IMG/VR virus record: IMGVR_UViG_3300037486_000490
Coordinates: 28,501 to 92,500 of that record
Length of the DNA stretch: 64,000 nt
Source: a virus
Direction: 5' to 3' (one strand)
Shown one piece after another: positions 1 to 64,000 of this stretch (positions are counted from its first letter, which is position 1; each line of letters begins with the position of its first letter). The notes under the pieces are model-generated. The model had not been told where the DNA came from. It saw only the letters and a list, made by a program, of their open reading frames with translations, and ran no database searches. The translations under genes were made by a program, and so were the position numbers.

Positions 1-415
1 CGGCTACCATACTCAGCGAAAGTCCTTTTACATCGAGTACCGATGCTGAAAGAGCAACACCTGCATAAGGTTGTTCGACGGTTGCCACACTTATCATAGC
101 TGCAAATGAGTAATCATTATAAGGTTTGTCACTCACAAGCTTGTAATGGGAATAGCTTAAGCCGAATCCTGCGCGTGATACGAACGTGCTTTCAAACTGC
201 AAGAACTCACCAAGCTCATTATAAGACGACTTCACCACTTGAGCCATTATCAGCATCTCAGGACGGAACAGGAACGAGCTTACTGCATCTTTGGATCCGC
301 TTACACTCTGGATACGTTCAACCGTTACCGGTTCAAGAAATCCTTTAAAGAGACCCTGGGCGTTAGCCATTGTCATAGACAACAGCAGAACTGCGAGAAA
401 TAGAAGTTTTTTCAT
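1..415 (-). CDS. Exported beta-barrel-like protein, 3' end outside window
   Basis: Frame is open from an ATG at 415 to the window edge, so the C-terminus is missing. It starts with a clear Sec signal peptide (MKKLLFLAVLLLSM...ANAQ) cleaved before or at Gln, as is usual in Bacteroidetes. The mature part alternates short polar and aromatic or hydrophobic stretches, which would fit an outer-membrane beta-strand protein, but no family was recognised. It is the last visible gene of the minus-strand late block and starts one base after the stop of the next signal-peptide protein. Function unknown; envelope location is inferred from the signal peptide. Confidence 0.7.
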   Translation of the reverse strand, partial: MKKLLFLAVLLLSMTMANAQGLFKGFLEPVTVERIQSVSGSKDAVSSFLFRPEMLIMAQVVKSSYNELGEFLQFESTFVSRAGFGLSYSHYKLVSDKPYNDYSFAAMISVATVEQPYAGVALSASVLDVKGLSLSMVA

Positions 416-416
416 G

Positions 417-776
417 TTACTTTCCTTTATTAATTATTTGTTTTTCACGGTACATCCTGGTGTTAATCTCCTTGGATTTAACTACATCGACTTTCTTGAA
501 CAGGAACTTCATTACCGTATTCACAAGCCAGGCTACCATAGATCCTTCTTTGATCTTGCCTGTCTGACCGAGCCATGTCTCAATAGGTATGAGAATTACC
601 AGAGCAACCATTGCCCAGTTGGCTTTCACAAGTCCCAGGAGAAACTGGAACATATCATTGAATGTCATGCCTTGATGCACAACCGTGCTGTCCACTGGTG
701 TGGAATCAACAACCTGTCCCGATACGACCATAGCCGTAATCAGGAGTACTGTCATAAGTAAAATACTCTTTTTCAT
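417..776 (-). CDS. Small exported/membrane protein, possible lysis-cassette member
   Basis: 119 residues. An N-terminal signal peptide or anchor (MKKSILLMTVLLI...VSGQ) is followed by a hydrophobic segment around residues 53-70 (ANWAMVALVILIPIETW) and a basic C-terminal tail rich in Lys. Such a topology would suit a holin- or spanin-like role, and a YfiM-like membrane protein lies upstream, but no holin family signature is visible. The start at 776 is the only one giving the signal peptide. Function is inferred from topology and neighbours only. Confidence 0.65.
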   Translation of the reverse strand: MKKSILLMTVLLITAMVVSGQVVDSTPVDSTVVHQGMTFNDMFQFLLGLVKANWAMVALVILIPIETWLGQTGKIKEGSMVAWLVNTVMKFLFKKVDVVKSKEINTRMYREKQIINKGK

Positions 777-798
777 GTTTAATTATTATTTAAGTGAT

Positions 799-906
799 TC
801 AAATACAATACTCTACAAAAATGTAGCTGCCAAAAGCTATGCAACCCAGAAGTCCAAGTTCTATGACTCTCATTGCAATGACGATTAATACTACTGCTGT
901 TCTCAT
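799..906 (-). CDS. Possible 35-residue membrane peptide
   Basis: A short frame (ATG at 906, TGA at 799) encodes an almost entirely hydrophobic peptide (MRTAVVLIVIAMRVIELG...) that could form one membrane helix. It sits between two membrane-protein genes in the same orientation. It is small enough to occur by chance, so it is only a candidate holin-like or accessory lysis peptide. Confidence 0.35.
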   Translation of the reverse strand: MRTAVVLIVIAMRVIELGLLGCIAFGSYIFVEYCI

Positions 907-974
907 GGATATTACTTTTTAGCAAGTTAATTCCATGAATATTCAACCGACACCAGACTGCCGGAAAGGGTTAT

Positions 975-1009
975 TATATCTATAACCCTTTTACAAGGAA
1001 AGGTTTATA
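975..1009 (-). repeat. 35-base hairpin repeat, copy A (terminator or late control element)
   Basis: This 35-base element matches 9247-9281 at 33 of 35 positions. Read on the minus strand it forms a hairpin (AACCTTT, loop, AAAGGGTT) immediately after the stop of the gene at 1018-1320. A hairpin right after a stop codon suggests a terminator, but no long T run follows. The copy at 9.25 kb sits in the same position relative to its upstream gene. Confidence 0.6.
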
Positions 1010-1017
1010 AGATGCGT

Positions 1018-1320
1018 TTAGGGAAGAGGCGGAAAAGTATTCGGTACCCAGGGCATCAGTTCTGCAACAAGTTGAACGAATATCCATCCGAGTATGCCTG
1101 CTGCGTTCCATGCCATATCCCAGGCACTGATAAATTCTTTATCATGATATTTATCCCATAATTCTTTACCCACAGCAACCAGCCCTGCAATTCCCATTGC
1201 AAGCAACCTGGGAATAAGTGTCTGCCAATATTCATTTCCGCCTATAGAAGGCGAGAGAAAATTGTACGTTACATCTGTTATGAAGTAACATGCCAGAAAA
1301 TGTAAGAGTGCTTCTATCAT
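1018..1320 (-). CDS. YfiM-like (DUF2279-type) membrane protein
   Basis: 100 residues with two or three hydrophobic segments. The pattern KELWDK followed by SAWDMAWNAAGILG near residues 54-79 resembles the conserved KExxD and SxxDxxxNxxGxxxG signature of YfiM/DUF2279 proteins, small inner-membrane or periplasmic proteins also seen in phages. It is in the minus-strand late block between the adhesin genes and other small membrane proteins, and copy A of the 35-base hairpin repeat follows it directly. A role at lysis or in envelope modification is inferred from position; the family match is by eye. Confidence 0.55.
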   Translation of the reverse strand: MIEALLHFLACYFITDVTYNFLSPSIGGNEYWQTLIPRLLAMGIAGLVAVGKELWDKYHDKEFISAWDMAWNAAGILGWIFVQLVAELMPWVPNTFPPLP

Positions 1321-1330
1321 CTTTTATTAT

Positions 1331-2422
1331 TTAATTACCATCCCATCCAGCAATTCTTGCAAGCATCCACCACATAGCTTTACCAAGTCTTAATTCTCCA
1401 GCAGCAGAAATATGCCCTTCTATTTCTGGATCATTATTTGTATTTGTTATAGAAGGATAAGTATGTCCATCCCATGTTGTAGTAGTGGGTGTCCCGTTGT
1501 CATCATAACATAAAATATCAGCATAATCAAAAAGTATTACACTCTCTTGAGAATCAACCCAATCTCTAAGGTGTTCATACTTGAGATAAGCCTGGTACAT
1601 ATTTTCAGCGTTGAGATTTCCATTATAATTATCTACTGGTCCTGTTGTGAAAAATACTTTTGTAGGAATACTATTGGTAGTACAATAATCAACATATTCT
1701 TGTGTGACACTTATATATGTATCCATACTCACACCATTGCCTGTAATTGAAAAATCAGAAGCATCTAATCCCCATGCTCTGTCACCATTTGGACCACTAA
1801 CAGAAGAACCCCACCAATGAACTCCATAAATAGGATCAGCAGTTTCAGTAGCACCAGTTCCCATTGGATCCCAACACCATCCAAATCCAATAGCTGAAAC
1901 AGTCAGATTGTTTGCATAACAATAAGAGATACTTGCTTTTGTTCTTGTAATAGCAGTAGCATTGGTCCACCAATCTTCTTCACCATGCCAATATATCCAA
2001 CCTGTAGTATTATCATAATCGCCCCATCTTGCCCCACTTGCTCTTAGATGAGAAGTAGTATATGCTTCTGGGTTTGGATCTGTACCTACCCAGGGAATTC
2101 CATCAGTAACATTAACTGCAAACTTAGCATCCAATGCCTGTAATAAAATTAATCCATATCTTACTCCATAAGAATGCGATTCTCCTGCATTTACCATCCA
2201 CATTTTTTTTACCTCATTAATGTACACCTGTGGAATATCGTTATATAAATTTACTACAGTATGATCAGCTATTATCTTAGGAGACGTTGATTGTTGTTCA
2301 ACTGTATAATTAATAGGAGTAAATCCGCCATTATTAATAGGAATTCCATTATGGACTAACAGTGATTGTGCAGATATACCGAAGCTAACTAATAATAATA
2401 TTATTGTAATATTTTTCTTCAT
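1331..2422 (-). CDS. Secreted SGNH/GDSL-hydrolase-like protein
   Basis: 363 residues with a Sec signal peptide (MKKNITIILLLVSFGISAQ). NAGESHSYG near residue 78 could be the serine block, and GHISAAGELRLGKAMW near the C-terminus resembles the catalytic His block (xxHxxxxGxxxxG) of SGNH esterases. Between them are many Trp/Gly-rich stretches (WIYWHGEEDWW). SGNH enzymes often deacetylate surface glycans, so a role in processing capsule or O-antigen is plausible. It directly follows the beta-helix gene, with 2 bases between them. Catalytic assignment is tentative. Confidence 0.5.
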   Translation of the reverse strand: MKKNITIILLLVSFGISAQSLLVHNGIPINNGGFTPINYTVEQQSTSPKIIADHTVVNLYNDIPQVYINEVKKMWMVNAGESHSYGVRYGLILLQALDAKFAVNVTDGIPWVGTDPNPEAYTTSHLRASGARWGDYDNTTGWIYWHGEEDWWTNATAITRTKASISYCYANNLTVSAIGFGWCWDPMGTGATETADPIYGVHWWGSSVSGPNGDRAWGLDASDFSITGNGVSMDTYISVTQEYVDYCTTNSIPTKVFFTTGPVDNYNGNLNAENMYQAYLKYEHLRDWVDSQESVILFDYADILCYDDNGTPTTTTWDGHTYPSITNTNNDPEIEGHISAAGELRLGKAMWWMLARIAGWDGN

Positions 2423-2424
2423 AG

Positions 2425-3960
2425 CTATTTTACTGGTATTCCTTGATATATTATAAGTTTACTTCCGTTTACTATTGGCAATACTATATTACTATCCCCA
2501 CTTTCATACCATCCAAGATCAGGAGCAGAGCCATTATAAATAATCCCAAGACTTGACATATTATCATCAGTTACACCTCCATCAATCAAATCTGATGTTG
2601 GATCAAGTTTTCCAAAATCAACATCAGGCAATGAACCATCTGTCTTTCTTGATGCTAAAAGTTCATTAACATCCAAACTTATAAAATCATCAGCTGTAAC
2701 AGTAAATGAAGGATTGTCTTGCCAAAAAGGACTGCTACCATAACTTTGGAAAGTATTATGGTCCAGCGTAAAAACCCAACTCATATTATCTTGAGCCCAA
2801 GGAATATTAAACCAAGGGTAATCAGAATCAAGATAAGATATATTATTTCTATAAATACACCATGAAGCTGCAAGTGGACTTTCAGTACAATTCTGTACAA
2901 GATATCCTATTTTATTATTATATGATATGTTATTATATGTCCAAGCTCTCGTCCATTCATCTCCTAAAGCATTATTAGGATCATAACTAAATCCCATATT
3001 ATTAGCAGATATATTATTATGTGTAATTCTTGAAATATAATCTGGTGTATGAGGAGGAGGATCACCTATCTTAAATCCATTACCCTCTGATGCTGATAAT
3101 GTTGGATCGCCATTATTAAATGCCCAACAGTTACGCATTACTGTAAGACATAATTGATCTAAATTAATACCATCATCAGCATTACCCCATGCTCTACATC
3201 CTTCTAATAATCCATAATTTGTAGTAAAATCATCATACTGTTGTAGAAAAAATCCATCTGCTCCATTACCAGCTTGTCTTAACCATGTCACACCAAGGTC
3301 AAGTGTATAGGTACTAAGACTATCAGCATTATCATAAGCATCACAATTTATCCACATACTTGTATCTACTATTGATAAATTATAATTGAATATGTTAAAT
3401 CCAGCACCACCATTATGATGTGAATGACATCTATCAAAGATTAAATTTGTGCAATCACTACTTGTCCATCCAGGAGTTTTATGACCATATTCTCCATAAT
3501 TTACCAAGTCTATACTTCTTTGGTCTTGTCTTACATTACATATAGTTAATCCAACAAACTTGACATAATTACAATTAGAAAATTCTAATCCATTATTATA
3601 TCCTTGAGGTGATGCAACTTGATATCTGCAATCAAGAACAGCGGAATCTCCTACAGCAAGTTCTGGCGGATACAGTGAAATAACCAATGGAGCTGCACGT
3701 GAAGATGTCATACCATCTAAATAAACATACGCTGATCTTGTGGTTTCATTTGCTGGTGTATATCTTCCTGCTCTAATATATAACGTATCACCAGCTGATA
3801 ACATTTCTACCCCATGCTTCCATGTTGCCCATGGTGTTGAAATACTTTGTGCTTGAGTTGTAGTTCTACTATCATTACCATTTGTTGCAACATAGTACGT
3901 AGTAGCTGATACATTTAATGATATTAAAATCAATAATAATATAATAAATCTTTTTATCAT
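2425..3960 (-). CDS. Secreted right-handed parallel beta-helix protein
   Basis: 511 residues. After a signal peptide (MIKRFIILLLILISLNVSAT) comes the typical opening of pectate-lyase-like beta-helix proteins (YYVATNGNDS, then GDTLYIRAGRY), followed by repeated N/Y/G-rich rungs (FDRCHSHHNGGAGF, NCDAYDNADS, GCRAWGNADDGINL). The end (GSAPDLGWYE) is a common cap of Bacteroidetes beta-helix proteins. The fold is shared by phage tailspike depolymerases and polysaccharide lyases. It overlaps the next upstream gene by 4 bases, so the two are translationally coupled. Enzymatic activity cannot be read from the sequence. Confidence 0.75.
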   Translation of the reverse strand: MIKRFIILLLILISLNVSATTYYVATNGNDSRTTTQAQSISTPWATWKHGVEMLSAGDTLYIRAGRYTPANETTRSAYVYLDGMTSSRAAPLVISLYPPELAVGDSAVLDCRYQVASPQGYNNGLEFSNCNYVKFVGLTICNVRQDQRSIDLVNYGEYGHKTPGWTSSDCTNLIFDRCHSHHNGGAGFNIFNYNLSIVDTSMWINCDAYDNADSLSTYTLDLGVTWLRQAGNGADGFFLQQYDDFTTNYGLLEGCRAWGNADDGINLDQLCLTVMRNCWAFNNGDPTLSASEGNGFKIGDPPPHTPDYISRITHNNISANNMGFSYDPNNALGDEWTRAWTYNNISYNNKIGYLVQNCTESPLAASWCIYRNNISYLDSDYPWFNIPWAQDNMSWVFTLDHNTFQSYGSSPFWQDNPSFTVTADDFISLDVNELLASRKTDGSLPDVDFGKLDPTSDLIDGGVTDDNMSSLGIIYNGSAPDLGWYESGDSNIVLPIVNGSKLIIYQGIPVK

Positions 3961-4844
3961 GGGATTATTCCTTTACTATTTGAATCCATATATGCTTCAA
4001 AATTATCTACAATAGCATCTCTCATTGCAGTAGTGATATGTTCAGCAACAAAAGCAAGTGATACTTGTGCTACTGAATAAAATTCCCTTGTATAATTTTT
4101 TCTTGCCAATATGTTAAATTCCATTGTAGGTAGTCCAACGCTATTGGCTGTGGCAGGATCAGAAGTACTGGTTGTTTTATTTTTATATAAGATCACAGCA
4201 CTTGAACTTGTTCTTGTTGTTATCCATAATGCAGCGTGTGCATTACTTGTAGTTTCAGTATAACTTACTGTAACATCATTAAGAGAAAAAACAATCTCCC
4301 CAGACGAATAAGGTTGCAAACAAGTATTTTGAACGCCATCAGATACACCAAGATAACATCCTTCATTTGCTGGGTTTGCAGCCGTTCTGGAGTAGACGCC
4401 TATTGCTCCACTATTCTGAGTAAAATTAACTCCATCAGTGGATGGTACAAAATCAGTGCTAATATATTGAGATGTTCCATTACCAGTAAATCCTTCAAGT
4501 GTAGTAAATGATGCACTATAGTTTGTACAATCATGATCTCTCTCAACTGCATTTCTTAAAGATGACTCTGATGTCTCATTTGCAAGAATATACATTGCAT
4601 CAAATACATCAGATAGATTAGTAATACCTAAGTCACTTTTAAGATCGGTAAAGAATGTATTTAACTTATCGAGTTGTCCACTACTTAATTCAGTAGTAAG
4701 ACCATTAATATACGTTTCAAGATCAGAGTCATATCCTCCCCCTTGCTCTGTAGCAACAGGAACATGAAACGGATGTCTTGCAATCTGCCCCTGGACTGGC
4801 AGAAGTAGTAAAACAAGTAGCCATATTGAAAATAGTCTTCTCAT
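3957..4844 (-). CDS. Signal-peptide-bearing fibre/lectin-like protein
   Basis: 295 residues with a strong signal peptide (MRRLFSIWLLVLLLLPVQGQ). A short helical region (residues about 40-105) precedes a beta-rich part (FTGNGTSQYISTDFVPS, GAIGVYSRT, AALWITTRTSSSAVI) that resembles jelly-roll concanavalin-like domains often found in phage fibres. Four-base overlap with the downstream beta-helix gene and one-base overlap with the upstream fibre gene show one transcript. Receptor binding is inferred; no family signature is certain. Confidence 0.6.
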   Translation of the reverse strand: MRRLFSIWLLVLLLLPVQGQIARHPFHVPVATEQGGGYDSDLETYINGLTTELSSGQLDKLNTFFTDLKSDLGITNLSDVFDAMYILANETSESSLRNAVERDHDCTNYSASFTTLEGFTGNGTSQYISTDFVPSTDGVNFTQNSGAIGVYSRTAANPANEGCYLGVSDGVQNTCLQPYSSGEIVFSLNDVTVSYTETTSNAHAALWITTRTSSSAVILYKNKTTSTSDPATANSVGLPTMEFNILARKNYTREFYSVAQVSLAFVAEHITTAMRDAIVDNFEAYMDSNSKGIIP

Positions 4845-6967
4845 TACCAGTTCCTTATTTTATAACCAGACATTGTTAAACTTAGCAAACTTGGTTTATT
4901 GCCAGCCGATACTGCTGAAATAGTACACCATACCCAGACATTAGGTGGTATTTCATTATTTGTAAAACTCGTATCTTCATCGCCAGTAGTAATACTGGTT
5001 ATAGTATAAGCCGCAGAATTGAGGTTTGTGGCAGAACCACTCTTAAATGTACCATGCCAACTGATCTGAACCCCGACTGTTTCTGTTCCAGACCCTTCAG
5101 CTAAAACTCCCCTTATAGAAGTGATATGAAGTGTATCAGCGCCAGCATTATAAAATGCTCCTGAGATAGCATTATTATTAAATACTACTGTATCTGCCGA
5201 TATTCCAGAGCCAAGTCCAAATATGAATATTGGAATGGTATCTATATTAAGTCTGGCATTAAGTGTAATTAAATCTTCAACATCCTCTTCTGTTACTGTT
5301 CCCGTTCCTCCATAGGTTCTTGCGTAAGATTGTGTAGCTAATGTATCTGTTGTACTAACTTTTTGAACTCCAGTGAAAGTTGGATTTGCAAGTGGAGCAT
5401 AAGTTGACGAAACCTCAGAACTAAGTATATAGTGAGTTAACATTGAGGTAGTATCAGATACGTTTACTTTGTTAGTTAAGCCGGTTGTTAGATCATAATT
5501 TGAAGCATAATGCCCTGGACCAGCCGTGCTATCGGCAAGCATAACTGCAATATCAGATATTTCTAATCCTGCTCCTATCCTTGCATCAAGACTATCATTA
5601 ATATTTTGTGTGGTGGAAAGAGTCCCGGATGTTGGCAGAGTTACAGTTGTAGATGCTATGGTTGTAAAGGTTAGTGCATCAGCACCCGAAAGCGTTAATG
5701 ATCCACTGGCAGGGGTGAAACCCGTCACTGTTGCAGCAGTCTCACTATCCAATAAATAATTACCCAACATAGAAGCCGTATCTGCCACCTCTATATAAAG
5801 AGGTCGTAAAACATTCAGACTATCAGCAATTTCATCCCTGACATCTCCTATTGTTACTGTACCAATACCGCCATAAGATCTTGCATAAGACTGGGTAGCA
5901 AGTGTATCAGTTGTACTATATTTAGGAAGAACACCCGTGAAAGTCGGAGATGTAAACATTGTTGCCTTACTTTCGTTGGTAACATTTCCTAAACTTACAT
6001 CAGACGATGTCAATGAGAGAGCAGTCTTGAAGTTTGCTGCACTTAAAGCATCTACGGTGTTATTTGCATTTACACGAAGAAAGGTTATTGCCGATGGATT
6101 TGTGAGAGTTAACAGGTTTGAACCAACTGTTGACTGAGCAACAAACCCCATGTTTCCATACTCGTCAATATTCAATAAATTCGTGGTTCCAGCAGAAGGT
6201 AGTGCAGCTATCGGAAGTCGATAACTCCGATTTGCAGTTGGAGCTCCTCCTTGTAGTGCTGTCCAAAATCCATTACTTCCATAAAAATAAAGTAGGCTTC
6301 CTCCATCAGATGTACCATCAAAATAAGGCGCAGCAGTACCATTACCCACAAGACCAGCTCTATCCCATACTGTTGAGTTATTGGTTATTGTAGTTCCCCA
6401 TGATGATCCGCTTGTTACAATAGGTATTCCTGAACCACTTGGATAAACCATTGAAGCTCCTTCTCCAACTTCCGTTAACAAAGCATACGTACTAAGCATT
6501 GTGGCTGTATCTGCTACGGCTACATATAAAGGTCGAAATACATTAAGACTGTCAGCAATCTCATCACGAACATCTCCAATAGCCACCCCTCCTGATCCAC
6601 CAACAAGTCTTGCATAAGCTCTTGTAGCAATAGTATCAGTTCCTATCCCCACAAGTTTGTTAAGCTCTGTATATGTGACCAGGGCTCCATCAAGGACATT
6701 TAATTCCTGACCGTTTGATGTTATCGTCACCGCATTGACCCTCCATGTAACAGGAAGTGATACCGTACCAGTGAATGTAGGTGATGCCAAAGGAGCTTTA
6801 GCTGTTTGTAAAATAGTTATTGAATCACTCGCTATCTCATCGTTAGCATTAATTATAGTTCTTGCCGTAGTCCATGTTCCTCCTGCGGGAATTGTGGTAA
6901 TAGTCTGTGCCATCAAACCTACTGAGAGTAAGACTACACCGAATATTATAAGTAATATTTTTTTCAT
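4844..6967 (-). CDS. Tail-fibre-like repeat protein with signal peptide
   Basis: 707 residues. A signal peptide (MKKILLIIFGVVLLSVGLMAQ) is followed by repeated fibre modules: GDVRDEIADSLNV appears twice, TDTLATQSYAR appears twice with a third degenerate copy, and SPTFTGV-type turns recur four times. The SPTFTG and ADTATML motifs are typical of phage tail-fibre shafts. The C-terminal 120 residues form a different, beta-rich head. The unusual point is the secretion signal on a structural-looking protein, shared with its neighbours. Confidence 0.75.
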   Translation of the reverse strand: MKKILLIIFGVVLLSVGLMAQTITTIPAGGTWTTARTIINANDEIASDSITILQTAKAPLASPTFTGTVSLPVTWRVNAVTITSNGQELNVLDGALVTYTELNKLVGIGTDTIATRAYARLVGGSGGVAIGDVRDEIADSLNVFRPLYVAVADTATMLSTYALLTEVGEGASMVYPSGSGIPIVTSGSSWGTTITNNSTVWDRAGLVGNGTAAPYFDGTSDGGSLLYFYGSNGFWTALQGGAPTANRSYRLPIAALPSAGTTNLLNIDEYGNMGFVAQSTVGSNLLTLTNPSAITFLRVNANNTVDALSAANFKTALSLTSSDVSLGNVTNESKATMFTSPTFTGVLPKYSTTDTLATQSYARSYGGIGTVTIGDVRDEIADSLNVLRPLYIEVADTASMLGNYLLDSETAATVTGFTPASGSLTLSGADALTFTTIASTTVTLPTSGTLSTTQNINDSLDARIGAGLEISDIAVMLADSTAGPGHYASNYDLTTGLTNKVNVSDTTSMLTHYILSSEVSSTYAPLANPTFTGVQKVSTTDTLATQSYARTYGGTGTVTEEDVEDLITLNARLNIDTIPIFIFGLGSGISADTVVFNNNAISGAFYNAGADTLHITSIRGVLAEGSGTETVGVQISWHGTFKSGSATNLNSAAYTITSITTGDEDTSFTNNEIPPNVWVWCTISAVSAGNKPSLLSLTMSGYKIRNW

Positions 6968-7027
6968 CGTATTATTTCTTTATTATCGTTATTCGTATAG
7001 TGTGTTTTATATTACCTAATTTCACAA

Positions 7028-8182
7028 CTACCCATATACATTAGACCAATCATTATTATAAGCACACAATGCACCACTACTTAATGCTGCCCATGCTGCA
7101 GTATTTGTAACTTCAGGTATGGCATCTCCATTGCGATACTTAGTTTCACATAAATTATCTGCCAACCACTCCTGTGTACCTATACAAATAGTTCTATATA
7201 TTCTTCCATCATTCCCCACATATACTCCATATTGACCATGTGCTAGAGTAGTGCTATTTTTTACAAACCTAATTGGTAATCCACTTTTTAGTGTATGATA
7301 TTGTGAATCTTCTATAACAAAATCCTCAAATATTACATTAATTGCTGCATGATAAGGATGAGTAGTATTTATGAGTGTTGCTGACCAATAATCGTATTCT
7401 ATCTGGAAGGCATCAAATACCCCTTCCTTTGTCCTGTAACCAGCTCCAATAGCGTTAAACCCAAGTTCATTTGTTCCTTCATTAGTAGTCCAATAATCAA
7501 GTCCCATAGTCCTTAATTTAAAACATCCATTAGGGTTTATATAGTCTCTCTTAATTACTATATCATTATATGTTGGCACATGCCATCCATTAGATGCAAT
7601 ATTTCTTGCATCATTTACAACATACCAATTATAGAAAAGTCCATACAAAGGAGGATCAGTTTCAACAAACGTCCTATTATCCTTCATGTACCCGGACTCC
7701 ATCATTGTTTCACCCCAATATTGAACCCATAACTTAAAGAACTTATTTAAAACTACTTTATCTGATTCTGTGAGAACTTCACCGGTTTTAAGAATACCTA
7801 TTGCCGATACATCATAAGGTTCGAAATCGGCATATTTGATAAATGTCCTGGTTGTAGTACTAATAATAAGGTTGGCATGTGTCTTCTGCTGAAGCACTCC
7901 GGCACCATTGAACCACCAGTCATCTGTACCATCTGCTGCCAGATAGGTTGCATTATCAGGTACAGCAAAGGTTGCCTCAGTATCAGGAGGGATATATTTT
8001 GTACTCCAGTTCTTTCCTGTAACAGTTATGACAGAAGAATCAAGATCAGAAAGCAAATCATCCCCGTCATACTTGCCGGTCCATAGGAATAGGAACTTGG
8101 CTTTTAATGCCGCAGGCAAGCCATGACTCCTGTTATAGTTGGGAGTGACCAGATTGCAACGACCTAATCCATTAAATCCCAT
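7028..8182 (-). CDS. Adhesin with a rearranged FISUMP (C-type-lectin-like) domain
   Basis: 384 residues. The first 170 residues are an unrecognised virion-type region. Residues 179-309 carry what is normally the second half of a FISUMP domain (LYGLFYNWYVVNDARNI, NGWHVPT, GFNAIGAGYR, YDYWSAT, GLPIRFVK). Residues 317-384 carry what is normally the first half (DGRIYRTICIGTQEWLADNL, YRNGDAIP, CAYNND) and the protein ends there. The two halves are therefore in swapped order, consistent with circular permutation. FISUMP domains have a C-type-lectin-like fold used for ligand binding, so a receptor-binding role is likely. No signal peptide. Confidence 0.8.
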   Translation of the reverse strand: MGFNGLGRCNLVTPNYNRSHGLPAALKAKFLFLWTGKYDGDDLLSDLDSSVITVTGKNWSTKYIPPDTEATFAVPDNATYLAADGTDDWWFNGAGVLQQKTHANLIISTTTRTFIKYADFEPYDVSAIGILKTGEVLTESDKVVLNKFFKLWVQYWGETMMESGYMKDNRTFVETDPPLYGLFYNWYVVNDARNIASNGWHVPTYNDIVIKRDYINPNGCFKLRTMGLDYWTTNEGTNELGFNAIGAGYRTKEGVFDAFQIEYDYWSATLINTTHPYHAAINVIFEDFVIEDSQYHTLKSGLPIRFVKNSTTLAHGQYGVYVGNDGRIYRTICIGTQEWLADNLCETKYRNGDAIPEVTNTAAWAALSSGALCAYNNDWSNVYG

Positions 8183-8190
8183 AACTTTAG

Positions 8191-8502
8191 TTAAACTTCA
8201 AACACATTGAATACCGTACAAATATTTGCAATACCACCAAGTACCGCAACTTTATCTCCAATAACTACAGGAAGCCAAAGCTCCCCACCGGATGGTATAA
8301 AAATAGATGTAGCAAGTGCAGTAGGATTAACTCCTGTAAGCACACGGATATCTGCATCTGTTGCCACAATACGCACAAGGTTTCCTGCAATTGCAGCACT
8401 CTGAACAGATGCAGCTGTACCATTTACATCCTGTGATGCTGTAAGTCCCATTACGGGAATTGGATTACCATTGGCATCCATCAACATAACTGCCTTCGAC
8501 AT
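8191..8502 (-). CDS. Small virion-type protein
   Basis: 103 residues, rich in Ala, Val and Ile with alternating beta-strand character (SGGELWLPVVIGDKVAVLGG). It resembles small beta-rich phage decoration or fibre-associated proteins, but no family was recognised. It lies 8 bases upstream of the FISUMP adhesin gene on the same transcript. Function unknown. Confidence 0.65.
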   Translation of the reverse strand: MSKAVMLMDANGNPIPVMGLTASQDVNGTAASVQSAAIAGNLVRIVATDADIRVLTGVNPTALATSIFIPSGGELWLPVVIGDKVAVLGGIANICTVFNVFEV

Positions 8503-8522
8503 TGTAATTTATTTTAGTATTG

Positions 8523-9161
8523 TTAATAGGTAATGTAGGTGATGTAAACTCTCCACTCACCGTTGGTTGTGGTAGCCCAGTTTTGATCCGGATCAAATGA
8601 CAACCATACTTTTGTAGCAGCAGTGTAACTCATTACAACAGCCACTGGAAGGGCAGGGTTTATAACTCCTACCACCTCGTTCTGAGTATCACATGATGCA
8701 GCTACAATAAATTGTGCGCCTGCGGAAGCATTGCCGGCTGCTATGGTAATATCGGAAGCTCCAGCAGAGTTGACAAAGTCGTTTGAAGCAACGATCTGAA
8801 TGTCAAGAACTTTTGATCTTGCAGGTATAATTGCTCCCAAATCCAGGTTATATGCAGTATGATTGGCAGCTGCAACAGGAAGGTAAAAGTCATACCCTAC
8901 GGCATACCCTAAAAGTGCAATACCTTTCTGGATGGTATATATTCCAGCCATACTAACCCCATTCACTTCCGGAGTAACCGTAAGCAGATCAGGAGCTGCA
9001 AGTTGGGAATATACAGACTGAAAATTTTGATTGGTAACCCTCATAGCAGTACCAAGCCCATCACCGCCTGAGCCATTACGACCTTTACCGGGATTAAGAA
9101 GTACCTGACCATATCCTGAGAGTGAGAGGATGCAGAACAATAAAACAAGAAGTTTTTTCAT
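8523..9161 (-). CDS. Exported beta-rich structural-type protein
   Basis: 212 residues with a signal peptide (MKKLLVLLFCILSLSGYGQ). The mature part has a glycine-rich linker (GKGRNGSGGDGLGT) and then a beta-rich domain. It is the first gene after copy B of the 35-base hairpin repeat, so it may head its own transcript. Not recognised; probably part of the adhesin group because of position and the shared type of signal peptide. Confidence 0.65.
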   Translation of the reverse strand: MKKLLVLLFCILSLSGYGQVLLNPGKGRNGSGGDGLGTAMRVTNQNFQSVYSQLAAPDLLTVTPEVNGVSMAGIYTIQKGIALLGYAVGYDFYLPVAAANHTAYNLDLGAIIPARSKVLDIQIVASNDFVNSAGASDITIAAGNASAGAQFIVAASCDTQNEVVGVINPALPVAVVMSYTAATKVWLSFDPDQNWATTTNGEWRVYITYITY

Positions 9162-9246
9162 GATTTTATGATTTAAATGATATAATGTGCAACACTAAAT
9201 TAAGCCATGTCATTCTGGATAGTAAAAATATACGTACCAGAAACGT

Positions 9247-9281
9247 TATATCTATAACCCTTTTACCAGAAAAGGTTTATA
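9247..9281 (-). repeat. 35-base hairpin repeat, copy B (terminator or late control element)
   Basis: Thirty-three of 35 bases match 975-1009. On the minus strand it can fold as AACCTTTT, loop CTGGT, AAAAGGGTT, about 12 bases after the stop of the BACON-like gene and about 85 bases before the start of the gene at 8523-9161. It may end one late transcript, start another, or both. Confidence 0.6.
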
Positions 9282-9292
9282 GTGACGATTAG

Positions 9293-10300
9293 TTATAAAT
9301 CCGGGTCGGTCTTTGTCACATCTATACTATACACACCACCCCCATGAACCAGGGAACTGCTACAAGATATGTTTAAGTTAATCTGATCACCATCTTTTGA
9401 AGACGTACTAACCCAACTGGTAGAGCCATCTACATGCCAGATTCTTACCCATACATAAACATCGTAAGCACCAAGTCCGGTATCAATCCTGAATGTTATA
9501 TGCTGAGATGTTGCTGAGTCAGTCAAAACTGTTGATGCATAGTTGGAAAAAGTTAATCCTGAACTATCGTAATCATTAAAATAATAGGATATTGAGGAAG
9601 AACTTGCCTGCGTTACCTCTATTGTTCTTCCGAATGAGTTATCGCTTGTAAATACCCATACTGTATCAGTACGAGATGCTCCACTATTAATTGCGTTTGG
9701 TACCAGGCGTAGTTCATCACCATCAACATAGTCTCCGGTATTCACCTGAATACCGCCTCGATAAACGCTCGGAGTAATCCAACTTGGATAACTATCAATG
9801 ATCCATGCGGATGCACTCGTTGAAATTATTGATCCCATGTAGGTATATCCACTACTTGTAAACGCCATGCTTACAACTGAAGGGTTCAGATAATCAGCAA
9901 CTACAAATGACCCAGAATTAATATACACTACTCCATCTATAGTAGCATTGGGGAGTTTATATACTGTTCCCGGTTGACTCGTAGACCATGTAAGACATTG
10001 TGTGCTGCATATAATTAACTCATATTGAAAGGTTCCTATTCCAAACGGACAATCTACATACTGATTATCTTCAAACTGAACATCAATTATAACACTTATA
10101 GCTAATGATTCATCTTGCCTGTAGCTTAATGTCTCTGCACTTGTCTTATAAAACCATGTGCCTACACCACCAGGTCTTCTTAAACGTACCCCAAAGTAAT
10201 AAGAACCCAGACCCATATCCTCCGGTCTTACCCTATCCGCAGTACCTGCATATGCAAAGTACTTGAATACTACTTGGTAAGGTGTTGTTCGTGGTGCCAT
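9293..10300 (-). CDS. Virion protein with BACON-like domain
   Basis: 335 residues. The middle region around residues 165-232 (SYPSWITPS, then DTVWVFTSDNSFGRTIEVTQASS) has the PxWIxxS start and xxxIxVxQxxS end of BACON-type immunoglobulin-like domains, common in Bacteroidetes glycan-binding proteins and in crAss-like phage tail proteins. The N-terminal 150 residues are beta-rich and unrecognised. No signal peptide. Likely a tail or appendage protein that contacts mucin or host glycans; that role is inferred. Confidence 0.65.
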   Translation of the reverse strand: MAPRTTPYQVVFKYFAYAGTADRVRPEDMGLGSYYFGVRLRRPGGVGTWFYKTSAETLSYRQDESLAISVIIDVQFEDNQYVDCPFGIGTFQYELIICSTQCLTWSTSQPGTVYKLPNATIDGVVYINSGSFVVADYLNPSVVSMAFTSSGYTYMGSIISTSASAWIIDSYPSWITPSVYRGGIQVNTGDYVDGDELRLVPNAINSGASRTDTVWVFTSDNSFGRTIEVTQASSSSISYYFNDYDSSGLTFSNYASTVLTDSATSQHITFRIDTGLGAYDVYVWVRIWHVDGSTSWVSTSSKDGDQINLNISCSSSLVHGGGVYSIDVTKTDPDL

Positions 10301-10302
10301 AA

Positions 10303-10689
10303 TTACGCTAAATATTCATTATCTACAGGATATAAAGTGGCAGGTATTGTACTTCCACCAGTACCTGAAAAAGTATAAATTGGCGGCTTTAACGTAGAGT
10401 CATGGTTATATCCTCTGAAATCTCCAAGTCTGTAATTACTAATAGGTTTAGTATATCCCCAAATAGTAGGAGAATATACACCACCTGCAAGTTCAGGTAG
10501 TGCAAAGCCACACATCCCATCCGATCCCTTCCAGAAAGTAGAAACCCCATCTGCACCTCTTGTAGGTTTAAATCTACTCCACATATTCACAAGAGTAGAA
10601 ATACACAACTCAGAGACCTGGTTGATATCCTCACCAAGAGTATTCTTAATGAGCGTAGTGGTTATATCTGTAGTTCCCAATGCTGCCAT
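10303..10689 (-). CDS. Unrecognised late protein
   Basis: 128 residues containing VNMWSRFKPTRG and several aromatic/glycine patches (WGYTKPISNYRLGDFRGY). Two bases separate it from each neighbour, so it is cotranscribed with the fibre and BACON genes. Probably a small appendage or fibre-connecting protein, inferred from context alone. Confidence 0.65.
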   Translation of the reverse strand: MAALGTTDITTTLIKNTLGEDINQVSELCISTLVNMWSRFKPTRGADGVSTFWKGSDGMCGFALPELAGGVYSPTIWGYTKPISNYRLGDFRGYNHDSTLKPPIYTFSGTGGSTIPATLYPVDNEYLA

Positions 10690-10691
10690 AT

Positions 10692-12752
10692 CTACGGTGT
10701 TCCGAATGCTGCTATATCATTAGCAGCTGTTAATAATCCTGCGGAGCTTAAGCTTGCAATAATGGTAGTTCCATACTTAAATACAAGTTTTCCGCTTTCT
10801 TGCATTATGGTAAAGTTTGTCATATTAAGTTCAGCATGCGTATGTGCCAGTAAACTATACCTTAAATCTCCACGCGCATCTGTATGATATATTGTATGAT
10901 CGTCATCGAGCAATCCTGTCAATGAACCATGGTCAGTAAGTATCGGAGCAGTGCCTGATAACTGTGGATTGCCCCTGAGATCCTGAGCCTCAGCGTATGT
11001 TCCACTTGAAGAGGTAGCATCGACTATTACCTTGTATAATACCTTGAACTCCGGAGAGGGCAATGTTCCAAAAGACAATCCCGAGTATGTTGCTGCCCTT
11101 GCTGCAGCTAATGTGCCATATGCAGCCTGACCCATAAGTGAAATAATAGGTGACACCGTATCATTGGTTGCTACCAGGTAATACACCCCATATTCATTCG
11201 ATGCAAGCTCTGCCAGCGTTCCGGCATTATCATACTGGGGTCTTCCACCAGTTCCTGCTTTCCACCAACTATTTTGAAGTGAAGTCCATAACCAATTGAG
11301 ACTTACATCCCTGTAAACAACTGATACCTGGTATGGATTTGCTCCCGTAATGCTGTAAAAAAGATCCTCATCCGCATACTGTCCACCTAAAAGGTTAATG
11401 GATGTGTCAGCAAAAGCTGCTGTAAGCCCTGAGATATATGCTGTACCCCTTGTAAGATGCAGATAAGCATGCGTAGAAGAAGTCATGTTAGTCCCGTGAC
11501 GCTCGTCATATAACCGGTAATTCGCACCGTTCTTGTAAACAATGCATATAGGAACTGCGGTAAATATGCTCCAGGATACTTGCAGTCTTGTTAGTACTCC
11601 CGAACTATTATAGTACACATACCATATTCCATTAGCAGATGCAGAAAAATCTAACGTCTGCGTTGTCTTGGCATATGCTGTTCCCTTATACCATGCAGTA
11701 TGTACCCCTGTAATATTCAATACTCCTGCAACAACAGACAATGTAGGAGTGGGATACAATCCCGTAGGCTCCTCTATAGCATCAACAGGGTTATTTGTTA
11801 TATTATCCCAGTGAACCTGAGCAGATCCTGAGGTCTGTACCTCTGTTTTGGTGTATACGCTTGTTGCAGCTGCATAACCGGCGGATGCATGGTTGCCCCA
11901 TCCATAAGCGGTATTCCAGTTAGCTGAGTTATTTGTTATTGATGTTCCCCATCCAAGTCCTGTAGAAAGTCCAATCCCTGCCCCGGGATATACCATACTC
12001 ACAGAACCACCTCCAGCCGGTTGCCAGGTACCGTCCTCACGAAGAAACAACGTAGCGCCGGTACCGAGTATAATACCACCCATAACAGTCGGCGTGGCAA
12101 CAGGCATGCTTTCCCAGATAGTAGGAGGAAGCCATCCGGTAGAAGACCATGCCTGGATTTCATAATCACCGGCAAAAGACTTCTTGCATCTCAAATATTC
12201 ATTCGGGAGACCGGAATTCATAATCTCAAACCAGTCACTGACATCTGTTCCACCAGAAGTAGCAGGTATCCATGACCTGACGCCTGCCGTAGTAGAACTT
12301 AAGACATATCCACTCACAGCGGGGTTGCCAAGAACAGGCTCATATACTCCGGCATGCGTATGTGCAACAGGAGAATAGACTCCCGTATGAGTATGCGCCA
12401 GCAGAGAATAACGTGCATCCCCGCGTGTCTGGTTATAATATATCGTATGATCGTCCACCCCAAGATCAAGCAGATCTCCATGGGATACGATAGCACTATC
12501 GGTATCTATCACCAACTCCCAGTTGACAGCCTGGTATGCCCCGGTAGAGTCCGCGGTACAAACGTATAGTTTACCAGTAGTGAGGTAAAGGTCGTTAATG
12601 AAGTAAGGATGAGTGGGTTCTGAGTAAAATACCTGTGCCCTGGAATTCTGCAGGTCTACCAGGCTATTATTTACATGAATGAATGCATCACGGAGCAGAT
12701 CCCCTGTACCGTCATCAGCTGCAAGTCCAACATTTATAAGTTCTATAGCCAT
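10692..12752 (-). CDS. Large tail/head fibre protein
   Basis: 686 residues. The N-terminus (NVGLAADDGTGDLLRDAF then IHVNNSL) is a common fibre attachment motif in phages. Two copies of a DDHTIYxxxARGDxRYSLLAHTH module (residues about 98-125 and near the C-terminus) are typical of fibre shafts, with HTHxGVY repeats between. The middle contains fibre turns such as YPGAGIGLS and SVYTKTEVQTSG. It overlaps the next upstream gene by one base. Most likely the main fibre of the particle. Confidence 0.75.
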   Translation of the reverse strand: MAIELINVGLAADDGTGDLLRDAFIHVNNSLVDLQNSRAQVFYSEPTHPYFINDLYLTTGKLYVCTADSTGAYQAVNWELVIDTDSAIVSHGDLLDLGVDDHTIYYNQTRGDARYSLLAHTHTGVYSPVAHTHAGVYEPVLGNPAVSGYVLSSTTAGVRSWIPATSGGTDVSDWFEIMNSGLPNEYLRCKKSFAGDYEIQAWSSTGWLPPTIWESMPVATPTVMGGIILGTGATLFLREDGTWQPAGGGSVSMVYPGAGIGLSTGLGWGTSITNNSANWNTAYGWGNHASAGYAAATSVYTKTEVQTSGSAQVHWDNITNNPVDAIEEPTGLYPTPTLSVVAGVLNITGVHTAWYKGTAYAKTTQTLDFSASANGIWYVYYNSSGVLTRLQVSWSIFTAVPICIVYKNGANYRLYDERHGTNMTSSTHAYLHLTRGTAYISGLTAAFADTSINLLGGQYADEDLFYSITGANPYQVSVVYRDVSLNWLWTSLQNSWWKAGTGGRPQYDNAGTLAELASNEYGVYYLVATNDTVSPIISLMGQAAYGTLAAARAATYSGLSFGTLPSPEFKVLYKVIVDATSSSGTYAEAQDLRGNPQLSGTAPILTDHGSLTGLLDDDHTIYHTDARGDLRYSLLAHTHAELNMTNFTIMQESGKLVFKYGTTIIASLSSAGLLTAANDIAAFGTP

Positions 12753-13036
12753 CAGATCTGTATTGCATCAGAAGATATAAAAGTCATGTCTGCTGTTAGA
12801 GGAATGGTAACAGGTATTGTTGATCCCGGGGTGGTAAGACTGCTTGCGTCATAGTCCACTTCATAGACAAAACGAAGCAGATATTCCTCAAGCACATCCT
12901 GAAAGATATTCTCATGCTCAATACCCAAAGCCATAGCGGTTGCCATAAGCTGGCATTTATGACTTATTGAACTATCGAGGGCAACGATAAAATCGGTGAC
13001 ACTTGGATAGTCAAGGTAATTGAGCGAGAATGGCAT
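12752..13036 (-). CDS. Unrecognised small late protein
   Basis: 94 residues: an alpha-helical first half (FIVALDSSISHKCQLMATAM) and a short beta-rich C-terminus. One-base overlaps with both neighbours (stop/start sharing) indicate tight coupling with the fibre gene and the gene at 13036-13740. Possibly a fibre adaptor; not recognised. Confidence 0.65.
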   Translation of the reverse strand: MPFSLNYLDYPSVTDFIVALDSSISHKCQLMATAMALGIEHENIFQDVLEEYLLRFVYEVDYDASSLTTPGSTIPVTIPLTADMTFISSDAIQI

Positions 13037-13740
13037 TAGTGTCCGGGTTTAAAAATATAAATACCAGTATCAACAATGGACTTAAGCGCTATGGCTTTCT
13101 CGTTTGCATTCGAGAAATACCCGTAGTCAAAGTCATATCTTATACCATATTGGATAATCATAAGCTTAAGAACGCTGTCCTTAAGGATATCAACATCCTG
13201 TTTATAAGCAGTCTCATCTGCCTTCAATTCAAGATAGGCAGTTATCGATGTGGATAAATACTCATCAGATACCTTTGTAGTAAGTAACCTACAGGTATAG
13301 TTCACCGCTACGGCTCCCGGATTGGTATCCCCGTTAGTTACAATCTTGTAAACGCCGTCTGGGAACGTGACATAATCAAACGCCAGGGCAACACCATCGG
13401 CATCCGTATATGTGAACTTGGCTGCGTTTGCCGCCAGTTTGATATCATCCACCGACAGGTGCAGAAATTTGTCTGCAATATCCGTGTCATATCCCCACTT
13501 TACCATGTCTACCAATAGATTGGTAGCATAATATGCTGTAAGTTTTGTTGCTATTTCATCTATTCTTATATAGTACGGATCGATAAAGAACGTACTCTTA
13601 ATGGTAAGAATGGACAGATCCGGAAATGTAATTACAAAAGCATCGGGATCGGCTGTAAAATCAGTATACACCCCGGTTGATAGTATCTGAAGCACCAGGG
13701 CTTCGCCTTTACGTATTACAGTTTTTGCTATTACAGCCAT
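13036..13740 (-). CDS. Unrecognised structural-type protein
   Basis: 234 residues, mixed alpha/beta, opening with a beta-rich segment (ETVIRKGE-like start AKTVIRKGEALVLQIL) that suggests a neck or tail-associated domain. It lies between the fibre group and the terminator hairpin after the gene at 13795-14709. A connector or tail role is inferred from position between capsid and fibre genes. Confidence 0.65.
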   Translation of the reverse strand: MAVIAKTVIRKGEALVLQILSTGVYTDFTADPDAFVITFPDLSILTIKSTFFIDPYYIRIDEIATKLTAYYATNLLVDMVKWGYDTDIADKFLHLSVDDIKLAANAAKFTYTDADGVALAFDYVTFPDGVYKIVTNGDTNPGAVAVNYTCRLLTTKVSDEYLSTSITAYLELKADETAYKQDVDILKDSVLKLMIIQYGIRYDFDYGYFSNANEKAIALKSIVDTGIYIFKPGH

Positions 13741-13758
13741 GGCATAATAAGATAAAAG

Positions 13759-13783
13759 AAAGGGGAGGTGAATTCTCCCCTTT
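13759..13783 (-). terminator. Rho-independent terminator
   Basis: Read on the minus strand: AAAGGGGAG, loop, CTCCCCTTT, then CTTTTATC. A nine-base-pair stem with a T-rich tail follows the gene at 13795-14709 by 11 bases, implying that gene is expressed at a level different from the downstream fibre genes. Confidence 0.8.
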
Positions 13784-13794
13784 CAAGTGACTAA

Positions 13795-14709
13795 TTAAAT
13801 ACCCAGGTTAGTGGGGAAAGCGGCTTTCAGAAGATCGCCGAAAGAGTTTGTTGCACCGGCAGTCTCAACGATGTACAGTTTCAGCGGGTTATTAGCCTGC
13901 ATCTTGCTACCGTCAACGGGACTAAATGGATTAGCAATCTCAAGAATGTACTGGTCGAAGGTGGTCTGCGAAGGCTGCATTTTTGAAGGAGCAGTCTTGG
14001 GGAAGAGAACCTTGTTGTACACACCATACTGATAAGAATTGCACTCCTGTTCCAGAGCAGTGATCTTAGCGAGAGTTCCGGTTGACGGAATCATCTTGGT
14101 TGTAAGAACGGTTGTAAAGACAGATGCAAGATCATCAGTTGCAGTTGCAAGAGTATAATCCTTACTGAGTGTAAGTATCAGGGTAGTTGTACCTGTAGCA
14201 ACAACAAAACTGAAATCTTCGTCAGCATTGATCAGAGTCCTGAATGCATCCATGACCGTGGTGGTCGTGAAATCAGTACCAACATGAACAACCTGGAACG
14301 TCTTGCGAAGCATCGGCTGTGTACCGGTTGTAAGATCGATCAGTTTGATCGAATAGACATCACCTGTGTACTGAGTGGCAGGAAGGACTGGGGTGATCGT
14401 GGTAACCTGTGCGGTACCTGCGCTGTACGGTACGTAAGAGTACTTGGTGATCTGTGAAAGACTGAATGCCGGTGAGCAATAGAAGTTCAGATCAGTGGAT
14501 GATCTCCTTGTAACAAGTTTGAACTTAAGTGCTTCAAGGGAAGGATCAGTAGCGCCACCTACACCGATATACCCAGTCAAGTCAGTTGTAAAACCGTCAG
14601 TTGAGATCATGGAAGAAGTTGCAGGGACTATGCCCCACTCTGCTGCAGCAAGAGTGCTAAGAGCGCCCGCTGTGCCCCTGGTTATGCCAGGAAAATAACA
14701 TTGTTTCAT
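13795..14709 (-). CDS. Structural protein, possibly abundant (tail/neck type)
   Basis: 304 residues, Thr/Ser/Ala-rich and beta-rich (TGYIGVGGATDPS, VVATGTTTLILTLS), without motifs I can name. A strong terminator follows directly, a pattern shared here with the major capsid gene, which suggests strong separate expression of a multi-copy virion protein. Candidates include a second major head protein or a tail-tube/sheath-type protein; the sequence alone does not decide. Confidence 0.65.
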   Translation of the reverse strand: MKQCYFPGITRGTAGALSTLAAAEWGIVPATSSMISTDGFTTDLTGYIGVGGATDPSLEALKFKLVTRRSSTDLNFYCSPAFSLSQITKYSYVPYSAGTAQVTTITPVLPATQYTGDVYSIKLIDLTTGTQPMLRKTFQVVHVGTDFTTTTVMDAFRTLINADEDFSFVVATGTTTLILTLSKDYTLATATDDLASVFTTVLTTKMIPSTGTLAKITALEQECNSYQYGVYNKVLFPKTAPSKMQPSQTTFDQYILEIANPFSPVDGSKMQANNPLKLYIVETAGATNSFGDLLKAAFPTNLGI

Positions 14710-14730
14710 TTTTTTGTTTTTTAAAGGTTA

Positions 14731-15771
14731 TTATTCGTTTTTGAGTGATTCCTGATTAGAGCTTTGATACCTTTGACTTTCTATAACCTCTAAAATGCGG
14801 TTGACAACTGAATCTACTATCTCCAAATGTGTATGCTCAGGTAGTTCACAATTCAACAACGAAGTTATACTCACCGCCCTTGGTTTGCGAATGTACGTCA
14901 TGAATAGGTCTTTTAATATAAGCCTTTCACTGTGAAGCACCCTCAATGAGTTCTCACGGACAACTGCCAGAGGGGATCTTTCGGTGGATTTTGCAAATGG
15001 ATTTGTTTGATCCCTGAAGACATCTTCGTGCTCGCTTACCCTTACTGGAGAGTTATATACCGGGAAATTGAAAACGGGTAGGGCTCTTATTGACCATGCC
15101 GATCCATCATAGTACAGGATATTGTTCCTGGTAGGGGAAAGAGCAAAGTTTGTGTATGAACCGGTGGTATTGGCAATATAGAAATCGCCTCTTACAGGCG
15201 TGGGAGTTGCCGGGTTGGTAGTTGTAACAGCCATTCCCAGGTAACGCGTGGTGATCCCCTGCTCAATTGCAAGCGGTTTAGCATTCACTACCAGGTTTAT
15301 ACGCGAGGATACATGTATGAAATAGTCATACAGCGTTACAGTTCCTGTACCGGTACCAGCAGCAGAAGCGATGAACACCGTTCCTACCTCGTTATTGGGA
15401 GCGCCAATTGTCGTAAAAGTAGTATTACCTACGGATACTATCTGGTATAATGAACCGGCAGCAGCTGCTGTAACAAGTATGGGAGTAGCCGATCCGAGCA
15501 GATACCTGCGATAATCCGGATTGGTATTGTCTATTACGGGAAGAAGACTGACTTCCTTTACAATACTCTGCAAATCGGCAAGCCGCTTTGAAGTATCCTC
15601 AAACCCCCGGCGTTTCGGATTTGAATCCGGGTAAAGCCGCTGCTTGATGAATGTCTCCTGAGCCTCGTTGATGAACAGGTCGATCTCTTCGGGCTGGAAG
15701 TTCTCAAATACATAGGAGTTTAAGTTCTGAAGCTTCTGCTCTATGGCAGTATGCATATTTTGTATGGTCAT
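14731..15771 (-). CDS. Neck/connector-type structural protein candidate
   Basis: 346 residues. The N-terminal third is helical (FENFQPEEIDLFINEAQETFIK, FEDTSKRLADLQSIV) and resembles phage adaptor or ring proteins; the middle contains a beta-rich insertion (GTVFIASAAGTGTGTVTLYDYF) and the C-terminus is again helical. It sits between capsid-region and fibre genes in the late block, where head completion proteins are usual. Assignment is inferred. Confidence 0.6.
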   Translation of the reverse strand: MTIQNMHTAIEQKLQNLNSYVFENFQPEEIDLFINEAQETFIKQRLYPDSNPKRRGFEDTSKRLADLQSIVKEVSLLPVIDNTNPDYRRYLLGSATPILVTAAAAGSLYQIVSVGNTTFTTIGAPNNEVGTVFIASAAGTGTGTVTLYDYFIHVSSRINLVVNAKPLAIEQGITTRYLGMAVTTTNPATPTPVRGDFYIANTTGSYTNFALSPTRNNILYYDGSAWSIRALPVFNFPVYNSPVRVSEHEDVFRDQTNPFAKSTERSPLAVVRENSLRVLHSERLILKDLFMTYIRKPRAVSITSLLNCELPEHTHLEIVDSVVNRILEVIESQRYQSSNQESLKNE

Positions 15772-15782
15772 TGCCGCTTGTA

Positions 15783-16376
15783 TTAAATTATGCCTTCGAC
15801 TTTAAGGATCCCCAATATGTGCATATTTGCAACACGTTGCCGGAACCCGCTGGTCATCATCATCCTGCATTCCTCTTCATTATCGTAGAAGAAGTTCTCC
15901 GTGAGTATTGCCGGACAGATGGTATTTTTCAATATGGTGAAATTGGCTTCCTTATGTGGTTCATTCACCGATGTCCCCACCCTCATATGGCTCTCAGGAA
16001 ACTCCTTACAGGCTTCTGCAAAGAACACCTTGGCTACCCTGTCAGCTGCACTTATGGCAGAACTTACTGCGGTCCATACTTCCCAACCATGTCCTCCTCC
16101 CGCGTTAGCGTGAATGCTTACGAGAATAGAATTGAAATTGGTCTTCACCAGCGTATTCACGCGTTCAACCCTTTCCGAAAGGCTGATATCATTTTCCTCG
16201 GGTACCAGCACATGGAAACGTATGTCGTTTCTACAACTCAAGGTATATGCTATTCTGTCTACTATGTCACGATTGAACTCCCATTCAAAGAGCTGGGAAC
16301 CATCTGACCACACCGGAGAACGTTTTCCGGGAGTATTGTTCCCATGCCCGTTGTCCAATATCCATAGTCTGTTCAT
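15783..16376 (-). CDS. Endolysin: N-acetylmuramoyl-L-alanine amidase (Amidase_3)
   Basis: 197 residues, the usual size of a single-domain amidase. The zinc-binding pattern is complete: DNGHG at residues 8-12, a Glu in the LFEWEFN segment (about residue 31), SIHANAGGG at about 86, and the catalytic ILTENFFYDN near 160. The family cleaves the bond between N-acetylmuramic acid and L-Ala in peptidoglycan. No signal peptide or cell-wall-binding domain, so release would need a holin or other membrane lesion. It lies inside the structural block rather than beside the membrane-protein genes at 0.4-1.3 kb. Confidence 0.9.
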   Translation of the reverse strand: MNRLWILDNGHGNNTPGKRSPVWSDGSQLFEWEFNRDIVDRIAYTLSCRNDIRFHVLVPEENDISLSERVERVNTLVKTNFNSILVSIHANAGGGHGWEVWTAVSSAISAADRVAKVFFAEACKEFPESHMRVGTSVNEPHKEANFTILKNTICPAILTENFFYDNEEECRMMMTSGFRQRVANMHILGILKVEGII

Positions 16377-16388
16377 CCTTATGTAAAA

Positions 16389-16408
16389 GTACCGGGTTGC
16401 CCCGGTAC
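16389..16408 (-). terminator. Hairpin terminator after gene 16415-17224
   Basis: A perfect eight-base-pair stem (GTACCGGG / CCCGGTAC, four-base loop) lies just after the stop of the gene at 16415-17224. On the minus strand it is followed by TTTTACAT, a short T tract, so a moderate terminator before the endolysin gene is likely. Confidence 0.65.
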
Positions 16409-16414
16409 CCTTAT

Positions 16415-17224
16415 TTATGATTTGAACTCAGAAAGTCTTGCCTTCAAGACAGTCACAGTCTCGCTGTGAGTTTTATCCTTGAAGTACTCTATCGCTTCAT
16501 CGATTGTCCCGCCCAGGCGCTCGTCCCCGTTCAGGATCGATGTACCCACCCGGCGAAGTACGCTGTGACGTACGCAATTTTCAATGAACGCCTTGTGTTC
16601 AAGATTAGGATCCTTAAGGATTGCAATAAACTTAGCAGGGTTGTCAACGACGAATTTCTCCATCTGAAGTTCCCTGGTCTTCTCATCCATCTTGGAAGAG
16701 TCTATGCCGCAGACATTCATGACCATTGTCAACTTGTCCTCATTGGCACTGAGTTTGATGAACTCCTTATAAGCATCCTTCTTACCCTTGAGCTGTTCAA
16801 AGTCAGCTTCCAACTTGGCAGTGGCATCATGTATGAAAAACATGTACTTAACACTTCCGCTGCTTGCTTCGTCGGGAGCAACTTCGGGGTTCTTTGCACA
16901 AAACTTATACTTTAACCAGTCATTCAGATTTAATGGTTCACCTTCCTCGTCCAATCCTACCTCAAGTGATGTGCCTGCTGCAAGTACTTCTACTGTCAGA
17001 TTGGCAAAATATTCTTTAACCAGCTTGTGATAAGTAACGTCCGAGGCGGTTATTCCAAGAATCCGTGGCATGTACTTACGCTCTTCCTCGATGGTAAGCC
17101 CGCTGCCTATGTCTCCCGTGGGAGTGAAATATGAACCGATTTTTTTCTTGCTTTCTTCGTAAAGGTTTGCAGGGATGTTCGATGTATTCCTGCGACGTTT
17201 GATTGCTACAATCTTAGAACTCAT
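16415..17224 (-). CDS. Unrecognised late protein downstream of capsid
   Basis: 269 residues, mostly alpha-helical and charged, with a basic start (IVAIKRRRNT) and a long helical stretch (ATAKLEADFEQLKGKKDAYKE). It lies between the capsid and endolysin genes, with hairpin terminators on both sides, so it may be a separately expressed head-associated protein. No family recognised. Confidence 0.65.
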   Translation of the reverse strand: MSSKIVAIKRRRNTSNIPANLYEESKKKIGSYFTPTGDIGSGLTIEEERKYMPRILGITASDVTYHKLVKEYFANLTVEVLAAGTSLEVGLDEEGEPLNLNDWLKYKFCAKNPEVAPDEASSGSVKYMFFIHDATAKLEADFEQLKGKKDAYKEFIKLSANEDKLTMVMNVCGIDSSKMDEKTRELQMEKFVVDNPAKFIAILKDPNLEHKAFIENCVRHSVLRRVGTSILNGDERLGGTIDEAIEYFKDKTHSETVTVLKARLSEFKS

Positions 17225-17259
17225 ACTTTTATCTTATATAGTTAATAATGAAAAGGAAG

Positions 17260-17282
17260 AGAGGTCACAATCTGTGACCTCT
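17260..17282 (-). terminator. Rho-independent terminator after the capsid gene
   Basis: A ten-base-pair stem (AGAGGTCACA / TGTGACCTCT, loop GAT on the minus strand) followed by CTTCCTTTTC, 14 bases past the stop of the capsid gene. A strong stop here fits high-level capsid expression. Confidence 0.8.
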
Positions 17283-17295
17283 TCTCCTCTTTTAT

Positions 17296-18750
17296 TTACG
17301 ATGCAACACAACGCAGGTGAACGCAATTGGTAGCACGTTTGATCTGTATACCGCCGGTCTTCATGAAATGAACTGAAGCTCCGTCGATGTCATTTGCCCT
17401 GAGAGCGTTTCCGGAGAATCCCGGAGGAACTGTAGCACCCGCAACAGCCCATCTGAGCATATCGCGTCCGGTCTGTACAACCATCTGGATGTTAGGTTCG
17501 CCATCATAGACTGAATGATCAAGGAAGAACATCCTGTATGATTCCAGGGGTAAGCCTGTGCGTGGATGTTTCGCTGAGTTGAGTGCACGAGCACCCGTGT
17601 CAAGAAGCGGGAGATGTCTTACGGTGATCGTATGACCATCAATGTGCTTGTAGGAAGTGAAGAATCCGCCAAACGTCATCGAGTTTCCTGAACCGGTTAT
17701 GAATGAACTCGGGTCTGTGTTCTTGATGTATGAGCCAACGCTGATCTCAGATTTGATAGCATTGTCAAACTCTTCAAGCCCACCGAGTCCTGTGTACAGG
17801 ATGATGTTCATTGACTGTGCATCCGAAGCTCCGTAGAGTGCATCGCGAACGATGTTCTTCAGTTTGGATGTAGTCAGGACCGTGTAAGAATCTACGTTAG
17901 GAATCTGCTCCATAACGCCGGATCCCATTGGGATAGGTTTGCCGTTCTCATCGCGCAGGTTGATAACGCCATTGGCGTCCCTGTTATATTTCGAGAACCA
18001 CAGAAGGTATTCAGCTTCCTCTTTCCAGCGGAGTGAATGCTGATACTCTTCGAAGTCATACCACAGCTTGGTCATCTTGCCGTTGACATTGAATTCAACG
18101 TTGACAACTTTATTGGGCATGTTACCTTCATACCTGTAAGACTTACGGATCTGTGTGATCTGGTTGCGCAACCTCGAGGGTGCTACCCAGTTCGACTCGT
18201 TTCCGCGTGATCCGGAAGCAGCAACAGGAGCAAACAACTGAACGAACAACTTATTAAGCAGGTCGGTTGTGCTAACTGTAGCAGCAGGATCGGTGGTGAT
18301 CAGGTGGGTGGTATAAGTCCATGCACCACTTGCTGTTTCAAAACCATCGTCATCAATACGGAACTGTGTTCCATCGGGTGATTCGATGATGTACTGACGG
18401 TTGAACCACTTTTCAGTGAACGTCAGTTTAATAGGTGCAAAGCCTGCACCAAGGGTAACACCGGCAGTTGTGCCTGTGTTAACCGCAGTACACATAACAG
18501 CCTTGTTGAGTCTTCCCATCACGGGATAATCAAATTCGAACCCATTGATGTAACGGGTGTTTCCAAGACCTTCAGTTAAGAAAGACAGTGGAAATCTTTT
18601 GTCTTCACGCCCCGCGAGGTGTGTAAGAACCGGTGAGAGAACATCTGGCTGTGTAAGCAGCGCGTTAGCCAACGAGTTCTCGTCGGTCATCCCCTGCGGG
18701 TTCCAGATGTCTGCATATAACCGGAGTTTTGAAATGTTGTCAGCAGCCAT
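17296..18750 (-). CDS. Major capsid protein (HK97-type, inferred)
   Basis: 484 residues. Identification rests on position (TerL, portal, scaffold-like gene, then this one), on size near that of crAss-like capsid proteins, on balanced composition and on the strong terminator after it. Visible landmarks are a helical N-terminal arm, a WFNRQYIIESPDGTQF segment, a YEGNMPNKVVNVEF strand pair and a C-terminal SVHFMKTGGIQI strand. HK97 fold cannot be proved from sequence alone. No obvious alternative capsid gene exists in the window, except possibly 13795-14709. Confidence 0.75.
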   Translation of the reverse strand: MAADNISKLRLYADIWNPQGMTDENSLANALLTQPDVLSPVLTHLAGREDKRFPLSFLTEGLGNTRYINGFEFDYPVMGRLNKAVMCTAVNTGTTAGVTLGAGFAPIKLTFTEKWFNRQYIIESPDGTQFRIDDDGFETASGAWTYTTHLITTDPAATVSTTDLLNKLFVQLFAPVAASGSRGNESNWVAPSRLRNQITQIRKSYRYEGNMPNKVVNVEFNVNGKMTKLWYDFEEYQHSLRWKEEAEYLLWFSKYNRDANGVINLRDENGKPIPMGSGVMEQIPNVDSYTVLTTSKLKNIVRDALYGASDAQSMNIILYTGLGGLEEFDNAIKSEISVGSYIKNTDPSSFITGSGNSMTFGGFFTSYKHIDGHTITVRHLPLLDTGARALNSAKHPRTGLPLESYRMFFLDHSVYDGEPNIQMVVQTGRDMLRWAVAGATVPPGFSGNALRANDIDGASVHFMKTGGIQIKRATNCVHLRCVAS

Positions 18751-18851
18751 TTTTAATTGGTTTTAGTTAAGACAATTGATTTTATGTCCTTCATCCGAAG
18801 GGCGTACTTTGCTCCTGACATTACTGTAATATGCTTTATAATACTGCGGGT

Positions 18852-19886
18852 CTATAAAAGGTCTTTAAAACTTGGCAGCGTATCCGGCTTGCGTGCCGGT
18901 GCGGTGCCTGTACCACTCAGTTTTTTACTCGACGTACTTCCGGCAAGTCTTTCCCTAAGCTCTTTAGCCTGGAGAGTGTTGGCTTTTGCCATTACCAGTT
19001 TGCCAAGATCGAAGTTCTTGTAGAGAAGGTACTCAAGAGCTACTATGGATTCGGTATCCATTTTTTCCCTTGCGATCTCTCTTGCAGACCTTCCCTGCTT
19101 GTCCACCGGCTTCGCCATCCACTCAAAAAATTTCTTCTTTTCAGCTTCCGGAACCTGTATGCCCCTGATCACACCTGTTGTAATGGTGGTCTCGACATCG
19201 TTCCATAGCTTCCTTGTATCTTCCATCTCCTTGTCCTTGAGCTTCTGCGTGTCTGCGATCACTCTTTGATGCTCGGCTTCGGAGTATTTTGTAAGTTTTG
19301 TCTGTGCAGATTTTGCCTGCTTGAACAGAAGACCAGTGTTAGCGTAGTCATCTATCATCTCTGTAATCTCGGCTTCCTCAAACCCCTGTTTAACCAGGAA
19401 CTTGTTAACAACCGCCCTCTGTGTGGCTTCATCATCTTCCTTGAGAACGACCTTTTCTATCGTTCCTCCGGACACTGCCTCGAAGTATTTTGCCGGATCA
19501 CCACCGTTTATGCGATACCTGGCAAACTCTTCCACCTCGGGGAACTGTCCGAAGAACTCGAGCAGCTGTGCGCCCGCCATCTTCTCGGTGGCTTTTGTCA
19601 CAAAGGACTTCAAGCCGTCTTCATCATCGGGGTATTCCTCACCCTCTTCAAAAGTGTACCCAAGGCTCTCTGCAATGCTTGTGATTATCCTTGGTTCGTC
19701 TGCTTCAGTCTTTTCTTCCGGTGCAGCTTCAGGTTCTTTAACCTCTTCAGGTTCCGGCTTTGCCTGCTCTTTAACAGGAGCCTCTTCTTTCTTTTCTACT
19801 TCAGGAACTTGTTCCTGGACTTCTTCAACTGTTTCCGGAGTCTCACCGAGTAAATCCGTAAACTTCAGGTTTTTCAAATCTATCAT
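18852..19886 (-). CDS. Scaffolding-protein-like head assembly protein
   Basis: 344 residues from the ATG at 19886 (a TTG nine bases upstream is possible). The first 75 residues are very rich in Glu, Pro, Lys and Ala (VPEVEKKEEAPVKEQ), followed by a helical domain and coiled-coil regions (AEHQRVIADTQKLKDKEMED) and a basic-Ser tail ending in PSFKDLL. Acidic, helical proteins directly before the capsid gene are usually internal scaffolds; the C-terminal segment would contact capsid. Function inferred from composition and synteny. Confidence 0.75.
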   Translation of the reverse strand: MIDLKNLKFTDLLGETPETVEEVQEQVPEVEKKEEAPVKEQAKPEPEEVKEPEAAPEEKTEADEPRIITSIAESLGYTFEEGEEYPDDEDGLKSFVTKATEKMAGAQLLEFFGQFPEVEEFARYRINGGDPAKYFEAVSGGTIEKVVLKEDDEATQRAVVNKFLVKQGFEEAEITEMIDDYANTGLLFKQAKSAQTKLTKYSEAEHQRVIADTQKLKDKEMEDTRKLWNDVETTITTGVIRGIQVPEAEKKKFFEWMAKPVDKQGRSAREIAREKMDTESIVALEYLLYKNFDLGKLVMAKANTLQAKELRERLAGSTSSKKLSGTGTAPARKPDTLPSFKDLL

Positions 19887-19951
19887 ACTGTACAAATTTA
19901 ATTTCTCACTTATGTATCCTAATTCACTATGCTATAGTGTTATTATATCAA

Positions 19952-22315
19952 CTATTTCTTCTTTGCAGCAGGCTTCTTGGCTGCTTTTGCCTTAATACGG
20001 TCAACCACGAGCTTCTTCTCAGCTACCCTTAGTTTATCTTTTTCAATGCGTTCCTTGGATGCCAGTTCACTCTGCCGCAACTCAATATCGGCTACCCGTG
20101 CAGCACGTTGCTCAGCCAGGGAAGAGTAATGCTTTTCACGGTCCAGGTCAAGCTTCTCCAGTTCTACTGAGTTGTCCTCAGGAGCTTCCACGCTCTCAAC
20201 AGCCATGGACTCTGCGTTGAGTTTGAGGAGCAGAAGTTTTTCATCGGCAAGTCTCTGGAGTTCGTTCTGTTCTGCAGTGAATGCCTGGTTGTCTTCACGC
20301 TCGTTTATCTTGTTCTGCAACTCCATGGCTTTCATCTCCTGTTCAGCCTGACTCATCTGCTGTTCCATTTGAGCAGCTGCCGTCTCAACCTCACCAAGTT
20401 TCATCTTGATCTTGGAGAAACTGTTGCTGTCCAATATTTCTGCAATAGTAGACGGGTTGGCTTTATTCTGTGCAAATTCAAGGGCAAGCGATTTAAGTGC
20501 CTGGAGTTTGTCCTGCTCTTCACCACTCTTCATCACAAATACACCAAAGTCAGAATTGCAGTACATCTCCGGATTTATCTGCAGATATGCCTGGCGGTAG
20601 TCACTGGCGATGTAGGTAGCTTTTTTACCATTAACCCATGCTATCTGGGAGATATCCAGCAGACCCTGCAGGTCACGTTGTTCGACGGTTTCGAACTTGC
20701 GGAACATATCCTCAGTCATGATGGCGCTCTGGTATACAGCCCTTTCAGTTGTACCCTGACCGTCGGATGCCATCACGTTGCCTTTCCTCTGGCGACTGAT
20801 GCCCAGCATCTCTTCCCATTCAGTCTTTACTGCTACAAGCAGTTCGAACTGAGCAGCTATGTATTGACCCAGCGACATATCCAGAACCTGGTAGTTGTTG
20901 AAGGTCACACGCTCCTTGTCCTTGCCTTCGGCAGTGGAATCGATAAATGCAAACCCGTTAGCATCGGCATGGTACATGAATTTCTCCTCGTCCCATCCGT
21001 GACGCTTGGGTATGGTATTGATCTCAATGAGCGCAATCTTGTCCTTGTTCTTTGCTATTGAGAGCTCAAGGCGATAATGGAAGATATTGTACAGGACCTG
21101 GTAGGGAATGCCTAATGAGACAATGCTCACCGGATCGGAGTTTCGGTTTGAATATACTCTTCCATTGTATGGGAGTTTGCAGATGGACGGATTGTTCATC
21201 CTGTTACGCTGCTCCACGATGGGTTTTATGCCCAGATAAATATCCTTGTCAATGCGGTATCCTTCATAGACCTCGTTGATCCAGAACCACTCCACCCATT
21301 CACCAGCATCGGTGTCAGGTTTGTAGATATCGGATACCCTTGTTTCTTCTTCCTGTCCTGTCTGTGGATCCTGGTAATGCAGGATGCCTTCTCTCTTGAA
21401 GGACTTCCACACACCATGATAAACATCTATTAGTTCGCCTGGGAGAGAATTCTGCCCAGCCCTGTTAAGGAAAAAACCATCGGTAGTCCCAGTGTAGAAC
21501 CCACTGCCGGGGCTCTCGAGGTAATCGATTTGCGAGGGTGTGAGCTCATCGTAGAACTTATCCACGATGTCATTGGCGGTCATTGACGATTTCCTCACGC
21601 ATGAGGGAAGATCCTCAATGAACCGTACGTTAGGTACATCCGGGTAGGACAGGTCCATCGGATTGACAATCTCGTAATACGGCTCCTCATGATCTATCGC
21701 CTTATAGGTACAGACTACTCCGGTGACCAGCCAGTCAAAGAATGCAGTCATCAGGTTGTCCGGTATCTCCAGGTAGGACATCATGTACTCCAGAGCTTCA
21801 CCGCCCATAACAGCACGCATGTCCCTGTAGTTCTGCTGGAACTCCTCCTGCACTTTGGCAGGATCCTGCGTCTCTTCGCTCGGATTGCCTGTTGGCAAGC
21901 CTGCTTCATTAAGCTGGTTGATAAACTGCTGCTTGAGGGTTCCCATAACAGCCTGCTGCATCTCTTCTTCTTTCTGGGTGACGGCATCCGCATTCTTTAC
22001 CACAACATGGTAATTCAGCGGACGCTTCGTCTTTTCACCCAGCAGCAGATCAATGATAGGACGTATGATATTGTAATTTCTTACCCTCGAAGGGAGTTTG
22101 TATGTTTTGTTGGTGTTTTTATAGGGGTCTGTAACGTACTTGTATTCAGACGGATCAAGTATTCCATTGTATGAGTCGTAGTATGTTTTGTATGCCGTGT
22201 AGTTGGCAGTGGTTACAAAAGCTGCCGCTATGACTGCATCCAGTGAATCAATACCCCAGTTCTTATCCTTGGAGCCCCTGGATAATTTCTGTTTTGGAAA
22301 ATTTGGAATACTCAT
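19952..22315 (-). CDS. Portal protein
   Basis: 787 residues, long for a portal but normal for crAss-like phages. The N-terminal part has NYNIIRPIIDLLLGEKTKRP, a segment characteristic of these portals; the central stem/clip region is followed by a 200-residue coiled coil rich in Gln, Glu and Lys (MEQQMSQAEQEMKAMELQNK) and a Lys/Ala tail. The portal is the twelve-fold ring through which DNA enters and leaves the head. It lies 67 bases downstream of TerL. The coiled-coil end is probably the barrel or an internal extension. Confidence 0.85.
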   Translation of the reverse strand: MSIPNFPKQKLSRGSKDKNWGIDSLDAVIAAAFVTTANYTAYKTYYDSYNGILDPSEYKYVTDPYKNTNKTYKLPSRVRNYNIIRPIIDLLLGEKTKRPLNYHVVVKNADAVTQKEEEMQQAVMGTLKQQFINQLNEAGLPTGNPSEETQDPAKVQEEFQQNYRDMRAVMGGEALEYMMSYLEIPDNLMTAFFDWLVTGVVCTYKAIDHEEPYYEIVNPMDLSYPDVPNVRFIEDLPSCVRKSSMTANDIVDKFYDELTPSQIDYLESPGSGFYTGTTDGFFLNRAGQNSLPGELIDVYHGVWKSFKREGILHYQDPQTGQEEETRVSDIYKPDTDAGEWVEWFWINEVYEGYRIDKDIYLGIKPIVEQRNRMNNPSICKLPYNGRVYSNRNSDPVSIVSLGIPYQVLYNIFHYRLELSIAKNKDKIALIEINTIPKRHGWDEEKFMYHADANGFAFIDSTAEGKDKERVTFNNYQVLDMSLGQYIAAQFELLVAVKTEWEEMLGISRQRKGNVMASDGQGTTERAVYQSAIMTEDMFRKFETVEQRDLQGLLDISQIAWVNGKKATYIASDYRQAYLQINPEMYCNSDFGVFVMKSGEEQDKLQALKSLALEFAQNKANPSTIAEILDSNSFSKIKMKLGEVETAAAQMEQQMSQAEQEMKAMELQNKINEREDNQAFTAEQNELQRLADEKLLLLKLNAESMAVESVEAPEDNSVELEKLDLDREKHYSSLAEQRAARVADIELRQSELASKERIEKDKLRVAEKKLVVDRIKAKAAKKPAAKKK

Positions 22316-22382
22316 AGGTACAAATTTATCGTTGACAAAGGGGGATCGGCTGTAAGTGCATATACCTTATATTATATACTAT

Positions 22383-24428
22383 TTAGAAGAAGCTTCTGTC
22401 CCAGAATGATCCTTCGGATGTCTCCTGGGCTTCGATCACCTGTTTTTTATACAAATCCTTCATATGGTACATTCCCACTATCATAGCGGAAACCCTGTCG
22501 AAGTTTCCTTCGCCGTAACGTATCAGTTCGTCCAGCAGCTGTAGGTCGTAGATATAATGCAGGTTCAACTTGTCCTTGCCATCATCGCCCTTTCCGCGGT
22601 GCATTATCAACCAGTCCCTGAGATAAATCTGTCCCTGACCCTTGCGCTCCTTGTTTGAGATGCTCATGCCGTAGGTACGTCCGAGCTTGCGAATGTTGAT
22701 GTTTTCCCGCTTGTCTATTATCTCCACCTCTTCCAGCAGCCAGCGCAGCTTATGCGTGCGCTTGGCATACTCCACCACGTTACCACGGTCATTTTCAAAT
22801 CCTATGCGTGCGTTGTAATACTCAGCCAGCATAAAGAGTACTTCGTTGTACTCGTCCTGCGACCCGGGTCTACCCACCCATGAGGCGACTATCATATCGT
22901 CAGGCTTGGATAGGGGGTTAATACGCTTTAAGACATACGCTGCACCGAGGGAGTTGCCACCGGAATCATCCTGTGCATAAGGGTCGCAGCATATAATGTA
23001 CATGTTATCGGGGATAACTCCGTCTGAGGAATAGAAGGGAGCCTGGTACACGGTCACGCATCCATGGATATTGTCTCCCTTTTCATGGGGGAACTTGGCT
23101 ACGGGACGAGCACTGTCCGAAGGTTTAAAGATCGTCTTGGCTTCAACACTCGTAGTAAGGAATCCGTTGACAGCCACGTTCTTATACAGCCCATGGGTAA
23201 AAATGTGGTTACGCCATTCAGAGATTGCCACCGTGGGGAATATATTCCCCGTTGTCCGAAGAAATGCTTCCCGAGGGGAGAAGGGACGTTCGGTAACATA
23301 CTTGTCAAGGATCGCCGGTGACTTGGCGGTAGTGCGTATATTCTCACGTTTTGCTTCTTCATATTCGCGCGCTGTCTGCCTATTGGAGTTTCCGTTGGAG
23401 TCTATGAACCCCTTTTTGTTTTGGTAATCAGGAAAGAAGAACCCGCAGTAAGTGCCGCGCGCATCATCGTCCCATATGTTCTCAACCGGGTAAAGGTTGT
23501 AAGGCTCGGGGTTATAGAACATCGACTCGAAGTCAATGGTACCACCTTCCATGTCACCACCAGTACCGTACAGCAGTATCTGACCGGTGATCAGCGCCCC
23601 ATCTTCTACAGCTGACTGGGTCGCCAGGTAAGAAGCCTTAAGGTTGTTGAATTTACCGCACTCCTCAAATAGGATGAGAGATGCATCCTTACCACGGGCG
23701 GCGTCCGGGTTATCAGCGAATGTGGTAGCGATTATCTGCGACCGGTAGCCTTTTTCGACATAGATCCCATTTATTTGTTCCAGATATGATGCCTTCACAT
23801 GCTCCATACGGTTGGTCACACCCCGGCGCTTTGTCCAGGCGGTATGCTCGTTCATGAAGTTCAGGTTGTCCACGATCATGCTCATGGTACCGTTGGGATA
23901 GAGGTACTTCTTATCGAATGCACCCACGAGCGTTATGGAGTCCCTGATAGTGTTGTACTTATTGGCTGCCTTGTCCGCATTCTTATAGGAATATCCTTTT
24001 CTTCGTGCCTTGCCGCAGATGACATGGTGACCACCATCTATCCACAGGGGTTTCTGATCCAGCAGTAATGCCTTAAGCTTTTCAGGGTCAATGCCCTTTT
24101 CCGCTATCTCGATGTGCCAGTAGTACTCATAATCTCCGTCCCAGAAGTCCGGGAAAGTCACGGTCTTTGTCTTGTACCGGGTCTTGCGCTTGGTAACTCC
24201 CGGAATCTCATCCACATCTTCGGTGAGTTTGATCTGCCCGAAGTTCAGGTAATGGTAATGATCGCCTGTAATCTGTTTTCCACCCGAGCTGTATCCATTA
24301 ATACACCGGCGCAGCTGCTCGTTCCAATATTCCATGTAACCCATGGAACTTGGAGGATCGTCGCAGTATCGCCCGTATTTGAGGAAAGTCTTGGCTTCCT
24401 CACGGAACATCTCGGTGTTAACCCACAT
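22383..24428 (-). CDS. terL: Terminase large subunit
   Basis: 681 residues. The ATPase half shows GGKQITGDHYHYLNF near residue 50 (usual in crAss-like TerL), a P-loop GKARRKGYS at 139-147 and a Walker B LILFEE at 251-256, with coupling motif LYGTGGD downstream. The nuclease half has CCDPYAQDDSGG (first Asp), GFENDRGNVV (second acidic residue) and a late Asp in GEGNFDRVSAM. It cuts concatemers and pumps DNA through the portal. Its ATG overlaps the stop of the phosphoesterase gene. Confidence 0.92.
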   Translation of the reverse strand: MWVNTEMFREEAKTFLKYGRYCDDPPSSMGYMEYWNEQLRRCINGYSSGGKQITGDHYHYLNFGQIKLTEDVDEIPGVTKRKTRYKTKTVTFPDFWDGDYEYYWHIEIAEKGIDPEKLKALLLDQKPLWIDGGHHVICGKARRKGYSYKNADKAANKYNTIRDSITLVGAFDKKYLYPNGTMSMIVDNLNFMNEHTAWTKRRGVTNRMEHVKASYLEQINGIYVEKGYRSQIIATTFADNPDAARGKDASLILFEECGKFNNLKASYLATQSAVEDGALITGQILLYGTGGDMEGGTIDFESMFYNPEPYNLYPVENIWDDDARGTYCGFFFPDYQNKKGFIDSNGNSNRQTAREYEEAKRENIRTTAKSPAILDKYVTERPFSPREAFLRTTGNIFPTVAISEWRNHIFTHGLYKNVAVNGFLTTSVEAKTIFKPSDSARPVAKFPHEKGDNIHGCVTVYQAPFYSSDGVIPDNMYIICCDPYAQDDSGGNSLGAAYVLKRINPLSKPDDMIVASWVGRPGSQDEYNEVLFMLAEYYNARIGFENDRGNVVEYAKRTHKLRWLLEEVEIIDKRENINIRKLGRTYGMSISNKERKGQGQIYLRDWLIMHRGKGDDGKDKLNLHYIYDLQLLDELIRYGEGNFDRVSAMIVGMYHMKDLYKKQVIEAQETSEGSFWDRSFF

Positions 24429-25390
24429 TACAGAGTGATAACTTGTCTTTTCTGTGATTCGGGCGTATAAAGGACCTCATGGAACGCATAACGCCCGTCT
24501 GCAAAAATATCCACATATCCGTACCCCCAATGAACTACTTTCGACATGCGCAGAGATCCATACTTGGTCATAGCCCCTTGCAGGGCAGGAAGCACCACCG
24601 CTGTCCGGAACCCGTCATCTATACGAATGAACGTATGGGTATGAGAACGGACTACTATGTCAGCGGTAGGGTTGTTCTCCAGCTGCGCCCAGAGGTCGCT
24701 CCAGAGAGCATCCTTAAGCAAAGGAGTTGCAGCTCCGTAAGGTGTTGAAGACCCTCCGGTATGATGCTTTACGTTGAAGATCACCCCGCCTATACTCAGC
24801 AGGTTCTCAGCATTAAGCATTGCACCAGTCTGCTGGGCAATGTTATACTCAAAAGCTTCCCCATCACCCGTATGATACGGAGTGCCATAGGTGATAACAT
24901 TGATCTTGGCTCCTACGGTGTCTATCACCTTAACAGCCATATCCACCTGGATATTCCGGTCAGTGGTAAGCAGTTCCGTACCTTTGCTCTTCTTACCGTC
25001 CCCGTCAATGAGATCGCCGTTGAAGATCGCATGTGTAAACGGTCTAAGACTATCGATGGATGCCGTAAAGAAGTCCCAGGACTCCCTTTCGAATTCTGCA
25101 AAGATCTTGTCTACTGCAGAATCCAGCGGAAGCTGGTACCCCTGTGGGGTGAGACCTGCCTTATGCCCGCAGTGAAAATCACCGGCAAGCAGTACCCTGT
25201 ACTTGGGTCGCTCCCTCAGTGCCTCCCTCATTGGCTCCTCGTTCAGAAGAACAAAGTTGAGCATGGTGGCTTCCCTGAGGGAAATGCCAAGCAGTTTAAT
25301 CAGTTCAGGATTACCTGCCTTAGGATGCATCCTTTTATAAGCGAATATTTTTGCCAATTCAATCGACGAGTATTTCCTTGGTATAGCCAT
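24428..25390 (-). CDS. Calcineurin-like metallophosphoesterase with N-terminal helical extension
   Basis: 320 residues. Metal ligands are all visible: D71xH73 in DFHCGH, GDLIDG at 125-130, GTPYH at 169-173 in place of the usual GNHE/D, KHH at 208-210 and SHTH at 249-252. The first 50 residues (SIELAKIFAYKR, ELIKLLGISLREA) look like a small helix-turn-helix. It is coupled to terL, ending where terL starts. Substrate unknown; this family includes nucleases (Mre11/SbcD type) and phosphodiesterases. A role in packaging or DNA end processing is an inference from position. Confidence 0.8.
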   Translation of the reverse strand: MAIPRKYSSIELAKIFAYKRMHPKAGNPELIKLLGISLREATMLNFVLLNEEPMREALRERPKYRVLLAGDFHCGHKAGLTPQGYQLPLDSAVDKIFAEFERESWDFFTASIDSLRPFTHAIFNGDLIDGDGKKSKGTELLTTDRNIQVDMAVKVIDTVGAKINVITYGTPYHTGDGEAFEYNIAQQTGAMLNAENLLSIGGVIFNVKHHTGGSSTPYGAATPLLKDALWSDLWAQLENNPTADIVVRSHTHTFIRIDDGFRTAVVLPALQGAMTKYGSLRMSKVVHWGYGYVDIFADGRYAFHEVLYTPESQKRQVITL

Positions 25391-25392
25391 AA

Positions 25393-25989
25393 TTAGTTTT
25401 CAAATGAATTAATATCACCACCGCCACGGATCTTGCGTCCGTTGCTCTGTTCCATTTTTACCTTTTCCTCAAGGTCCTCAAGCGTGCCTATTGCCTTTGG
25501 CAGCTTATCGGCAAGCACCAGGAGACTGGAAACAGACTGCACAATACTGTTAATCTCTTCTATATCGGATTCATCCTCACCTTCTGCAGGCGGAGTATTG
25601 AATGCAACCAGGCGATCCTCGATGCGCGAGCGCAGTGTTTCTATAACCTTGGTTGATGTCATCAGCGATTCGCGAATTGCGATAAGGGTACTGATGGAAG
25701 GGGTACGCTGTAGCTCGTCGTACTTGAGCTGAGCATCTATTACACCCTTGTCCGGTGTCCAGTCGGGGGACAGACCAAGCTCCCGCTTGACCCTCTGGAT
25801 GCGTTCGTCCTTGGGATAGATGATATACGGAGACTTGTAGTCAGTGACGAAGTAGATGAATGCAAGTTCCTGGAACGAGCGTTTCTTCTCCGGGGTCTTA
25901 TCTCTGCGAATAAGAGCAGCAAACTCCGGGATCACCTTGACCTCCGGAGCTATGACTATTTGGTGGTTTTCTTCTGAGAAGACTCCCAT
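25393..25989 (-). CDS. Unrecognised packaging-region protein, TerS candidate
   Basis: 198 residues, mainly helical with a coiled-coil-like second half (IAIRESLMTSTKVIETLRSRIEDRL). It lies just upstream of the phosphoesterase and TerL. Small terminase subunits commonly occur here and are helical oligomers, but no DNA-binding motif is obvious. It overlaps the HU-like gene by 34 bases. Confidence 0.6.
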   Translation of the reverse strand: MGVFSEENHQIVIAPEVKVIPEFAALIRRDKTPEKKRSFQELAFIYFVTDYKSPYIIYPKDERIQRVKRELGLSPDWTPDKGVIDAQLKYDELQRTPSISTLIAIRESLMTSTKVIETLRSRIEDRLVAFNTPPAEGEDESDIEEINSIVQSVSSLLVLADKLPKAIGTLEDLEEKVKMEQSNGRKIRGGGDINSFEN

Positions 25990-26237
25990 GTCTGAGTTTG
26001 TTCATCCAGCCGACGATTAGCCATCGACTCATTAAGCTTCTTAAGCCTACCAGGTTTCACATGGAACTTCCCGAGGTACGGGAGACTGACGGTCTCAAAG
26101 CCGCTGTGTTCCATCATGTAAGTTGTATACTTGCTCTGGGTGCGCACGATGGACATTATCTCTTCCACAGGTGCACCTATCTCTTTACTGATCTCCCTGC
26201 ATATCTGCACTTCAAGATCACTCTTGGGGTATGCCAT
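25956..26237 (-). CDS. HU/IHF-like DNA-binding protein
   Basis: 93 residues, the size of HU. Two helices (ICREISKEIGAPVEEIMSIV, then YTTYMMEHSGFETVSLP) lead to LPYLGKFHVKPGRLKK, which matches the LPGFGtFxvrxR strand turn of HU/IHF. Crassvirales encode an IHF-like protein in this region. The DNA-intercalating arm looks shortened after the GRLKK segment. Likely helps bend DNA for packaging or integration. Confidence 0.7.
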   Translation of the reverse strand: MAYPKSDLEVQICREISKEIGAPVEEIMSIVRTQSKYTTYMMEHSGFETVSLPYLGKFHVKPGRLKKLNESMANRRLDEQTQTWESSQKKTTK

Positions 26238-26569
26238 CAGCGCTTAATGAACTTAAAGCAAAGACCATTGCGAAAGTTTTCGGGATCAAGCACCGGGTTA
26301 TAGGAGTAGAGCCCTATGCCGTTTACCAGGAGAACGCCCTTATCCTTGAACTTCTTAATGTAGTTGTTCAGAACTGCGACATTCTTCATTGCGCATTTTT
26401 TCACAACCGCTTCCTTGAACTCATGCGTACAAGGATCGGTAGTGGATGTCTGGAGAAACGCCTCCAGCACCTTAAGTTCTTTGTTTGAAAGTTTCAGAAG
26501 CCCGTTCAGGACTTCAAGGTAGGAGCTGATAAAAGTCTCCTCATGTACCTGGATGTTCAGTGTCTTCAT
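26237..26569 (-). CDS. Winged-helix DNA-binding protein
   Basis: 110 residues with LSNKELKVLEAFL, then KEAVVKKCAMKNVAVLNNYIKKFKDKGVLL, the pattern of a winged helix (helix-turn-helix followed by a strand pair at LVNGIGLYSYNPVL). The RepL-like order and the NPVLDP segment are common in crAss-like phages. It starts the packaging gene set together with the HU-like gene, so it may regulate late transcription or act in replication. Confidence 0.65.
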   Translation of the reverse strand: MKTLNIQVHEETFISSYLEVLNGLLKLSNKELKVLEAFLQTSTTDPCTHEFKEAVVKKCAMKNVAVLNNYIKKFKDKGVLLVNGIGLYSYNPVLDPENFRNGLCFKFIKR

Positions 26570-26843
26570 TATGCTGTTTTACATTTTGTACTTTGCGTGC
26601 GAGTCGCTTCTTCAGAAGCCGTCTGATGCTTTTAAGAAGGAAGATGGTGTTCTGGTTCTCTGCCGAGTACCTTACCTTCTGCAGGTGGTAGAAGCGCTCG
26701 ATCATCATGTCGATCACTTCTTCGTTGGTAGTACCGTTGCTGTAGCCGCCGGCGGGTAGTTTCTCCGTAAATCTCAATTGTTGTGAACTGTCCCCGTTAA
26801 AGTTGAGTAGTTCGAACTCTGCACCCTCTTTAATTACTTTCAT
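26541..26843 (-). CDS. Acb2/Tad1-hairpin-like small protein, candidate defence-signal sponge
   Basis: 100 residues from the ATG at 26843; a more distant ATG at 26888 lies upstream of the likely promoter. Residues about 30-80 (NGTTNEEVIDMMIERF, SAENQNTIFLLKSIRRLL, KRLARK) follow the pattern of small phage proteins with NGxTNExLLxxxxDRL, a helix with xENxxAIxxLEEAL and an RtxxRxxRxV end, grouped with Acb2, which binds cyclic nucleotide signals of CBASS and Thoeris. This match is by pattern memory only. It is the first gene of the minus-strand block. Confidence 0.5.
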   Translation of the reverse strand: MKVIKEGAEFELLNFNGDSSQQLRFTEKLPAGGYSNGTTNEEVIDMMIERFYHLQKVRYSAENQNTIFLLKSIRRLLKKRLARKVQNVKQHNEDTEHPGT

Positions 26844-26872
26844 AGTAACAGAATAATATATCGTATATGCAA

Positions 26873-26880
26873 CAAATATA
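26873..26880 (-). promoter_or_regulatory. Candidate Bacteroidetes -7 box of late block
   Basis: On the minus strand TATATTTG lies about 30 bases upstream of the ATG at 26843, matching the TAnnTTTG box. A second TATATTTG-like box (TTATATTTG) lies about 18 bases further upstream. A clear -33 TTG was not found, so strength is uncertain. Confidence 0.5.
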
Positions 26881-27024
26881 TTACTCAATGCAAATATAAT
26901 CAGAATAATGTTCTGTTTAACCGCTGGTATATAGACTTTTTGTATTTAGTTATCAACTTCTTACGTCAAACGGAATATTATGTAACTTTGGGTAAACAAA
27001 ATGTCCCCCGAGAGGGGGTCATCC

Positions 27025-27240
27025 GTACTTCTTCCGTACTCGTAATGTACTTTGTTCTCGTAACTTGTTGATAATCAATCTAAGCGGCGGTGCGGACGGG
27101 ACTCGAACCCGCGACCCTCGCAGCGATTTTGAAGGGTATAACCTTAAATTCTTCTCCAAAGTATCAGGGTATACCTTTATAAAGTTCCGAATAAAAGTTT
27201 TCCGAGTACGGATCAAGTACGGGAAGCCGTACTCCAATCT
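27025..27240 (+). other. attP: attP site: tRNA 3'-half core with flanking CGTACT repeats
   Basis: The complement of about 27084-27120 reads as the 3' part of a tRNA gene: T-arm GCGGG-TTCGAGT-CCCGT followed by an acceptor strand CCGCACC and G. No matching 5' half (GGTGCGG start) is present, so it is a tRNA fragment, the usual core of integrases that insert in tRNA genes. Copies of CGTACT or its complement AGTACG flank the core: several at 27028-27052 and several at 27203-27238 (GAGTACGG, AAGTACGG, CCGTACTC), typical of arm-type integrase sites. The integrase gene starts at 27253. Confidence 0.75.
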
Positions 27241-27252
27241 AAAATCTAAACC

Positions 27253-28449
27253 ATGCCCAGCATTAAAGTCAGAAAGTATGGAAACTCGGTTTACGTGATC
27301 TATGTTCATCGTAACCAAAAACTGAAAGTTTACACCGGGGTAAAGGTCGATGACCTGCATTGGAACCTGTCTGTCCCGAGGAAGAGCTGTCCCAACTACG
27401 ACAATGTGCTTGCCCAAATTAACCAGATGGAAACACGCCTTCTGAACGCTTCCATGAAGGTACGTACGATGGGTATAGACCCGACAGTTGACAGGGTGAG
27501 GATGGAGCTTAAAGCACAGGAGGTGGTAAAGGAAGCGGAGAAACCCTTCTGGGAAATATACAACACCTATCTCCTTACGCGCACCTTCAAACCTCCGACA
27601 CGCCAAAAGGTGGAGATCCATAAGAAGATGCTGCAGTTCTTCTGCACCTGGTCGGGCTATGAGTTCGATATAAAGACCTGGGACAAGCTCGCCTTTGGCA
27701 GGTTGATACAATACCTATTGTTCACACAGAAGATGGCAGACTCAACTATAGACCGGTTGGTAAGAGGTGTGAAAGCTTTTCTCCGGTTTGCTTATCCTAC
27801 GGTTGACCTGTCGTGGATGAAGTACAAACTCCTGAGTACTGAAGAGACCGTGGTGGCACTTTCGGATGGGGAGCTTAAGTATCTTATCGACGCTGACCTC
27901 GGCGGTTACCTGGAGAAGACCAGGGACCTATTCGTGTTCCTCGCCACTACCGGTATGCGCTTTTCAGATAGCCAGCTGTTCAATCCGACCTGGGTAACCG
28001 AGGAACAGATACTGGAATTCAACCAGCATAAGACCGGCGGGAAAGCTTATCCTCCCTTATACGAGGTATCCCGCAGGATCCTCTCCAAGTACAACGGTAT
28101 ACCTCCCCAGATCTCCAACCAGAAGTTCAATGATTACCTGAAAGTCCTGTTTGAGGAGCTTAAGTTCTCCAGATCCATTACCTCTAACATCGTCCGCAAT
28201 AAGGTTGTATTCACCTCAGTTGCCCCATTAAGTGAGGTAATCTCCTCACATACAGCGCGTCGTACATTTATTTCTCTCTGCCTGTCCCATGGAATACCGA
28301 TCCAGGATGTGATGAAAATGTCTGGTCACGCCGATTATAAGTCCATGAGACCCTATATCCGAGTCACCCGTCAGCACCTTCGTACAGTAGCCGATAGGTG
28401 GAATCCCGGGGCAACTGTAGAAGGATCAGGAAGTTCGGGAGGTTTGTAA
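27253..28449 (+). CDS. int: Tyrosine integrase
   Basis: 398 residues. An arm-binding N-terminal domain (MPSIKVRKYGNSVYVIYVHR) and SAM-like core (residues about 95-185) precede the catalytic domain: Arg in TGMRFSD (about 234), Lys in QHKTGG (about 260), HTARR (about 333), GH (about 358) and the nucleophile Tyr in RPYIRVT (about 367). All key residues are present. The adjacent tRNA-derived site and repeats fit site-specific integration. It is transcribed away from the late block. Integrases are rare in crAss-like phages, common in temperate Bacteroidetes elements. Confidence 0.92.
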   Translation: MPSIKVRKYGNSVYVIYVHRNQKLKVYTGVKVDDLHWNLSVPRKSCPNYDNVLAQINQMETRLLNASMKVRTMGIDPTVDRVRMELKAQEVVKEAEKPFWEIYNTYLLTRTFKPPTRQKVEIHKKMLQFFCTWSGYEFDIKTWDKLAFGRLIQYLLFTQKMADSTIDRLVRGVKAFLRFAYPTVDLSWMKYKLLSTEETVVALSDGELKYLIDADLGGYLEKTRDLFVFLATTGMRFSDSQLFNPTWVTEEQILEFNQHKTGGKAYPPLYEVSRRILSKYNGIPPQISNQKFNDYLKVLFEELKFSRSITSNIVRNKVVFTSVAPLSEVISSHTARRTFISLCLSHGIPIQDVMKMSGHADYKSMRPYIRVTRQHLRTVADRWNPGATVEGSGSSGGL

Positions 28450-28574
28450 AAGTTAATATCATTGTTAATAAATATAAGGTAAAATGCTTGTTATTCAAAT
28501 TTTTTTTTATGTCAATGTATATTAACTAATATATGAATATATCTATACCTTATGATGTACAAATGTACATGTCT
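28450..28574. other. A+T-rich gap between convergent genes
   Basis: About 125 bases of A+T-rich DNA between the integrase stop and the end of the minus-strand gene at 28575. It has a run of T residues near 28500 and an ATGTACAaatgTACAT-like inverted repeat at about 28554-28570. Terminator for one or both genes is possible; no strong GC hairpin is seen. Confidence 0.4.
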
Positions 28575-29015
28575 CTAATCCTCCTCGTCCTCCTCAAAAT
28601 CTTCTTCATCATCATCATCGAAAGGTTCCTCAGGCTCACATCCGGGTATAGTATCCAGGCGGGACAAGTCTATATATCGGGGATTGGTAATCTGGAATCC
28701 GCCGGATATCTCATCGATTTTCATCATCGTTGAGAGTATGGTGATAGGGGAGAAGATGATTATGGGAAAGGTGAGCAGAGTACGGTTCTTATCTCTTATT
28801 ACGCTATAGATGGCATCTTCCTTAATGAATGGGGCTGGAAAGTAGGGTAAGGAAGAGGATACCCAGTCCAGGATAGAATCGTCAGGTCTGCCATTACGCA
28901 TCAGCTGATCCTTGATAGTCTTACCCATATTACGAGAAACCTGGATAGCTATCGTAAAGTTCTTACGATTGAGGATATCCTGCGCATTCGCCATCACAAT
29001 CTTACTTGCTCGCAT
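28575..29015 (-). CDS. Unrecognised protein with strongly acidic tail
   Basis: 146 residues (an internal start at 28994 is possible). The body is beta/alpha mixed with a hydrophobic stretch (TLLTFPIIIFSPITI), and the last 18 residues are almost all Asp and Glu. Its start overlaps the end of the winged-helix gene by 14 bases, so the two are coupled. Acidic tails often mimic DNA or bind basic proteins; no family recognised. Confidence 0.65.
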   Translation of the reverse strand: MRASKIVMANAQDILNRKNFTIAIQVSRNMGKTIKDQLMRNGRPDDSILDWVSSSLPYFPAPFIKEDAIYSVIRDKNRTLLTFPIIIFSPITILSTMMKIDEISGGFQITNPRYIDLSRLDTIPGCEPEEPFDDDDEEDFEEDEED

Positions 29016-29382
29016 CTGTTATAGAGAATTTACCAAAAGGTTTTTCCAAATAGTATTTCAACTTATACTCAAAGGCTTTCCGGTCCTTATTGACGTAATA
29101 CCGCTCAAGTATTATCGGGATATCCGCGATGCTATAGTCTAACCTTCCTACAAGGATTATAAGCCCCGCGCGCGTGAGGCGGTCAAGGGACTTGTCCAAC
29201 GTCCTTCTCCCCAGTCTCAACTCCCTCTCCAGCGCTCTCTTGCACAGGGAGATCCTGTTCTTTCTACTCCTTCCTACCAGCAGCAGCATCTTCTCAAATA
29301 CTGCTGCATCATCGAGCGTCCATTGAGATTGAACATGCTGAAGCTCACTGAAAGCTATAGACAAATTTAAGCTTTTATGCAT
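29002..29382 (-). CDS. Winged-helix regulator or replication-initiator-like protein
   Basis: 126 residues from the ATG at 29382. The region ISLCKRALERELRLGRRTLDKSLDRLTRAGLIILVG is a clear helix-turn-helix followed by the wing. It is divergent from the ribbon-helix-helix gene at 29492, with about 110 bases of shared control region containing CAACcattGTTG at 29400. This arrangement is typical of a lysis-lysogeny or early control switch. Its exact operator is not known. Confidence 0.7.
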   Translation of the reverse strand: MHKSLNLSIAFSELQHVQSQWTLDDAAVFEKMLLLVGRSRKNRISLCKRALERELRLGRRTLDKSLDRLTRAGLIILVGRLDYSIADIPIILERYYVNKDRKAFEYKLKYYLEKPFGKFSITDASK

Positions 29383-29441
29383 AATATTATGTTGAATAAA
29401 CAACCATTGTTGATAACTAACGCAATTTAAACAGAATAATA

Positions 29442-29473
29442 TTTGGTTTGTATAAACCTATCGTATATATTTG
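29442..29473 (+). promoter_or_regulatory. Bacteroidetes-type promoter for RHH gene
   Basis: TTTG at 29442-29445, 20 bases, then TATATTTG at 29466-29473 match the Bacteroidetes -33/-7 consensus (TTTG, 19-21, TAnnTTTG) exactly. The ATG of the next gene is at 29492. Confidence 0.8.
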
Positions 29474-29491
29474 CAACGTAAAAATTGATGA

Positions 29492-29740
29492 ATGGACATA
29501 CCAATTAAAGAAAAAAGAAACAGTCTCCTGGTGATAAGACTCACCGAGAGCGAAATGCAAATAGTACGAGCTTTTAAAAAGTCCAATCAGTTGATCAATA
29601 TATCTCATATTGTTCGTGAACATCTGCTTAAGGTAATTGCCGAGTGTACAAATGTACAACTTTCCGAAGAGAAATCCTCAACAGGAAATTCCAAGGACTG
29701 GATATGGATCAATCCTATCGAGGTAGTAGCCAATAAGTAG
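29492..29740 (+). CDS. Ribbon-helix-helix regulator
   Basis: 82 residues. NSLLVIRLTESEMQIVRAFK begins with the short beta strand of Arc/CopG proteins, followed by two helices (ISHIVREHLLKVI). The rest is a short polar tail. It has its own consensus promoter and is divergent from the winged-helix gene, suggesting a paired genetic switch that also sets expression of the RNA-rich early region downstream. Confidence 0.75.
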   Translation: MDIPIKEKRNSLLVIRLTESEMQIVRAFKKSNQLINISHIVREHLLKVIAECTNVQLSEEKSSTGNSKDWIWINPIEVVANK

Positions 29741-29767
29741 AAGTACGGTTGCCATTCAGTTCTTTGA

Positions 29768-29880
29768 CATGTGGGTATCGGTTGTCTCGCTCTTGAGTGA
29801 GCGAGGGGACCAGGAGGACAAACCGGTGCGAAGACCACCGCAGCGCAAATAGGGCGAAACCCTTCAATACCGAACGATGA
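29768..29880 (+). ncRNA. Structured RNA candidate 1
   Basis: No gene fits here, but stems are dense: a closing GGTAT (29774-29778) / ATACC (29867-29871); a seven-base-pair hairpin CTCGCTC / GAGCGAG (29786-29805); CGGTG-cgaagac-CACCG (29824-29840) with a seven-base loop; GGG-cgaaa-CCC (29852-29862). A terminator follows at 29906. The layout, one outer stem enclosing three hairpins, is RNA-like. It may be a small RNA from the upstream promoter. No known family recognised. Confidence 0.5.
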
Positions 29881-29905
29881 TGCTAATTAACGAAAATTTA
29901 TACAA

Positions 29906-29934
29906 GAGAGGGGGTTAACTCCCCCCTCTTCTTT
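29906..29934 (+). terminator. Rho-independent terminator
   Basis: AGAGGGGG (29907-29914), loop, CCCCCTCT (29922-29929), then TCTTT. It closes the transcript containing the ribbon-helix-helix gene and structured RNA candidate 1. Confidence 0.8.
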
Positions 29935-29945
29935 AAAAGATTCTG

Positions 29946-30218
29946 ATGGTAAAAACCTTATTGACAATAGGCAACCGGGTCATGGTAACCTGGGGACAAC
30001 CCCACTTCGATTACCTGGAACCAAACAAACTTAAGGACCTTAAGCCGGAGCTGGTAGGGAAGGTTGGAACTATTCTGGACTTTCACCCTATGAAGGGGTA
30101 CAAGGTGCTGATAGACACTTCTCTTCCGATAGCAGGCAATAACCTCTTCTGGTTCAACGCGAACTGTATACGTCGACTCTCCTTCATAGAGAGCGTTATC
30201 GACTGGATAAAAAACTAA
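29946..30218 (+). CDS. Small SH3/KOW-like protein
   Basis: 90 residues, beta-rich (IGNRVMVTW, VGKVGTILDFHPMKGYKVLID), resembling a KOW or SH3-like barrel. It is the first gene after the terminator at 29906 and begins a plus-strand run of small early genes. Function unknown. Confidence 0.65.
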   Translation: MVKTLLTIGNRVMVTWGQPHFDYLEPNKLKDLKPELVGKVGTILDFHPMKGYKVLIDTSLPIAGNNLFWFNANCIRRLSFIESVIDWIKN

Positions 30219-30227
30219 ATCAATACA

Positions 30228-30497
30228 ATGACTGAAGATGCATTTACAAAACCCCGGGTCATCATCTTCCCGGGGATCCCCGATAAGACCGGCGGATACC
30301 GAACCTTGAACAACAAGCCTCTTGCGCACAGGACGGCTTTTTATTGCAAGGTCATAAAAGGTGATGAGAACATGGGCGAAGTGTTCACTCCCGAAGAGAT
30401 AGACTATATCATTAAGGACTATGTAGTGAACAAGCTCAACAAGGAATTGGTGAGTAAATCTTTGAGGGATATTATCGTCCATATAAACAACTCATGA
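30228..30497 (+). CDS. Unrecognised small early protein
   Basis: 89 residues: an N-terminal beta part (VIIFPGIPDKTGGYRTL) and a C-terminal helical part (FTPEEIDYIIKDYVVNKLNKE). The same layout (FPG, then LSPEETSFLVKK) is seen in the gene at 32040-32330, so the two may be distant paralogs. It overlaps the next gene by 4 bases. Confidence 0.65.
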   Translation: MTEDAFTKPRVIIFPGIPDKTGGYRTLNNKPLAHRTAFYCKVIKGDENMGEVFTPEEIDYIIKDYVVNKLNKELVSKSLRDIIVHINNS

Positions 30498-30763
30498 GTA
30501 TCAAACATCTTATGAAAGATCTACTTCCTTCCGACCTTCCTTTTCCAAAAAAAGCTGACGACCTCATTGGGCGGGTTATTCCATGTCCCCACCCCAATTG
30601 TGGTACGATGCTGGATATAGGAAGCGGAGGAGTAGAACATTTTGGACATCGTCACATATTCAAGATGAGTCTGGAGGAGCTGTTTCAGATGACCTTATGG
30701 GGTAATAAGATAGATCGCCTGCTATGGTTTGGCAATAAAACACAATCTCATAATAACACTTAA
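30494..30763 (+). CDS. Small zinc-binding-like protein
   Basis: 89 residues. CPHPNCG and then VEHFGHRH give Cys-x4-Cys and His-x3-His spacing that could bind one zinc ion. The C-terminal half is helical. It overlaps the previous stop by 4 bases. Probably a small early regulator or host-takeover protein; no family recognised. Confidence 0.65.
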   Translation: MSIKHLMKDLLPSDLPFPKKADDLIGRVIPCPHPNCGTMLDIGSGGVEHFGHRHIFKMSLEELFQMTLWGNKIDRLLWFGNKTQSHNNT

Positions 30764-30765
30764 AG

Positions 30766-30810
30766 ATGGCAAAGAAAACAAAAGGCAAGGGTAAAGGCAA
30801 AAGTTGCTGA
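30766..30810 (+). CDS. Possible 14-residue basic peptide
   Basis: A tiny frame (MAKKTKGKGKGKSC) starts two bases after the previous stop. Very Lys/Gly-rich and adjacent to a tRNA gene. It could be a real leader-size peptide or chance. Confidence 0.25.
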   Translation: MAKKTKGKGKGKSC

Positions 30811-30822
30811 CCCTTTGGTAAA

Positions 30823-30896
30823 TGCGGGGTGGTAGTAGTGGTTAACTCGCGAGCCCCATAAGCTCGAGATCGTAGATTCGAATTCTACCCCCGCAA
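30823..30896 (+). tRNA. tRNA, anticodon CAU (Met or Ile2)
   Basis: Acceptor stem TGCGGGG / CCCCGCA, anticodon stem CGAGC / GCTCG with loop CCCATAA (anticodon CAT; base 33 is C, not the usual T), T-arm GTAGA-TTCGAAT-TCTAC and discriminator A. CCA is not encoded. Met or lysidine-type Ile identity cannot be told by eye. It lies just upstream of the HNH gene. Confidence 0.85.
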
Positions 30897-30911
30897 CTAA
30901 GATAAATATGT

Positions 30912-31415
30912 ATGAGTAAACGAGCAGCAAAAATAGCAATAGAAAAAGGATTTTACATTGATGATGCTGGGGAGGTATGGATCAATGGACGTCCTAAAGT
31001 CACTTCCCTTCGTAAAGGGTATAAGCGATTTACTATTAGGGATGCAGAAAGCAGAATGATTCCAGTTTTAGTACATCAACTACAAGCACTCCAGACGTAC
31101 GGAGATGAGTACTTAAAACTTGGTGTTGTAGCCAGACATCTTGATAATAATCCTCTTAACAATTTTAAAGCAAATATTGCCATTGGCACTGCCCACGATA
31201 ATGCAATGGATAATCCAAAGGAGGATAGGATAGCCCGGGCAACTCATGCTGCGTCTTTTAATAGGGCATTCACTGATAGCATAGTTGCTGATATCAAACG
31301 GGATAGAATAGACGGTATGACCTACAGACAACTCATCTTGAAGTACAATACTTCAAAGGGTACGTTGTCTTTCCTGTTTAACTTTTCAAGTTACTACAAA
31401 CGAATAGAAGTATAA
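30912..31415 (+). CDS. HNH homing-type endonuclease
   Basis: 167 residues. LVHQLQALQTYGD, RHLDNNPLNNFKANIAIGT and HDNAMDNP (about residues 56-98) form the HNH_3 pattern of homing endonucleases. The C-terminal part (MTYRQLILKYNTSKGTLSFL) is a helix-turn-helix-like DNA-recognition module. It sits between two tRNA-like genes, a usual location for such elements, and probably moved here by homing. Free-standing, not in an intron that I can see. Confidence 0.8.
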   Translation: MSKRAAKIAIEKGFYIDDAGEVWINGRPKVTSLRKGYKRFTIRDAESRMIPVLVHQLQALQTYGDEYLKLGVVARHLDNNPLNNFKANIAIGTAHDNAMDNPKEDRIARATHAASFNRAFTDSIVADIKRDRIDGMTYRQLILKYNTSKGTLSFLFNFSSYYKRIEV

Positions 31416-31420
31416 TGGTG

Positions 31421-31488
31421 ACCCTCTTAGTTTAATGGTAGAATCCCGGTTTAGCTGGGAGATGCGAGTCCGACTCTCGCAGAGGGTT
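31421..31488 (+). tRNA. tRNA-like gene, short, best-fit anticodon UUA
   Basis: Acceptor ACCCTCT / AGAGGGT and T-arm GCGAG-TCCGACT-CTCGC are good. The middle can fold as TCCCG-GTTTAGC-TGGGA, whose loop places TTA at the anticodon, which would read UAA. Only about 68 bases long, with a weak D-stem and a three-base variable region, so it may be degenerate or unusual. Amino acid identity not assigned. Confidence 0.55.
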
Positions 31489-31506
31489 CTAACTAAATCA
31501 ACAAAA

Positions 31507-32043
31507 ATGCAAATTTTACTTGACATGGATGGAGTCCTCTCGGACTTTACATCCGGCGCACTTGATGCGCTGAATAAGAAATACAACAAGCGCCATACAA
31601 TTGTCTCCTACGCTGCTGATTATGGCAAGTGGGACATAGCATCGCTATACGGTATAACGGACAAAGAGTTATGGTCAGTTATTAAACAGACCGAGGGGTT
31701 CTGGATGAGCTTAAAGCCACTTCCATGGTTCAGGGAGCTCTACGCTGCTCTTGCAGAGAGGGGAGAGGTGACCATACTCACTACCCCGTCCTGGGATCCT
31801 GATTGTGCTAAACAGAAGCTCCAGTGGTTGAAGATGTATCTGGGAGTGAACTCTGAGGCGGTGATGATGGGTGCTCGCAAGGAGCTACTGGCTGGTAATG
31901 GGTTACTGATAGATGACAGCGAGGCTAACTTCAAAAGGTTCATCATTGCCGGTGGTGATGCGGTGTTGGTACCGAGCAACTGGAACACGATAGAGATAAG
32001 TTTCCTTGATGTGTGGAACGAGATTGAAAGGGTGATGGGATGA
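31507..32043 (+). CDS. 5'(3')-deoxyribonucleotidase-like HAD phosphatase
   Basis: 178 residues from the ATG at 31507; a longer frame would run through the tRNA. The HAD motifs are DMDGVLSDF (nucleophile Asp at about 6), TILTTPSWDPD (motif II Thr) and LLIDDSEANF (motif IV Asp pair), as in the phage NT5C family. It removes phosphate from dNMPs, helping balance nucleotide pools. It overlaps the next gene by 4 bases. Confidence 0.8.
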   Translation: MQILLDMDGVLSDFTSGALDALNKKYNKRHTIVSYAADYGKWDIASLYGITDKELWSVIKQTEGFWMSLKPLPWFRELYAALAERGEVTILTTPSWDPDCAKQKLQWLKMYLGVNSEAVMMGARKELLAGNGLLIDDSEANFKRFIIAGGDAVLVPSNWNTIEISFLDVWNEIERVMG

Positions 32044-32330
32044 GCGCAGAATTATACAGACCTATAGAATTAACTTTTCCAGGGTATCGTGATCCTATTA
32101 CCGGATTGTGCTACACCTTGGATGGTAAGAGACAATTGACTCCTGGAACTAACAAGTACACTTTGTATTTTGGAGAAGGCATAGTGCTATCTCCGGAGGA
32201 GACGAGTTTCCTTGTTAAAAAGGTAACAAGACTTGAATCGCACTACAGAGCTATAAATCATGACGTTCAGAGACTCGCAACATTATTGCGGGATAATGAA
32301 TATAACGGTATGAGGGATATTTTGCTATGA
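32040..32330 (+). CDS. Unrecognised small early protein
   Basis: 96 residues. Layout resembles 30228-30497: an FPG-containing beta start, then LSPEETSFLVKKVTRLES and a helical end. It overlaps both neighbours by 4 bases, so all three are one translational unit with the nucleotidase. Function unknown. Confidence 0.65.
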   Translation: MSAELYRPIELTFPGYRDPITGLCYTLDGKRQLTPGTNKYTLYFGEGIVLSPEETSFLVKKVTRLESHYRAINHDVQRLATLLRDNEYNGMRDILL

Positions 32331-32572
32331 GCTGGTTCATTATTACTACCGACACTGGTACGATATATATGGGTGAGGAGAACATGAGATTGTTTGATAA
32401 GGCTTGTAAAGAGTATGTTGCTCAATTAAAACAAGAAGAGGAGATGAAGAACTATACAGGAGTGAAGCAGAAAGCAGAGTTGGAGAAGATGATAAGAGAG
32501 TACGGTCAGTCTGCCTGGTATAGAAGGTTATGGAGATATATTCAAATGAGTTTAAAAATACACAAGATATGA
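32327..32572 (+). CDS. Unrecognised small early protein
   Basis: 81 residues: a short beta strand (FIITTDTGTIYMG) and a long charged helix (EYVAQLKQEEEMKNYTGVKQ). ATGA-type overlaps with both neighbours. No family recognised. Confidence 0.6.
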   Translation: MSWFIITTDTGTIYMGEENMRLFDKACKEYVAQLKQEEEMKNYTGVKQKAELEKMIREYGQSAWYRRLWRYIQMSLKIHKI

Positions 32573-32808
32573 GCACAGTAGAAGAATTAAAGCGGGAGTA
32601 TGTAGAAGATCTGATAAGTAGACCGCATACAGCGATAGAGTACAGGGTAGCTCTGGACGATCTGCTGCATAAGCTGCTCCCGAACTCTCAGGAGACTGAG
32701 GAGTTTGCACGGAAGAGATATCCTGCGGGAGCAAGTATGTATATGTTAGGCAAGCAGGTAGGTATTATGAGGGGAGCCTCATGGATACGGGAAAAGATAT
32801 TCGGTTAG
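32569..32808 (+). CDS. Unrecognised small helical protein
   Basis: 79 residues from the ATG at 32569, which overlaps the previous TGA (ATGA); an upstream in-frame start would overlap more. All-helical and charged, ending with a GIMRGASWIREKIFG helix. Last gene before the terminator at 32832. Confidence 0.6.
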   Translation: MSTVEELKREYVEDLISRPHTAIEYRVALDDLLHKLLPNSQETEEFARKRYPAGASMYMLGKQVGIMRGASWIREKIFG

Positions 32809-32831
32809 TTTCATAGTTGTTGATTAGTTGG

Positions 32832-32861
32832 AAAGCGCCCTCAGAGATGGGGGCGTTTTTT
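32832..32861 (+). terminator. Rho-independent terminator
   Basis: Stem CGCCC / GGGCG extended by AAAG/TTTT with a T run of six follows the gene at 32569-32808. It ends the first early transcript unit. Confidence 0.85.
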
Positions 32862-33137
32862 ATCTTCATTTGTCACGTTATTGATGACAGAAACGTGACA
32901 TTCATGATGCAGAATGTAGTTTACAAAGTGTTATACCCGAAGTGGTATAAGTGTGGGGGATTGTGGAAAATCTATACCCGATCGGGTGAGGTGGTGGAAA
33001 AAATTATCCGGAAAATTTTTAGTGGAAAAATTTGTAGTCGGGGAGTGTGTTGAGAGGGTACCTCCTTCCCGACTCCCCCCCTTTAGTTTGAGAGCGGATA
33101 CCCCGTCCTCATTCTAAACCACGCTAAAATTACGACC
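32862..33137. other. Gene-free control region with inverted and GTGGAAAA repeats
   Basis: No convincing gene. It holds an inverted repeat TGTCACGTT / AACGTGACA (about 32872-32901), a second TTATACC-CGAAGT-GGTATAA (about 32931-32950), and three GTGGAAA repeats at 32963, 32994 and 33022 in A+T-rich DNA, two of them next to AAAATT runs. TGTGGAAAA resembles the reverse of a DnaA box (TGTGGATAA). It could be a replication origin, an operator region for 33138-33416, or both. Confidence 0.45.
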
Positions 33138-33416
33138 ATGTCAAAAATCTATTCAGTTATTCAGATTGAAGCTGCACGCAGCTTTGAAAACGGTTCAATG
33201 CAGAGAGCTATCCTTATGGATGCAGAAGGCAACACCACGCATAAGTACTATCCTGAAGGCACACGCACTGTAGGAGAGATAGTCATGCTGCAGGATAGCA
33301 CATACGAAGGAGCACCATGCTTAAAGCACGTTGCAGTCGTTGATGCCGCTCTGCTCACAGCTATGAAGGCTGCCAAGGGTAACCTGACCAAGACAGCAGC
33401 ACAGCTCGTCTTCTAA
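33138..33416 (+). CDS. Unrecognised small early protein
   Basis: 92 residues, mixed alpha/beta (IYSVIQIEAARSFENGSM, GEIVMLQDS). It is followed by a long perfect hairpin at 33422 and is probably well expressed because it has its own upstream control region. Function unknown. Confidence 0.65.
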   Translation: MSKIYSVIQIEAARSFENGSMQRAILMDAEGNTTHKYYPEGTRTVGEIVMLQDSTYEGAPCLKHVAVVDAALLTAMKAAKGNLTKTAAQLVF

Positions 33417-33421
33417 CATAC

Positions 33422-33463
33422 AGCACACAAAGCAAGCGCTTCGCGCTTGCCTTGCTGTGTGCT
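33422..33463 (+). terminator. Long hairpin after 33138-33416
   Basis: An outer stem AGCACACA / TGTGTGCT and inner stem GCAAGCGC / GCGCTTGC with a three-base loop give an almost continuous hairpin six bases after the stop. No T run follows, so it may protect the mRNA end or act as a weak terminator rather than a classical one. Confidence 0.6.
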
Positions 33464-33484
33464 ACACCATACCACTAATCACAT

Positions 33485-33556
33485 ATGGAACGCTGGATCA
33501 TTTACCTCGGACTTTACATGACATGGGCAGATTATCTGCTCTGGGACAGAACTTAG
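33485..33556 (+). CDS. Possible 23-residue aromatic peptide
   Basis: A short frame (MERWIIYLGLYMTWADYLL...) encodes a hydrophobic/aromatic peptide. Its position between two structured elements could mean a leader peptide or simply chance. Confidence 0.25.
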   Translation: MERWIIYLGLYMTWADYLLWDRT

Positions 33557-33583
33557 CTGAGTGTTTGAGTAACGCTCTGTAAC

Positions 33584-33667
33584 AAATGGGAGACACACCG
33601 CAACCGGGCGACGGATGGGTGTGACCGAGTGGTGCGCAGGTCTGGACAACCTGTGTTCTCCCATTTT
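33584..33667 (+). ncRNA. Structured RNA candidate 2, cloverleaf-like
   Basis: A ten-base-pair closing stem AAATGGGAGA (33584-33593) / TCTCCCATTT encloses three arms: CACACC (33594) / GGTGTG (33618) with inner CCG-GGCGA-CGG; a small ACC / GGT arm; and CAGGT-CTGGACA-ACCTG, a five-pair stem with a seven-base loop. This resembles a tRNA-type cloverleaf, but without T-loop or anticodon signature. It is followed by TTTTATATT. Not a recognised family. Confidence 0.5.
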
Positions 33668-33827
33668 ATATTACCAGTCCAAACATCACATATTTATATC
33701 ACTCTAATACTATTTTATCCAATTATGTCAAAATAGTATCATTGATAACCGTACAGTCGGTACACCCTGGGTGAAGAGCTTGAGCCACTTATCAATGTTT
33801 CCTTTGCAACCAACTAAATCAACTAAT

Positions 33828-34049
33828 ATGATAAAGTTCTTAAAAATAACACTTGTAGTATTAATTGTAGCTCTGATACTGCTTACAATTAATATGCTGG
33901 TAACAATTCTCAATCCCAGCAATTACCAGCGTATAGAAGCAGCCAAGAAAGATGGACGCTGGGAGAAATTTGAAACATGTATTGAGTATCATCCAAGCGA
34001 CTACGTATGTGACAGCTGTTGGAATGCTATCATACTCCAAAAGAAATAA
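33828..34049 (+). CDS. Small membrane protein with Cys pair
   Basis: 73 residues from the ATG at 33828. One transmembrane helix (FLKITLVVLIVALILLTINMLV) is followed by a soluble tail with CIEYHPSDYVCDSC. Three Cys could bind metal or form disulfides. An anchored early protein; possibly superinfection exclusion, but unproven. Confidence 0.6.
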   Translation: MIKFLKITLVVLIVALILLTINMLVTILNPSNYQRIEAAKKDGRWEKFETCIEYHPSDYVCDSCWNAIILQKK

Positions 34050-34051
34050 TC

Positions 34052-34177
34052 ATGGAAGAGATTAAGTCACAGTTAACCCACCTAACAGTAGGGGAGCTTG
34101 AAGAGCTTGTAAAGTTTATCAACAAAATGCTCATAGCTCGTATCTTCCAAAGACAATCGCCCTTGCATCAGCTCTAA
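34052..34177 (+). CDS. Small helical protein, 41 residues
   Basis: Starts two bases after the previous stop. The peptide (MEEIKSQLTHLTVGELEELV...) has strong helical periodicity and plausible composition. Probably real because of tight spacing, but too short to identify. Confidence 0.5.
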   Translation: MEEIKSQLTHLTVGELEELVKFINKMLIARIFQRQSPLHQL

Positions 34178-34272
34178 TGCGTCACGCGTAGTGATAGCCA
34201 CTGTCTGGTGTAGGGCATTTATACCAGGTCGATGGGCTCATAACCATTGTAATGACGAGATCCTGGTAACAT
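34178..34272. other. Hairpin-rich spacer before tRNA-like RNA
   Basis: Nested complementary segments: TCAC-gcgta-GTGA near 34184; CTGGTGTA / TACCAG around 34202-34224; TACCAGG (34219) / CCTGGTA (34262) enclosing ATGG-GCTCATAA-CCAT. The GCTCATAA loop resembles a Met anticodon loop, but no D- or T-arm is present. Probably part of the RNA that contains the tRNA-like element. Confidence 0.4.
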
Positions 34273-34406
34273 GTTGAGATGGCGAAATAGGGAACCGCTA
34301 ATAATGATGTATGTCAGACCCAGGACAAGGTGATAGCTTGAACTCATTATTAATTATCTGAAAGTCTTAAAGATAAATGCAGGTTCGAATCCTGCTCTCA
34401 ACACCA
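34273..34406 (+). tRNA. tRNA-Leu-like RNA with about 35-base insertion in anticodon loop
   Basis: Acceptor GTTGAGA / TCTCAAC with discriminator A and an encoded CCA (34404-34406). D-arm GCG-AAATAGGGAAC-CGC matches bacterial tRNA-Leu. T-arm GCAGG-TTCGAAT-CCTGC is perfect. A variable arm stem TTATCT / AGATAA marks class II. The anticodon stem AATAA / TTATT (extendable to AATAATGA / TCATTATT) encloses about 42 bases in place of a seven-base loop. No anticodon can be assigned. It may be a tRNA-like RNA, an inactivated tRNA, or contain a tiny intron. Confidence 0.65.
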
Positions 34407-34426
34407 ACTAACTAAACTAATATGCG

Positions 34427-34591
34427 ATGGAAAAAGAAGTAATCAAGCTTGTCACCATATCCCTGTGTGACAGCTGCACCAAGAGTGAAATATGTGCACT
34501 CACACCTGAACAGCAGGAATTAATACCAGTACGTACATGCTCATCACATGTAGCAATACCTGAAATTGATGATGATACTGTTAAATTATAA
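34427..34591 (+). CDS. Small Cys-rich protein
   Basis: 54 residues with SLCDSCTKSEIC and CSSHVAIPE, four Cys that could bind a zinc ion. ATG at 34427, TAA at 34591. The CDSC motif also occurs in the membrane protein at 33828-34049. Composition looks real; function unknown. Confidence 0.55.
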   Translation: MEKEVIKLVTISLCDSCTKSEICALTPEQQELIPVRTCSSHVAIPEIDDDTVKL

Positions 34592-34967
34592 TTGCCATCC
34601 GACAGCCGGAACTGAAGTAAGTCGTATACTCGTATTCATCAAGAGTTTCACACTCGCTGGCAATTTACTTGGATTATTGCGAGTAATGCCTATGCTTCAA
34701 TAGCATACGGTATAGATCATAATCCTCTTTGACCACCTTGAGCTGGTGGTATATAAATAAGCTCCCAAATACGGAATGAATACCTGCCGAAATACGGATT
34801 TGTTCTGCTTATACCAGGGTAGCCTTGATATCAATGAACGGCGTTGACGTTGAAGCTTAATCTATCCCTGGTTATTTTATACCGATGCTTTAGCCATTGG
34901 TATTTTTGCTCATAGGTTAGGTTTAGGTTGGGGCATCGCATCTCCTTAGTGAGGTGCGATGCTTTTT
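34592..34967 (+). ncRNA. Structured RNA candidate 3 with terminator
   Basis: About 375 gene-free bases hold a chain of hairpins: ATTGCC (34591) / GGCAAT (about 34663); TATGCT-tcaat-AGCATA (about 34690); CCACC-ttgagct-GGTGG (about 34736); ACCAGGG / CCCTGGT (about 34817 and 34865) and ATACCgATG-ctttagc-CATtGGTAT (about 34881). It ends at a strong terminator at 34933. The density and the terminator argue for a transcribed non-coding RNA. Two copies of AAATACGGA lie in the middle. No known family recognised. Confidence 0.5.
34933..34967 (+). terminator. Strong Rho-independent terminator
   Basis: A 12-base-pair stem GCATCGCATCTC / GAGGTGCGATGC (one G-T pair) with a six-base loop, followed by TTTTT. 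It lies 25 bases before the next gene and closes the RNA-rich region. Confidence 0.9.
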
Positions 34968-34991
34968 GAAACTCATTAAACTCATATATAA

Positions 34992-35402
34992 ATGAAAAAA
35001 ATATTACTGATCGTAATGCTGGTTACGGTAACACTTGTTACAATAGCTCAACCCAAATATTTCATGGCAAATAATATCCGTGTATGGGATGGCGATACTA
35101 ATAAGGGTTACACCGAACTTCTACAGACTCTCGTCATCGAATTAGACGTAGCCAATTCCACAATTAAATTCCTTAATCAAAACTGGTATGAAGGCTATAG
35201 TGTACTCGGTACCCGGGACAGCTATGATATTACTGATGAAGAAGATGGTACTACCGGTCAGGTGTTTACCTATATAACTACAGATCTTCAATCATCAGTA
35301 TGTACCGTTGAATTTGTCTATTACTCAGACGACTCAATCTATATGTTCTGTGAAAAGATCAAAGAGTGCAGACGCTGGGCTTATAAACTAACAGAATTAT
35401 GA
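34992..35402 (+). CDS. Exported early protein, paralog A
   Basis: 136 residues with a signal peptide (MKKILLIVMLVTVTLVTIAQ). The mature domain is beta-rich with one Cys pair near the end (KIKECRRW). It resembles the gene at 35872-36291 in layout. First gene after the strong terminator, overlapping the lipoprotein gene by 4 bases. An early exported phage protein suggests action at the host envelope, possibly superinfection exclusion; that is inference. Confidence 0.7.
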   Translation: MKKILLIVMLVTVTLVTIAQPKYFMANNIRVWDGDTNKGYTELLQTLVIELDVANSTIKFLNQNWYEGYSVLGTRDSYDITDEEDGTTGQVFTYITTDLQSSVCTVEFVYYSDDSIYMFCEKIKECRRWAYKLTEL

Positions 35403-35674
35403 AAAAAGCATTTCTCCTATCCCTTCTAACAGTCTTATTCACATTCTCCTGTGATAAACCTGCCATTATCTGCTATCACTGTAGAATCTATGTAATAAAA
35501 GACTACTGTGATCATCAGGAAACCTATATCCTTGATGACGAGCTGAGATGTGAAGGCTGGACAGAAGCAGACATTAAAGCATATGAAGTTAAAACTACAT
35601 ATGTTTTAGAGGAGAAATGCTTTTATCTGACTCAAGTATGTAAATGTGTAAAAGAAAAAATAGAACTAATCTAA
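35399..35674 (+). CDS. Cys-rich lipoprotein
   Basis: 91 residues. The signal peptide ends in a lipobox-like LFTFSC, so Cys-18 would be lipidated. The mature part has seven more Cys (CYHC, YCDH, RCEG, KCFYL, VCKC), pointing to disulfides or a metal site. Lies between two exported paralogs. Envelope role inferred. Confidence 0.65.
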   Translation: MKKAFLLSLLTVLFTFSCDKPAIICYHCRIYVIKDYCDHQETYILDDELRCEGWTEADIKAYEVKTTYVLEEKCFYLTQVCKCVKEKIELI

Positions 35675-35680
35675 ATAACA

Positions 35681-35875
35681 ATGAAAAGAACAAGAAGCAA
35701 AAACTTTGCTGTGGATGTGCCATGCGGTAATGAGAAGAATATAGTTACTCGTACCTGGTTCTACACCCATAAAGTCGCACGTACCTATGCTGAGTATGTA
35801 AATGGCAGATTACGTGTGAAAATCACACAAATAACTCCGGATCACAAACCAGTGACTGAAACTGTCAGCGTATGA
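35681..35875 (+). CDS. Unrecognised small basic protein
   Basis: 64 residues, basic N-terminus (MKRTRSKNFAVDVPCG) and beta-rich body. It overlaps the next gene by 4 bases. No family recognised. Confidence 0.55.
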   Translation: MKRTRSKNFAVDVPCGNEKNIVTRTWFYTHKVARTYAEYVNGRLRVKITQITPDHKPVTETVSV

Positions 35876-36291
35876 AAAAGCTGCTCATCACCCTTGTTAC
35901 ACTGCTACTTACTGTAGTAGCAGTTCAGTCACAGACTATTTCAATTTATAAATGTTACTCAGTTGCTTTTATATTTAATGATAATTCAACTCCTAAAACT
36001 GATAAAGTCAGTTTTTATATAGAAGTAAATTCATCTACTCAGACAGTTGTGTTTAAAGATGGAGAAAATACAAAGTTCTTTCTAACACAGTTTATTGGAA
36101 AACAAACAGATGTGGACTCAGACGGCGATATTTATGTTCAAAGAGAGTTTAAGGCTGTTGATCAAGATGGTGTTAAATGTACTTTCATCATAGCTGTATA
36201 CAGTTATCTTCTACCCAATGTTACTATGTTTATGGTAGACTATCCAGGCGCTGGAAGTATTGCATGGGGAACAAATCAAATAAACAACTAA
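35872..36291 (+). CDS. Exported early protein, paralog B
   Basis: 139 residues with a signal peptide (MKKLLITLVTLLLTVVAVQS). Body beta-rich with NSSTQTVVFKDGENTKFFL and KCTFIIAVYSY, similar in arrangement to the protein at 34992 (ANSTIKFLNQN, VCTVEFVYYS). The two probably arose by duplication. Function unknown, envelope location inferred. Confidence 0.7.
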   Translation: MKKLLITLVTLLLTVVAVQSQTISIYKCYSVAFIFNDNSTPKTDKVSFYIEVNSSTQTVVFKDGENTKFFLTQFIGKQTDVDSDGDIYVQREFKAVDQDGVKCTFIIAVYSYLLPNVTMFMVDYPGAGSIAWGTNQINN

Positions 36292-36309
36292 TTAATAATA
36301 CCTGACTTC

Positions 36310-37119
36310 ATGACAAATTTACAAATCTTCAATTATCAAGGCAACAATGTAACATTCCATGATGAATCCGGAATAATTTACATTAATGCAACACAGATGG
36401 CAAAACCATTTGATAAAAGACCCAATGATTATCTCAACTTACAATCTACTAAAGACTTAGTAGAGGTTTTACACGATACCATTAAAAATGGTAACGATGA
36501 TACTCAAGTAGTTACACTGGTTATTACAGAAAAAGGCGGTATTGAAGCTGGCGGTGGTACCTGGTTGCATGAAGATTTGGCTATTGATTTTGCTCAATGG
36601 CTAAGCATATCCTTCCGAGTATGGGTTAATGCAAGGATTAAAGAACTGCTTCAAAAAGGATATGTCAAGCTTGATGGACTTTCAAAAAAGGCAATAGCTC
36701 AAATGGTAATTGAGCTGGAAGAAGAAAAAGAACGGCTTGAACTGGAGAATTCACAATATCAGGATGCATTTACTATTGCCTCTCCAAAGATCATATTTGC
36801 AGATGCAGTAACAAATTGCGATGGGACTATCTCTATTGGTGAATTAGCCAAATTGATAAAACAAAATAACAGAGCCATTGGAAGAAACAGACTTTTTGAT
36901 ATTCTACGAAGAGCTCATATTCTTGATAAGAAAAATATTCCATATCAGGATTTTATGAACAGAGAGTGGTTCATTCTCAGAGAGTCTATTGTACAAAGTG
37001 GTGAAAACTATTCATTTCCAAGACTTACTGTACGTGTAACCGGTAAAGGACAACAGGCTATTATAAGAATGTTCCTTGATAATGGAAAAGTAATTGACCC
37101 TTTAATTAAAGCAGCATGA
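36310..37119 (+). CDS. KilA-N domain protein with C-terminal antirepressor-type domain
   Basis: 269 residues. Residues about 1-115 are a KilA-N domain (GIIYINATQMAKPFDKRPNDYL, TWLHEDLAIDFAQWLS), then a coiled coil (LEEEKERLELENSQYQ), then a KilAC/ANT-like DNA-binding domain (AIGRNRLFDILRRAHIL, VTGKGQQAI). Such proteins act as phage antirepressors or regulators. It overlaps the ligase start by 4 bases. It may link early control with replication. Confidence 0.8.
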   Translation: MTNLQIFNYQGNNVTFHDESGIIYINATQMAKPFDKRPNDYLNLQSTKDLVEVLHDTIKNGNDDTQVVTLVITEKGGIEAGGGTWLHEDLAIDFAQWLSISFRVWVNARIKELLQKGYVKLDGLSKKAIAQMVIELEEEKERLELENSQYQDAFTIASPKIIFADAVTNCDGTISIGELAKLIKQNNRAIGRNRLFDILRRAHILDKKNIPYQDFMNREWFILRESIVQSGENYSFPRLTVRVTGKGQQAIIRMFLDNGKVIDPLIKAA

Positions 37120-38264
37120 CAACAACCTTATTAAAGATTGATAGCGCGGATAAGATCCGCGTTATCTTTTTAAGCACCGACGGCGGTGATATTGTTCGTG
37201 CAACAGGTATACTTTATGGTAATCTCATTAATACCAGGACACCTTGTACAGGTAAGAATATTGGTAAAGCCAATGAAACAAAACCCGATGAACAGGCTAT
37301 ACTGGAAATGAACTCCACCATTGTGGAAAAATGCAGTGAGGGGTATGTCAATGCTACCTCATGGGTTCTTGATACCATCAATGAAGCAGAGATGCGTGAG
37401 CGTATCAAAGCTCAAACAACTGATGCACCCCAGGCAATGCTTGCCAAGGTGTATGAAGAGAAATATGCAGACTTCAAGAATGGTGTACTATGCTCTCCCA
37501 AGCTCGATGGCATGCGTTGTATGGCAGTTGTACCCGAAAGTGGACCAATCATACTCTGGTCACGCGGGGGCAAGCAAATTGACACAATGGGACATATTAT
37601 CAAGGATCTTGAAATCATGCGTACTAATGGATTTTATGGTACTCTTGACGGTGAACTCTATTACCATGACAAGGGTGCTGAAAACTTCCAGGATATCATG
37701 AAAGCAATTAAAAAGTATCGTCCTGGTATATCTGAGAATGTACAATACTGGGTATATGACATAATATCAACCTCTGGTACAGCTGAGAACCGTGCATTGG
37801 CATACGGTATAGCAATTAGTGGATGTAACCTTAATTGTATTCATGTGGTACCACAGTTCCTGGTACATTCTAAGAAAATGGCAGATGAGTATCATGAAGA
37901 ATTCTTGTCTGAAGGTTACGAAGGAACTATGCTGAAGAATGCATCATCCCTTTACCAGCCTGATAAACGATCATCAGACCTGCTTAAGCTGAAAGATTTC
38001 CAGGATGCAGAATATGAAATTGCAGATATTGTTCCAATGGAACGTATGCCTGAATGTGGCAAAGTCATCTGTAGAAGAACGTATGGCGATGGTACATGGA
38101 AAGTCTTCACAGCTACACCCAAAATGTCATATGCAGATCGTAAAGAACTCCTTGATAACAAGGAGAAATATATTGGCAGAAAAGCTACAATACAGTATTT
38201 CAGCTTAACTGACGATGGACTACCAAGATTTCCAATTATGAAAGGAGTAAGAATAGACGTATGA
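37116..38264 (+). CDS. ATP-dependent DNA ligase with WGR-like N-terminus
   Basis: 382 residues. The ligase core has KLDGMR (adenylated Lys at about 129), DGELYYH, WVYDI, EGTMLKN (about 267) and LLKLKDF, followed by an OB-like end. The first 75 residues (RVIFLSTDGGDIVRATGILYG, AILEMNSTIVEKCSEGY) resemble a WGR-type DNA-binding domain fused to the ligase. Seals nicks in phage DNA replication and repair. Overlaps the next gene by 4 bases. Confidence 0.88.
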   Translation: MTTTLLKIDSADKIRVIFLSTDGGDIVRATGILYGNLINTRTPCTGKNIGKANETKPDEQAILEMNSTIVEKCSEGYVNATSWVLDTINEAEMRERIKAQTTDAPQAMLAKVYEEKYADFKNGVLCSPKLDGMRCMAVVPESGPIILWSRGGKQIDTMGHIIKDLEIMRTNGFYGTLDGELYYHDKGAENFQDIMKAIKKYRPGISENVQYWVYDIISTSGTAENRALAYGIAISGCNLNCIHVVPQFLVHSKKMADEYHEEFLSEGYEGTMLKNASSLYQPDKRSSDLLKLKDFQDAEYEIADIVPMERMPECGKVICRRTYGDGTWKVFTATPKMSYADRKELLDNKEKYIGRKATIQYFSLTDDGLPRFPIMKGVRIDV

Positions 38265-38551
38265 AAACAATTGTAATTACACTTTTTATCATAGCCATAG
38301 GCATAGTCATCTGGGAACAACTGCAGGAGATGATACGCAAGGAAAACAGAAAGCTGAAGTATACTGAATTGATGATATTCAAATACTATGTCAATAACTG
38401 CAGTCTTACTCAACAATCATTTGATATTATCCTGGACAGGCTTAAAAATGAGCGTGCATCAGATGAGATGAATGATCCAGATTACCTCAATGAGGTAAAT
38501 TCAATCGGGCTCCTATTTGAAGAGCGATTTAAATATACCCAGGCATTGTAA
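38261..38551 (+). CDS. Small membrane-anchored protein
   Basis: 96 residues: one N-terminal transmembrane helix (IVITLFIIAIGIVIW) then a helical cytosolic domain. A tRNA gene begins seven bases after its stop. Not recognised. Confidence 0.6.
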   Translation: MKTIVITLFIIAIGIVIWEQLQEMIRKENRKLKYTELMIFKYYVNNCSLTQQSFDIILDRLKNERASDEMNDPDYLNEVNSIGLLFEERFKYTQAL

Positions 38552-38557
38552 CCTGGT

Positions 38558-38629
38558 CAAAGGGCAGCTCGCAGGTGAGAGCATCATACTGTACATATGA
38601 GGACGGTGGTTCGAATCCATCCCCTTTTG
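38558..38629 (+). tRNA. tRNA-Tyr-like, anticodon GUA
   Basis: D-stem GCTC / GAGC, anticodon arm TCATA-CTGTACA-TATGA (anticodon GTA), T-arm GGTGG-TTCGAAT-CCATC. Acceptor CAAAGGG / CCCTTTT has one terminal mismatch. The variable region is only four bases, whereas bacterial tRNA-Tyr normally has a long one, so charging is uncertain. CCA not encoded. Confidence 0.7.
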
Positions 38630-38654
38630 ACAAATATCTATAGTAATCAACTAA

Positions 38655-38936
38655 ATGTGCGATTTAAAAATGGTTGAAAAATCCCTGACCAAACTGGTCA
38701 GAACCATCAAGAGCTGTAAAACCGAAGATCAAATGGCTTCAGTGCAGAACATGATGGAAAGTTATCTGAATGGTCTCCGCTTTGAAGGTGTTGTAGATGT
38801 CTCCCGTGTGGAGTTATATCTTAAGGGCGCCTACAATATCCAGGAGATGTATCTCTGGGGTACAAATCCCCTACCCGGTGTATTACTGTTTCCGGAAATT
38901 AAAACAGAAGATATTTCTGTATTACCTCAATTGTAA
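38655..38936 (+). CDS. Unrecognised small protein
   Basis: 93 residues, helical N-terminal two thirds (MVEKSLTKLVRTIKSCK) and a Pro-rich end. It lies between the tRNA and the replication block. Function unknown. Confidence 0.6.
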   Translation: MCDLKMVEKSLTKLVRTIKSCKTEDQMASVQNMMESYLNGLRFEGVVDVSRVELYLKGAYNIQEMYLWGTNPLPGVLLFPEIKTEDISVLPQL

Positions 38937-39005
38937 TACATAGAAGAAAGATTTAACAGAAGAAAATGCTGTATTGATTAATTTATTACTTAATTTTACG
39001 AACAC

Positions 39006-39518
39006 ATGGAAAACAATTTGATGAAAGTAATCGCCATAGGCGAGACATTACAGGACAAGAACGGCAATGATTACCGTATGGTCACACTTCAGAACCCAAC
39101 TCACAAGACAATTGTGGACGAGGAATCAGGTGAAGTTCTCACACTCCGTCAGCCGGCTCTGAAAGCCACCAAATCAGCGTACGATGAGAGCTATCTCGAT
39201 GGTACCAAGGAATGGCTTGCTGATGCCAAAGAAGGTGAAGTGGTTGAAGGCAGCGTTGAGAAACGCCCCGTTGATCAGTATGAATTCATCGGTCGTGAAG
39301 GTGAAGCCCGGGTCACAAACAGCTATACGCTGGCAGTATTCGGTAAGACCAGTGCATCGAACTGGGAAGAGATTGTTGCAGCTGCATTCAAGCGCAACGG
39401 TCATCCTCTTGCAGGCACGGTCAATGTTGAACCGGCAAAAGAAACTGCAAAGCGTGTTGACATAACCGCAGGAACAGCTGCAAAGACAACAGCTCCTAAA
39501 GCTGTTGTTGAGTTCTAA
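39006..39518 (+). CDS. Unrecognised replication-region protein with beta-rich core
   Basis: 170 residues. The core (MKVIAIGETLQDKNGNDYRM, VEKRPVDQYEFIG) is beta-rich and could be an OB-like DNA-binding domain, with a low-complexity Ala/Thr/Lys tail. It is first in the replication block and followed by a hairpin terminator, as the SSB gene is. An accessory DNA-binding protein is a guess from context. Confidence 0.6.
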   Translation: MENNLMKVIAIGETLQDKNGNDYRMVTLQNPTHKTIVDEESGEVLTLRQPALKATKSAYDESYLDGTKEWLADAKEGEVVEGSVEKRPVDQYEFIGREGEARVTNSYTLAVFGKTSASNWEEIVAAAFKRNGHPLAGTVNVEPAKETAKRVDITAGTAAKTTAPKAVVEF

Positions 39519-39524
39519 TAATAC

Positions 39525-39557
39525 ATGGTAGACCCGGGTAACATCGGGTTCTGCCAT
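39525..39557 (+). terminator. Hairpin after 39006-39518
   Basis: ATGGTAGACCCG / CGGGTTCTGCCAT forms a long stem with one bulge and an eight-base loop, followed by TAACTTTT. Probably a partial terminator that sets the first gene apart from the polymerase genes. Confidence 0.65.
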
Positions 39558-39579
39558 TAACTTTTAAAAATAACAGTAA

Positions 39580-39966
39580 ATGGAAAGAGTAAGTATAATA
39601 TCCGCAGTGTGGCGTTCAAAGAAAGGTAACATCGCTTTAAGCAACCGTGACAAGATGCCAAATGATTACCTGCAACGTGTGCTCAATTACAGCGAGCATC
39701 GTTACATGGATTACAACAACAAGGCAAATTCAATCTCTGTTGAGATTGAGAAGCTGGAACAGCAGCTCAAAGAAGCATTCGATAAAAGCGTAGTGTTTAA
39801 AGGGCTTGTAAAGGAAATACGGTCAGAGAGTACCAGGCGTGGTTTTAACATCGAATCTCTTGCCGATAAGAACCCTGACAAGTTTGAGATACTTCGCAAT
39901 GACTTCAAACTGGATGCGGCAGCTGCTGCCCAGCTTAACCTTTTTGAAACTGCAGCCGGAGTATGA
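39580..39966 (+). CDS. Unrecognised helical protein upstream of DNA polymerase
   Basis: 128 residues, a coiled-coil centre (NSISVEIEKLEQQLKEAF) and an Ala-rich, LNLFETAAG end that resembles a sliding-clamp-like contact peptide. It overlaps the polymerase ATG by 4 bases, so a polymerase accessory role is plausible. No family recognised. Confidence 0.6.
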   Translation: MERVSIISAVWRSKKGNIALSNRDKMPNDYLQRVLNYSEHRYMDYNNKANSISVEIEKLEQQLKEAFDKSVVFKGLVKEIRSESTRRGFNIESLADKNPDKFEILRNDFKLDAAAAAQLNLFETAAGV

Positions 39967-41852
39967 TATACTTCATCTCTAACCAGGCAAGATGGCAGAG
40001 CTCTTTTGCATCAGCTACTATAGAGGATGTGATAGAGTTCTGCCAGAAAGCTGGCGCCATTGCTGTGGATACCGAGACCACAGGTCTTAATTACATTGAT
40101 GGGCATATCATCATGCTTCAGATAGGCAATGAGACTGACCAGTTTGTCATTGATGCCAGGAACGTGGATATACTTCCTCTTAAGGAAGTGCTGGAGTCCA
40201 GGACCATTGTAAAATACCTGCAGAATGTAAAGTTTGACTATAAGTTCTTCCGCAGAGCCGGCATCACATTGGAAAATACTGTAGACACCATGCTCCAGGA
40301 ACAGATTATTGTTAATGGTAAACAGTTCGAAGGATTCAGTCTTGCTGTACTTGTGAGTAAATACATGGGCATACAGCTTGACAAATCTACCCGCATAGAA
40401 TTCAGTAACTGGGGAGATAAGGAATTTACAGATAAGCAAATTATATATGGTGCTGATGATGTCAAATATCTTATTTCTATATCTGATCTGCAAGAGTTTG
40501 AAGCAGAGCGGTATAATCTCGGATTGGTTTTAAAATTAGAGAATTCCGCTGCTTTAGCAGCCGCGGATATATCTTATAATGGTATGGCTATTGAGACAGA
40601 GAAATGGCTTGCCATAGCATCAACGGCAAAAGAAGAAGCAAGAGCCATTGAAATGGAACTTGATGCTATGGTGATATCTGATCCCGCACTTTTTGAGACA
40701 TGCCGTCTTGAAGCTATTCAGCAGGATCTATGGAGACCTATTGAAGAGCTGCGTAAGATAGGAGTGAATTGGTCATCACCTCTTCAGGTGGTAAAGCTTT
40801 TTCAAAGCTTTCTTCCATCCCTGGAGAATGTGAATTCTGACCAGATATCCCCATTCCGGTTTGAATACCCTGTTATAGACCGATATATTACTTACAAGGA
40901 ATATGACAAGCGTGCATCATCTTACGGTGAAGCGTTTCTTGAGAACATTGCATCTGATGGACGTATCCATACTGATTTCAAGCAGATTCTGGTAACAGGA
41001 CGCATGAGCTCATCCAATCCCAATATGCAGCAAATACCCGGTAGTAATCTATATCGTAACTGTTTCATACCAGGATATCCTGATTGGGTATTTGTAAGCG
41101 CTGATTATGCCTCACAGGAGCTGGCATTGATTGCTTTTGCAAGCAAAGATCCCGTATGGCTGAAAGCACTTGAGACCGGTCAGGACCTGCATAGCGTATG
41201 CGCTGAACTGGTATTTGGTGATGAATGGATGCAAGCTGCAGAAGTCAATTGTGCATACTATCTAAAGGGTGCAAAAGTCAAATGCGACTGCAAGCGTCAT
41301 AAAAAATTAAGACAATCTGTTAAAGAAATCAATTTTGGGCTTGCATATGGTATGACAGAAATGAAATTATCAAGCAAACTACGTATTGAACCTAAACAAG
41401 CAGCCAAACTCATCAACGATTACTTTAAAATCTTTCCTTCTATAAAGGAATACCTTGATGCATGTGGCAATTTTGGTAAGCAAAAAGGTTACATACGCAC
41501 TCTCTCTCCATGGGGCAGAATGAGATGGTTTGCCGATTGGCAACCTCGAGGAATGGAATGGGGATTACAGGGAAGTATAGAACGTGAATCAAAAAATACC
41601 CCTATACAAGGTGCAGGAGCCGATATGGTGAAGTATGCTCTTATACAGATACGAAACTATATCCGGGATAATAAAGTCCCTGTGAAGCTTGTAATGCAGG
41701 TTCATGACCAAATCGATACCATCTGTCCCAAGGATTACGCACCACAGTGGCGTGTAATACTTAAGGAGCTGATGGAGAAAGCAGCAATATTAACAATCCC
41801 TTCTGGCTTACTTAAAGCAGAAGTAAACATATCACTTGTATGGGAGAAATAG
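39963..41852 (+). CDS. Family A DNA polymerase with 3'-5' exonuclease
   Basis: 629 residues. The exonuclease has DTETTG at 36-41, KFDYKFF near 90 and YGADDVKYL near 163, a complete DEDDy site. Polymerase motifs are VTGRMSSSNPNMQQIP (about 346), motif A SADYASQEL (about 380), motif B RQSVKEINFGLAYG (about 450) and motif C VMQVHDQID (about 577). All catalytic residues are present. It is the replicative polymerase of the phage. It overlaps the next gene by 13 bases. Confidence 0.95.
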   Translation: MIYFISNQARWQSSFASATIEDVIEFCQKAGAIAVDTETTGLNYIDGHIIMLQIGNETDQFVIDARNVDILPLKEVLESRTIVKYLQNVKFDYKFFRRAGITLENTVDTMLQEQIIVNGKQFEGFSLAVLVSKYMGIQLDKSTRIEFSNWGDKEFTDKQIIYGADDVKYLISISDLQEFEAERYNLGLVLKLENSAALAAADISYNGMAIETEKWLAIASTAKEEARAIEMELDAMVISDPALFETCRLEAIQQDLWRPIEELRKIGVNWSSPLQVVKLFQSFLPSLENVNSDQISPFRFEYPVIDRYITYKEYDKRASSYGEAFLENIASDGRIHTDFKQILVTGRMSSSNPNMQQIPGSNLYRNCFIPGYPDWVFVSADYASQELALIAFASKDPVWLKALETGQDLHSVCAELVFGDEWMQAAEVNCAYYLKGAKVKCDCKRHKKLRQSVKEINFGLAYGMTEMKLSSKLRIEPKQAAKLINDYFKIFPSIKEYLDACGNFGKQKGYIRTLSPWGRMRWFADWQPRGMEWGLQGSIERESKNTPIQGAGADMVKYALIQIRNYIRDNKVPVKLVMQVHDQIDTICPKDYAPQWRVILKELMEKAAILTIPSGLLKAEVNISLVWEK

Positions 41853-42055
41853 AATTTAAGGATAAACAACCCTGTAACTACTGGGGACACGGAGCTGGTA
41901 AATGTGTAGGACTGTCTATGAGAAAAGACGGACCTGTCATAGAGATCAGTCCAGTCAATTCCAGAGGTCATATTGGCAAAGTTGTCATCCAGGTACCAGT
42001 TAAGGAAATTGAAGCGATTATTGAAGAATTACGTGGATTAGCACAAAGATCATGA
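41840..42055 (+). CDS. Small protein, tandem paralog 1
   Basis: 71 residues. CNYWGHGAGKCVGLSMRK and IQVPVKEIEAIIEELRG parallel the next protein (CHTWGRHGMSYSTGLSL and IPITTIPELIEQLKD), so the two are tandem paralogs. Overlaps both the polymerase gene and the next gene. Function unknown. Confidence 0.65.
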   Translation: MGEIEFKDKQPCNYWGHGAGKCVGLSMRKDGPVIEISPVNSRGHIGKVVIQVPVKEIEAIIEELRGLAQRS

Positions 42056-42306
42056 GCATTATAAGATTTCCTAAAACCGATAAATGTCATACATGGGGCA
42101 GACATGGCATGTCCTATAGCACAGGTCTGAGCCTTGATCCTTCACCTGATAATGACATGAACCTCTTACTGCGCCCTTTTAACACCAAGGGCGATGTGTC
42201 ATATAGCTGCTCTATGCAGATACCAATAACAACAATACCCGAGCTGATAGAACAGCTTAAAGACATACATTATAACTATCGTAACAATGCAACCAAGAAC
42301 GTATAA
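42052..42306 (+). CDS. Small protein, tandem paralog 2
   Basis: 84 residues, the partner of 41840-42055 with the same C..WG...GLS core and final Ile/Leu-rich helix. It overlaps the following DUF932-like gene by 20 bases. Confidence 0.65.
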   Translation: MSIIRFPKTDKCHTWGRHGMSYSTGLSLDPSPDNDMNLLLRPFNTKGDVSYSCSMQIPITTIPELIEQLKDIHYNYRNNATKNV

Positions 42307-43156
42307 ATTCGTTGGAGAGGATGCTCTCCTCAATGTACCGGTGCCTCAGAGTACTGATACTTACATAGCCGTTTCAAATGAACTGGCTTTAACATCCGTG
42401 CGCGCTGGTATCCAGAACCTGGGACTCACCATCAAAGGTGAGGAATACAAACTGGGCAAGACCGGCAATGTGGCAACAGGCAGGATATTCATCGGTGACC
42501 CGGAGAGTGGACTGCAGCGTTGTATGGGATGGATAAACTCCTATGATCGCTCGAAGAGATTTGGTCTGGCATGTGGTGGCAATGTGACAATCTGTACCAA
42601 TGGGATGTTTACATCAGATCTGGTTATGCTACGTAAGCACACCGGGAGTATCAAAGAAGAGCTCAACGCTATGATAAGCAAAGCATTGAGGTATCTTGAA
42701 ATAAGCTTTCAGAATGCAGTTGATGCTAAAACATACTTCGAACATGTGAACCTCACCAGCAGTGCCGTAAATGAAATCATCGGACAGCTGTACCTGGAGA
42801 ACGAACTCATCAAGAACTACCAGCTGTCTATTATCAAGGACGGACTGGAGAAAGATACCAAGTTCAATATGCGTGATACACCCTCAATGTGGAATTTGTA
42901 CAACATCATTACAGAATCCTTTAAGAGGTCACATGTGTCCACATTCGTAACGGATCACATCGATCTCCACAAGTACATGATGGGCAAGGTAAAAGAATGG
43001 GAACTTACAGGTATGCCTATACCTCGTAGCCTGATAGAGGATGCTATAATAGTTCCAGCAGCAGCATTACCCATAGCTGCGCCAGCTGAAATATTTATAC
43101 CCGAACCTGTTTTAGAAACAGTAATGGAAGCTGATATTCCCGAATTGGAATTCTGA
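42287..43156 (+). CDS. DUF932-like phage/plasmid protein
   Basis: 289 residues. WINSYDRSKRFGLACGGNVTICTNGMF near residues 80-107 matches the pattern of DUF932 proteins (R..N..D, then a G..V.CtNG motif), common in phages and plasmids with unknown function. The C-terminal part is helical and ends with a Pro/Ala-rich acidic tail. Lies in the replication block. Confidence 0.65.
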   Translation: MQPRTYKFVGEDALLNVPVPQSTDTYIAVSNELALTSVRAGIQNLGLTIKGEEYKLGKTGNVATGRIFIGDPESGLQRCMGWINSYDRSKRFGLACGGNVTICTNGMFTSDLVMLRKHTGSIKEELNAMISKALRYLEISFQNAVDAKTYFEHVNLTSSAVNEIIGQLYLENELIKNYQLSIIKDGLEKDTKFNMRDTPSMWNLYNIITESFKRSHVSTFVTDHIDLHKYMMGKVKEWELTGMPIPRSLIEDAIIVPAAALPIAAPAEIFIPEPVLETVMEADIPELEF

Positions 43157-43383
43157 TGGAACAGATATATATAAAGCCAAGACCGGAGGAGCATAGTGCT
43201 CCTTCGGCTCCTGAGCCGGAGAAACTCTTTACTATCCCTGTAGCCAGGATATGTAATAAAACTTATATGATACCGGCACGCAGCAAACAGGAAGCGGAGA
43301 AGAAAGCCTATGACAAGGCTGTAAATGATGACTGGAGTAAAGACATTCCAGATTTTGAGGTGTATACATACATGACGACATGA
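43156..43383 (+). CDS. Unrecognised small protein
   Basis: 75 residues, Pro-rich start (RPEEHSAPSAPEPEK) and a beta/helix part. Stop/start overlap with both neighbours. Function unknown. Confidence 0.55.
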   Translation: MEQIYIKPRPEEHSAPSAPEPEKLFTIPVARICNKTYMIPARSKQEAEKKAYDKAVNDDWSKDIPDFEVYTYMTT

Positions 43384-43655
43384 CAACAGAAAAGAAAACA
43401 GCAGAAGAAACACTAAAAGATGAGATAAGTGATTATTACTGGCATATTCTTGAAGATGAGATCACATTTCCCGATCATGAGAAGACCCTTAAATTACGAA
43501 TTATAGAAGCTATGGAAGCCTATTCCGCCCAGCAGGTAGCGGAGGCAACGAAAGACTGCTACCCGAAGAAATATACTCAATGGTTATTAGACGGTACAAG
43601 CATGAATCTTGATGAACTTTTTGATTACTGGACTAAAAACGTAAAGAAATGCTAA
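43380..43655 (+). CDS. Unrecognised small acidic protein
   Basis: 91 residues, helical and acidic (EETLKDEISDYYWHILEDE). Four-base overlap with the previous gene and seven-base overlap with the next. No family recognised. Confidence 0.55.
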   Translation: MTTEKKTAEETLKDEISDYYWHILEDEITFPDHEKTLKLRIIEAMEAYSAQQVAEATKDCYPKKYTQWLLDGTSMNLDELFDYWTKNVKKC

Positions 43656-43813
43656 AAGATATTTGGGTTTACTACAAACTGACTAAGGATGGTTCTATTC
43701 ACATGATGGTAATAAGCTATCCTGCGACTAATTTGTGGATTGATGTAGATGCTGTTGAAAAAACAATAGCTATTGCATTAAAAAATGAGAATGTTTATAG
43801 TTGTTGGTGGTAA
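43649..43813 (+). CDS. Small protein, 54 residues
   Basis: A frame from the ATG at 43649 to TAA at 43813 (MLKDIWVYYKLTKDGSIHMM...) overlaps the previous gene by 7 bases. Composition is normal and the spacing fits the run of small coupled genes. Function unknown. Confidence 0.55.
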   Translation: MLKDIWVYYKLTKDGSIHMMVISYPATNLWIDVDAVEKTIAIALKNENVYSCWW

Positions 43814-43829
43814 TTAAATTAACAGGACA

Positions 43830-44282
43830 ATGAAACAGACACCCGAAGAACTCAAGAGAGAGTTCGCAGAGAAGCAGTTTCCTACTGTGGATTCATTTGC
43901 TGAAACAAGTATGTTTAATATTGCTCAAAGACATGCTCAAGATAATTGCCTTTCCGACCTCCACGCCCTTCTCGACAAGCTGAAAAACATAAAACGTGAG
44001 AAAACACCCGGCATTGATGACTTTGCTGACCGTGTTGATGAAATATTTGAGCAGGGCAATCCAACAAAGGCTCAGATATATGATGCCTACAATAAGGCTG
44101 TTGACAAACTGATGCCTACAGATGAAGCTGACAGATGGGATGCAGAAGAATATCTTAACACAAAGGATATTTGGAATCATCCAATGGTTTCGGACAGGAC
44201 AAATAAGAACGGTTATGAGGTTGCTGACTTAATGGCTGAGTTTACAAATCAGTGGTTTCGCAGCCGCATGAAAGGAAAGTGA
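43830..44282 (+). CDS. Unrecognised helical protein
   Basis: 150 residues, mainly helical (KREFAEKQFPTVDSFAETSM, YNKAVDKLMPTDEADRW). Starts 16 bases after the small gene before it. No family recognised. Confidence 0.6.
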   Translation: MKQTPEELKREFAEKQFPTVDSFAETSMFNIAQRHAQDNCLSDLHALLDKLKNIKREKTPGIDDFADRVDEIFEQGNPTKAQIYDAYNKAVDKLMPTDEADRWDAEEYLNTKDIWNHPMVSDRTNKNGYEVADLMAEFTNQWFRSRMKGK

Positions 44283-44357
44283 TTTTATGCACAAGGGGAT
44301 GAAAAACGACCTTTTTCTACATAAATAATTGAAATTATACAAAATAACATAGCAGAA

Positions 44358-44612
44358 ATGGCTGAAGAATCAACTGACTTTATCAAGTTCAAGGATATTA
44401 AGGGTGTACTTGTGCTTGTGGCGCTTGGGGATGGTACTCATCAGGTACTCACCAATCGAAAGACGGAACTTACCATATTAAAGATTATTGAGAACCTGAG
44501 TACCAACCTCAAGTTGAACTTGGTGGAAACACCTCTTGCAGGCATTGAAATAGATTTTCCGGATGATGTACAATCATTCCAGGATTATATTAAAAATCCA
44601 AAAAAGAGATGA
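44358..44612 (+). CDS. Unrecognised small protein
   Basis: 84 residues with a beta-rich start (FKDIKGVLVLVALGDGTHQV) and acidic end. Overlaps the next gene by 4 bases. Function unknown. Confidence 0.55.
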   Translation: MAEESTDFIKFKDIKGVLVLVALGDGTHQVLTNRKTELTILKIIENLSTNLKLNLVETPLAGIEIDFPDDVQSFQDYIKNPKKR

Positions 44613-44803
44613 AAGCATATAAAAAATGGCATGATATAAGGTATTATATAGGTAAAGATACCACTGCCACACATGTTACATGGACTACTGATTCTAAGGA
44701 AGCTATCAGCTTTTCTACTTTCTGGCAAGCTGCCAGGTTCTTTTTTGATACCCTTGGATTTAGCATAAATGCTTCAAAGTACGATCCTTTATTGCTTGAG
44801 TAA
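44609..44803 (+). CDS. Unrecognised small protein
   Basis: 64 residues, basic and aromatic (YKKWHDIRYYIGK, ARFFFDTLGF). Coupled to the previous gene by a four-base overlap. Function unknown. Confidence 0.5.
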   Translation: MKAYKKWHDIRYYIGKDTTATHVTWTTDSKEAISFSTFWQAARFFFDTLGFSINASKYDPLLLE

Positions 44804-44824
44804 AAATAAATAAACTTGATAGTA

Positions 44825-45115
44825 ATGACTGAAATTCAATACTGTGATGTACAATCACGAAAGCTCAAGGAGCAAATTTTCTCCTTTATGGAGGACAACC
44901 TCTTTGCTATTGTACGTGTGGAAGCAGAAATCGTAATTTATTACAATGGACTGAAAGTAAGTAAGAACAGGAACGTATACTCGATAAAAGACACTAACTG
45001 TTACAATGAGGTTGATAATTTGTTCATATTAAAAATGTTTCTAACACACCTTCAAAATGCAGTTAAATCAAAAGAAATTACAGAAGCAGCTGAGTATAAT
45101 AGAACTATGGCGTGA
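44825..45115 (+). CDS. Unrecognised small protein upstream of helicase
   Basis: 96 residues from the ATG at 44825; a TTG at 44816 is also in frame. Beta-rich (AIVRVEAEIVIYYNGLKVS). It overlaps the helicase gene by 59 bases, so coupling is likely. Function unknown. Confidence 0.55.
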   Translation: MTEIQYCDVQSRKLKEQIFSFMEDNLFAIVRVEAEIVIYYNGLKVSKNRNVYSIKDTNCYNEVDNLFILKMFLTHLQNAVKSKEITEAAEYNRTMA

Positions 45116-46346
45116 CAACGGATACAAGGGTACTGTTGAAGCGGTGACCGGTTTTGGCAAGAGTTATATAGGGGTACTTATCATCCAGAGGATGAATAGG
45201 GTCAATCCCAGCCAGGGCACTATCATCGTAGTACCGACTTTGTACCTGCAAGAGCAGTGGATGACCCATATCCGGGAGCATCAGCTGATGAACACTCAGG
45301 TTCTCGTAATTAATACTGCAGTAAAGACGAACTACGCATGCGATCTTCTCATTCTCGATGAGATCCACAGATATGCAGCAGATGTGTTTGGTCTGGTGTT
45401 TGACCGGGTTAGCTACAAAGCTATCCTCGGTCTTACAGCGACCATCAAAAGAGCAGACTTAAGACATCCGATGCTCCTTTCACATGCGCCTATTATCTGT
45501 ACTGTACCCGTTCGTGAAGCTCTCAGGGAAAACTTCATAAGCCCGTTCCTGGTATATAACCTGGGACTGGAGATGAATAGGGAAGAGTTAGCCGTGTACG
45601 AATGCATTAATTCAAAGTACAACTATAACTTCTCATTCTTTGAGCAGAACTTCAATAGGGTACAACAGGCTCTCAAGCATCTCAGCGTGAGAATACCGAT
45701 TGCACAGGAGTTCGGTATTACCGAATCGCAAGTCCTCATCAAAGCGGTAAACTACATGCGTGCTATGCAGGAAAGACGCGCGTTTCTCTACAGTGCACCG
45801 GCAAAAGTTAGTGCAGCACTGGAGATACTCAAGGCTTTCCCTCTTCGTACCATCTGTTTTGCCGAAACTGTGGACTTTGCCGATGAGATGACCAAAAGCA
45901 TCAATGAGGCTGAAGGAGCCGTAATAGCTGTTTCCTACCACTCTGGTATGAGTGTGAAGAAACGCAGAGAAGTTATGGCAGAATTTAAAGACCCCAACAG
46001 TGCTGTAAGGATCATTTCTACCGCCCGTGCCCTTGACGAAGGGTTTGACATTGAAGGCATAGAGCTTGCCCTTATCACATCTGGTACTTCCACCGAGCGT
46101 CAATTCACTCAGCGCGTCGGCAGGAGCATCAGGTTTGTTCCGGATAAGATCGCCCTGATAGTCAATCTCTATATTAAGGACACGCAGGATGAGCGTTGGG
46201 CAAGACAGAGACAAACGTCTATGCCAAACGGTTATTGGATTACAACAATTGAAGAAATTACGTATGAAAAACCTGAGGGTAAACATAGCTTCGAAGGATC
46301 AAAGGTCCCTCGATTTAAACTTACCGGAAATCCCACCGCTGAGTAG
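45057..46346 (+). CDS. SF2 DEAD/DEAH-type helicase (UvsW/ERCC3-like)
   Basis: 429 residues. Walker A TGFGKS at 31-36, Walker B DEIH at 101-104, LGLTATIKRAD (motif III), and motif VI QFTQRVGRSIRF near the end; FAETVDFADEM is the helicase second-domain start. The layout fits UvsW- or ERCC3-like helicases that handle D-loops and branched DNA. It overlaps the preceding gene by 59 bases. Confidence 0.9.
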   Translation: MQLNQKKLQKQLSIIELWRDNGYKGTVEAVTGFGKSYIGVLIIQRMNRVNPSQGTIIVVPTLYLQEQWMTHIREHQLMNTQVLVINTAVKTNYACDLLILDEIHRYAADVFGLVFDRVSYKAILGLTATIKRADLRHPMLLSHAPIICTVPVREALRENFISPFLVYNLGLEMNREELAVYECINSKYNYNFSFFEQNFNRVQQALKHLSVRIPIAQEFGITESQVLIKAVNYMRAMQERRAFLYSAPAKVSAALEILKAFPLRTICFAETVDFADEMTKSINEAEGAVIAVSYHSGMSVKKRREVMAEFKDPNSAVRIISTARALDEGFDIEGIELALITSGTSTERQFTQRVGRSIRFVPDKIALIVNLYIKDTQDERWARQRQTSMPNGYWITTIEEITYEKPEGKHSFEGSKVPRFKLTGNPTAE

Positions 46347-46417
46347 CTTCAATAGAGGTTACTCAATGGTGGAAGTGGATTGTCTCGCTGCTGGAGTGGT
46401 AAACAAATATTTAAACC

Positions 46418-46984
46418 ATGGTAGTATTCGACACACCAAATCAATTAGTGGATTTCCTGGTCAAACACCGGATCTCCAGCGACCAGTTCCTGTTCATGTT
46501 CCTCATTTATCGTGAGGACTATGTTGCATTGTATAAGTATACGGAACAGGTCAAGGGGCTGCATCCGGAAGAAGTCCAGGACCTCGTCCGCAGAGGTTAT
46601 TTAAAAAGCGAAAACAACAATGCAGAATATTTTGCGGACGCGTTCATCGTCACTGATAAGTTTACGTCAGAGATATTCGAGGTAACGCGTGATGCTGCAT
46701 TGGAGTTTTGGGATACCTATCCACCACTCATCTATGTACAAGGAAGAAGATTTTCAACAAAGAATGAAGACAAAGAGAAGTTCCTGGATGAGTACACAGT
46801 AAAGATAGGATACAGTCTCAGGCTTCATCGAAAGGTGATGCATGCCCTTAAATACGGCATCGAGGTAGGTGCCGTCAACACTGGAATAGGCAAATGGTTC
46901 CGATCAAAACAATGGGAGGAGCTGGAAAAGGAAATGAACCAAAACATTGGTATAGGAGAGAAATATGGAGACAAGGAACTTTGA
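46418..46984 (+). CDS. Helical protein upstream of DnaB-type helicase, loader candidate
   Basis: 188 residues. FLFMFLIYREDYVALYKYTEQVKGLHPEEVQDLVRRGYLK looks like a winged helix. It overlaps the DnaB-like gene by 20 bases. A helicase loader or primosome factor is a plausible role from position; no family recognised. Confidence 0.6.
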   Translation: MVVFDTPNQLVDFLVKHRISSDQFLFMFLIYREDYVALYKYTEQVKGLHPEEVQDLVRRGYLKSENNNAEYFADAFIVTDKFTSEIFEVTRDAALEFWDTYPPLIYVQGRRFSTKNEDKEKFLDEYTVKIGYSLRLHRKVMHALKYGIEVGAVNTGIGKWFRSKQWEELEKEMNQNIGIGEKYGDKEL

Positions 46985-47951
46985 ATACTCGCTGCCATGC
47001 CGTCAGAGCCAGGGAGCGCTGAATGACGCACGATCAGCTATTGAAGAAGGGATGAACGGTGAACAGCTTTACCTTCATACCAGGTACCCTAAACTAAACA
47101 GATTGCTGCTTGGTGGTATCCGCTTCGATAACTTCGTGTTTATTGCAGGTCCCTCTGGCGGTGGTAAGAGTATGTTCCTTAACATCCTTCACAGGGACTT
47201 CCTGAACCCAGAGCTTAACAGCGGGTTCAAACATCCCTTTCGCATCCTTCATTTCAGCTTTGAAATGTCCGCGGGAGACGAGATGCTCAGGGCGGTATCC
47301 GGTATGATGAACACCAGTTACGGTAGCCTGCTTAGCGCAGAGACACCGCTGACTGATGAGATGTACCGGGAAGCTCTGTCATGCCTGGACAAACTCGTAA
47401 ATGACAAACTGTTCTATGTGGAGAAGGCTGGTACCCGGAATGAAATTCGTGAGACTATCTATAAGGTGCATGCCAGGTTCCCCAACGACAAGCTTGTCAT
47501 CACACTTGACCATAGCCTGCTTACAAAGTACCTGGACGAGGACAGTGAGGTGGAGCTTATGTCAGAGCTTGCCAAGATGTTCATAGAAGTAAGAAAGGAT
47601 CTGGGAGCGCTTATCATTATGCTGGGTCAGCTCAATGATAAAATTGAAGATCCGCGGAGAAGAGAACCGAACCAGGGCTCATTTCATTACCCTACCAAGA
47701 CCGATATCCATGGCTCGAAGCAGATATATCATGCAGCTGACGTTGTCATGGTGCTGCACCGACCGGAACTTCTCCAGATAGAGAACTACGGACCCAAGCG
47801 ATATCCGGCTCATAGCGCATTATTCCTGCATTGCCTAAAGCAACGCAAAGGTGATGTTGGCATAATAAGATTCACAAGTGACTTTGCACACGGCAACATT
47901 TATGAATATAACGATAACATTATGAGTGAAGTAAACATTTATGGAATTTAA
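46965..47951 (+). CDS. DnaB-type replicative helicase (RecA-fold)
   Basis: 328 residues. Walker A GPSGGGKS at 62-69, Walker B ITLDHSLL near 179, and later LGQLNDKIEDP, then SKQIYHAADVVMVLHRPE, which carry the DnaB motifs H3 and H4. The N-terminal domain of full DnaB is absent, so this is a helicase-core form, as in many phages. It unwinds DNA at the fork together with the primase at 49488. Confidence 0.88.
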   Translation: METRNFEYSLPCRQSQGALNDARSAIEEGMNGEQLYLHTRYPKLNRLLLGGIRFDNFVFIAGPSGGGKSMFLNILHRDFLNPELNSGFKHPFRILHFSFEMSAGDEMLRAVSGMMNTSYGSLLSAETPLTDEMYREALSCLDKLVNDKLFYVEKAGTRNEIRETIYKVHARFPNDKLVITLDHSLLTKYLDEDSEVELMSELAKMFIEVRKDLGALIIMLGQLNDKIEDPRRREPNQGSFHYPTKTDIHGSKQIYHAADVVMVLHRPELLQIENYGPKRYPAHSALFLHCLKQRKGDVGIIRFTSDFAHGNIYEYNDNIMSEVNIYGI

Positions 47952-47966
47952 AAAAATGAAAACGTA

Positions 47967-48677
47967 ATGAAGTTACCAACACAGCCAAGCGGACCGCTGA
48001 GACGCGATCCAAAAGTCCTGATTATTTTCGGGCAAACCAAGGTGGGAAAGACTACCATGCTCTCAAAGTTACCGGCGAGCAAATACCTGGTAATAGATAC
48101 AGAGAAAGGTTCTGATTTCCTTACCGTCAACCGTCACCAGGTAAATAACCTGTCGGAACTCAAGCAGGTAATGGATGAACTTACCGCCAATATCTCCAAG
48201 TATCCATATGAGTACATCGTCATTGACACCATTGACAATGTTATAGAATGGTTTGAGAAATGGGTACTCATGAAAGAAGGCAAGGACACCCTGTCCGAGA
48301 TACCCTATGGTGGCGGTTACAGCCAAATAAGGGAAAGGGTCATGGGTGTTGTCGGTGCCTTTAAGGATTTGGACAAAAAGCTCATTCTCGTAGGTCATCG
48401 CAAGAAGACCAGTATCGAAAATGACGCCAAGGATGAGTTCTCTATCTCAACCCTGGACATCTCAGGCAAGCTGAAGAACTTCTTATGCGCGGATGCAGAT
48501 GCCATTGGCTATGTATACCGTGATGAAGAGTCCAAACTTGTCATCACCTTCAAACCAACAGATTTCCTGGAAGCCGGTGCTCGTCCGGAGCATCTCCGGG
48601 GAATGACTTTCCCCTTTGAATGGGAAAACATTTATGTGGACAGTATATCTTCCACACCAAAGGCGGCGGTAGTTTAA
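47967..48677 (+). CDS. RecA-fold ATPase (Sak4/AAA_24-like)
   Basis: 236 residues. Walker A GQTKVGKT at 22-29 and Walker B YIVIDTID near 86, followed by LVGHRKKTS. This is the pattern of the single-domain phage Sak4/AAA_24 ATPases thought to act in recombination. Located between DnaB-like helicase and SSB, consistent with homologous recombination or replication restart. Confidence 0.8.
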   Translation: MKLPTQPSGPLRRDPKVLIIFGQTKVGKTTMLSKLPASKYLVIDTEKGSDFLTVNRHQVNNLSELKQVMDELTANISKYPYEYIVIDTIDNVIEWFEKWVLMKEGKDTLSEIPYGGGYSQIRERVMGVVGAFKDLDKKLILVGHRKKTSIENDAKDEFSISTLDISGKLKNFLCADADAIGYVYRDEESKLVITFKPTDFLEAGARPEHLRGMTFPFEWENIYVDSISSTPKAAVV

Positions 48678-48682
48678 AGTAT

Positions 48683-48742
48683 ATACAGCTTTTTTATAAA
48701 ATTACGATTAAACAAAATAATATTCCGAATAAGAAGCTGTAT
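48683..48742. promoter_or_regulatory. Inverted repeat in control region of SSB gene
   Basis: ATACAGCTT (48683-48691) and AAGCTGTAT (48734-48742) are perfect inverted copies separated by 42 A+T-rich bases, in the gap between the ATPase and SSB genes. They could be an operator, a large hairpin, or a terminator arm for the upstream gene (a T run follows the first half). No consensus promoter is evident nearby. Confidence 0.5.
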
Positions 48743-48810
48743 CTTTATAATCTTCCACCTTTAACAAAAGAATATTTCGTTACTCATTTAAACTCACAAA
48801 AACATTTACT

Positions 48811-49437
48811 ATGTACGACATTAATGACAAGACAGAGAGCACATTTGTAAGCTTTACACCCGGTATTCAGGAGAACGTCCTGCTTGATGCAGTGAAATTC
48901 GAACCGGCTGATAAAGAAGGTCTAAAGGATAAAGTACTCCGGTTCGTATTTCGCGGTCCGGCAGGTGAAGTCCATACAGAGACCATCTTCCCCATCAACA
49001 AGGAGAATACCATCAAAGCAGCACAGAGCTGGAACCGTAACCCGAACGACGTTCTGAAGGAAGAGTCACTTGCCCTCACCGGCAAGGTCATGCACATCAT
49101 GACGACATTCATCCCCAAGGAACAGGCATTTCTCACAGCTTCAAGCTGGGAAGATTTCTGCGGTCAGGTCATCACCAAGCTTGGTGCTTCCTACAAGAAT
49201 GTTCCGGTACGCCTGAAAATTGTGCTGAACTCCAAGGATTACATGCAGCTTCCCAAGAAGGCAAAGGCGCCTTTCATCCAGAAGATGGCAGAAGCCAACA
49301 AGCTCGTTATCAATCCCAAGTACGACAACATCGTATATAAGATGAAAGCGGCTGTCATAGCTGATCCGTTTGCATCACCAACATCCAACTCTGAGCCGCT
49401 TACCATAGCTGCCAAGTCGGATCCGTTTGCATTTTAG
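48811..49437 (+). CDS. Single-stranded-DNA-binding protein candidate
   Basis: 208 residues. Beta-rich N-terminal and central parts, a Ser/Pro linker and a repeated DPFA tail (ADPFASP, then SDPFAF at the very end). Such short tails with aromatic and acidic residues are typical of phage SSBs that bind partners. It has its own control region and terminator, suggesting high expression. OB fold inferred, not proved. Confidence 0.65.
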   Translation: MYDINDKTESTFVSFTPGIQENVLLDAVKFEPADKEGLKDKVLRFVFRGPAGEVHTETIFPINKENTIKAAQSWNRNPNDVLKEESLALTGKVMHIMTTFIPKEQAFLTASSWEDFCGQVITKLGASYKNVPVRLKIVLNSKDYMQLPKKAKAPFIQKMAEANKLVINPKYDNIVYKMKAAVIADPFASPTSNSEPLTIAAKSDPFAF

Positions 49438-49447
49438 GTTATTAACA

Positions 49448-49475
49448 GGAGAGGGAAATAAAACCCTCTCCTTTT
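49448..49475 (+). terminator. Rho-independent terminator after SSB gene
   Basis: GGAGAGGG / CCCTCTCC stem with an eight-base loop, followed by TTTTATT, 10 bases after the stop codon. Confidence 0.9.
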
Positions 49476-49487
49476 ATTCTTTGCTCT

Positions 49488-50498
49488 ATGTACACTATTC
49501 AACCCGAGGTCACCAAGACCTCTCTATTCCAATCAATACCACAAGAGCAGATTTTTGAAAAGTATCTCGGAATACCCGTTCAATTAGACGGACTGGTATG
49601 TTCGCCTATACGCAAAGACAAGACCCCCACATGCGGGTTCAAGTACTCACGCACGGGCGTTCTGTTCTTCCGGGATTTCAGCGGACACTTCTGGGGCAAT
49701 TGCATTGACCTGGTGATGTTCCTGTACAATGTGTCTTTCAAAGATGCATTGGATATCGTGGCAAAAGACTTCAATCTTATGCAAATAGAACTCGGAGAAC
49801 TGCCAAAGCTGGTATCCCGGTTCACACCTGAGGACATTAAAAAGGATAAAGCCACCTTCGAGATATCATGGAGAAAGTACAATAGATTAGATCTACTGTA
49901 TTGGAGCCGCTTCCATATAACAGAAAAGGATCTGTACAGTCTAAAAGTAGCACCGGTAGATGCCTTGTGGATCAATGGCAGTATTAATTACGGCTATATC
50001 TCATACGATCCTGCCTACGCAATAGTGCTGGCACCAGGACAGTATAAGATCTATTTCCCTTACAGCCAAACGCGCAGGTTCTTATGTAACACAAACCTTG
50101 TAATGGGATGGGAACAGCTGCCCACATCAGGTGAGCTTGTTATCATCACCAAGAGCTTCAAGGATATCCTGGTACTGAAGAAGTTCAACGTACCGGCAGT
50201 ATCATGGCAGGGAGAATCGATTATACCCGATGATGAAAGTATCCGGATGCTCCGGGCGAGATTTCATCGGGTCTATAGCCTGTACGATTTTGACCTCGCC
50301 GGCATACGCACTGCAAACAAGATGCGCAAGCGCTTTGGCATCCATCCCCTGTTCTTCACCAATGGCAGGTTCGGCTACCATGATTGCCATGCAAAGGATG
50401 CAGCAGAGTACATCGAGCAGCATGGGCTTGAAGGAGGTAAACAATTGTATGATAACTTTTTTAAAGTAATGATAGATGACCAAACAAATCCTTTTTGA
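49488..50498 (+). CDS. DNA primase (TOPRIM, DnaG-like)
   Basis: 336 residues. The N-terminus has DGLVCSPIRKDKTPTCGFKY and FRDFSGHFWGNCIDLVMF, a reduced zinc-finger-like primase start. The TOPRIM domain shows ITKSFKDILVLKKF (Glu replaced by Lys in the usual first motif position, worth checking) and YDFDLAGIRTA. It lays primers for the DnaB-type helicase. It overlaps the RusA gene by 23 bases. Confidence 0.82.
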   Translation: MYTIQPEVTKTSLFQSIPQEQIFEKYLGIPVQLDGLVCSPIRKDKTPTCGFKYSRTGVLFFRDFSGHFWGNCIDLVMFLYNVSFKDALDIVAKDFNLMQIELGELPKLVSRFTPEDIKKDKATFEISWRKYNRLDLLYWSRFHITEKDLYSLKVAPVDALWINGSINYGYISYDPAYAIVLAPGQYKIYFPYSQTRRFLCNTNLVMGWEQLPTSGELVIITKSFKDILVLKKFNVPAVSWQGESIIPDDESIRMLRARFHRVYSLYDFDLAGIRTANKMRKRFGIHPLFFTNGRFGYHDCHAKDAAEYIEQHGLEGGKQLYDNFFKVMIDDQTNPF

Positions 50499-51069
50499 AT
50501 TAAACATACCTGAGTATATCACCCACGTTCAGTTATCGCAGCACAGAAGAGTTAAGTACTATGCAAAAGGGGACAAAATTCCCGTAAAGCATGATAGCAA
50601 CATCTTCGACAAGCAGGGACGGCTACTGGGACCTAACGGAATACCAGTGGTGAAGAACCCGCGTGTGGCGGGTACTCCATCATGGAAGAAAATCAACGGA
50701 CAAGAATTCTACAAGGGAACCGGAAATCCCATCATGCGCTCGAAGGTAATAGGCGCCATGAAAGACTTCTTCCGTCCGTACTTCGATGACATATCCCCTA
50801 TAGCAGCAGACCAGATGCCAATTACGGTAGAGCTGGAGATCCATGACAACCCGGTAGACGAGTTTGACATAGACAACCTGGCGTGGGTGTATACTAAGGT
50901 AATCCTTGACGTCATGACCGAGAAGAAGATCGTGCCTGACGACAATGTGAATTTCATAGCAAAGAGCGGCGGGTGCCAGTTCGTACGCACCAAGCCAGGA
51001 GAACTCAGGCAGTTGATAGTATCAGTAAGCAAAAATGAATATGCAGAGAATCAAAAAGTAATATACTAA
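50476..51069 (+). CDS. RusA-type Holliday junction resolvase
   Basis: 197 residues. DEFDIDNLAWVYTKVILDVM and KIVPDDNVNFI (about residues 128-163) give the catalytic Asp cluster and the KxxxDxL-like core of RusA proteins. Length is more than the usual 120 because of an N-terminal extension with HRRVKYYAKGDK. Resolves branched DNA before packaging. Confidence 0.82.
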   Translation: MTKQILFELNIPEYITHVQLSQHRRVKYYAKGDKIPVKHDSNIFDKQGRLLGPNGIPVVKNPRVAGTPSWKKINGQEFYKGTGNPIMRSKVIGAMKDFFRPYFDDISPIAADQMPITVELEIHDNPVDEFDIDNLAWVYTKVILDVMTEKKIVPDDNVNFIAKSGGCQFVRTKPGELRQLIVSVSKNEYAENQKVIY

Positions 51070-51098
51070 CCGGTATTATACCAACAAGTACAATATAC

Positions 51099-53324
51099 AT
51101 GGAATTAAAGAATTTTACAGACGTCGGAGTGGACGTCACAGAGGTCGACGAATCTATTGACTTCTCCATCGACCAGGAGAGCCTGGGAGTGCTGTTCAAG
51201 GGATTTTCCGACGGACTGTACTCTAATAAGATAGGATCAATCGTAAGAGAAATTACATCAAACTGTTTCGATTCTCATATTGAAGCAGCCATTACCCGCC
51301 CGGTTACCATCGAAATGACTTCTCCAGACGGTTATACCGGTACTCCCGGGAGCATAAGCTTTATTGACTACGGAGTGGGACTTTCACCTGAGAGGATGAG
51401 AAACATCTATTCAAAATATTTCGCATCCACCAAACGTACAACCAACGACCAGATCGGTGGGTTCGGCATAGGTGCCAAAAGTCCCCTTTCATATATCGAC
51501 AGCTTCACAGCCATAACACGCTTTGAGGGAATAGAGTATGTGTATATCATTCACCGTGGCGTAAAAGTACCCCAGGTACAGCTCGTTGAGAAGAACCCGA
51601 CAGACAAGCATAACGGAACAGAGATTAAGATACCGATAAAGAACAAGAACGATTTTAATGATTTCCAGCGGGAAATACATAACCAACTCGCATTCTTTGA
51701 CAACATTAATTATATCAACTGCGGGATGGACAACAACTACAAGCTTTATCAAGGCAAGCATTTCATCGTACGCTGTGATAATAGTGTAAGTGATGATAGA
51801 TTGGAACCAAGCATATGCCTGGGGAAAGTGAAATATCCCATTGACTGGAACCAGGTTAAAAATCTCAACAGATATGAGTTTGATTCACCTATTGCCCTTC
51901 GGTTTGATATAGGAGAGCTTACGGTAACAATGAACCGAGAGAGTATAGAGTACACTGATAAAGTCAAAGCAGCAATAAATCAAAAGTTCATTGATGCAGC
52001 AGCTGAACTTCAAAAACTTTCGGATAGCACCACTGAGACTGTAGATGACTTTAGTGTTTATATGGAGCTGGTAAAGAATGATACTCCCGTACTGAAGCTT
52101 GACAAAGATGTATTTATAAATGTCAAAGGTTTTATTAAGCCCAGACCAGCTCAGTACAAGGAGTTTTTAAAGTTCCCCCCGAGCTTTACTTTTCCAAGGA
52201 ATAACCCATTCTTTCAGTATGAGGTACCAGGATTTATAGATTTTACCGGCACGATGAAAAGTCAGGAGAACTCAAGAAGAAGATACTCGTCGGTAAAAGG
52301 TATTAAGGAACTCATAGATAAGAAATACAAAATCTTTCGTGTTGCAGGAACTGCCGGTAAGCGTAAGAATCTGTATCTGCATTCAATACATGGGGATTTC
52401 TATGTAGTAAGAAAAGCAACGGATCCACCAGATATTGACAGGCTTTTGTTTTCAGTCGTAACTGACTCTGCAGTTGCAAAAGAAGTATGTGAGATATACT
52501 CACAAGTAGTATTGAAATACCTGCTTGCACATTCGGAAAGCTACGATAAAACTCCCGTGGACGATGCATGGTTAACAACCTATATCGCTGACCTGCGCAA
52601 CCATACAGAAGTAAGAGACAGGACTTTAATATTCTACCGTGAGTATGCAGGCGTTTCCAGATACGACAGGACGTTTGAATCGAACAAGATGAAGTATTCC
52701 GACTTTGTGAAAAGACTAAAGCATAACCAGGTCATCGTGTACGGAAATATCGAGGAAAGTGATAAGTTGGAGACTTTTGGGAAGATAATTGCAAGACAGA
52801 AAAACCTGTCAACCAAGGACTCAATCAATAAGAAGGCAATACGCATTCTAAAGATCTCTAAGGAAAACATAAAGATCGTAAGCCAGCTCCCGGGTGCAAT
52901 CAGCATCGACCAGGCGTTTGTGAGATTTCATAAGCATATCACAAGGTGTAAATTACGTGATGATCTCAGAGCTGTCTTCAAATCAGGAGGCGTCTATGAC
53001 CATGTAATAGAACCTTGCTTTCCCAGGATTAAGAAGATATGCCGGGAGATTGCAGAAGAGTCAGTTGAAAAGGTTTTCTCTGCCGTATCGGAGTATCCAA
53101 CAGAAGTAGTTGATAATATCATAGCTACCTCCGGACCTCATCCTTCACTTGCACATTTGTTTACAGAAGTGAAAAAAGTAGAAGCGTGGTATAATGCTAT
53201 GCCCTTACTTGATTTTATTGAAGGTCATGATATTTCCAGAGAAGACGAAGAAGATCAGAAACCCTTGTATGATGCCATTAAAAAGTATGCCAGACAAAAT
53301 GTTAAATCAATTTTAAACTATTAA
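51099..53324 (+). CDS. rIIA-like protein with GHKL ATPase fold
   Basis: 741 residues. The N-terminal GHKL ATPase motifs are EITSNCFDSHIEA (about 50), DYGVGLSPERM (about 88) and GGFGIGAKSPLSY (about 120). Full length matches T4 rIIA size. T4 rIIA/rIIB affect lysis timing and exclusion by prophages; the ATPase is linked to membrane or DNA contact. It is followed two bases later by the rIIB-like gene, as in T4. Confidence 0.85.
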   Translation: MELKNFTDVGVDVTEVDESIDFSIDQESLGVLFKGFSDGLYSNKIGSIVREITSNCFDSHIEAAITRPVTIEMTSPDGYTGTPGSISFIDYGVGLSPERMRNIYSKYFASTKRTTNDQIGGFGIGAKSPLSYIDSFTAITRFEGIEYVYIIHRGVKVPQVQLVEKNPTDKHNGTEIKIPIKNKNDFNDFQREIHNQLAFFDNINYINCGMDNNYKLYQGKHFIVRCDNSVSDDRLEPSICLGKVKYPIDWNQVKNLNRYEFDSPIALRFDIGELTVTMNRESIEYTDKVKAAINQKFIDAAAELQKLSDSTTETVDDFSVYMELVKNDTPVLKLDKDVFINVKGFIKPRPAQYKEFLKFPPSFTFPRNNPFFQYEVPGFIDFTGTMKSQENSRRRYSSVKGIKELIDKKYKIFRVAGTAGKRKNLYLHSIHGDFYVVRKATDPPDIDRLLFSVVTDSAVAKEVCEIYSQVVLKYLLAHSESYDKTPVDDAWLTTYIADLRNHTEVRDRTLIFYREYAGVSRYDRTFESNKMKYSDFVKRLKHNQVIVYGNIEESDKLETFGKIIARQKNLSTKDSINKKAIRILKISKENIKIVSQLPGAISIDQAFVRFHKHITRCKLRDDLRAVFKSGGVYDHVIEPCFPRIKKICREIAEESVEKVFSAVSEYPTEVVDNIIATSGPHPSLAHLFTEVKKVEAWYNAMPLLDFIEGHDISREDEEDQKPLYDAIKKYARQNVKSILNY

Positions 53325-53326
53325 AT

Positions 53327-54733
53327 ATGAACAGAGTATTTGCTTTACGGAGCGGAACCAACGTCACGCTCAACATCAACGGCGCCTACAGCACTCTTGT
53401 ACTGGAAACAGAAGAAGAAGCTGAAGACGTTTTCAAGAAGGCTCTGGAAGCCAAGCTTGATGGCTCGGATGCAGCTGTACAGGCTCTCAGGGACTTTGCC
53501 GATCCTTCTTTCAGGATAGCCGACAGCGGCATTCTTGAGAAAGACCGTGTAGGTCGTTACTTCCTTAAAGGATATAAAGTACCGGTACCTGAAACTCTTG
53601 TGCAGAAGATCAAGGAGTATGCCAAGAACGGATACCCGCTTACAGCTCTGGAGAATTTCTGGAAGCTCTGTATGCTGAACCCGGACGACAGGGCTCGTGA
53701 AGACCTGTTTACGTTTGCCGATCAGTTCCATTTTCCTATAACAGACAGTGGTTACTTTATCGCTTACAAGTCTGTAGCCGGCATCAACATGAAGAACAAG
53801 AACTATGGTCTCTTTATTGCACAGCAGTTTGTCAATATGAAAGCTGCAATGCACGAGAACCCTGCAGATTTCTCGGTCATTCGTATCGGACGAGATCCTG
53901 AGGACTGGACATTTGAGGCAATGAAAACTGCTGAAATTGACCAATGGATCGTTGCTAAAGTAGAAGATGAAGACTTTTCTGTAGCTGATGATGCAGCTGG
54001 GTGGATGTATGAAAACCACAAGATTGAATGGCTTCCCCTTGCAGATCATTTGACCAGTGAGGAAGTAATTACACTTGCAAAGTCCAAAGGCTTTGTAGAA
54101 CAGGATCCTAAAGACATCTGGATGGAGACCAATTATTTCAACAACCTGGGAACGCTTGAGGAGCTGTTTCATAAGCTCAATGAGTTGTTTGAACAGGAAG
54201 AGATGTCATTCACCGACTGGCACACCAAGAAAATGACCATTAAACTCGGTCAGGTTGTTGAGATGGAGAGAAAAACATGTGACACTGATCCTCAGAACGC
54301 CTGTTCTTACGGTCTGCATGTAGGTGCACCGGCTTACGTTACCGATTTCAACAAACAAGATGATCAGTTCATCCTTGCAGTTCTCGTTAACCCGGCTCAT
54401 GTCATTGCAGTTCCTAAGGACCATTCGTTCCAGAAGATGCGGGTATGTGAGTATTATCCCTATGCTATCTGTGAAGTAACTGACAAAGGTTACCTCAAAG
54501 AACTGGAGACACCGTATTTCGAAGCTAACTACTGCGGATACGAGAAGAACCAGCTTGAAGCACAGCTCAGGGAAACACAAAAGGTTCTCAACGAACGCAT
54601 TGACCTCACACCTGAGGAAGAAGCATCCTTGCAAGCAATGAGTGAACTCATTGTGAATAGGCTGTTCCTTATCGGCGATGCAGTCATGGAACCGGCAGTT
54701 GCCGAATTACCTACTGCTACGGAAACATTTTAA
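53327..54733 (+). CDS. rIIB-like protein
   Basis: 468 residues. FPITDSGYFIAYKSVAG near residues 137-153 matches the rIIB core, and the C-terminal part contains CSYGLHVGAPAYVTDF and VNPAHVIAVPKD. It directly follows the rIIA-like gene, the same order as T4 rII, and ends at a strong terminator. Function inferred from family and pairing. Confidence 0.82.
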   Translation: MNRVFALRSGTNVTLNINGAYSTLVLETEEEAEDVFKKALEAKLDGSDAAVQALRDFADPSFRIADSGILEKDRVGRYFLKGYKVPVPETLVQKIKEYAKNGYPLTALENFWKLCMLNPDDRAREDLFTFADQFHFPITDSGYFIAYKSVAGINMKNKNYGLFIAQQFVNMKAAMHENPADFSVIRIGRDPEDWTFEAMKTAEIDQWIVAKVEDEDFSVADDAAGWMYENHKIEWLPLADHLTSEEVITLAKSKGFVEQDPKDIWMETNYFNNLGTLEELFHKLNELFEQEEMSFTDWHTKKMTIKLGQVVEMERKTCDTDPQNACSYGLHVGAPAYVTDFNKQDDQFILAVLVNPAHVIAVPKDHSFQKMRVCEYYPYAICEVTDKGYLKELETPYFEANYCGYEKNQLEAQLRETQKVLNERIDLTPEEEASLQAMSELIVNRLFLIGDAVMEPAVAELPTATETF

Positions 54734-54741
54734 TTAACAAT

Positions 54742-54768
54742 GGGAGAGGGATGATACCCTCTCCCTTT
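54742..54768 (+). terminator. Rho-independent terminator after rIIB-like gene
   Basis: GGGAGAGGG / CCCTCTCCC, six-base loop, then TTTAATT. It lies between the rIIB-like stop and the kinase ATG at 54781. Confidence 0.88.
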
Positions 54769-54780
54769 AATTATTTCAGT

Positions 54781-55470
54781 ATGATAATAGGATTTAGCAG
54801 TCACCAGAGGAGCGGCAAGGACTCGGCAGGTAAAATGCTGACAGATCTTGCACAGAAAGACGGAATTGAGTTTACGAATAAGAAGTTTGCAGGATACCTG
54901 AAGACCATAACAGCAATGCTTACAGGAATACCTGAAGCGCTTCTTGAAGATGATGACATGAAGAGATCATTCCTTCCAGCCGAATGGGATGATGTAAATC
55001 TAATAAGGCTGGTAGGGAATGTTATAGATGCAAAGATGACCGTCCGTGAGTTCATGCAGAAGATCGGTACAGACGCCATCAGGAACAATCTTCATCCAAA
55101 TACATGGGTGAATGCACTCATGAAGGACTATGTTCCGAAGTTGTATTCAGAACCAGTTCCCAATGACAATGATTGGAACATGCGTATTGTACACCACTCT
55201 TCAAACTGGATCATCACCGATGTCAGGTTCCCAAACGAATTTGACGCTATACGTGCAAGAGGTGGCATACTTATACGTATAAACCGTGGTGGACCACCTC
55301 AAGACATCCACATGTCCGAGATAGCTCTTGACCTGGTGAAGAACTGGGACTATATCATTGATAATAACGGCACCTTGGAAGAATTACAAACAAAACTAAA
55401 ACACATATGGGACGAAATAAGAGACAACATGACGATTACGTCAGACAAAATATCTCAGTTGACCAGGTAA
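54781..55470 (+). CDS. Deoxynucleoside monophosphate kinase
   Basis: 229 residues from the ATG at 54781; an upstream in-frame start lies inside the terminator. P-loop IGFSSHQRSGKDSAG at residues 3-17; FMQKIGTDAIRNNLHPNTWVNAL and ITDVRFPNEFD match T4-type dNMP kinases. It supplies dNDPs for DNA synthesis. It overlaps the next gene by 64 bases. Confidence 0.85.
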   Translation: MIIGFSSHQRSGKDSAGKMLTDLAQKDGIEFTNKKFAGYLKTITAMLTGIPEALLEDDDMKRSFLPAEWDDVNLIRLVGNVIDAKMTVREFMQKIGTDAIRNNLHPNTWVNALMKDYVPKLYSEPVPNDNDWNMRIVHHSSNWIITDVRFPNEFDAIRARGGILIRINRGGPPQDIHMSEIALDLVKNWDYIIDNNGTLEELQTKLKHIWDEIRDNMTITSDKISQLTR

Positions 55471-55811
55471 GAGCTATCTGTAAAGATTTTTTTAACGTGA
55501 ATACGATACTGTATGAAGGACGTAAACCTTATATGGTTCAGACCAAGCGGTTTACCATATATGCTCTGAAGTACTTCTTCCGGGAGCTTTCAGGAAATCA
55601 GCTGGCTATGTATGTGCATCTAAGGAATCATGCTACAATAATCTATCATGTACGAACAATAGATACCCAGCTGGAGATTGAGCAGCGACAGGTGAACAAA
55701 CCATTCACGATCACCTGGGAGAACCTTAAGGATCGTATCATCAGGGCTGCAAGGGAAAAAGAACTTGAGAGAGCAATTCACATTCAACACCAAGCACTTA
55801 TAATAGCATAA
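55407..55811 (+). CDS. DnaA-domain-IV-like DNA-binding protein
   Basis: 134 residues. TKRFTIYALKYFFRELSG, then LRNHATIIYHVRTIDTQLE, match the DnaA C-terminal domain, where the DHTTVxHAxxKI signature appears here as NHATIIYHVRTI. No AAA+ ATPase domain is attached. A free-standing DnaA box-binding domain could recruit host or phage proteins at an origin. The first 20 residues overlap the kinase gene. Confidence 0.75.
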   Translation: MGRNKRQHDDYVRQNISVDQVRAICKDFFNVNTILYEGRKPYMVQTKRFTIYALKYFFRELSGNQLAMYVHLRNHATIIYHVRTIDTQLEIEQRQVNKPFTITWENLKDRIIRAAREKELERAIHIQHQALIIA

Positions 55812-55812
55812 T

Positions 55813-56820
55813 ATGGAAAACTACTATCTTAATCCGGCTATCAGCAACTCATCTTTGAGTTACATAGACCCGGAGACCGGTGGATGCCCGGAGAAATTTA
55901 AAGCATACATAGACGGCATACTTGATGATGAAAAGAGTCCGTCACTTGAGAAAGGCGACTTTATACATAAGTACATACTCACTCCTGATGAGTTCTCAGT
56001 GCTGACATGCGACATGCCCTCGCCGGCTATCCGCGATATCGTGAAGGGTGTATTTAGCATGGCTGCATTTAAGAAAAGTGCGGAAGAACAGGCAGTACTC
56101 GTTTTTGATCAGTACAAAGAGCAGATTATGGCTAAAATTGTTGAATGTGGATATCAAACTAACTGGAAAGACGCCACCAGGCTGAACAAAGTCATTGAGA
56201 TGGGTACTCCCTACTTCGATGCCCTGAAGGTAGCCGGTGACCGAACGATTATAGATGCTGAGCTGTACGAAACAGTGAAGAAATGCGCAGCCAGCGTAGA
56301 GCGTAATGATGCAGCCAAGCTCCTTCTGGTGAACTCACCCGGGCAGGATGTGTACAACGAGGAAGAAATATACTGGACAGAGGAATGGGGCGGGCTTAAG
56401 CTCAGCTTCAAAGCCAAGATAGACAGGCTCGTGGTGGATCACAAGGCAAAGACGTTCTCCATCGTGGACTTTAAGACAACGAGTAAATTCATTGTCAACT
56501 TCCCGGAGAGTGTTGAATATTACCATTACTACCGCCAACTTTCGTTCTATGACCATGCAGTGAAGATCTGGCTGGAAAAGAAAGGGTTTAGCAACTACCA
56601 GGCAGACGATCATTACCTGGTAGCAGTAGAGACCAAGGGATACAATTTATGCAGGGTTTATATCATTAGTGAACCGTATCTGCGTAAGGGTAGGGTGGAG
56701 ACAGCGAATCTGTTGAACAGGATCGTATATCACTTTTCTACAGCTGATTGGGTGAATCCTAAAGAAGAGCAGGAGACAGTAAATAAGACATATATTCTTT
56801 TGCCAAAAGAATACATTTAG
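55813..56820 (+). CDS. PD-(D/E)XK exonuclease (RecB/Cas4/RecE-like)
   Basis: 335 residues. KGDFIHKYIL near 54, then KAKIDRLVVD (about 202), DFKTTSKF (about 218) and YRQLSFYDHAV (about 240) give the motif order of this nuclease fold (GxxxH, Asp, DxK, QxxxY). Probably a 5'-3' exonuclease for recombination or DNA end processing. It follows the DnaA-like gene by one base. Confidence 0.85.
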   Translation: MENYYLNPAISNSSLSYIDPETGGCPEKFKAYIDGILDDEKSPSLEKGDFIHKYILTPDEFSVLTCDMPSPAIRDIVKGVFSMAAFKKSAEEQAVLVFDQYKEQIMAKIVECGYQTNWKDATRLNKVIEMGTPYFDALKVAGDRTIIDAELYETVKKCAASVERNDAAKLLLVNSPGQDVYNEEEIYWTEEWGGLKLSFKAKIDRLVVDHKAKTFSIVDFKTTSKFIVNFPESVEYYHYYRQLSFYDHAVKIWLEKKGFSNYQADDHYLVAVETKGYNLCRVYIISEPYLRKGRVETANLLNRIVYHFSTADWVNPKEEQETVNKTYILLPKEYI

Positions 56821-56918
56821 CAAGAGGTTTATAAATAAGCAAAATAAAATGTGGATTATACATTTATAATGTTATCTTCGCAGCATATTCTTTAGCTACT
56901 GTCTAATTAAATATATAA

Positions 56919-57086
56919 ATGCCTTATTATTCACCTGTTTGTCGTGCTTGTAACTATACAAGCAATGTGATTTTTCAATCACAGGGGAAGTGCGAACGAT
57001 GTGGAGAACCTCTTCCTATAATACCTTCAGTAAAAACTAATGGATCTCGAAAAAGTAAAACACCAGATAAGGAAAGAAGACTCTAA
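56919..57086 (+). CDS. Zinc-ribbon small protein
   Basis: 55 residues, ATG at 56919 to TAA at 57086. CRAC and CERC 16 residues apart form a classic zinc ribbon. Its end overlaps the UNG-like gene start by 47 bases in another frame. Could regulate transcription or pair with the UNG-like protein. Confidence 0.6.
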   Translation: MPYYSPVCRACNYTSNVIFQSQGKCERCGEPLPIIPSVKTNGSRKSKTPDKERRL

Positions 57087-58092
57087 GGGGAATTATATTC
57101 GCTTAGACCCTCAGACCTTAAACGTCCTGCTAAGGGATAACAGCACAAAAGAACGTAATATTGGATCTATCAAAGAGAACGACGGTAAACTTGTTTACCA
57201 TAAACACGAAGAAGAAACACAGATCCACCGTAAATCAAAATCTTGGTCGATCAACCGCAATGTACTGGAAGCAGTCGATGTGATTGAGTACGAAACAGAC
57301 CGGGGAATATACCGGATAAACTCTCAGAAAGCCCGTTCACTCGGGTTTTCTTATAAATGGGATAACAAGTCCTTTGTGGACAAGAAGTGTTATGTGCCCA
57401 TTAAACTCTGGGATACAGAGTGGAATAATCCTACTATCGGATCTCTTGTAAGCAGGTTCGGCTATGAATGGTTCTCTGAATTAGAGCTATTGCTGTACGA
57501 GGATTATGTTATCCAATTAGGTAACCATCTCGGTAAGAACTATGCTTCTTATCCCATGTATCCCGCAAAAGAGAACATCTTTGCACCCTTCAAGCTTACA
57601 TCCTATATGGATGTTAAGGTTGTCATGGTAGCCCCTTACGCTTTTCCCTTTAAAGGTTCTAACGGACTTGCCTTTGGGATCGAGGGAACCGGTTCTGTTC
57701 CTATGGTTACTACCCAGTTGCTTAAGGAAATAGAATGGGATATCTACCAGGGATGCCTGATGCTTTCTTTTGATACTACGATGCGATCATACGCCGATCA
57801 AGGCGTGTTACTCCTTAACTACATTGCAACTTCCAGCAGTATACGCCCAAGCGTAAACATAGGCTGGGAAAGATTTACCGGCGATGTTATATCGTTGTTG
57901 AACGAAAGAAAAGAAAATATAGTTTTCATGTTATACGGTGCTGCCGCTGAGCTGCAATCATTGGTCAGCAAGACCAAGCATATGGTAATAGCTAATGCCA
58001 TGCCATATACTCCGGAGTATGTACGTGATAACTATTTCAGTAAATGCAACAACTACTTGGTATCAAACAAAATCCAATCAGTCAATTGGTAA
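57040..58092 (+). CDS. Uracil-DNA-glycosylase-fold protein lacking catalytic residues
   Basis: 350 residues. Residues about 140-350 follow UNG throughout: YPMYPAKENIFAPFKLTSYMDVKVV, GLAFGI (uracil-stacking Phe at 212), DQGVLLLN (Asn-260, uracil recognition), NIGWERFTGDVI, FMLYG and CNNYL. Yet the GQDPYH motif reads MVAPYAFPF (Asp replaced by Ala-198) and HPSP reads NAMP (319-322). So uracil-pocket residues remain while the catalytic Asp and His are gone. The first 140 residues are an unrecognised, charged extension. Probably a DNA- or base-binding protein, not a repair enzyme. Confidence 0.75.
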   Translation: MDLEKVKHQIRKEDSKGNYIRLDPQTLNVLLRDNSTKERNIGSIKENDGKLVYHKHEEETQIHRKSKSWSINRNVLEAVDVIEYETDRGIYRINSQKARSLGFSYKWDNKSFVDKKCYVPIKLWDTEWNNPTIGSLVSRFGYEWFSELELLLYEDYVIQLGNHLGKNYASYPMYPAKENIFAPFKLTSYMDVKVVMVAPYAFPFKGSNGLAFGIEGTGSVPMVTTQLLKEIEWDIYQGCLMLSFDTTMRSYADQGVLLLNYIATSSSIRPSVNIGWERFTGDVISLLNERKENIVFMLYGAAAELQSLVSKTKHMVIANAMPYTPEYVRDNYFSKCNNYLVSNKIQSVNW

Positions 58093-58135
58093 TTATCTGA
58101 TATTATATTTTGTTTATTTATCAAATATTATGATT

Positions 58136-58169
58136 TTTGCTTGTATATACGAAATATAATGTATATTTG
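58136..58169 (+). promoter_or_regulatory. Promoter of Lrp-type regulator gene
   Basis: TATATTTG at 58162-58169 matches the -7 box; TTG at 58141 (18-base spacer) or TTTG at 58136 (22-base spacer) can serve as -33. The ATG of the regulator is at 58203. Confidence 0.7.
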
Positions 58170-58202
58170 CAGAGCATAATACCTACTTATAAGTATAGAA
58201 AA

Positions 58203-58715
58203 ATGAAAAAACGCGACATCGATGCAAAAGACATCGAAATTCTAAACATCCTCAAAGAAGATGCCAATGTCACAAACAAGGATCTCGCGCAAAAGTTACA
58301 CCTTTCCGAGGGACCTACACTTGTTCGCGTGCAGAACCTTTTTAAGAAGGGTGTGATTAAACGGTACGTAGCCGAACCCAATTACGGATACTTCGGATAT
58401 ACCTATGAGGTTGCTACACTGGTTAGAATATTCAAAGAATTTTCTGGCGAGTTCGTCAACCGGGTACTGAAATATCCAAACGTAAGAAGATGCATTCGGA
58501 TAGAATCTTACCAGGATAGCTTGAAGCCACTAACTGCAACTGAGGACTTCATGATCGTTAGTTTAAACAAGAGCCCTGAGCAGTACAAGCAGATCACGGA
58601 TGAACTGGGCTTACCTATCAGGGGCAAGTCATTTGTGATACAATGGGACATTTTGATTGTTGAGAAGGAGTTTAAAAACAGTGGTATTGAGTTCACTAAA
58701 ACAGACATCAGATAG
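58203..58715 (+). CDS. Lrp/AsnC-type transcriptional regulator
   Basis: 170 residues from the ATG at 58203. DAKDIEILNILKEDANVTNKDLAQKLHLSEGPTLVRVQ is the typical AsnC helix-turn-helix, followed by a beta-rich effector part that is shorter than in host Lrp. It has its own promoter and a strong terminator. In a phage it may sense metabolic state or control late genes; target unknown. Confidence 0.85.
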   Translation: MKKRDIDAKDIEILNILKEDANVTNKDLAQKLHLSEGPTLVRVQNLFKKGVIKRYVAEPNYGYFGYTYEVATLVRIFKEFSGEFVNRVLKYPNVRRCIRIESYQDSLKPLTATEDFMIVSLNKSPEQYKQITDELGLPIRGKSFVIQWDILIVEKEFKNSGIEFTKTDIR

Positions 58716-58732
58716 GAGTTTTAATAAAATGG

Positions 58733-58764
58733 AAAGGGTTGTCGTAACTGACAACCCTTTTTTT
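58733..58764 (+). terminator. Bidirectional terminator between convergent genes
   Basis: AAAGGGTTGTC / GACAACCCTTT, six-base loop, with a T run on the plus strand. It separates the regulator from the minus-strand large gene and probably works best on the plus strand. Confidence 0.9.
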
Positions 58765-61700
58765 ATCTTACCTGACCGCCCAAAGTATATGGGTTCTTCT
58801 TGTTCTGCTCATAGAATTCGAAGAACATAGCGAGCTGCTTGATACCCGGCACAAACTGGGAGCTGTAGTAGCTCCATGGAGTTATGTCCCGGGAAGAGTT
58901 CTCCCCGAAGATCAGATCACGCATCTCATCAAATGTATTGGTGGTGGTTTTCATAGCCGTGCCGAGTATGCCGAGTGCCGGGAATGGTGAAGATGTCAGC
59001 CGGATGAACTCGGTTGGGTTGTACACGAATGCAAGTTCCGACAATGCCCTGCTGAGCGATTTGTTCATCGTTCTTCCAGCCCAGGTGTCATAGTACCATG
59101 GATTGTCATCGTCATCCCCCTTGGCGCCCATCAGCGCAAGTACGGACATCATGGCGAGAATTATCCTGATCTCATTGACCATCGCTTTAATCTGCGCCTG
59201 CTTAGCATCCAGGAATTCTTTATAGATCATCGCATTGGCTTCAGCGCTATGAGAGGAGATCCACTCCTTGAATGTTATCTTGGGATTGCCATTGAGGTTC
59301 TTCCATGTACGAAATGCAGCACGATACCAGGTATCCATCTTGTCCTGATTCTCGTCCTGTATACGCCACCTGTCGAAGTAATCCTTGGCACGCTTCTCGT
59401 TTACCCTCTTGATACCCATCTTGGTTGAAAGACCAAAGGTCCCTATATCAGCCAGGAGCTTGCCCATGTTCGGAAGTACGACCGAACCGAACCATTCGAC
59501 CCATGATGCTCCCTGTATATGTTCATACTCCGAAAAGTACGCTCTGAACCTGCCATAGTTGACAGCGTCCAGTGTCTTGGAGTAGCTAAGCTTGCCGAAG
59601 CGCTCCTCAAGCACTCCTGGTATCCATGTCTTGAACTGCATAGCCATTGACATCGCAAGGTTCACGTTGAACTGGGCTATGTCCTCATCGTTCATGGTAC
59701 CCTTGATATGATAGGCAACTTCCCTAACAGCATTACGGAACTGAATGTAACCATGCTCCTGTATATCTGCTTTGAACTTACCATCCTTGTCCATGCTGGT
59801 CAGCTCCAGTATACTCTGAGACCCCTTGGGAAGGTTCACCAGGCGAGCCAGGTTGCCTTCAGTATCCAATCCGTAGTTCTGCATCATCGACCATAGTACC
59901 ACATCATCCACAGACTCATCACTGAGCCTGATAGGAAAGAATGCAAAGCGTGAGGAGAATATCTTTGTAAGCTTTGAGCCTGCAAGCTCAAGTGCTTTTT
60001 TATAGGAACGATCCTCAGCGTATACATGGAAGAAGTCAGCCGCTCCACGCATCCTGCGGGTGTCCTTTGCCAGCATCTTAACGACATTGCCATACTGTTT
60101 CATATCAAAGTGCTGCCCCTTTTTTGCTTCAATGATCGCACTGATGTGACCCTGCGCACCCGCTGCAAAGCCCGGGAAAAACCCAAAGCCGAGCTTGTTG
60201 AGTGCCAGCCAGTTCTTGGCAGTAAGCAGAATTTTCTTGGTATTGCCTTTGTCCAGCACACCACCTTCTCCGTAACGTATCCCGTACATATGGAAGTCAG
60301 CCTGCTTTCCGAACACTGATGCAGCATCGGAAGCTGCTCCGACTTGTTTTGTAGCATATCCGCCGGCACGATGCAAAAGTTTTTTATCGGACGAATTCGT
60401 CTGGTACTCCTTAAAGCTGTCACTGCCTATGTACTCTTTCATCGCAAGAATGGTACCCTCGATCTCAGACATGTGCTGGTAGTTGTATGCAACTTTTGCC
60501 CATTGCACCATGACGTTAGTGAGGTCAAAGCTCTTCTCGCTTATCGCCTTAGTCCCATCCTCATTCTTAAGAGGATGGTAGAACAACACTGGAAGATGCC
60601 TGCGCATCTCTCCGGTATTAAGATCCTGTCCTTTCAGGTAAATATCATCTTCCCGGATCTTCAGGCTATCGATCATTTCCTTTATGGAGTTCCCCATTTG
60701 GGAAAATCCTCCGGCGATCAGCCTGTCCATAACATCCTTACGTATCCAAGGAATAAAGTTAGACGGAAGGTCTTCCCGGGAGAATCCCATCATCTTGGCA
60801 AACTGCTTATTGTACTCATTGTACATATCGTAATAATCCTTAAGCGGTTTATTACTCTCTATGTACTTGTATTCATCGGACTTATATTTGTTGATGGTTT
60901 CCTGTTTAAGATTCAGTTGCCACTGAGTATAAGGATTAAGCCATGCCTCCGGACTGTTGAGAAGATCATTCTTACGATCCCATTCCTTCATATCCCTGTC
61001 TATCATCGCCTGGTAGTCAGTTGCGCTCCTCTTCTTTACTACTTTACCGTCTATGATAAGGTCCTCGGCATTATGGTAGATGCGCTTCAGCCTTGACTCC
61101 TGAGCCTTGCGGTTCTTTGCAAAGCGTGCCCCGACCTTCTCACGGTCAACTTTGTAATGTGCTTTCATCCAACTGACGTCACGCGAAGCCAAAGCTTCCT
61201 TGCGCTCATCCCAGAATTTCTGTACCAACATCGGATGCATATTACCCGTGGACATGTTCACAAGCTTCATATACGCCTGCTTATGGGACAGTCCATTCTC
61301 TTTTGCCCATCTGAACAAGGCGCTTGTCTTATCCTCAAGATCTTCAGTAATCCTGCGCATATCCATATCACGGCGGTAATACGCCTGGTCGAACAACTCC
61401 TTGGATTTTTTAAACAACACATTCTCAATCTGGCTATGCCGGGTTGTAGTTTTGTCAAGAGTGTCAAGACTGATTTGTGGTTTAAGCTTACCATCCTCAG
61501 TAAGGTATTGCTCCTCTATTCCAGAGATAGCTTCTCTTTGTATCTCACTACGTATTGAATCGAATGCCTTATCAGCTTCTCCCTGAGCAAACAGTATTGC
61601 CTTATATCTCTCCTGGTACCCGGGTTCATCCTCTTTAAGCTCCTTGTTCAAGTCTGTGACCATCTCCCTATAGAGATTCAACTGTCCCTCATAGTCAATC

Positions 61701-62947
61701 ATCTCCTGTATCGTCATGTACTCAGGGTTGCGGCTACCGTCGGGCATGGTACGCTGTACAGCCATCTGGTTGCGGACTACCTCTGCAAGTTCATAAACGT
61801 TTGCAAGAAGCGAACTGATATCACGTTTGATCATCAGAGAGTTCAGCCCCCTGGTAATGGTGGTGATACGCTTGTACATCGCTTCACGCTCGTTACCCGG
61901 GGCGGTCTTCACCTGCTCACGGAGCCGCTCGACGATATTCATCTGTCCCTGTATCAGTTTATCCAGCCCGGGCACGCGCATACTTTCATTGATAGCAATT
62001 TGCTCAAGGAACTCTGATACCTCGGAGCCCATCTGCACGAGTGTTACCCGCTTATCAAATCTGCCATCCTCTTTACGAGCTGCCCTGTTCTGCTTAAGGT
62101 CATTCTGAACCATAATAGGTACAATGCGGCTCTCACGTATGCTCTTAACACCGTAGCGCTGGGTAAGTATCCTCTGGTATTCACCCAGCTGCATAGTAAA
62201 TCCTTCGTACTTGTGCATGGGGACCAAGTCATTGATCAGCCGTACGTTGTTATCCATCACTATCAGATCCTGAGCGTGAGCACGCATGGTCTTGTAATCA
62301 TATATGGAAGCAGTATTGTCCGAGAACAGGGCAACTATATCCATGGTTCCGCCTATGCTGCGCTCTGGATCCATCACAAGATGCTCCAGGTAAATCTTAA
62401 CCTTACCTTCGGTACCGCTGGCTTTATTAATCTTGTCCTGAGTATCCTTTATTTGAGTGATGACCTTCTGCACTCCCTTGCGAAGCATCTCAAAATCTTC
62501 AGCATTAATATGATACTCAGAGTCCCGGGCAAGGAACCTGATCTTATTCATCCAGGTCTCGCTTCCACCTTCAAGGATGCATAACGCAATCTGCTGGTTG
62601 ATGCTATGCACAAAAGTACCGGTATCACGCTTGATGACATTGTCCGGCAGGTTGGATATCCTGTCTGCTTCCGTGGCACCCTTCTGCCTGCGGAATGACC
62701 GGTTGGCTTCATCAGTCACACGGTTCTCCAGTATCTGTGCTCCTGTGGCTATGTCAACATAGACGTTCTGCTTTATACCCTTGACGTTTGTTACCTCACC
62801 GATCTGTATTCTCTTTGGTGTATCCTCCAGATACTCTGATGTGATACTTTGAGACTGATCAGGATAGATAGTATAGACAATCTGGTGATTATCAACCATA
62901 TTCCTGAACTCCTGGGGAGTGTACGATACTTGTTTGCAATTTGCCAT
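58763..62947 (-). CDS. Giant virion-type protein with N-terminal PD-(D/E)XK nuclease
   Basis: 1394 residues. Residues about 110-250 have GTFVHSINQQIAL, then YLEHLVMDPERSIGGTMDIVALF and SIYDYKTMRA, the GxxxH, Asp and DxK order of RecB/Cas4-like nucleases. The rest is long, helical and charged, with Lys/Arg/Glu-rich coiled coils, and ends with a hydrophobic stretch (ILAMMSVLALMGAKG) and an aromatic tail. Late orientation, size and position suggest an internal virion protein injected with the DNA, as in podoviruses. No transglycosylase or RNA polymerase motif is visible. Confidence 0.7.
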   Translation of the reverse strand: MANCKQVSYTPQEFRNMVDNHQIVYTIYPDQSQSITSEYLEDTPKRIQIGEVTNVKGIKQNVYVDIATGAQILENRVTDEANRSFRRQKGATEADRISNLPDNVIKRDTGTFVHSINQQIALCILEGGSETWMNKIRFLARDSEYHINAEDFEMLRKGVQKVITQIKDTQDKINKASGTEGKVKIYLEHLVMDPERSIGGTMDIVALFSDNTASIYDYKTMRAHAQDLIVMDNNVRLINDLVPMHKYEGFTMQLGEYQRILTQRYGVKSIRESRIVPIMVQNDLKQNRAARKEDGRFDKRVTLVQMGSEVSEFLEQIAINESMRVPGLDKLIQGQMNIVERLREQVKTAPGNEREAMYKRITTITRGLNSLMIKRDISSLLANVYELAEVVRNQMAVQRTMPDGSRNPEYMTIQEMIDYEGQLNLYREMVTDLNKELKEDEPGYQERYKAILFAQGEADKAFDSIRSEIQREAISGIEEQYLTEDGKLKPQISLDTLDKTTTRHSQIENVLFKKSKELFDQAYYRRDMDMRRITEDLEDKTSALFRWAKENGLSHKQAYMKLVNMSTGNMHPMLVQKFWDERKEALASRDVSWMKAHYKVDREKVGARFAKNRKAQESRLKRIYHNAEDLIIDGKVVKKRSATDYQAMIDRDMKEWDRKNDLLNSPEAWLNPYTQWQLNLKQETINKYKSDEYKYIESNKPLKDYYDMYNEYNKQFAKMMGFSREDLPSNFIPWIRKDVMDRLIAGGFSQMGNSIKEMIDSLKIREDDIYLKGQDLNTGEMRRHLPVLFYHPLKNEDGTKAISEKSFDLTNVMVQWAKVAYNYQHMSEIEGTILAMKEYIGSDSFKEYQTNSSDKKLLHRAGGYATKQVGAASDAASVFGKQADFHMYGIRYGEGGVLDKGNTKKILLTAKNWLALNKLGFGFFPGFAAGAQGHISAIIEAKKGQHFDMKQYGNVVKMLAKDTRRMRGAADFFHVYAEDRSYKKALELAGSKLTKIFSSRFAFFPIRLSDESVDDVVLWSMMQNYGLDTEGNLARLVNLPKGSQSILELTSMDKDGKFKADIQEHGYIQFRNAVREVAYHIKGTMNDEDIAQFNVNLAMSMAMQFKTWIPGVLEERFGKLSYSKTLDAVNYGRFRAYFSEYEHIQGASWVEWFGSVVLPNMGKLLADIGTFGLSTKMGIKRVNEKRAKDYFDRWRIQDENQDKMDTWYRAAFRTWKNLNGNPKITFKEWISSHSAEANAMIYKEFLDAKQAQIKAMVNEIRIILAMMSVLALMGAKGDDDDNPWYYDTWAGRTMNKSLSRALSELAFVYNPTEFIRLTSSPFPALGILGTAMKTTTNTFDEMRDLIFGENSSRDITPWSYYSSQFVPGIKQLAMFFEFYEQNKKNPYTLGGQVR

Positions 62948-62948
62948 T

Positions 62949-64000
62949 TTAACAACTTATTTCTATTTGTCCTTCACCCATCATTCTTATAAATGCTGCA
63001 CGCTCTTCAGTGTTGAAATCTACGTACGCCGGGAAATACTTTTCAAAATTCTCTGTAAGATCCGCAATCGTTGCGTCCATTGAAGCTTTATTCTCCGCAG
63101 ATACCTTGTTTATCTCGTTGACTGTATCTCCTTGTATTCTTACACGATCTTTAATCTTCTCTTCACGCTTACTCGCTTCTTCCGCCCTATACTCCTGTTC
63201 CTGCCATGCATACATGTCTGACGGATCTCCTCCAGTATTACCATCTTCAGCCATAGCCAATAGTTGTTCACCACTTGGTCCTTCCCTATTATACCTCATC
63301 TGTTCAAACTCTTCTTCAGTAGGGTCTGGATCTGGTGGTCCATCCACCACATCAGCATCTCCCGCCTTTAATGCAGATAAAGCACGCTCGTTCAACTCTT
63401 CTATCCTTACAGCATCTAACCGCCATACGCCCTGCTTGTCTCGTGAATATCCATTTGCATTCATATACTCAGCAAGTGCTACTTCACCTATATTGTAACT
63501 TTTGGTAGCTTCGATATGTGCATGAGTATCCATTACTATCGCAGCTTCAGCTGCAATTGCCTTATTGATATTCTTATACACTCCCTGAAGAACTCCATTC
63601 TCAATTGGATTTACACGATTCATGCGTTTTCCATTAGAAGATACCCATACGATATCATTGGCAGCATACTTTCCAGTGTTTGCTATTCCATAGGACTCAT
63701 ACAACTTTTTATACCGGGCTGTACTTGAGTCAGGAGCGCCATCACCAATATACTGAGTTGCCATTCTGGATTTAACCTGCTCTTTAGGTAACCATTTTCT
63801 GGCAGAGTCTTTAATAACAGTTGCTAATTTAGCAGTGATTTGCTGTTGTATGAATTGCTCCTTAGGTTGAGTTACAGATGCTTTAGATGTAATAGGTGCT
63901 TCCTCTGCCCATATGTCTGACGGATCTCCACCAGTATAACCATCTTCCATCTCCGATAACATACGTTCACCATCACTTACAGGTTGGAAGATGGAAGATG
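62949..64000 (-). CDS. Late protein with repeated GGDPSD modules, 5' end outside window
   Basis: The frame is open past the window edge (SSIFQPVSDGERMLSEM), so the N-terminus is missing. Two copies of GExxLxxxEDGxTGGDPSD occur near the visible start and about 230 residues later, separated by a helical middle. The DNA copies (about 63220 and 63918) are also closely similar. The C-terminus is helical. It lies one base upstream of the giant protein gene and is probably part of the same virion complex. Confidence 0.65.
   Translation of the reverse strand, partial: SSIFQPVSDGERMLSEMEDGYTGGDPSDIWAEEAPITSKASVTQPKEQFIQQQITAKLATVIKDSARKWLPKEQVKSRMATQYIGDGAPDSSTARYKKLYESYGIANTGKYAANDIVWVSSNGKRMNRVNPIENGVLQGVYKNINKAIAAEAAIVMDTHAHIEATKSYNIGEVALAEYMNANGYSRDKQGVWRLDAVRIEELNERALSALKAGDADVVDGPPDPDPTEEEFEQMRYNREGPSGEQLLAMAEDGNTGGDPSDMYAWQEQEYRAEEASKREEKIKDRVRIQGDTVNEINKVSAENKASMDATIADLTENFEKYFPAYVDFNTEERAAFIRMMGEGQIEISC

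Follow-up and report, generated by a model that had tools for sequence, protein, structure and literature searches.

The stretch of DNA analysed here (the window, 64,000 nucleotides in length) comprises bases 28501-92500 of a 92.5-kb crAss-like phage record. The first 126 bases of the record are repeated near its end, so it looks like a near-complete genome, and gene absences within it therefore carry some weight. Sequence relatedness of its capsid, portal and terminase proteins places the phage among the crAss-like phages (Crassvirales): its major capsid protein shares 33-34% identity with those of many crAss-like phages at 96-99% coverage, and the portal and terminase match phage families (PHROG). 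The gene of interest encodes a protein with the fold of uracil-DNA glycosylase (UNG) in which both canonical catalytic residues are lost, and we refer to this protein as pseudo-UNG. Its parts, and the neighbouring and distant genes that enter the interpretation, are as follows.

31435..32043, + strand: NT5C-family 5'(3')-deoxyribonucleotidase (PF06941, Pfam match) with an intact DMDGV motif, found in both phages that carry pseudo-UNG
54751..55470, + strand: deoxynucleoside monophosphate (dNMP) kinase (profile matches)
55813..56820, + strand: PD-(D/E)XK exonuclease, upstream neighbour of pseudo-UNG (profile matches)
56919..57086, + strand: CxxC...CxxC (zinc-ribbon-like) open reading frame of 55 amino acids, overlapping the start of pseudo-UNG (counterpart in the sister phage, L002:5883-6095)
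57040..58092, + strand: pseudo-UNG gene, encoding an N-terminal domain and a UNG-fold domain (open reading frame of 350 amino acids with an ATG start)
57040..57459, + strand: N-terminal domain, residues 1-140, basic (pI 9.3), alpha/beta (AlphaFold2, and homologues fused to intact UNGs in L105, L107, L055, L060 and L114-L121)
57460..58089, + strand: UNG-fold domain, residues 141-350, acidic (pI 5.2) (phmmer, Foldseek, charge)
57619..57678, + strand: motif-1 loop VVMVAPYAFPFKGSNGLAFG, residues 194-213, catalytic Asp lost and Phe212 kept (alignment)
57808..57819, + strand: LLLN, residues 257-260, base-binding Asn260 kept (alignment)
57988..58038, + strand: motif-2 and Leu loop IANAMPYTPEYVRDNYF, residues 317-333, catalytic His lost, shortened (alignment)

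Upstream of pseudo-UNG lie genes for helicases, DnaB, a Sak4-like ATPase, a primase, RusA and RIIA/RIIB-like proteins, as well as the dNMP kinase and the exonuclease. Downstream it is adjoined by an Lrp/AsnC-type winged-helix regulator (58137-58715) that is ~39% identical in the sister phage described below, unlike its neighbours. An Rfam scan of the surroundings of the gene gave no matches. Further away, the window encodes a tyrosine integrase (27253-28449) whose sister copy is 80% identical, and a crAss-like phage with an integrase could possibly have a temperate life style. At 28575-29015 lies the gene for a small protein whose C-terminal tail (EEPFDDDDEEDFEEDEED) is strongly acidic, and it too has a counterpart in the sister.

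Fold and active-site loops of pseudo-UNG

The likeness of pseudo-UNG to UNG is far above chance. Family-1 UNGs of the PDB match residues 161-350 at E 2.3e-23 or weaker (phmmer), and residues 142-345 are matched by PHROG 12143 (E 5e-27), a family carrying no function name. The AlphaFold2 model, built on an alignment of 57 sequences, has a mean pLDDT of 89.7 and a pTM of 0.84. Compared with UNG crystal structures using Foldseek it gives E 8.8e-19 (TM 0.85), with TM values of 0.79-0.87 normalised by target over ~210-220 residues. An earlier reading made from the DNA letters (the first-pass annotation) had proposed similarity to UNG over about 200 residues and had suggested structure prediction as a check; both the searches and the structural comparison (TM 0.85-0.87) bear this out, the predicted fold being UNG-like. 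The Pfam UDG model (PF03167) stays below threshold on this open reading frame because the active-site motifs have changed so far. In a whole-genome scan at E<=1, the same model found nothing in the window phage (G000) or in its sister (G001), while it did match in G002 and three annotated phages. The scan thus gave no sign of a second, active UNG elsewhere in the genome of either phage.

GLAF (residues 209-212), LLLN (257-260) and GWERFT (275-280) all lie where the first-pass annotation had located them, as do both replaced motifs, with MVAPYAFPF (196-204) in the place of the GQDPYH loop and NAMP (319-322) in the place of HPSP. Motif 1, GQDPY(H/P) with the catalytic Asp, and motif 2, HP(S/A) with the catalytic His, are absent from both known orthologues, which read APYAF and AMPYTP in the window phage and APYVF and GALYTP in its sister. 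The reported loss of the two catalytic residues is thus confirmed, with the Asp and His columns changed in both proteins. In an ungapped alignment with the nearest relatives, G62 corresponds to A198, Q63 to P199, D64 to Y200, P65 to A201, Y66 to F202 and H187 to M321, whereas a broader-profile alignment instead retains P199-Y200 as 'PY'. The residue standing in for Asp64 is therefore ambiguous between alignments, and is an acid in neither.

The proposal that pseudo-UNG keeps the uracil pocket holds in part. The equivalents of the uracil-binding residues Phe77 and Asn123 are retained as Phe212 and Asn260, but motif 1 and the Pro, Gly-Ser and Leu loops have been replaced. Based on alignments, the Pro loop has gone from PPSL to P-M/Q-V/A-T, the Gly-Ser loop from WGK to YGA/YGF, and the Leu-intercalation loop from HPSPFSAHKGFFGCKHF to the shortened MPYTPEYVRDNYF. 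The DNA-facing loops carry a net charge of -1/-3 in the altered pair, where the closest active relatives (the intact fusions described below) have +4 to +6, and the pI of the UNG domain is 5.2 compared to 8.7-9.2. The argument from loop charge is suggestive and not decisive, because a few UNGs with intact catalytic residues reach -2.

The sister orthologue and relatives with intact catalytic residues

The sole orthologue found, L002:6001-7053, lies on the 92-kb phage contig IMGVR_UViG_3300002220_000740 (G001) and is 62% identical end to end. The two phages have most replication and virion genes in common, with differences among structural proteins. The corresponding loops of the sister protein are VAPYVFPTKGSNGLAFG and NNGALYTP, and an alignment of homologues, also suggested at first pass, shows that both losses are common to the pair. 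These two sequences make up the whole altered group: no further altered orthologues came from searching viral contigs with the full-length protein, the UNG part alone, the exonuclease, RIIB and the N-domain as queries, nor from two scans of bacterial genomes.

The altered segment around motif 1 (residues 187-243) is 79% identical between the orthologues, compared to 61% for the whole UNG domain, and 14 of the 16 residues at positions 198-213 are the same (loop APYxFPxKGSNGLAFG). At the position of the motif-2 His the two differ, with M321 in the window phage and Ala in the sister. Silent sites are saturated (pS 0.81) and pN is 0.23, which together with the above-average conservation of the loop region indicates that the altered site is under purifying selection, without decay. 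Sequencing error or a pseudogene is excluded by the same losses in the sister and by the codon comparison. In the UNG tree the pair forms one 100/100 clade; its stem measures 1.36 against 0.24 for the tips, and this combination of a long stem and short tips suggests that rapid change gave way to renewed constraint.

The first-pass annotation had left the N-terminal 140 residues as an unexplained charged extension. They form a folded domain and not a charged tail alone, with a mostly confident alpha/beta fold in the full-length model (pLDDT 74.6 when modelled alone from two sequences), and conserved fusions now explain them in part. A two-sequence profile run against the open frames of fetched loci detected the domain in L105 and L107 (E ~1e-22) and in L055 and L060 (E ~1e-16), in each case directly fused to UNG, and an additional scan found the same fusion in L119, L120 and L121. 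This gives seven fusion loci (L105/L114, L107/L115, L055/L118, L060/L117, L119, L120 and L121), with intact catalytic residues in all seven fusion contigs (GQDPYHDGSAHGLAF and HP). The fusion UNGs, which are from uncultured phages, have the same two domains in the same order as pseudo-UNG at ~30-33% identity, and differ from it in their intact catalytic residues and basic UNG domain (pI 8.7-9.2). As seven related loci have the fusion together with intact catalytic residues, the simplest and most likely history is one in which the fusion preceded the loss of catalysis. The UNG tree does not settle whether every N-domain fusion belongs to one clade.

Homologues fused to intact UNGs exclude the view of the N-terminal domain as a chance extension. 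It has no sequence family match in Pfam, PHROGs or the PDB, and a structure search in BFVD led to unnamed stand-alone phage proteins. Foldseek matches in the PDB were all weak and of low TM; some were to PD-(D/E)XK nucleases (PvuII, E 0.015), and this assignment was not accepted.

Parts of the gene neighbourhood recur around the intact fusions. Where checked, in L105, L055 and L060, the exonuclease is again upstream of the fused UNG; the L105 exonuclease is 37% identical to that of the window, and L060 also has the RIIB-like neighbour. Several annotated Crassvirales genomes likewise have a UDG near a PD-(D/E)XK exonuclease. The CxxC mini-protein, for which no equivalent was found near the intact fused UNGs, is a possible partner of pseudo-UNG.

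Within a sample of 92 aligned phage and database UNGs, retrieved by two fetch patterns of which one covered motif 1, the Asp column of motif 1 holds D in 88 and E in two, with Y only in the altered pair among the matches listed; these counts describe the sample and not all phages. Also among the matches listed, the His column of motif 2 is H in 89 of the 90 other UNGs, the Asn123 column is N in 92 of 92, and the Phe77 column is F in 91 of 92. The two sequences with Glu are from phages phi14:2 (GKEPY) and FPSV-S29 (GEEPY).

The UDG of Cellulophaga phage phi14:2, a cultured crAss-like phage (L012:7956-8666; NC_021806.1 27660-28370), reads GKEPY for GQDPY, DP for HP and Tyr for Phe77, and is annotated as an ordinary uracil-DNA glycosylase. 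By alignment, this UDG seems to have lost the canonical catalytic residues independently. Directly upstream (L012:2321-7965) are GGCT, glutaminyl-transferase, COOH.NH2 ligase, aminotransferase and amidoligase genes, and in cr108_1, too, a glutamine amidotransferase is encoded close to the UDG. In Flavobacterium phage FPSV-S29 (L017:986-1729) GEEPY replaces GQDPY and HPA is kept; its near relative Fpv1 retains GQDPY, and ~12 other FPSV records with the same match statistics may share the FPSV-S29 change.

Possible roles of the altered protein

We give about an even chance to the reading in which pseudo-UNG is a pseudoenzyme, a fused crAss-like UNG that lost excision once, was re-fixed by selection and is now a non-catalytic accessory of replication or recombination. 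The ancestral crAss-like UNG would most likely have been fused already to the small N-terminal domain, and the chemistry of uracil excision would have been lost once, in the common ancestor of this phage and its sister, with the altered protein then re-fixed by selection. The UNG fold would then be a scaffold that binds either a partner protein or, in its remodelled pocket, a ligand, and contact with nucleic acid or a partner may come from the basic N-terminal domain. Speaking for a scaffold, which we favour, are the setting of the gene, surrounded by those for helicase, primase, RusA, dNMP kinase and exonuclease, and the loss of the DNA-gripping loops and their charge. Support for a non-catalytic replication role comes from two precedents: poxvirus D4 is a component of a processive polymerase complex (PMC4450493), and the MHV68 vUNG does not need its catalytic residues to bind the polymerase and processivity factor of the virus (PMC10312458). 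Likeness to these viral UNGs with a replication role is by gene neighbourhood, and D4 and vUNG keep their catalytic residues whereas pseudo-UNG does not (PMC4450493, PMC10312458). The retention of Phe212 and Asn260 counts against a pure scaffold, in which base contacts would be unneeded. Further, UDG families that lack the motif-1 Asp (4, 5 and 6) or the motif-2 His (2 and 6) are still enzymes (PMC5387724), so that from missing catalytic residues we can only infer missing activity.

The first-pass annotation had instead raised the idea of a base reader or DNA clamp. The rewritten loops and lost positive charge (-1/-3 in the loops, pI 5.2) make such a classical role, played through the UNG cleft, less likely than a scaffold. 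A more specific form of the idea is that the phage's own DNA contains dU or a dU derivative and that the protein, by binding uracil or a modified pyrimidine there without cutting it out, blocks host UNG. We regard this as unlikely, if worth weighing. A catalytically inactive UNG serves as a uracil-DNA binding sensor (PMC7505663) and is, like pseudo-UNG, a UNG without catalytic function, which offers a precedent. Retention of the pocket residues Phe212 and Asn260 in the phage protein also speaks for the idea. Against it, the protein no longer has the Pro, Gly-Ser and Leu loops needed to flip a base, and its UNG domain is acidic. The sensor is engineered and reportedly retains its DNA-binding loops otherwise, whereas the natural pseudo-UNG has lost those as well.

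Nucleotide metabolism gives a similarly divided picture for DNA containing dU. No dUTPase, ThyA or ThyX was detected in either phage with pseudo-UNG, and both encode the NT5C nucleotidase with an intact motif, a candidate for the dTMP phosphatase or dTTP pyrophosphatase of a dU-DNA phage. The dTMP phosphatase of PBS1, from the same Pfam family, removes thymidylate in a phage with dU-DNA (PMC12697855). NT5C was found in none of ten other crAss-like records (searched whole) or seven partial contigs with an intact fused UNG; however, it occurs in many phages without known dU-DNA. PF00303 and PF02511 are negative in L020 as well, a phage with an intact UNG, so a missing thymidylate synthase is nothing special. 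Neither phage has a PF00383 or PF22769 match for dCTP deaminase, although this enzyme is present in all three of the dU-DNA phages described (PMC12697855). A search for a Ugi-like inhibitor gave one small acidic open reading frame, acidic-tailed and with a counterpart in both early regions. We hold as rather improbable the combined scenario of a UNG turned into a non-cutting binder of uracil or a modified pyrimidine that shields dU-bearing phage DNA from host UNG, alongside a thymidylate-removing NT5C and loss of dUTPase. If true, it would mean survival with dU-DNA by means other than inhibition of the host enzyme.

Changed chemistry, in which the protein is still a glycosylase acting on another base with different residues, is quite improbable in our estimation. 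The active UDG families without motif-1 Asp or motif-2 His (PMC5387724) and the 14 of 16 conserved residues in the remodelled loop APYxFPxKGSNGLAFG are consistent with it, but the motif-2 His position differs even within the pair (M321 and Ala), the DNA-gripping loops are gone, and there is no fit to any known UDG-family motif. Equally improbable would be a role in sensing or binding a free base, nucleoside or nucleotide, through which the nearby dNMP kinase or the nucleotidase, for instance, might be regulated. Here the kept pocket Phe and Asn, the loss of DNA-contact loops and the acidity of the domain are in agreement, as are the close dNMP kinase gene and the presence of NT5C elsewhere in the genome; the UNG fold, however, binds free uracil weakly. 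Retention of the fold without catalytic residues might also suit a decoy, another role named at first pass. Its targets would be inhibitors that bind UNG, or defence proteins able to detect UNG or the processing of uracil. Ugi, SAUGI and p56 are acidic DNA mimics that bind the UNG DNA groove (PMC8150378), but the groove loops of pseudo-UNG have lost their positive charge and shape, and we consider a decoy highly improbable. The same very low probability attaches to a decaying, functionless remnant: the stem branch is long, but the full-length frame is intact in two phages, silent sites are saturated with pN at 0.23, and the motif-1 region is conserved above average.

Relation to known UNGs

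Family-1 UNGs of E. coli, B. subtilis and S. aureus (1eug, 3zoq and 3wdf) share with pseudo-UNG the fold, at TM 0.83-0.86 along some 210 residues, as well as Phe77/Asn123 and GWExFT. Pseudo-UNG differs from them in that it lacks Asp64 and His187, has replaced Pro, Gly-Ser and Leu loops, is acidic, and has an extra N-terminal domain. UDGs of Crassvirales and related phages (cr111_1, cr108_1, cr85_1, phi14:2 and Fpv1) are from the same phage group and have a similar place in the replication module, near the exonuclease in several cases; most of these retain GQDPY and HP, and the N-terminal domain is absent from all that were read. The UNG fold and the UDGs of crAss-like phages were known already. 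What is new is a naturally occurring phage UNG that lacks both catalytic residues, maintained by selection as judged from codon comparison, and fused to an undescribed domain that is also found on intact UNGs. No description of a natural phage pseudo-UNG of this kind was found in the literature searched, which was covered in part.

With relatives that share its architecture and have intact residues, pseudo-UNG would make it possible to test directly what UNG does in DNA replication apart from catalysis. The altered loops of the phi14:2 and FPSV-S29 proteins suggest recurrent change, and these phages, with cultured hosts, may offer a bench system. In short, these two crAss-like phages have probably put an old enzyme shape to a job other than uracil removal.
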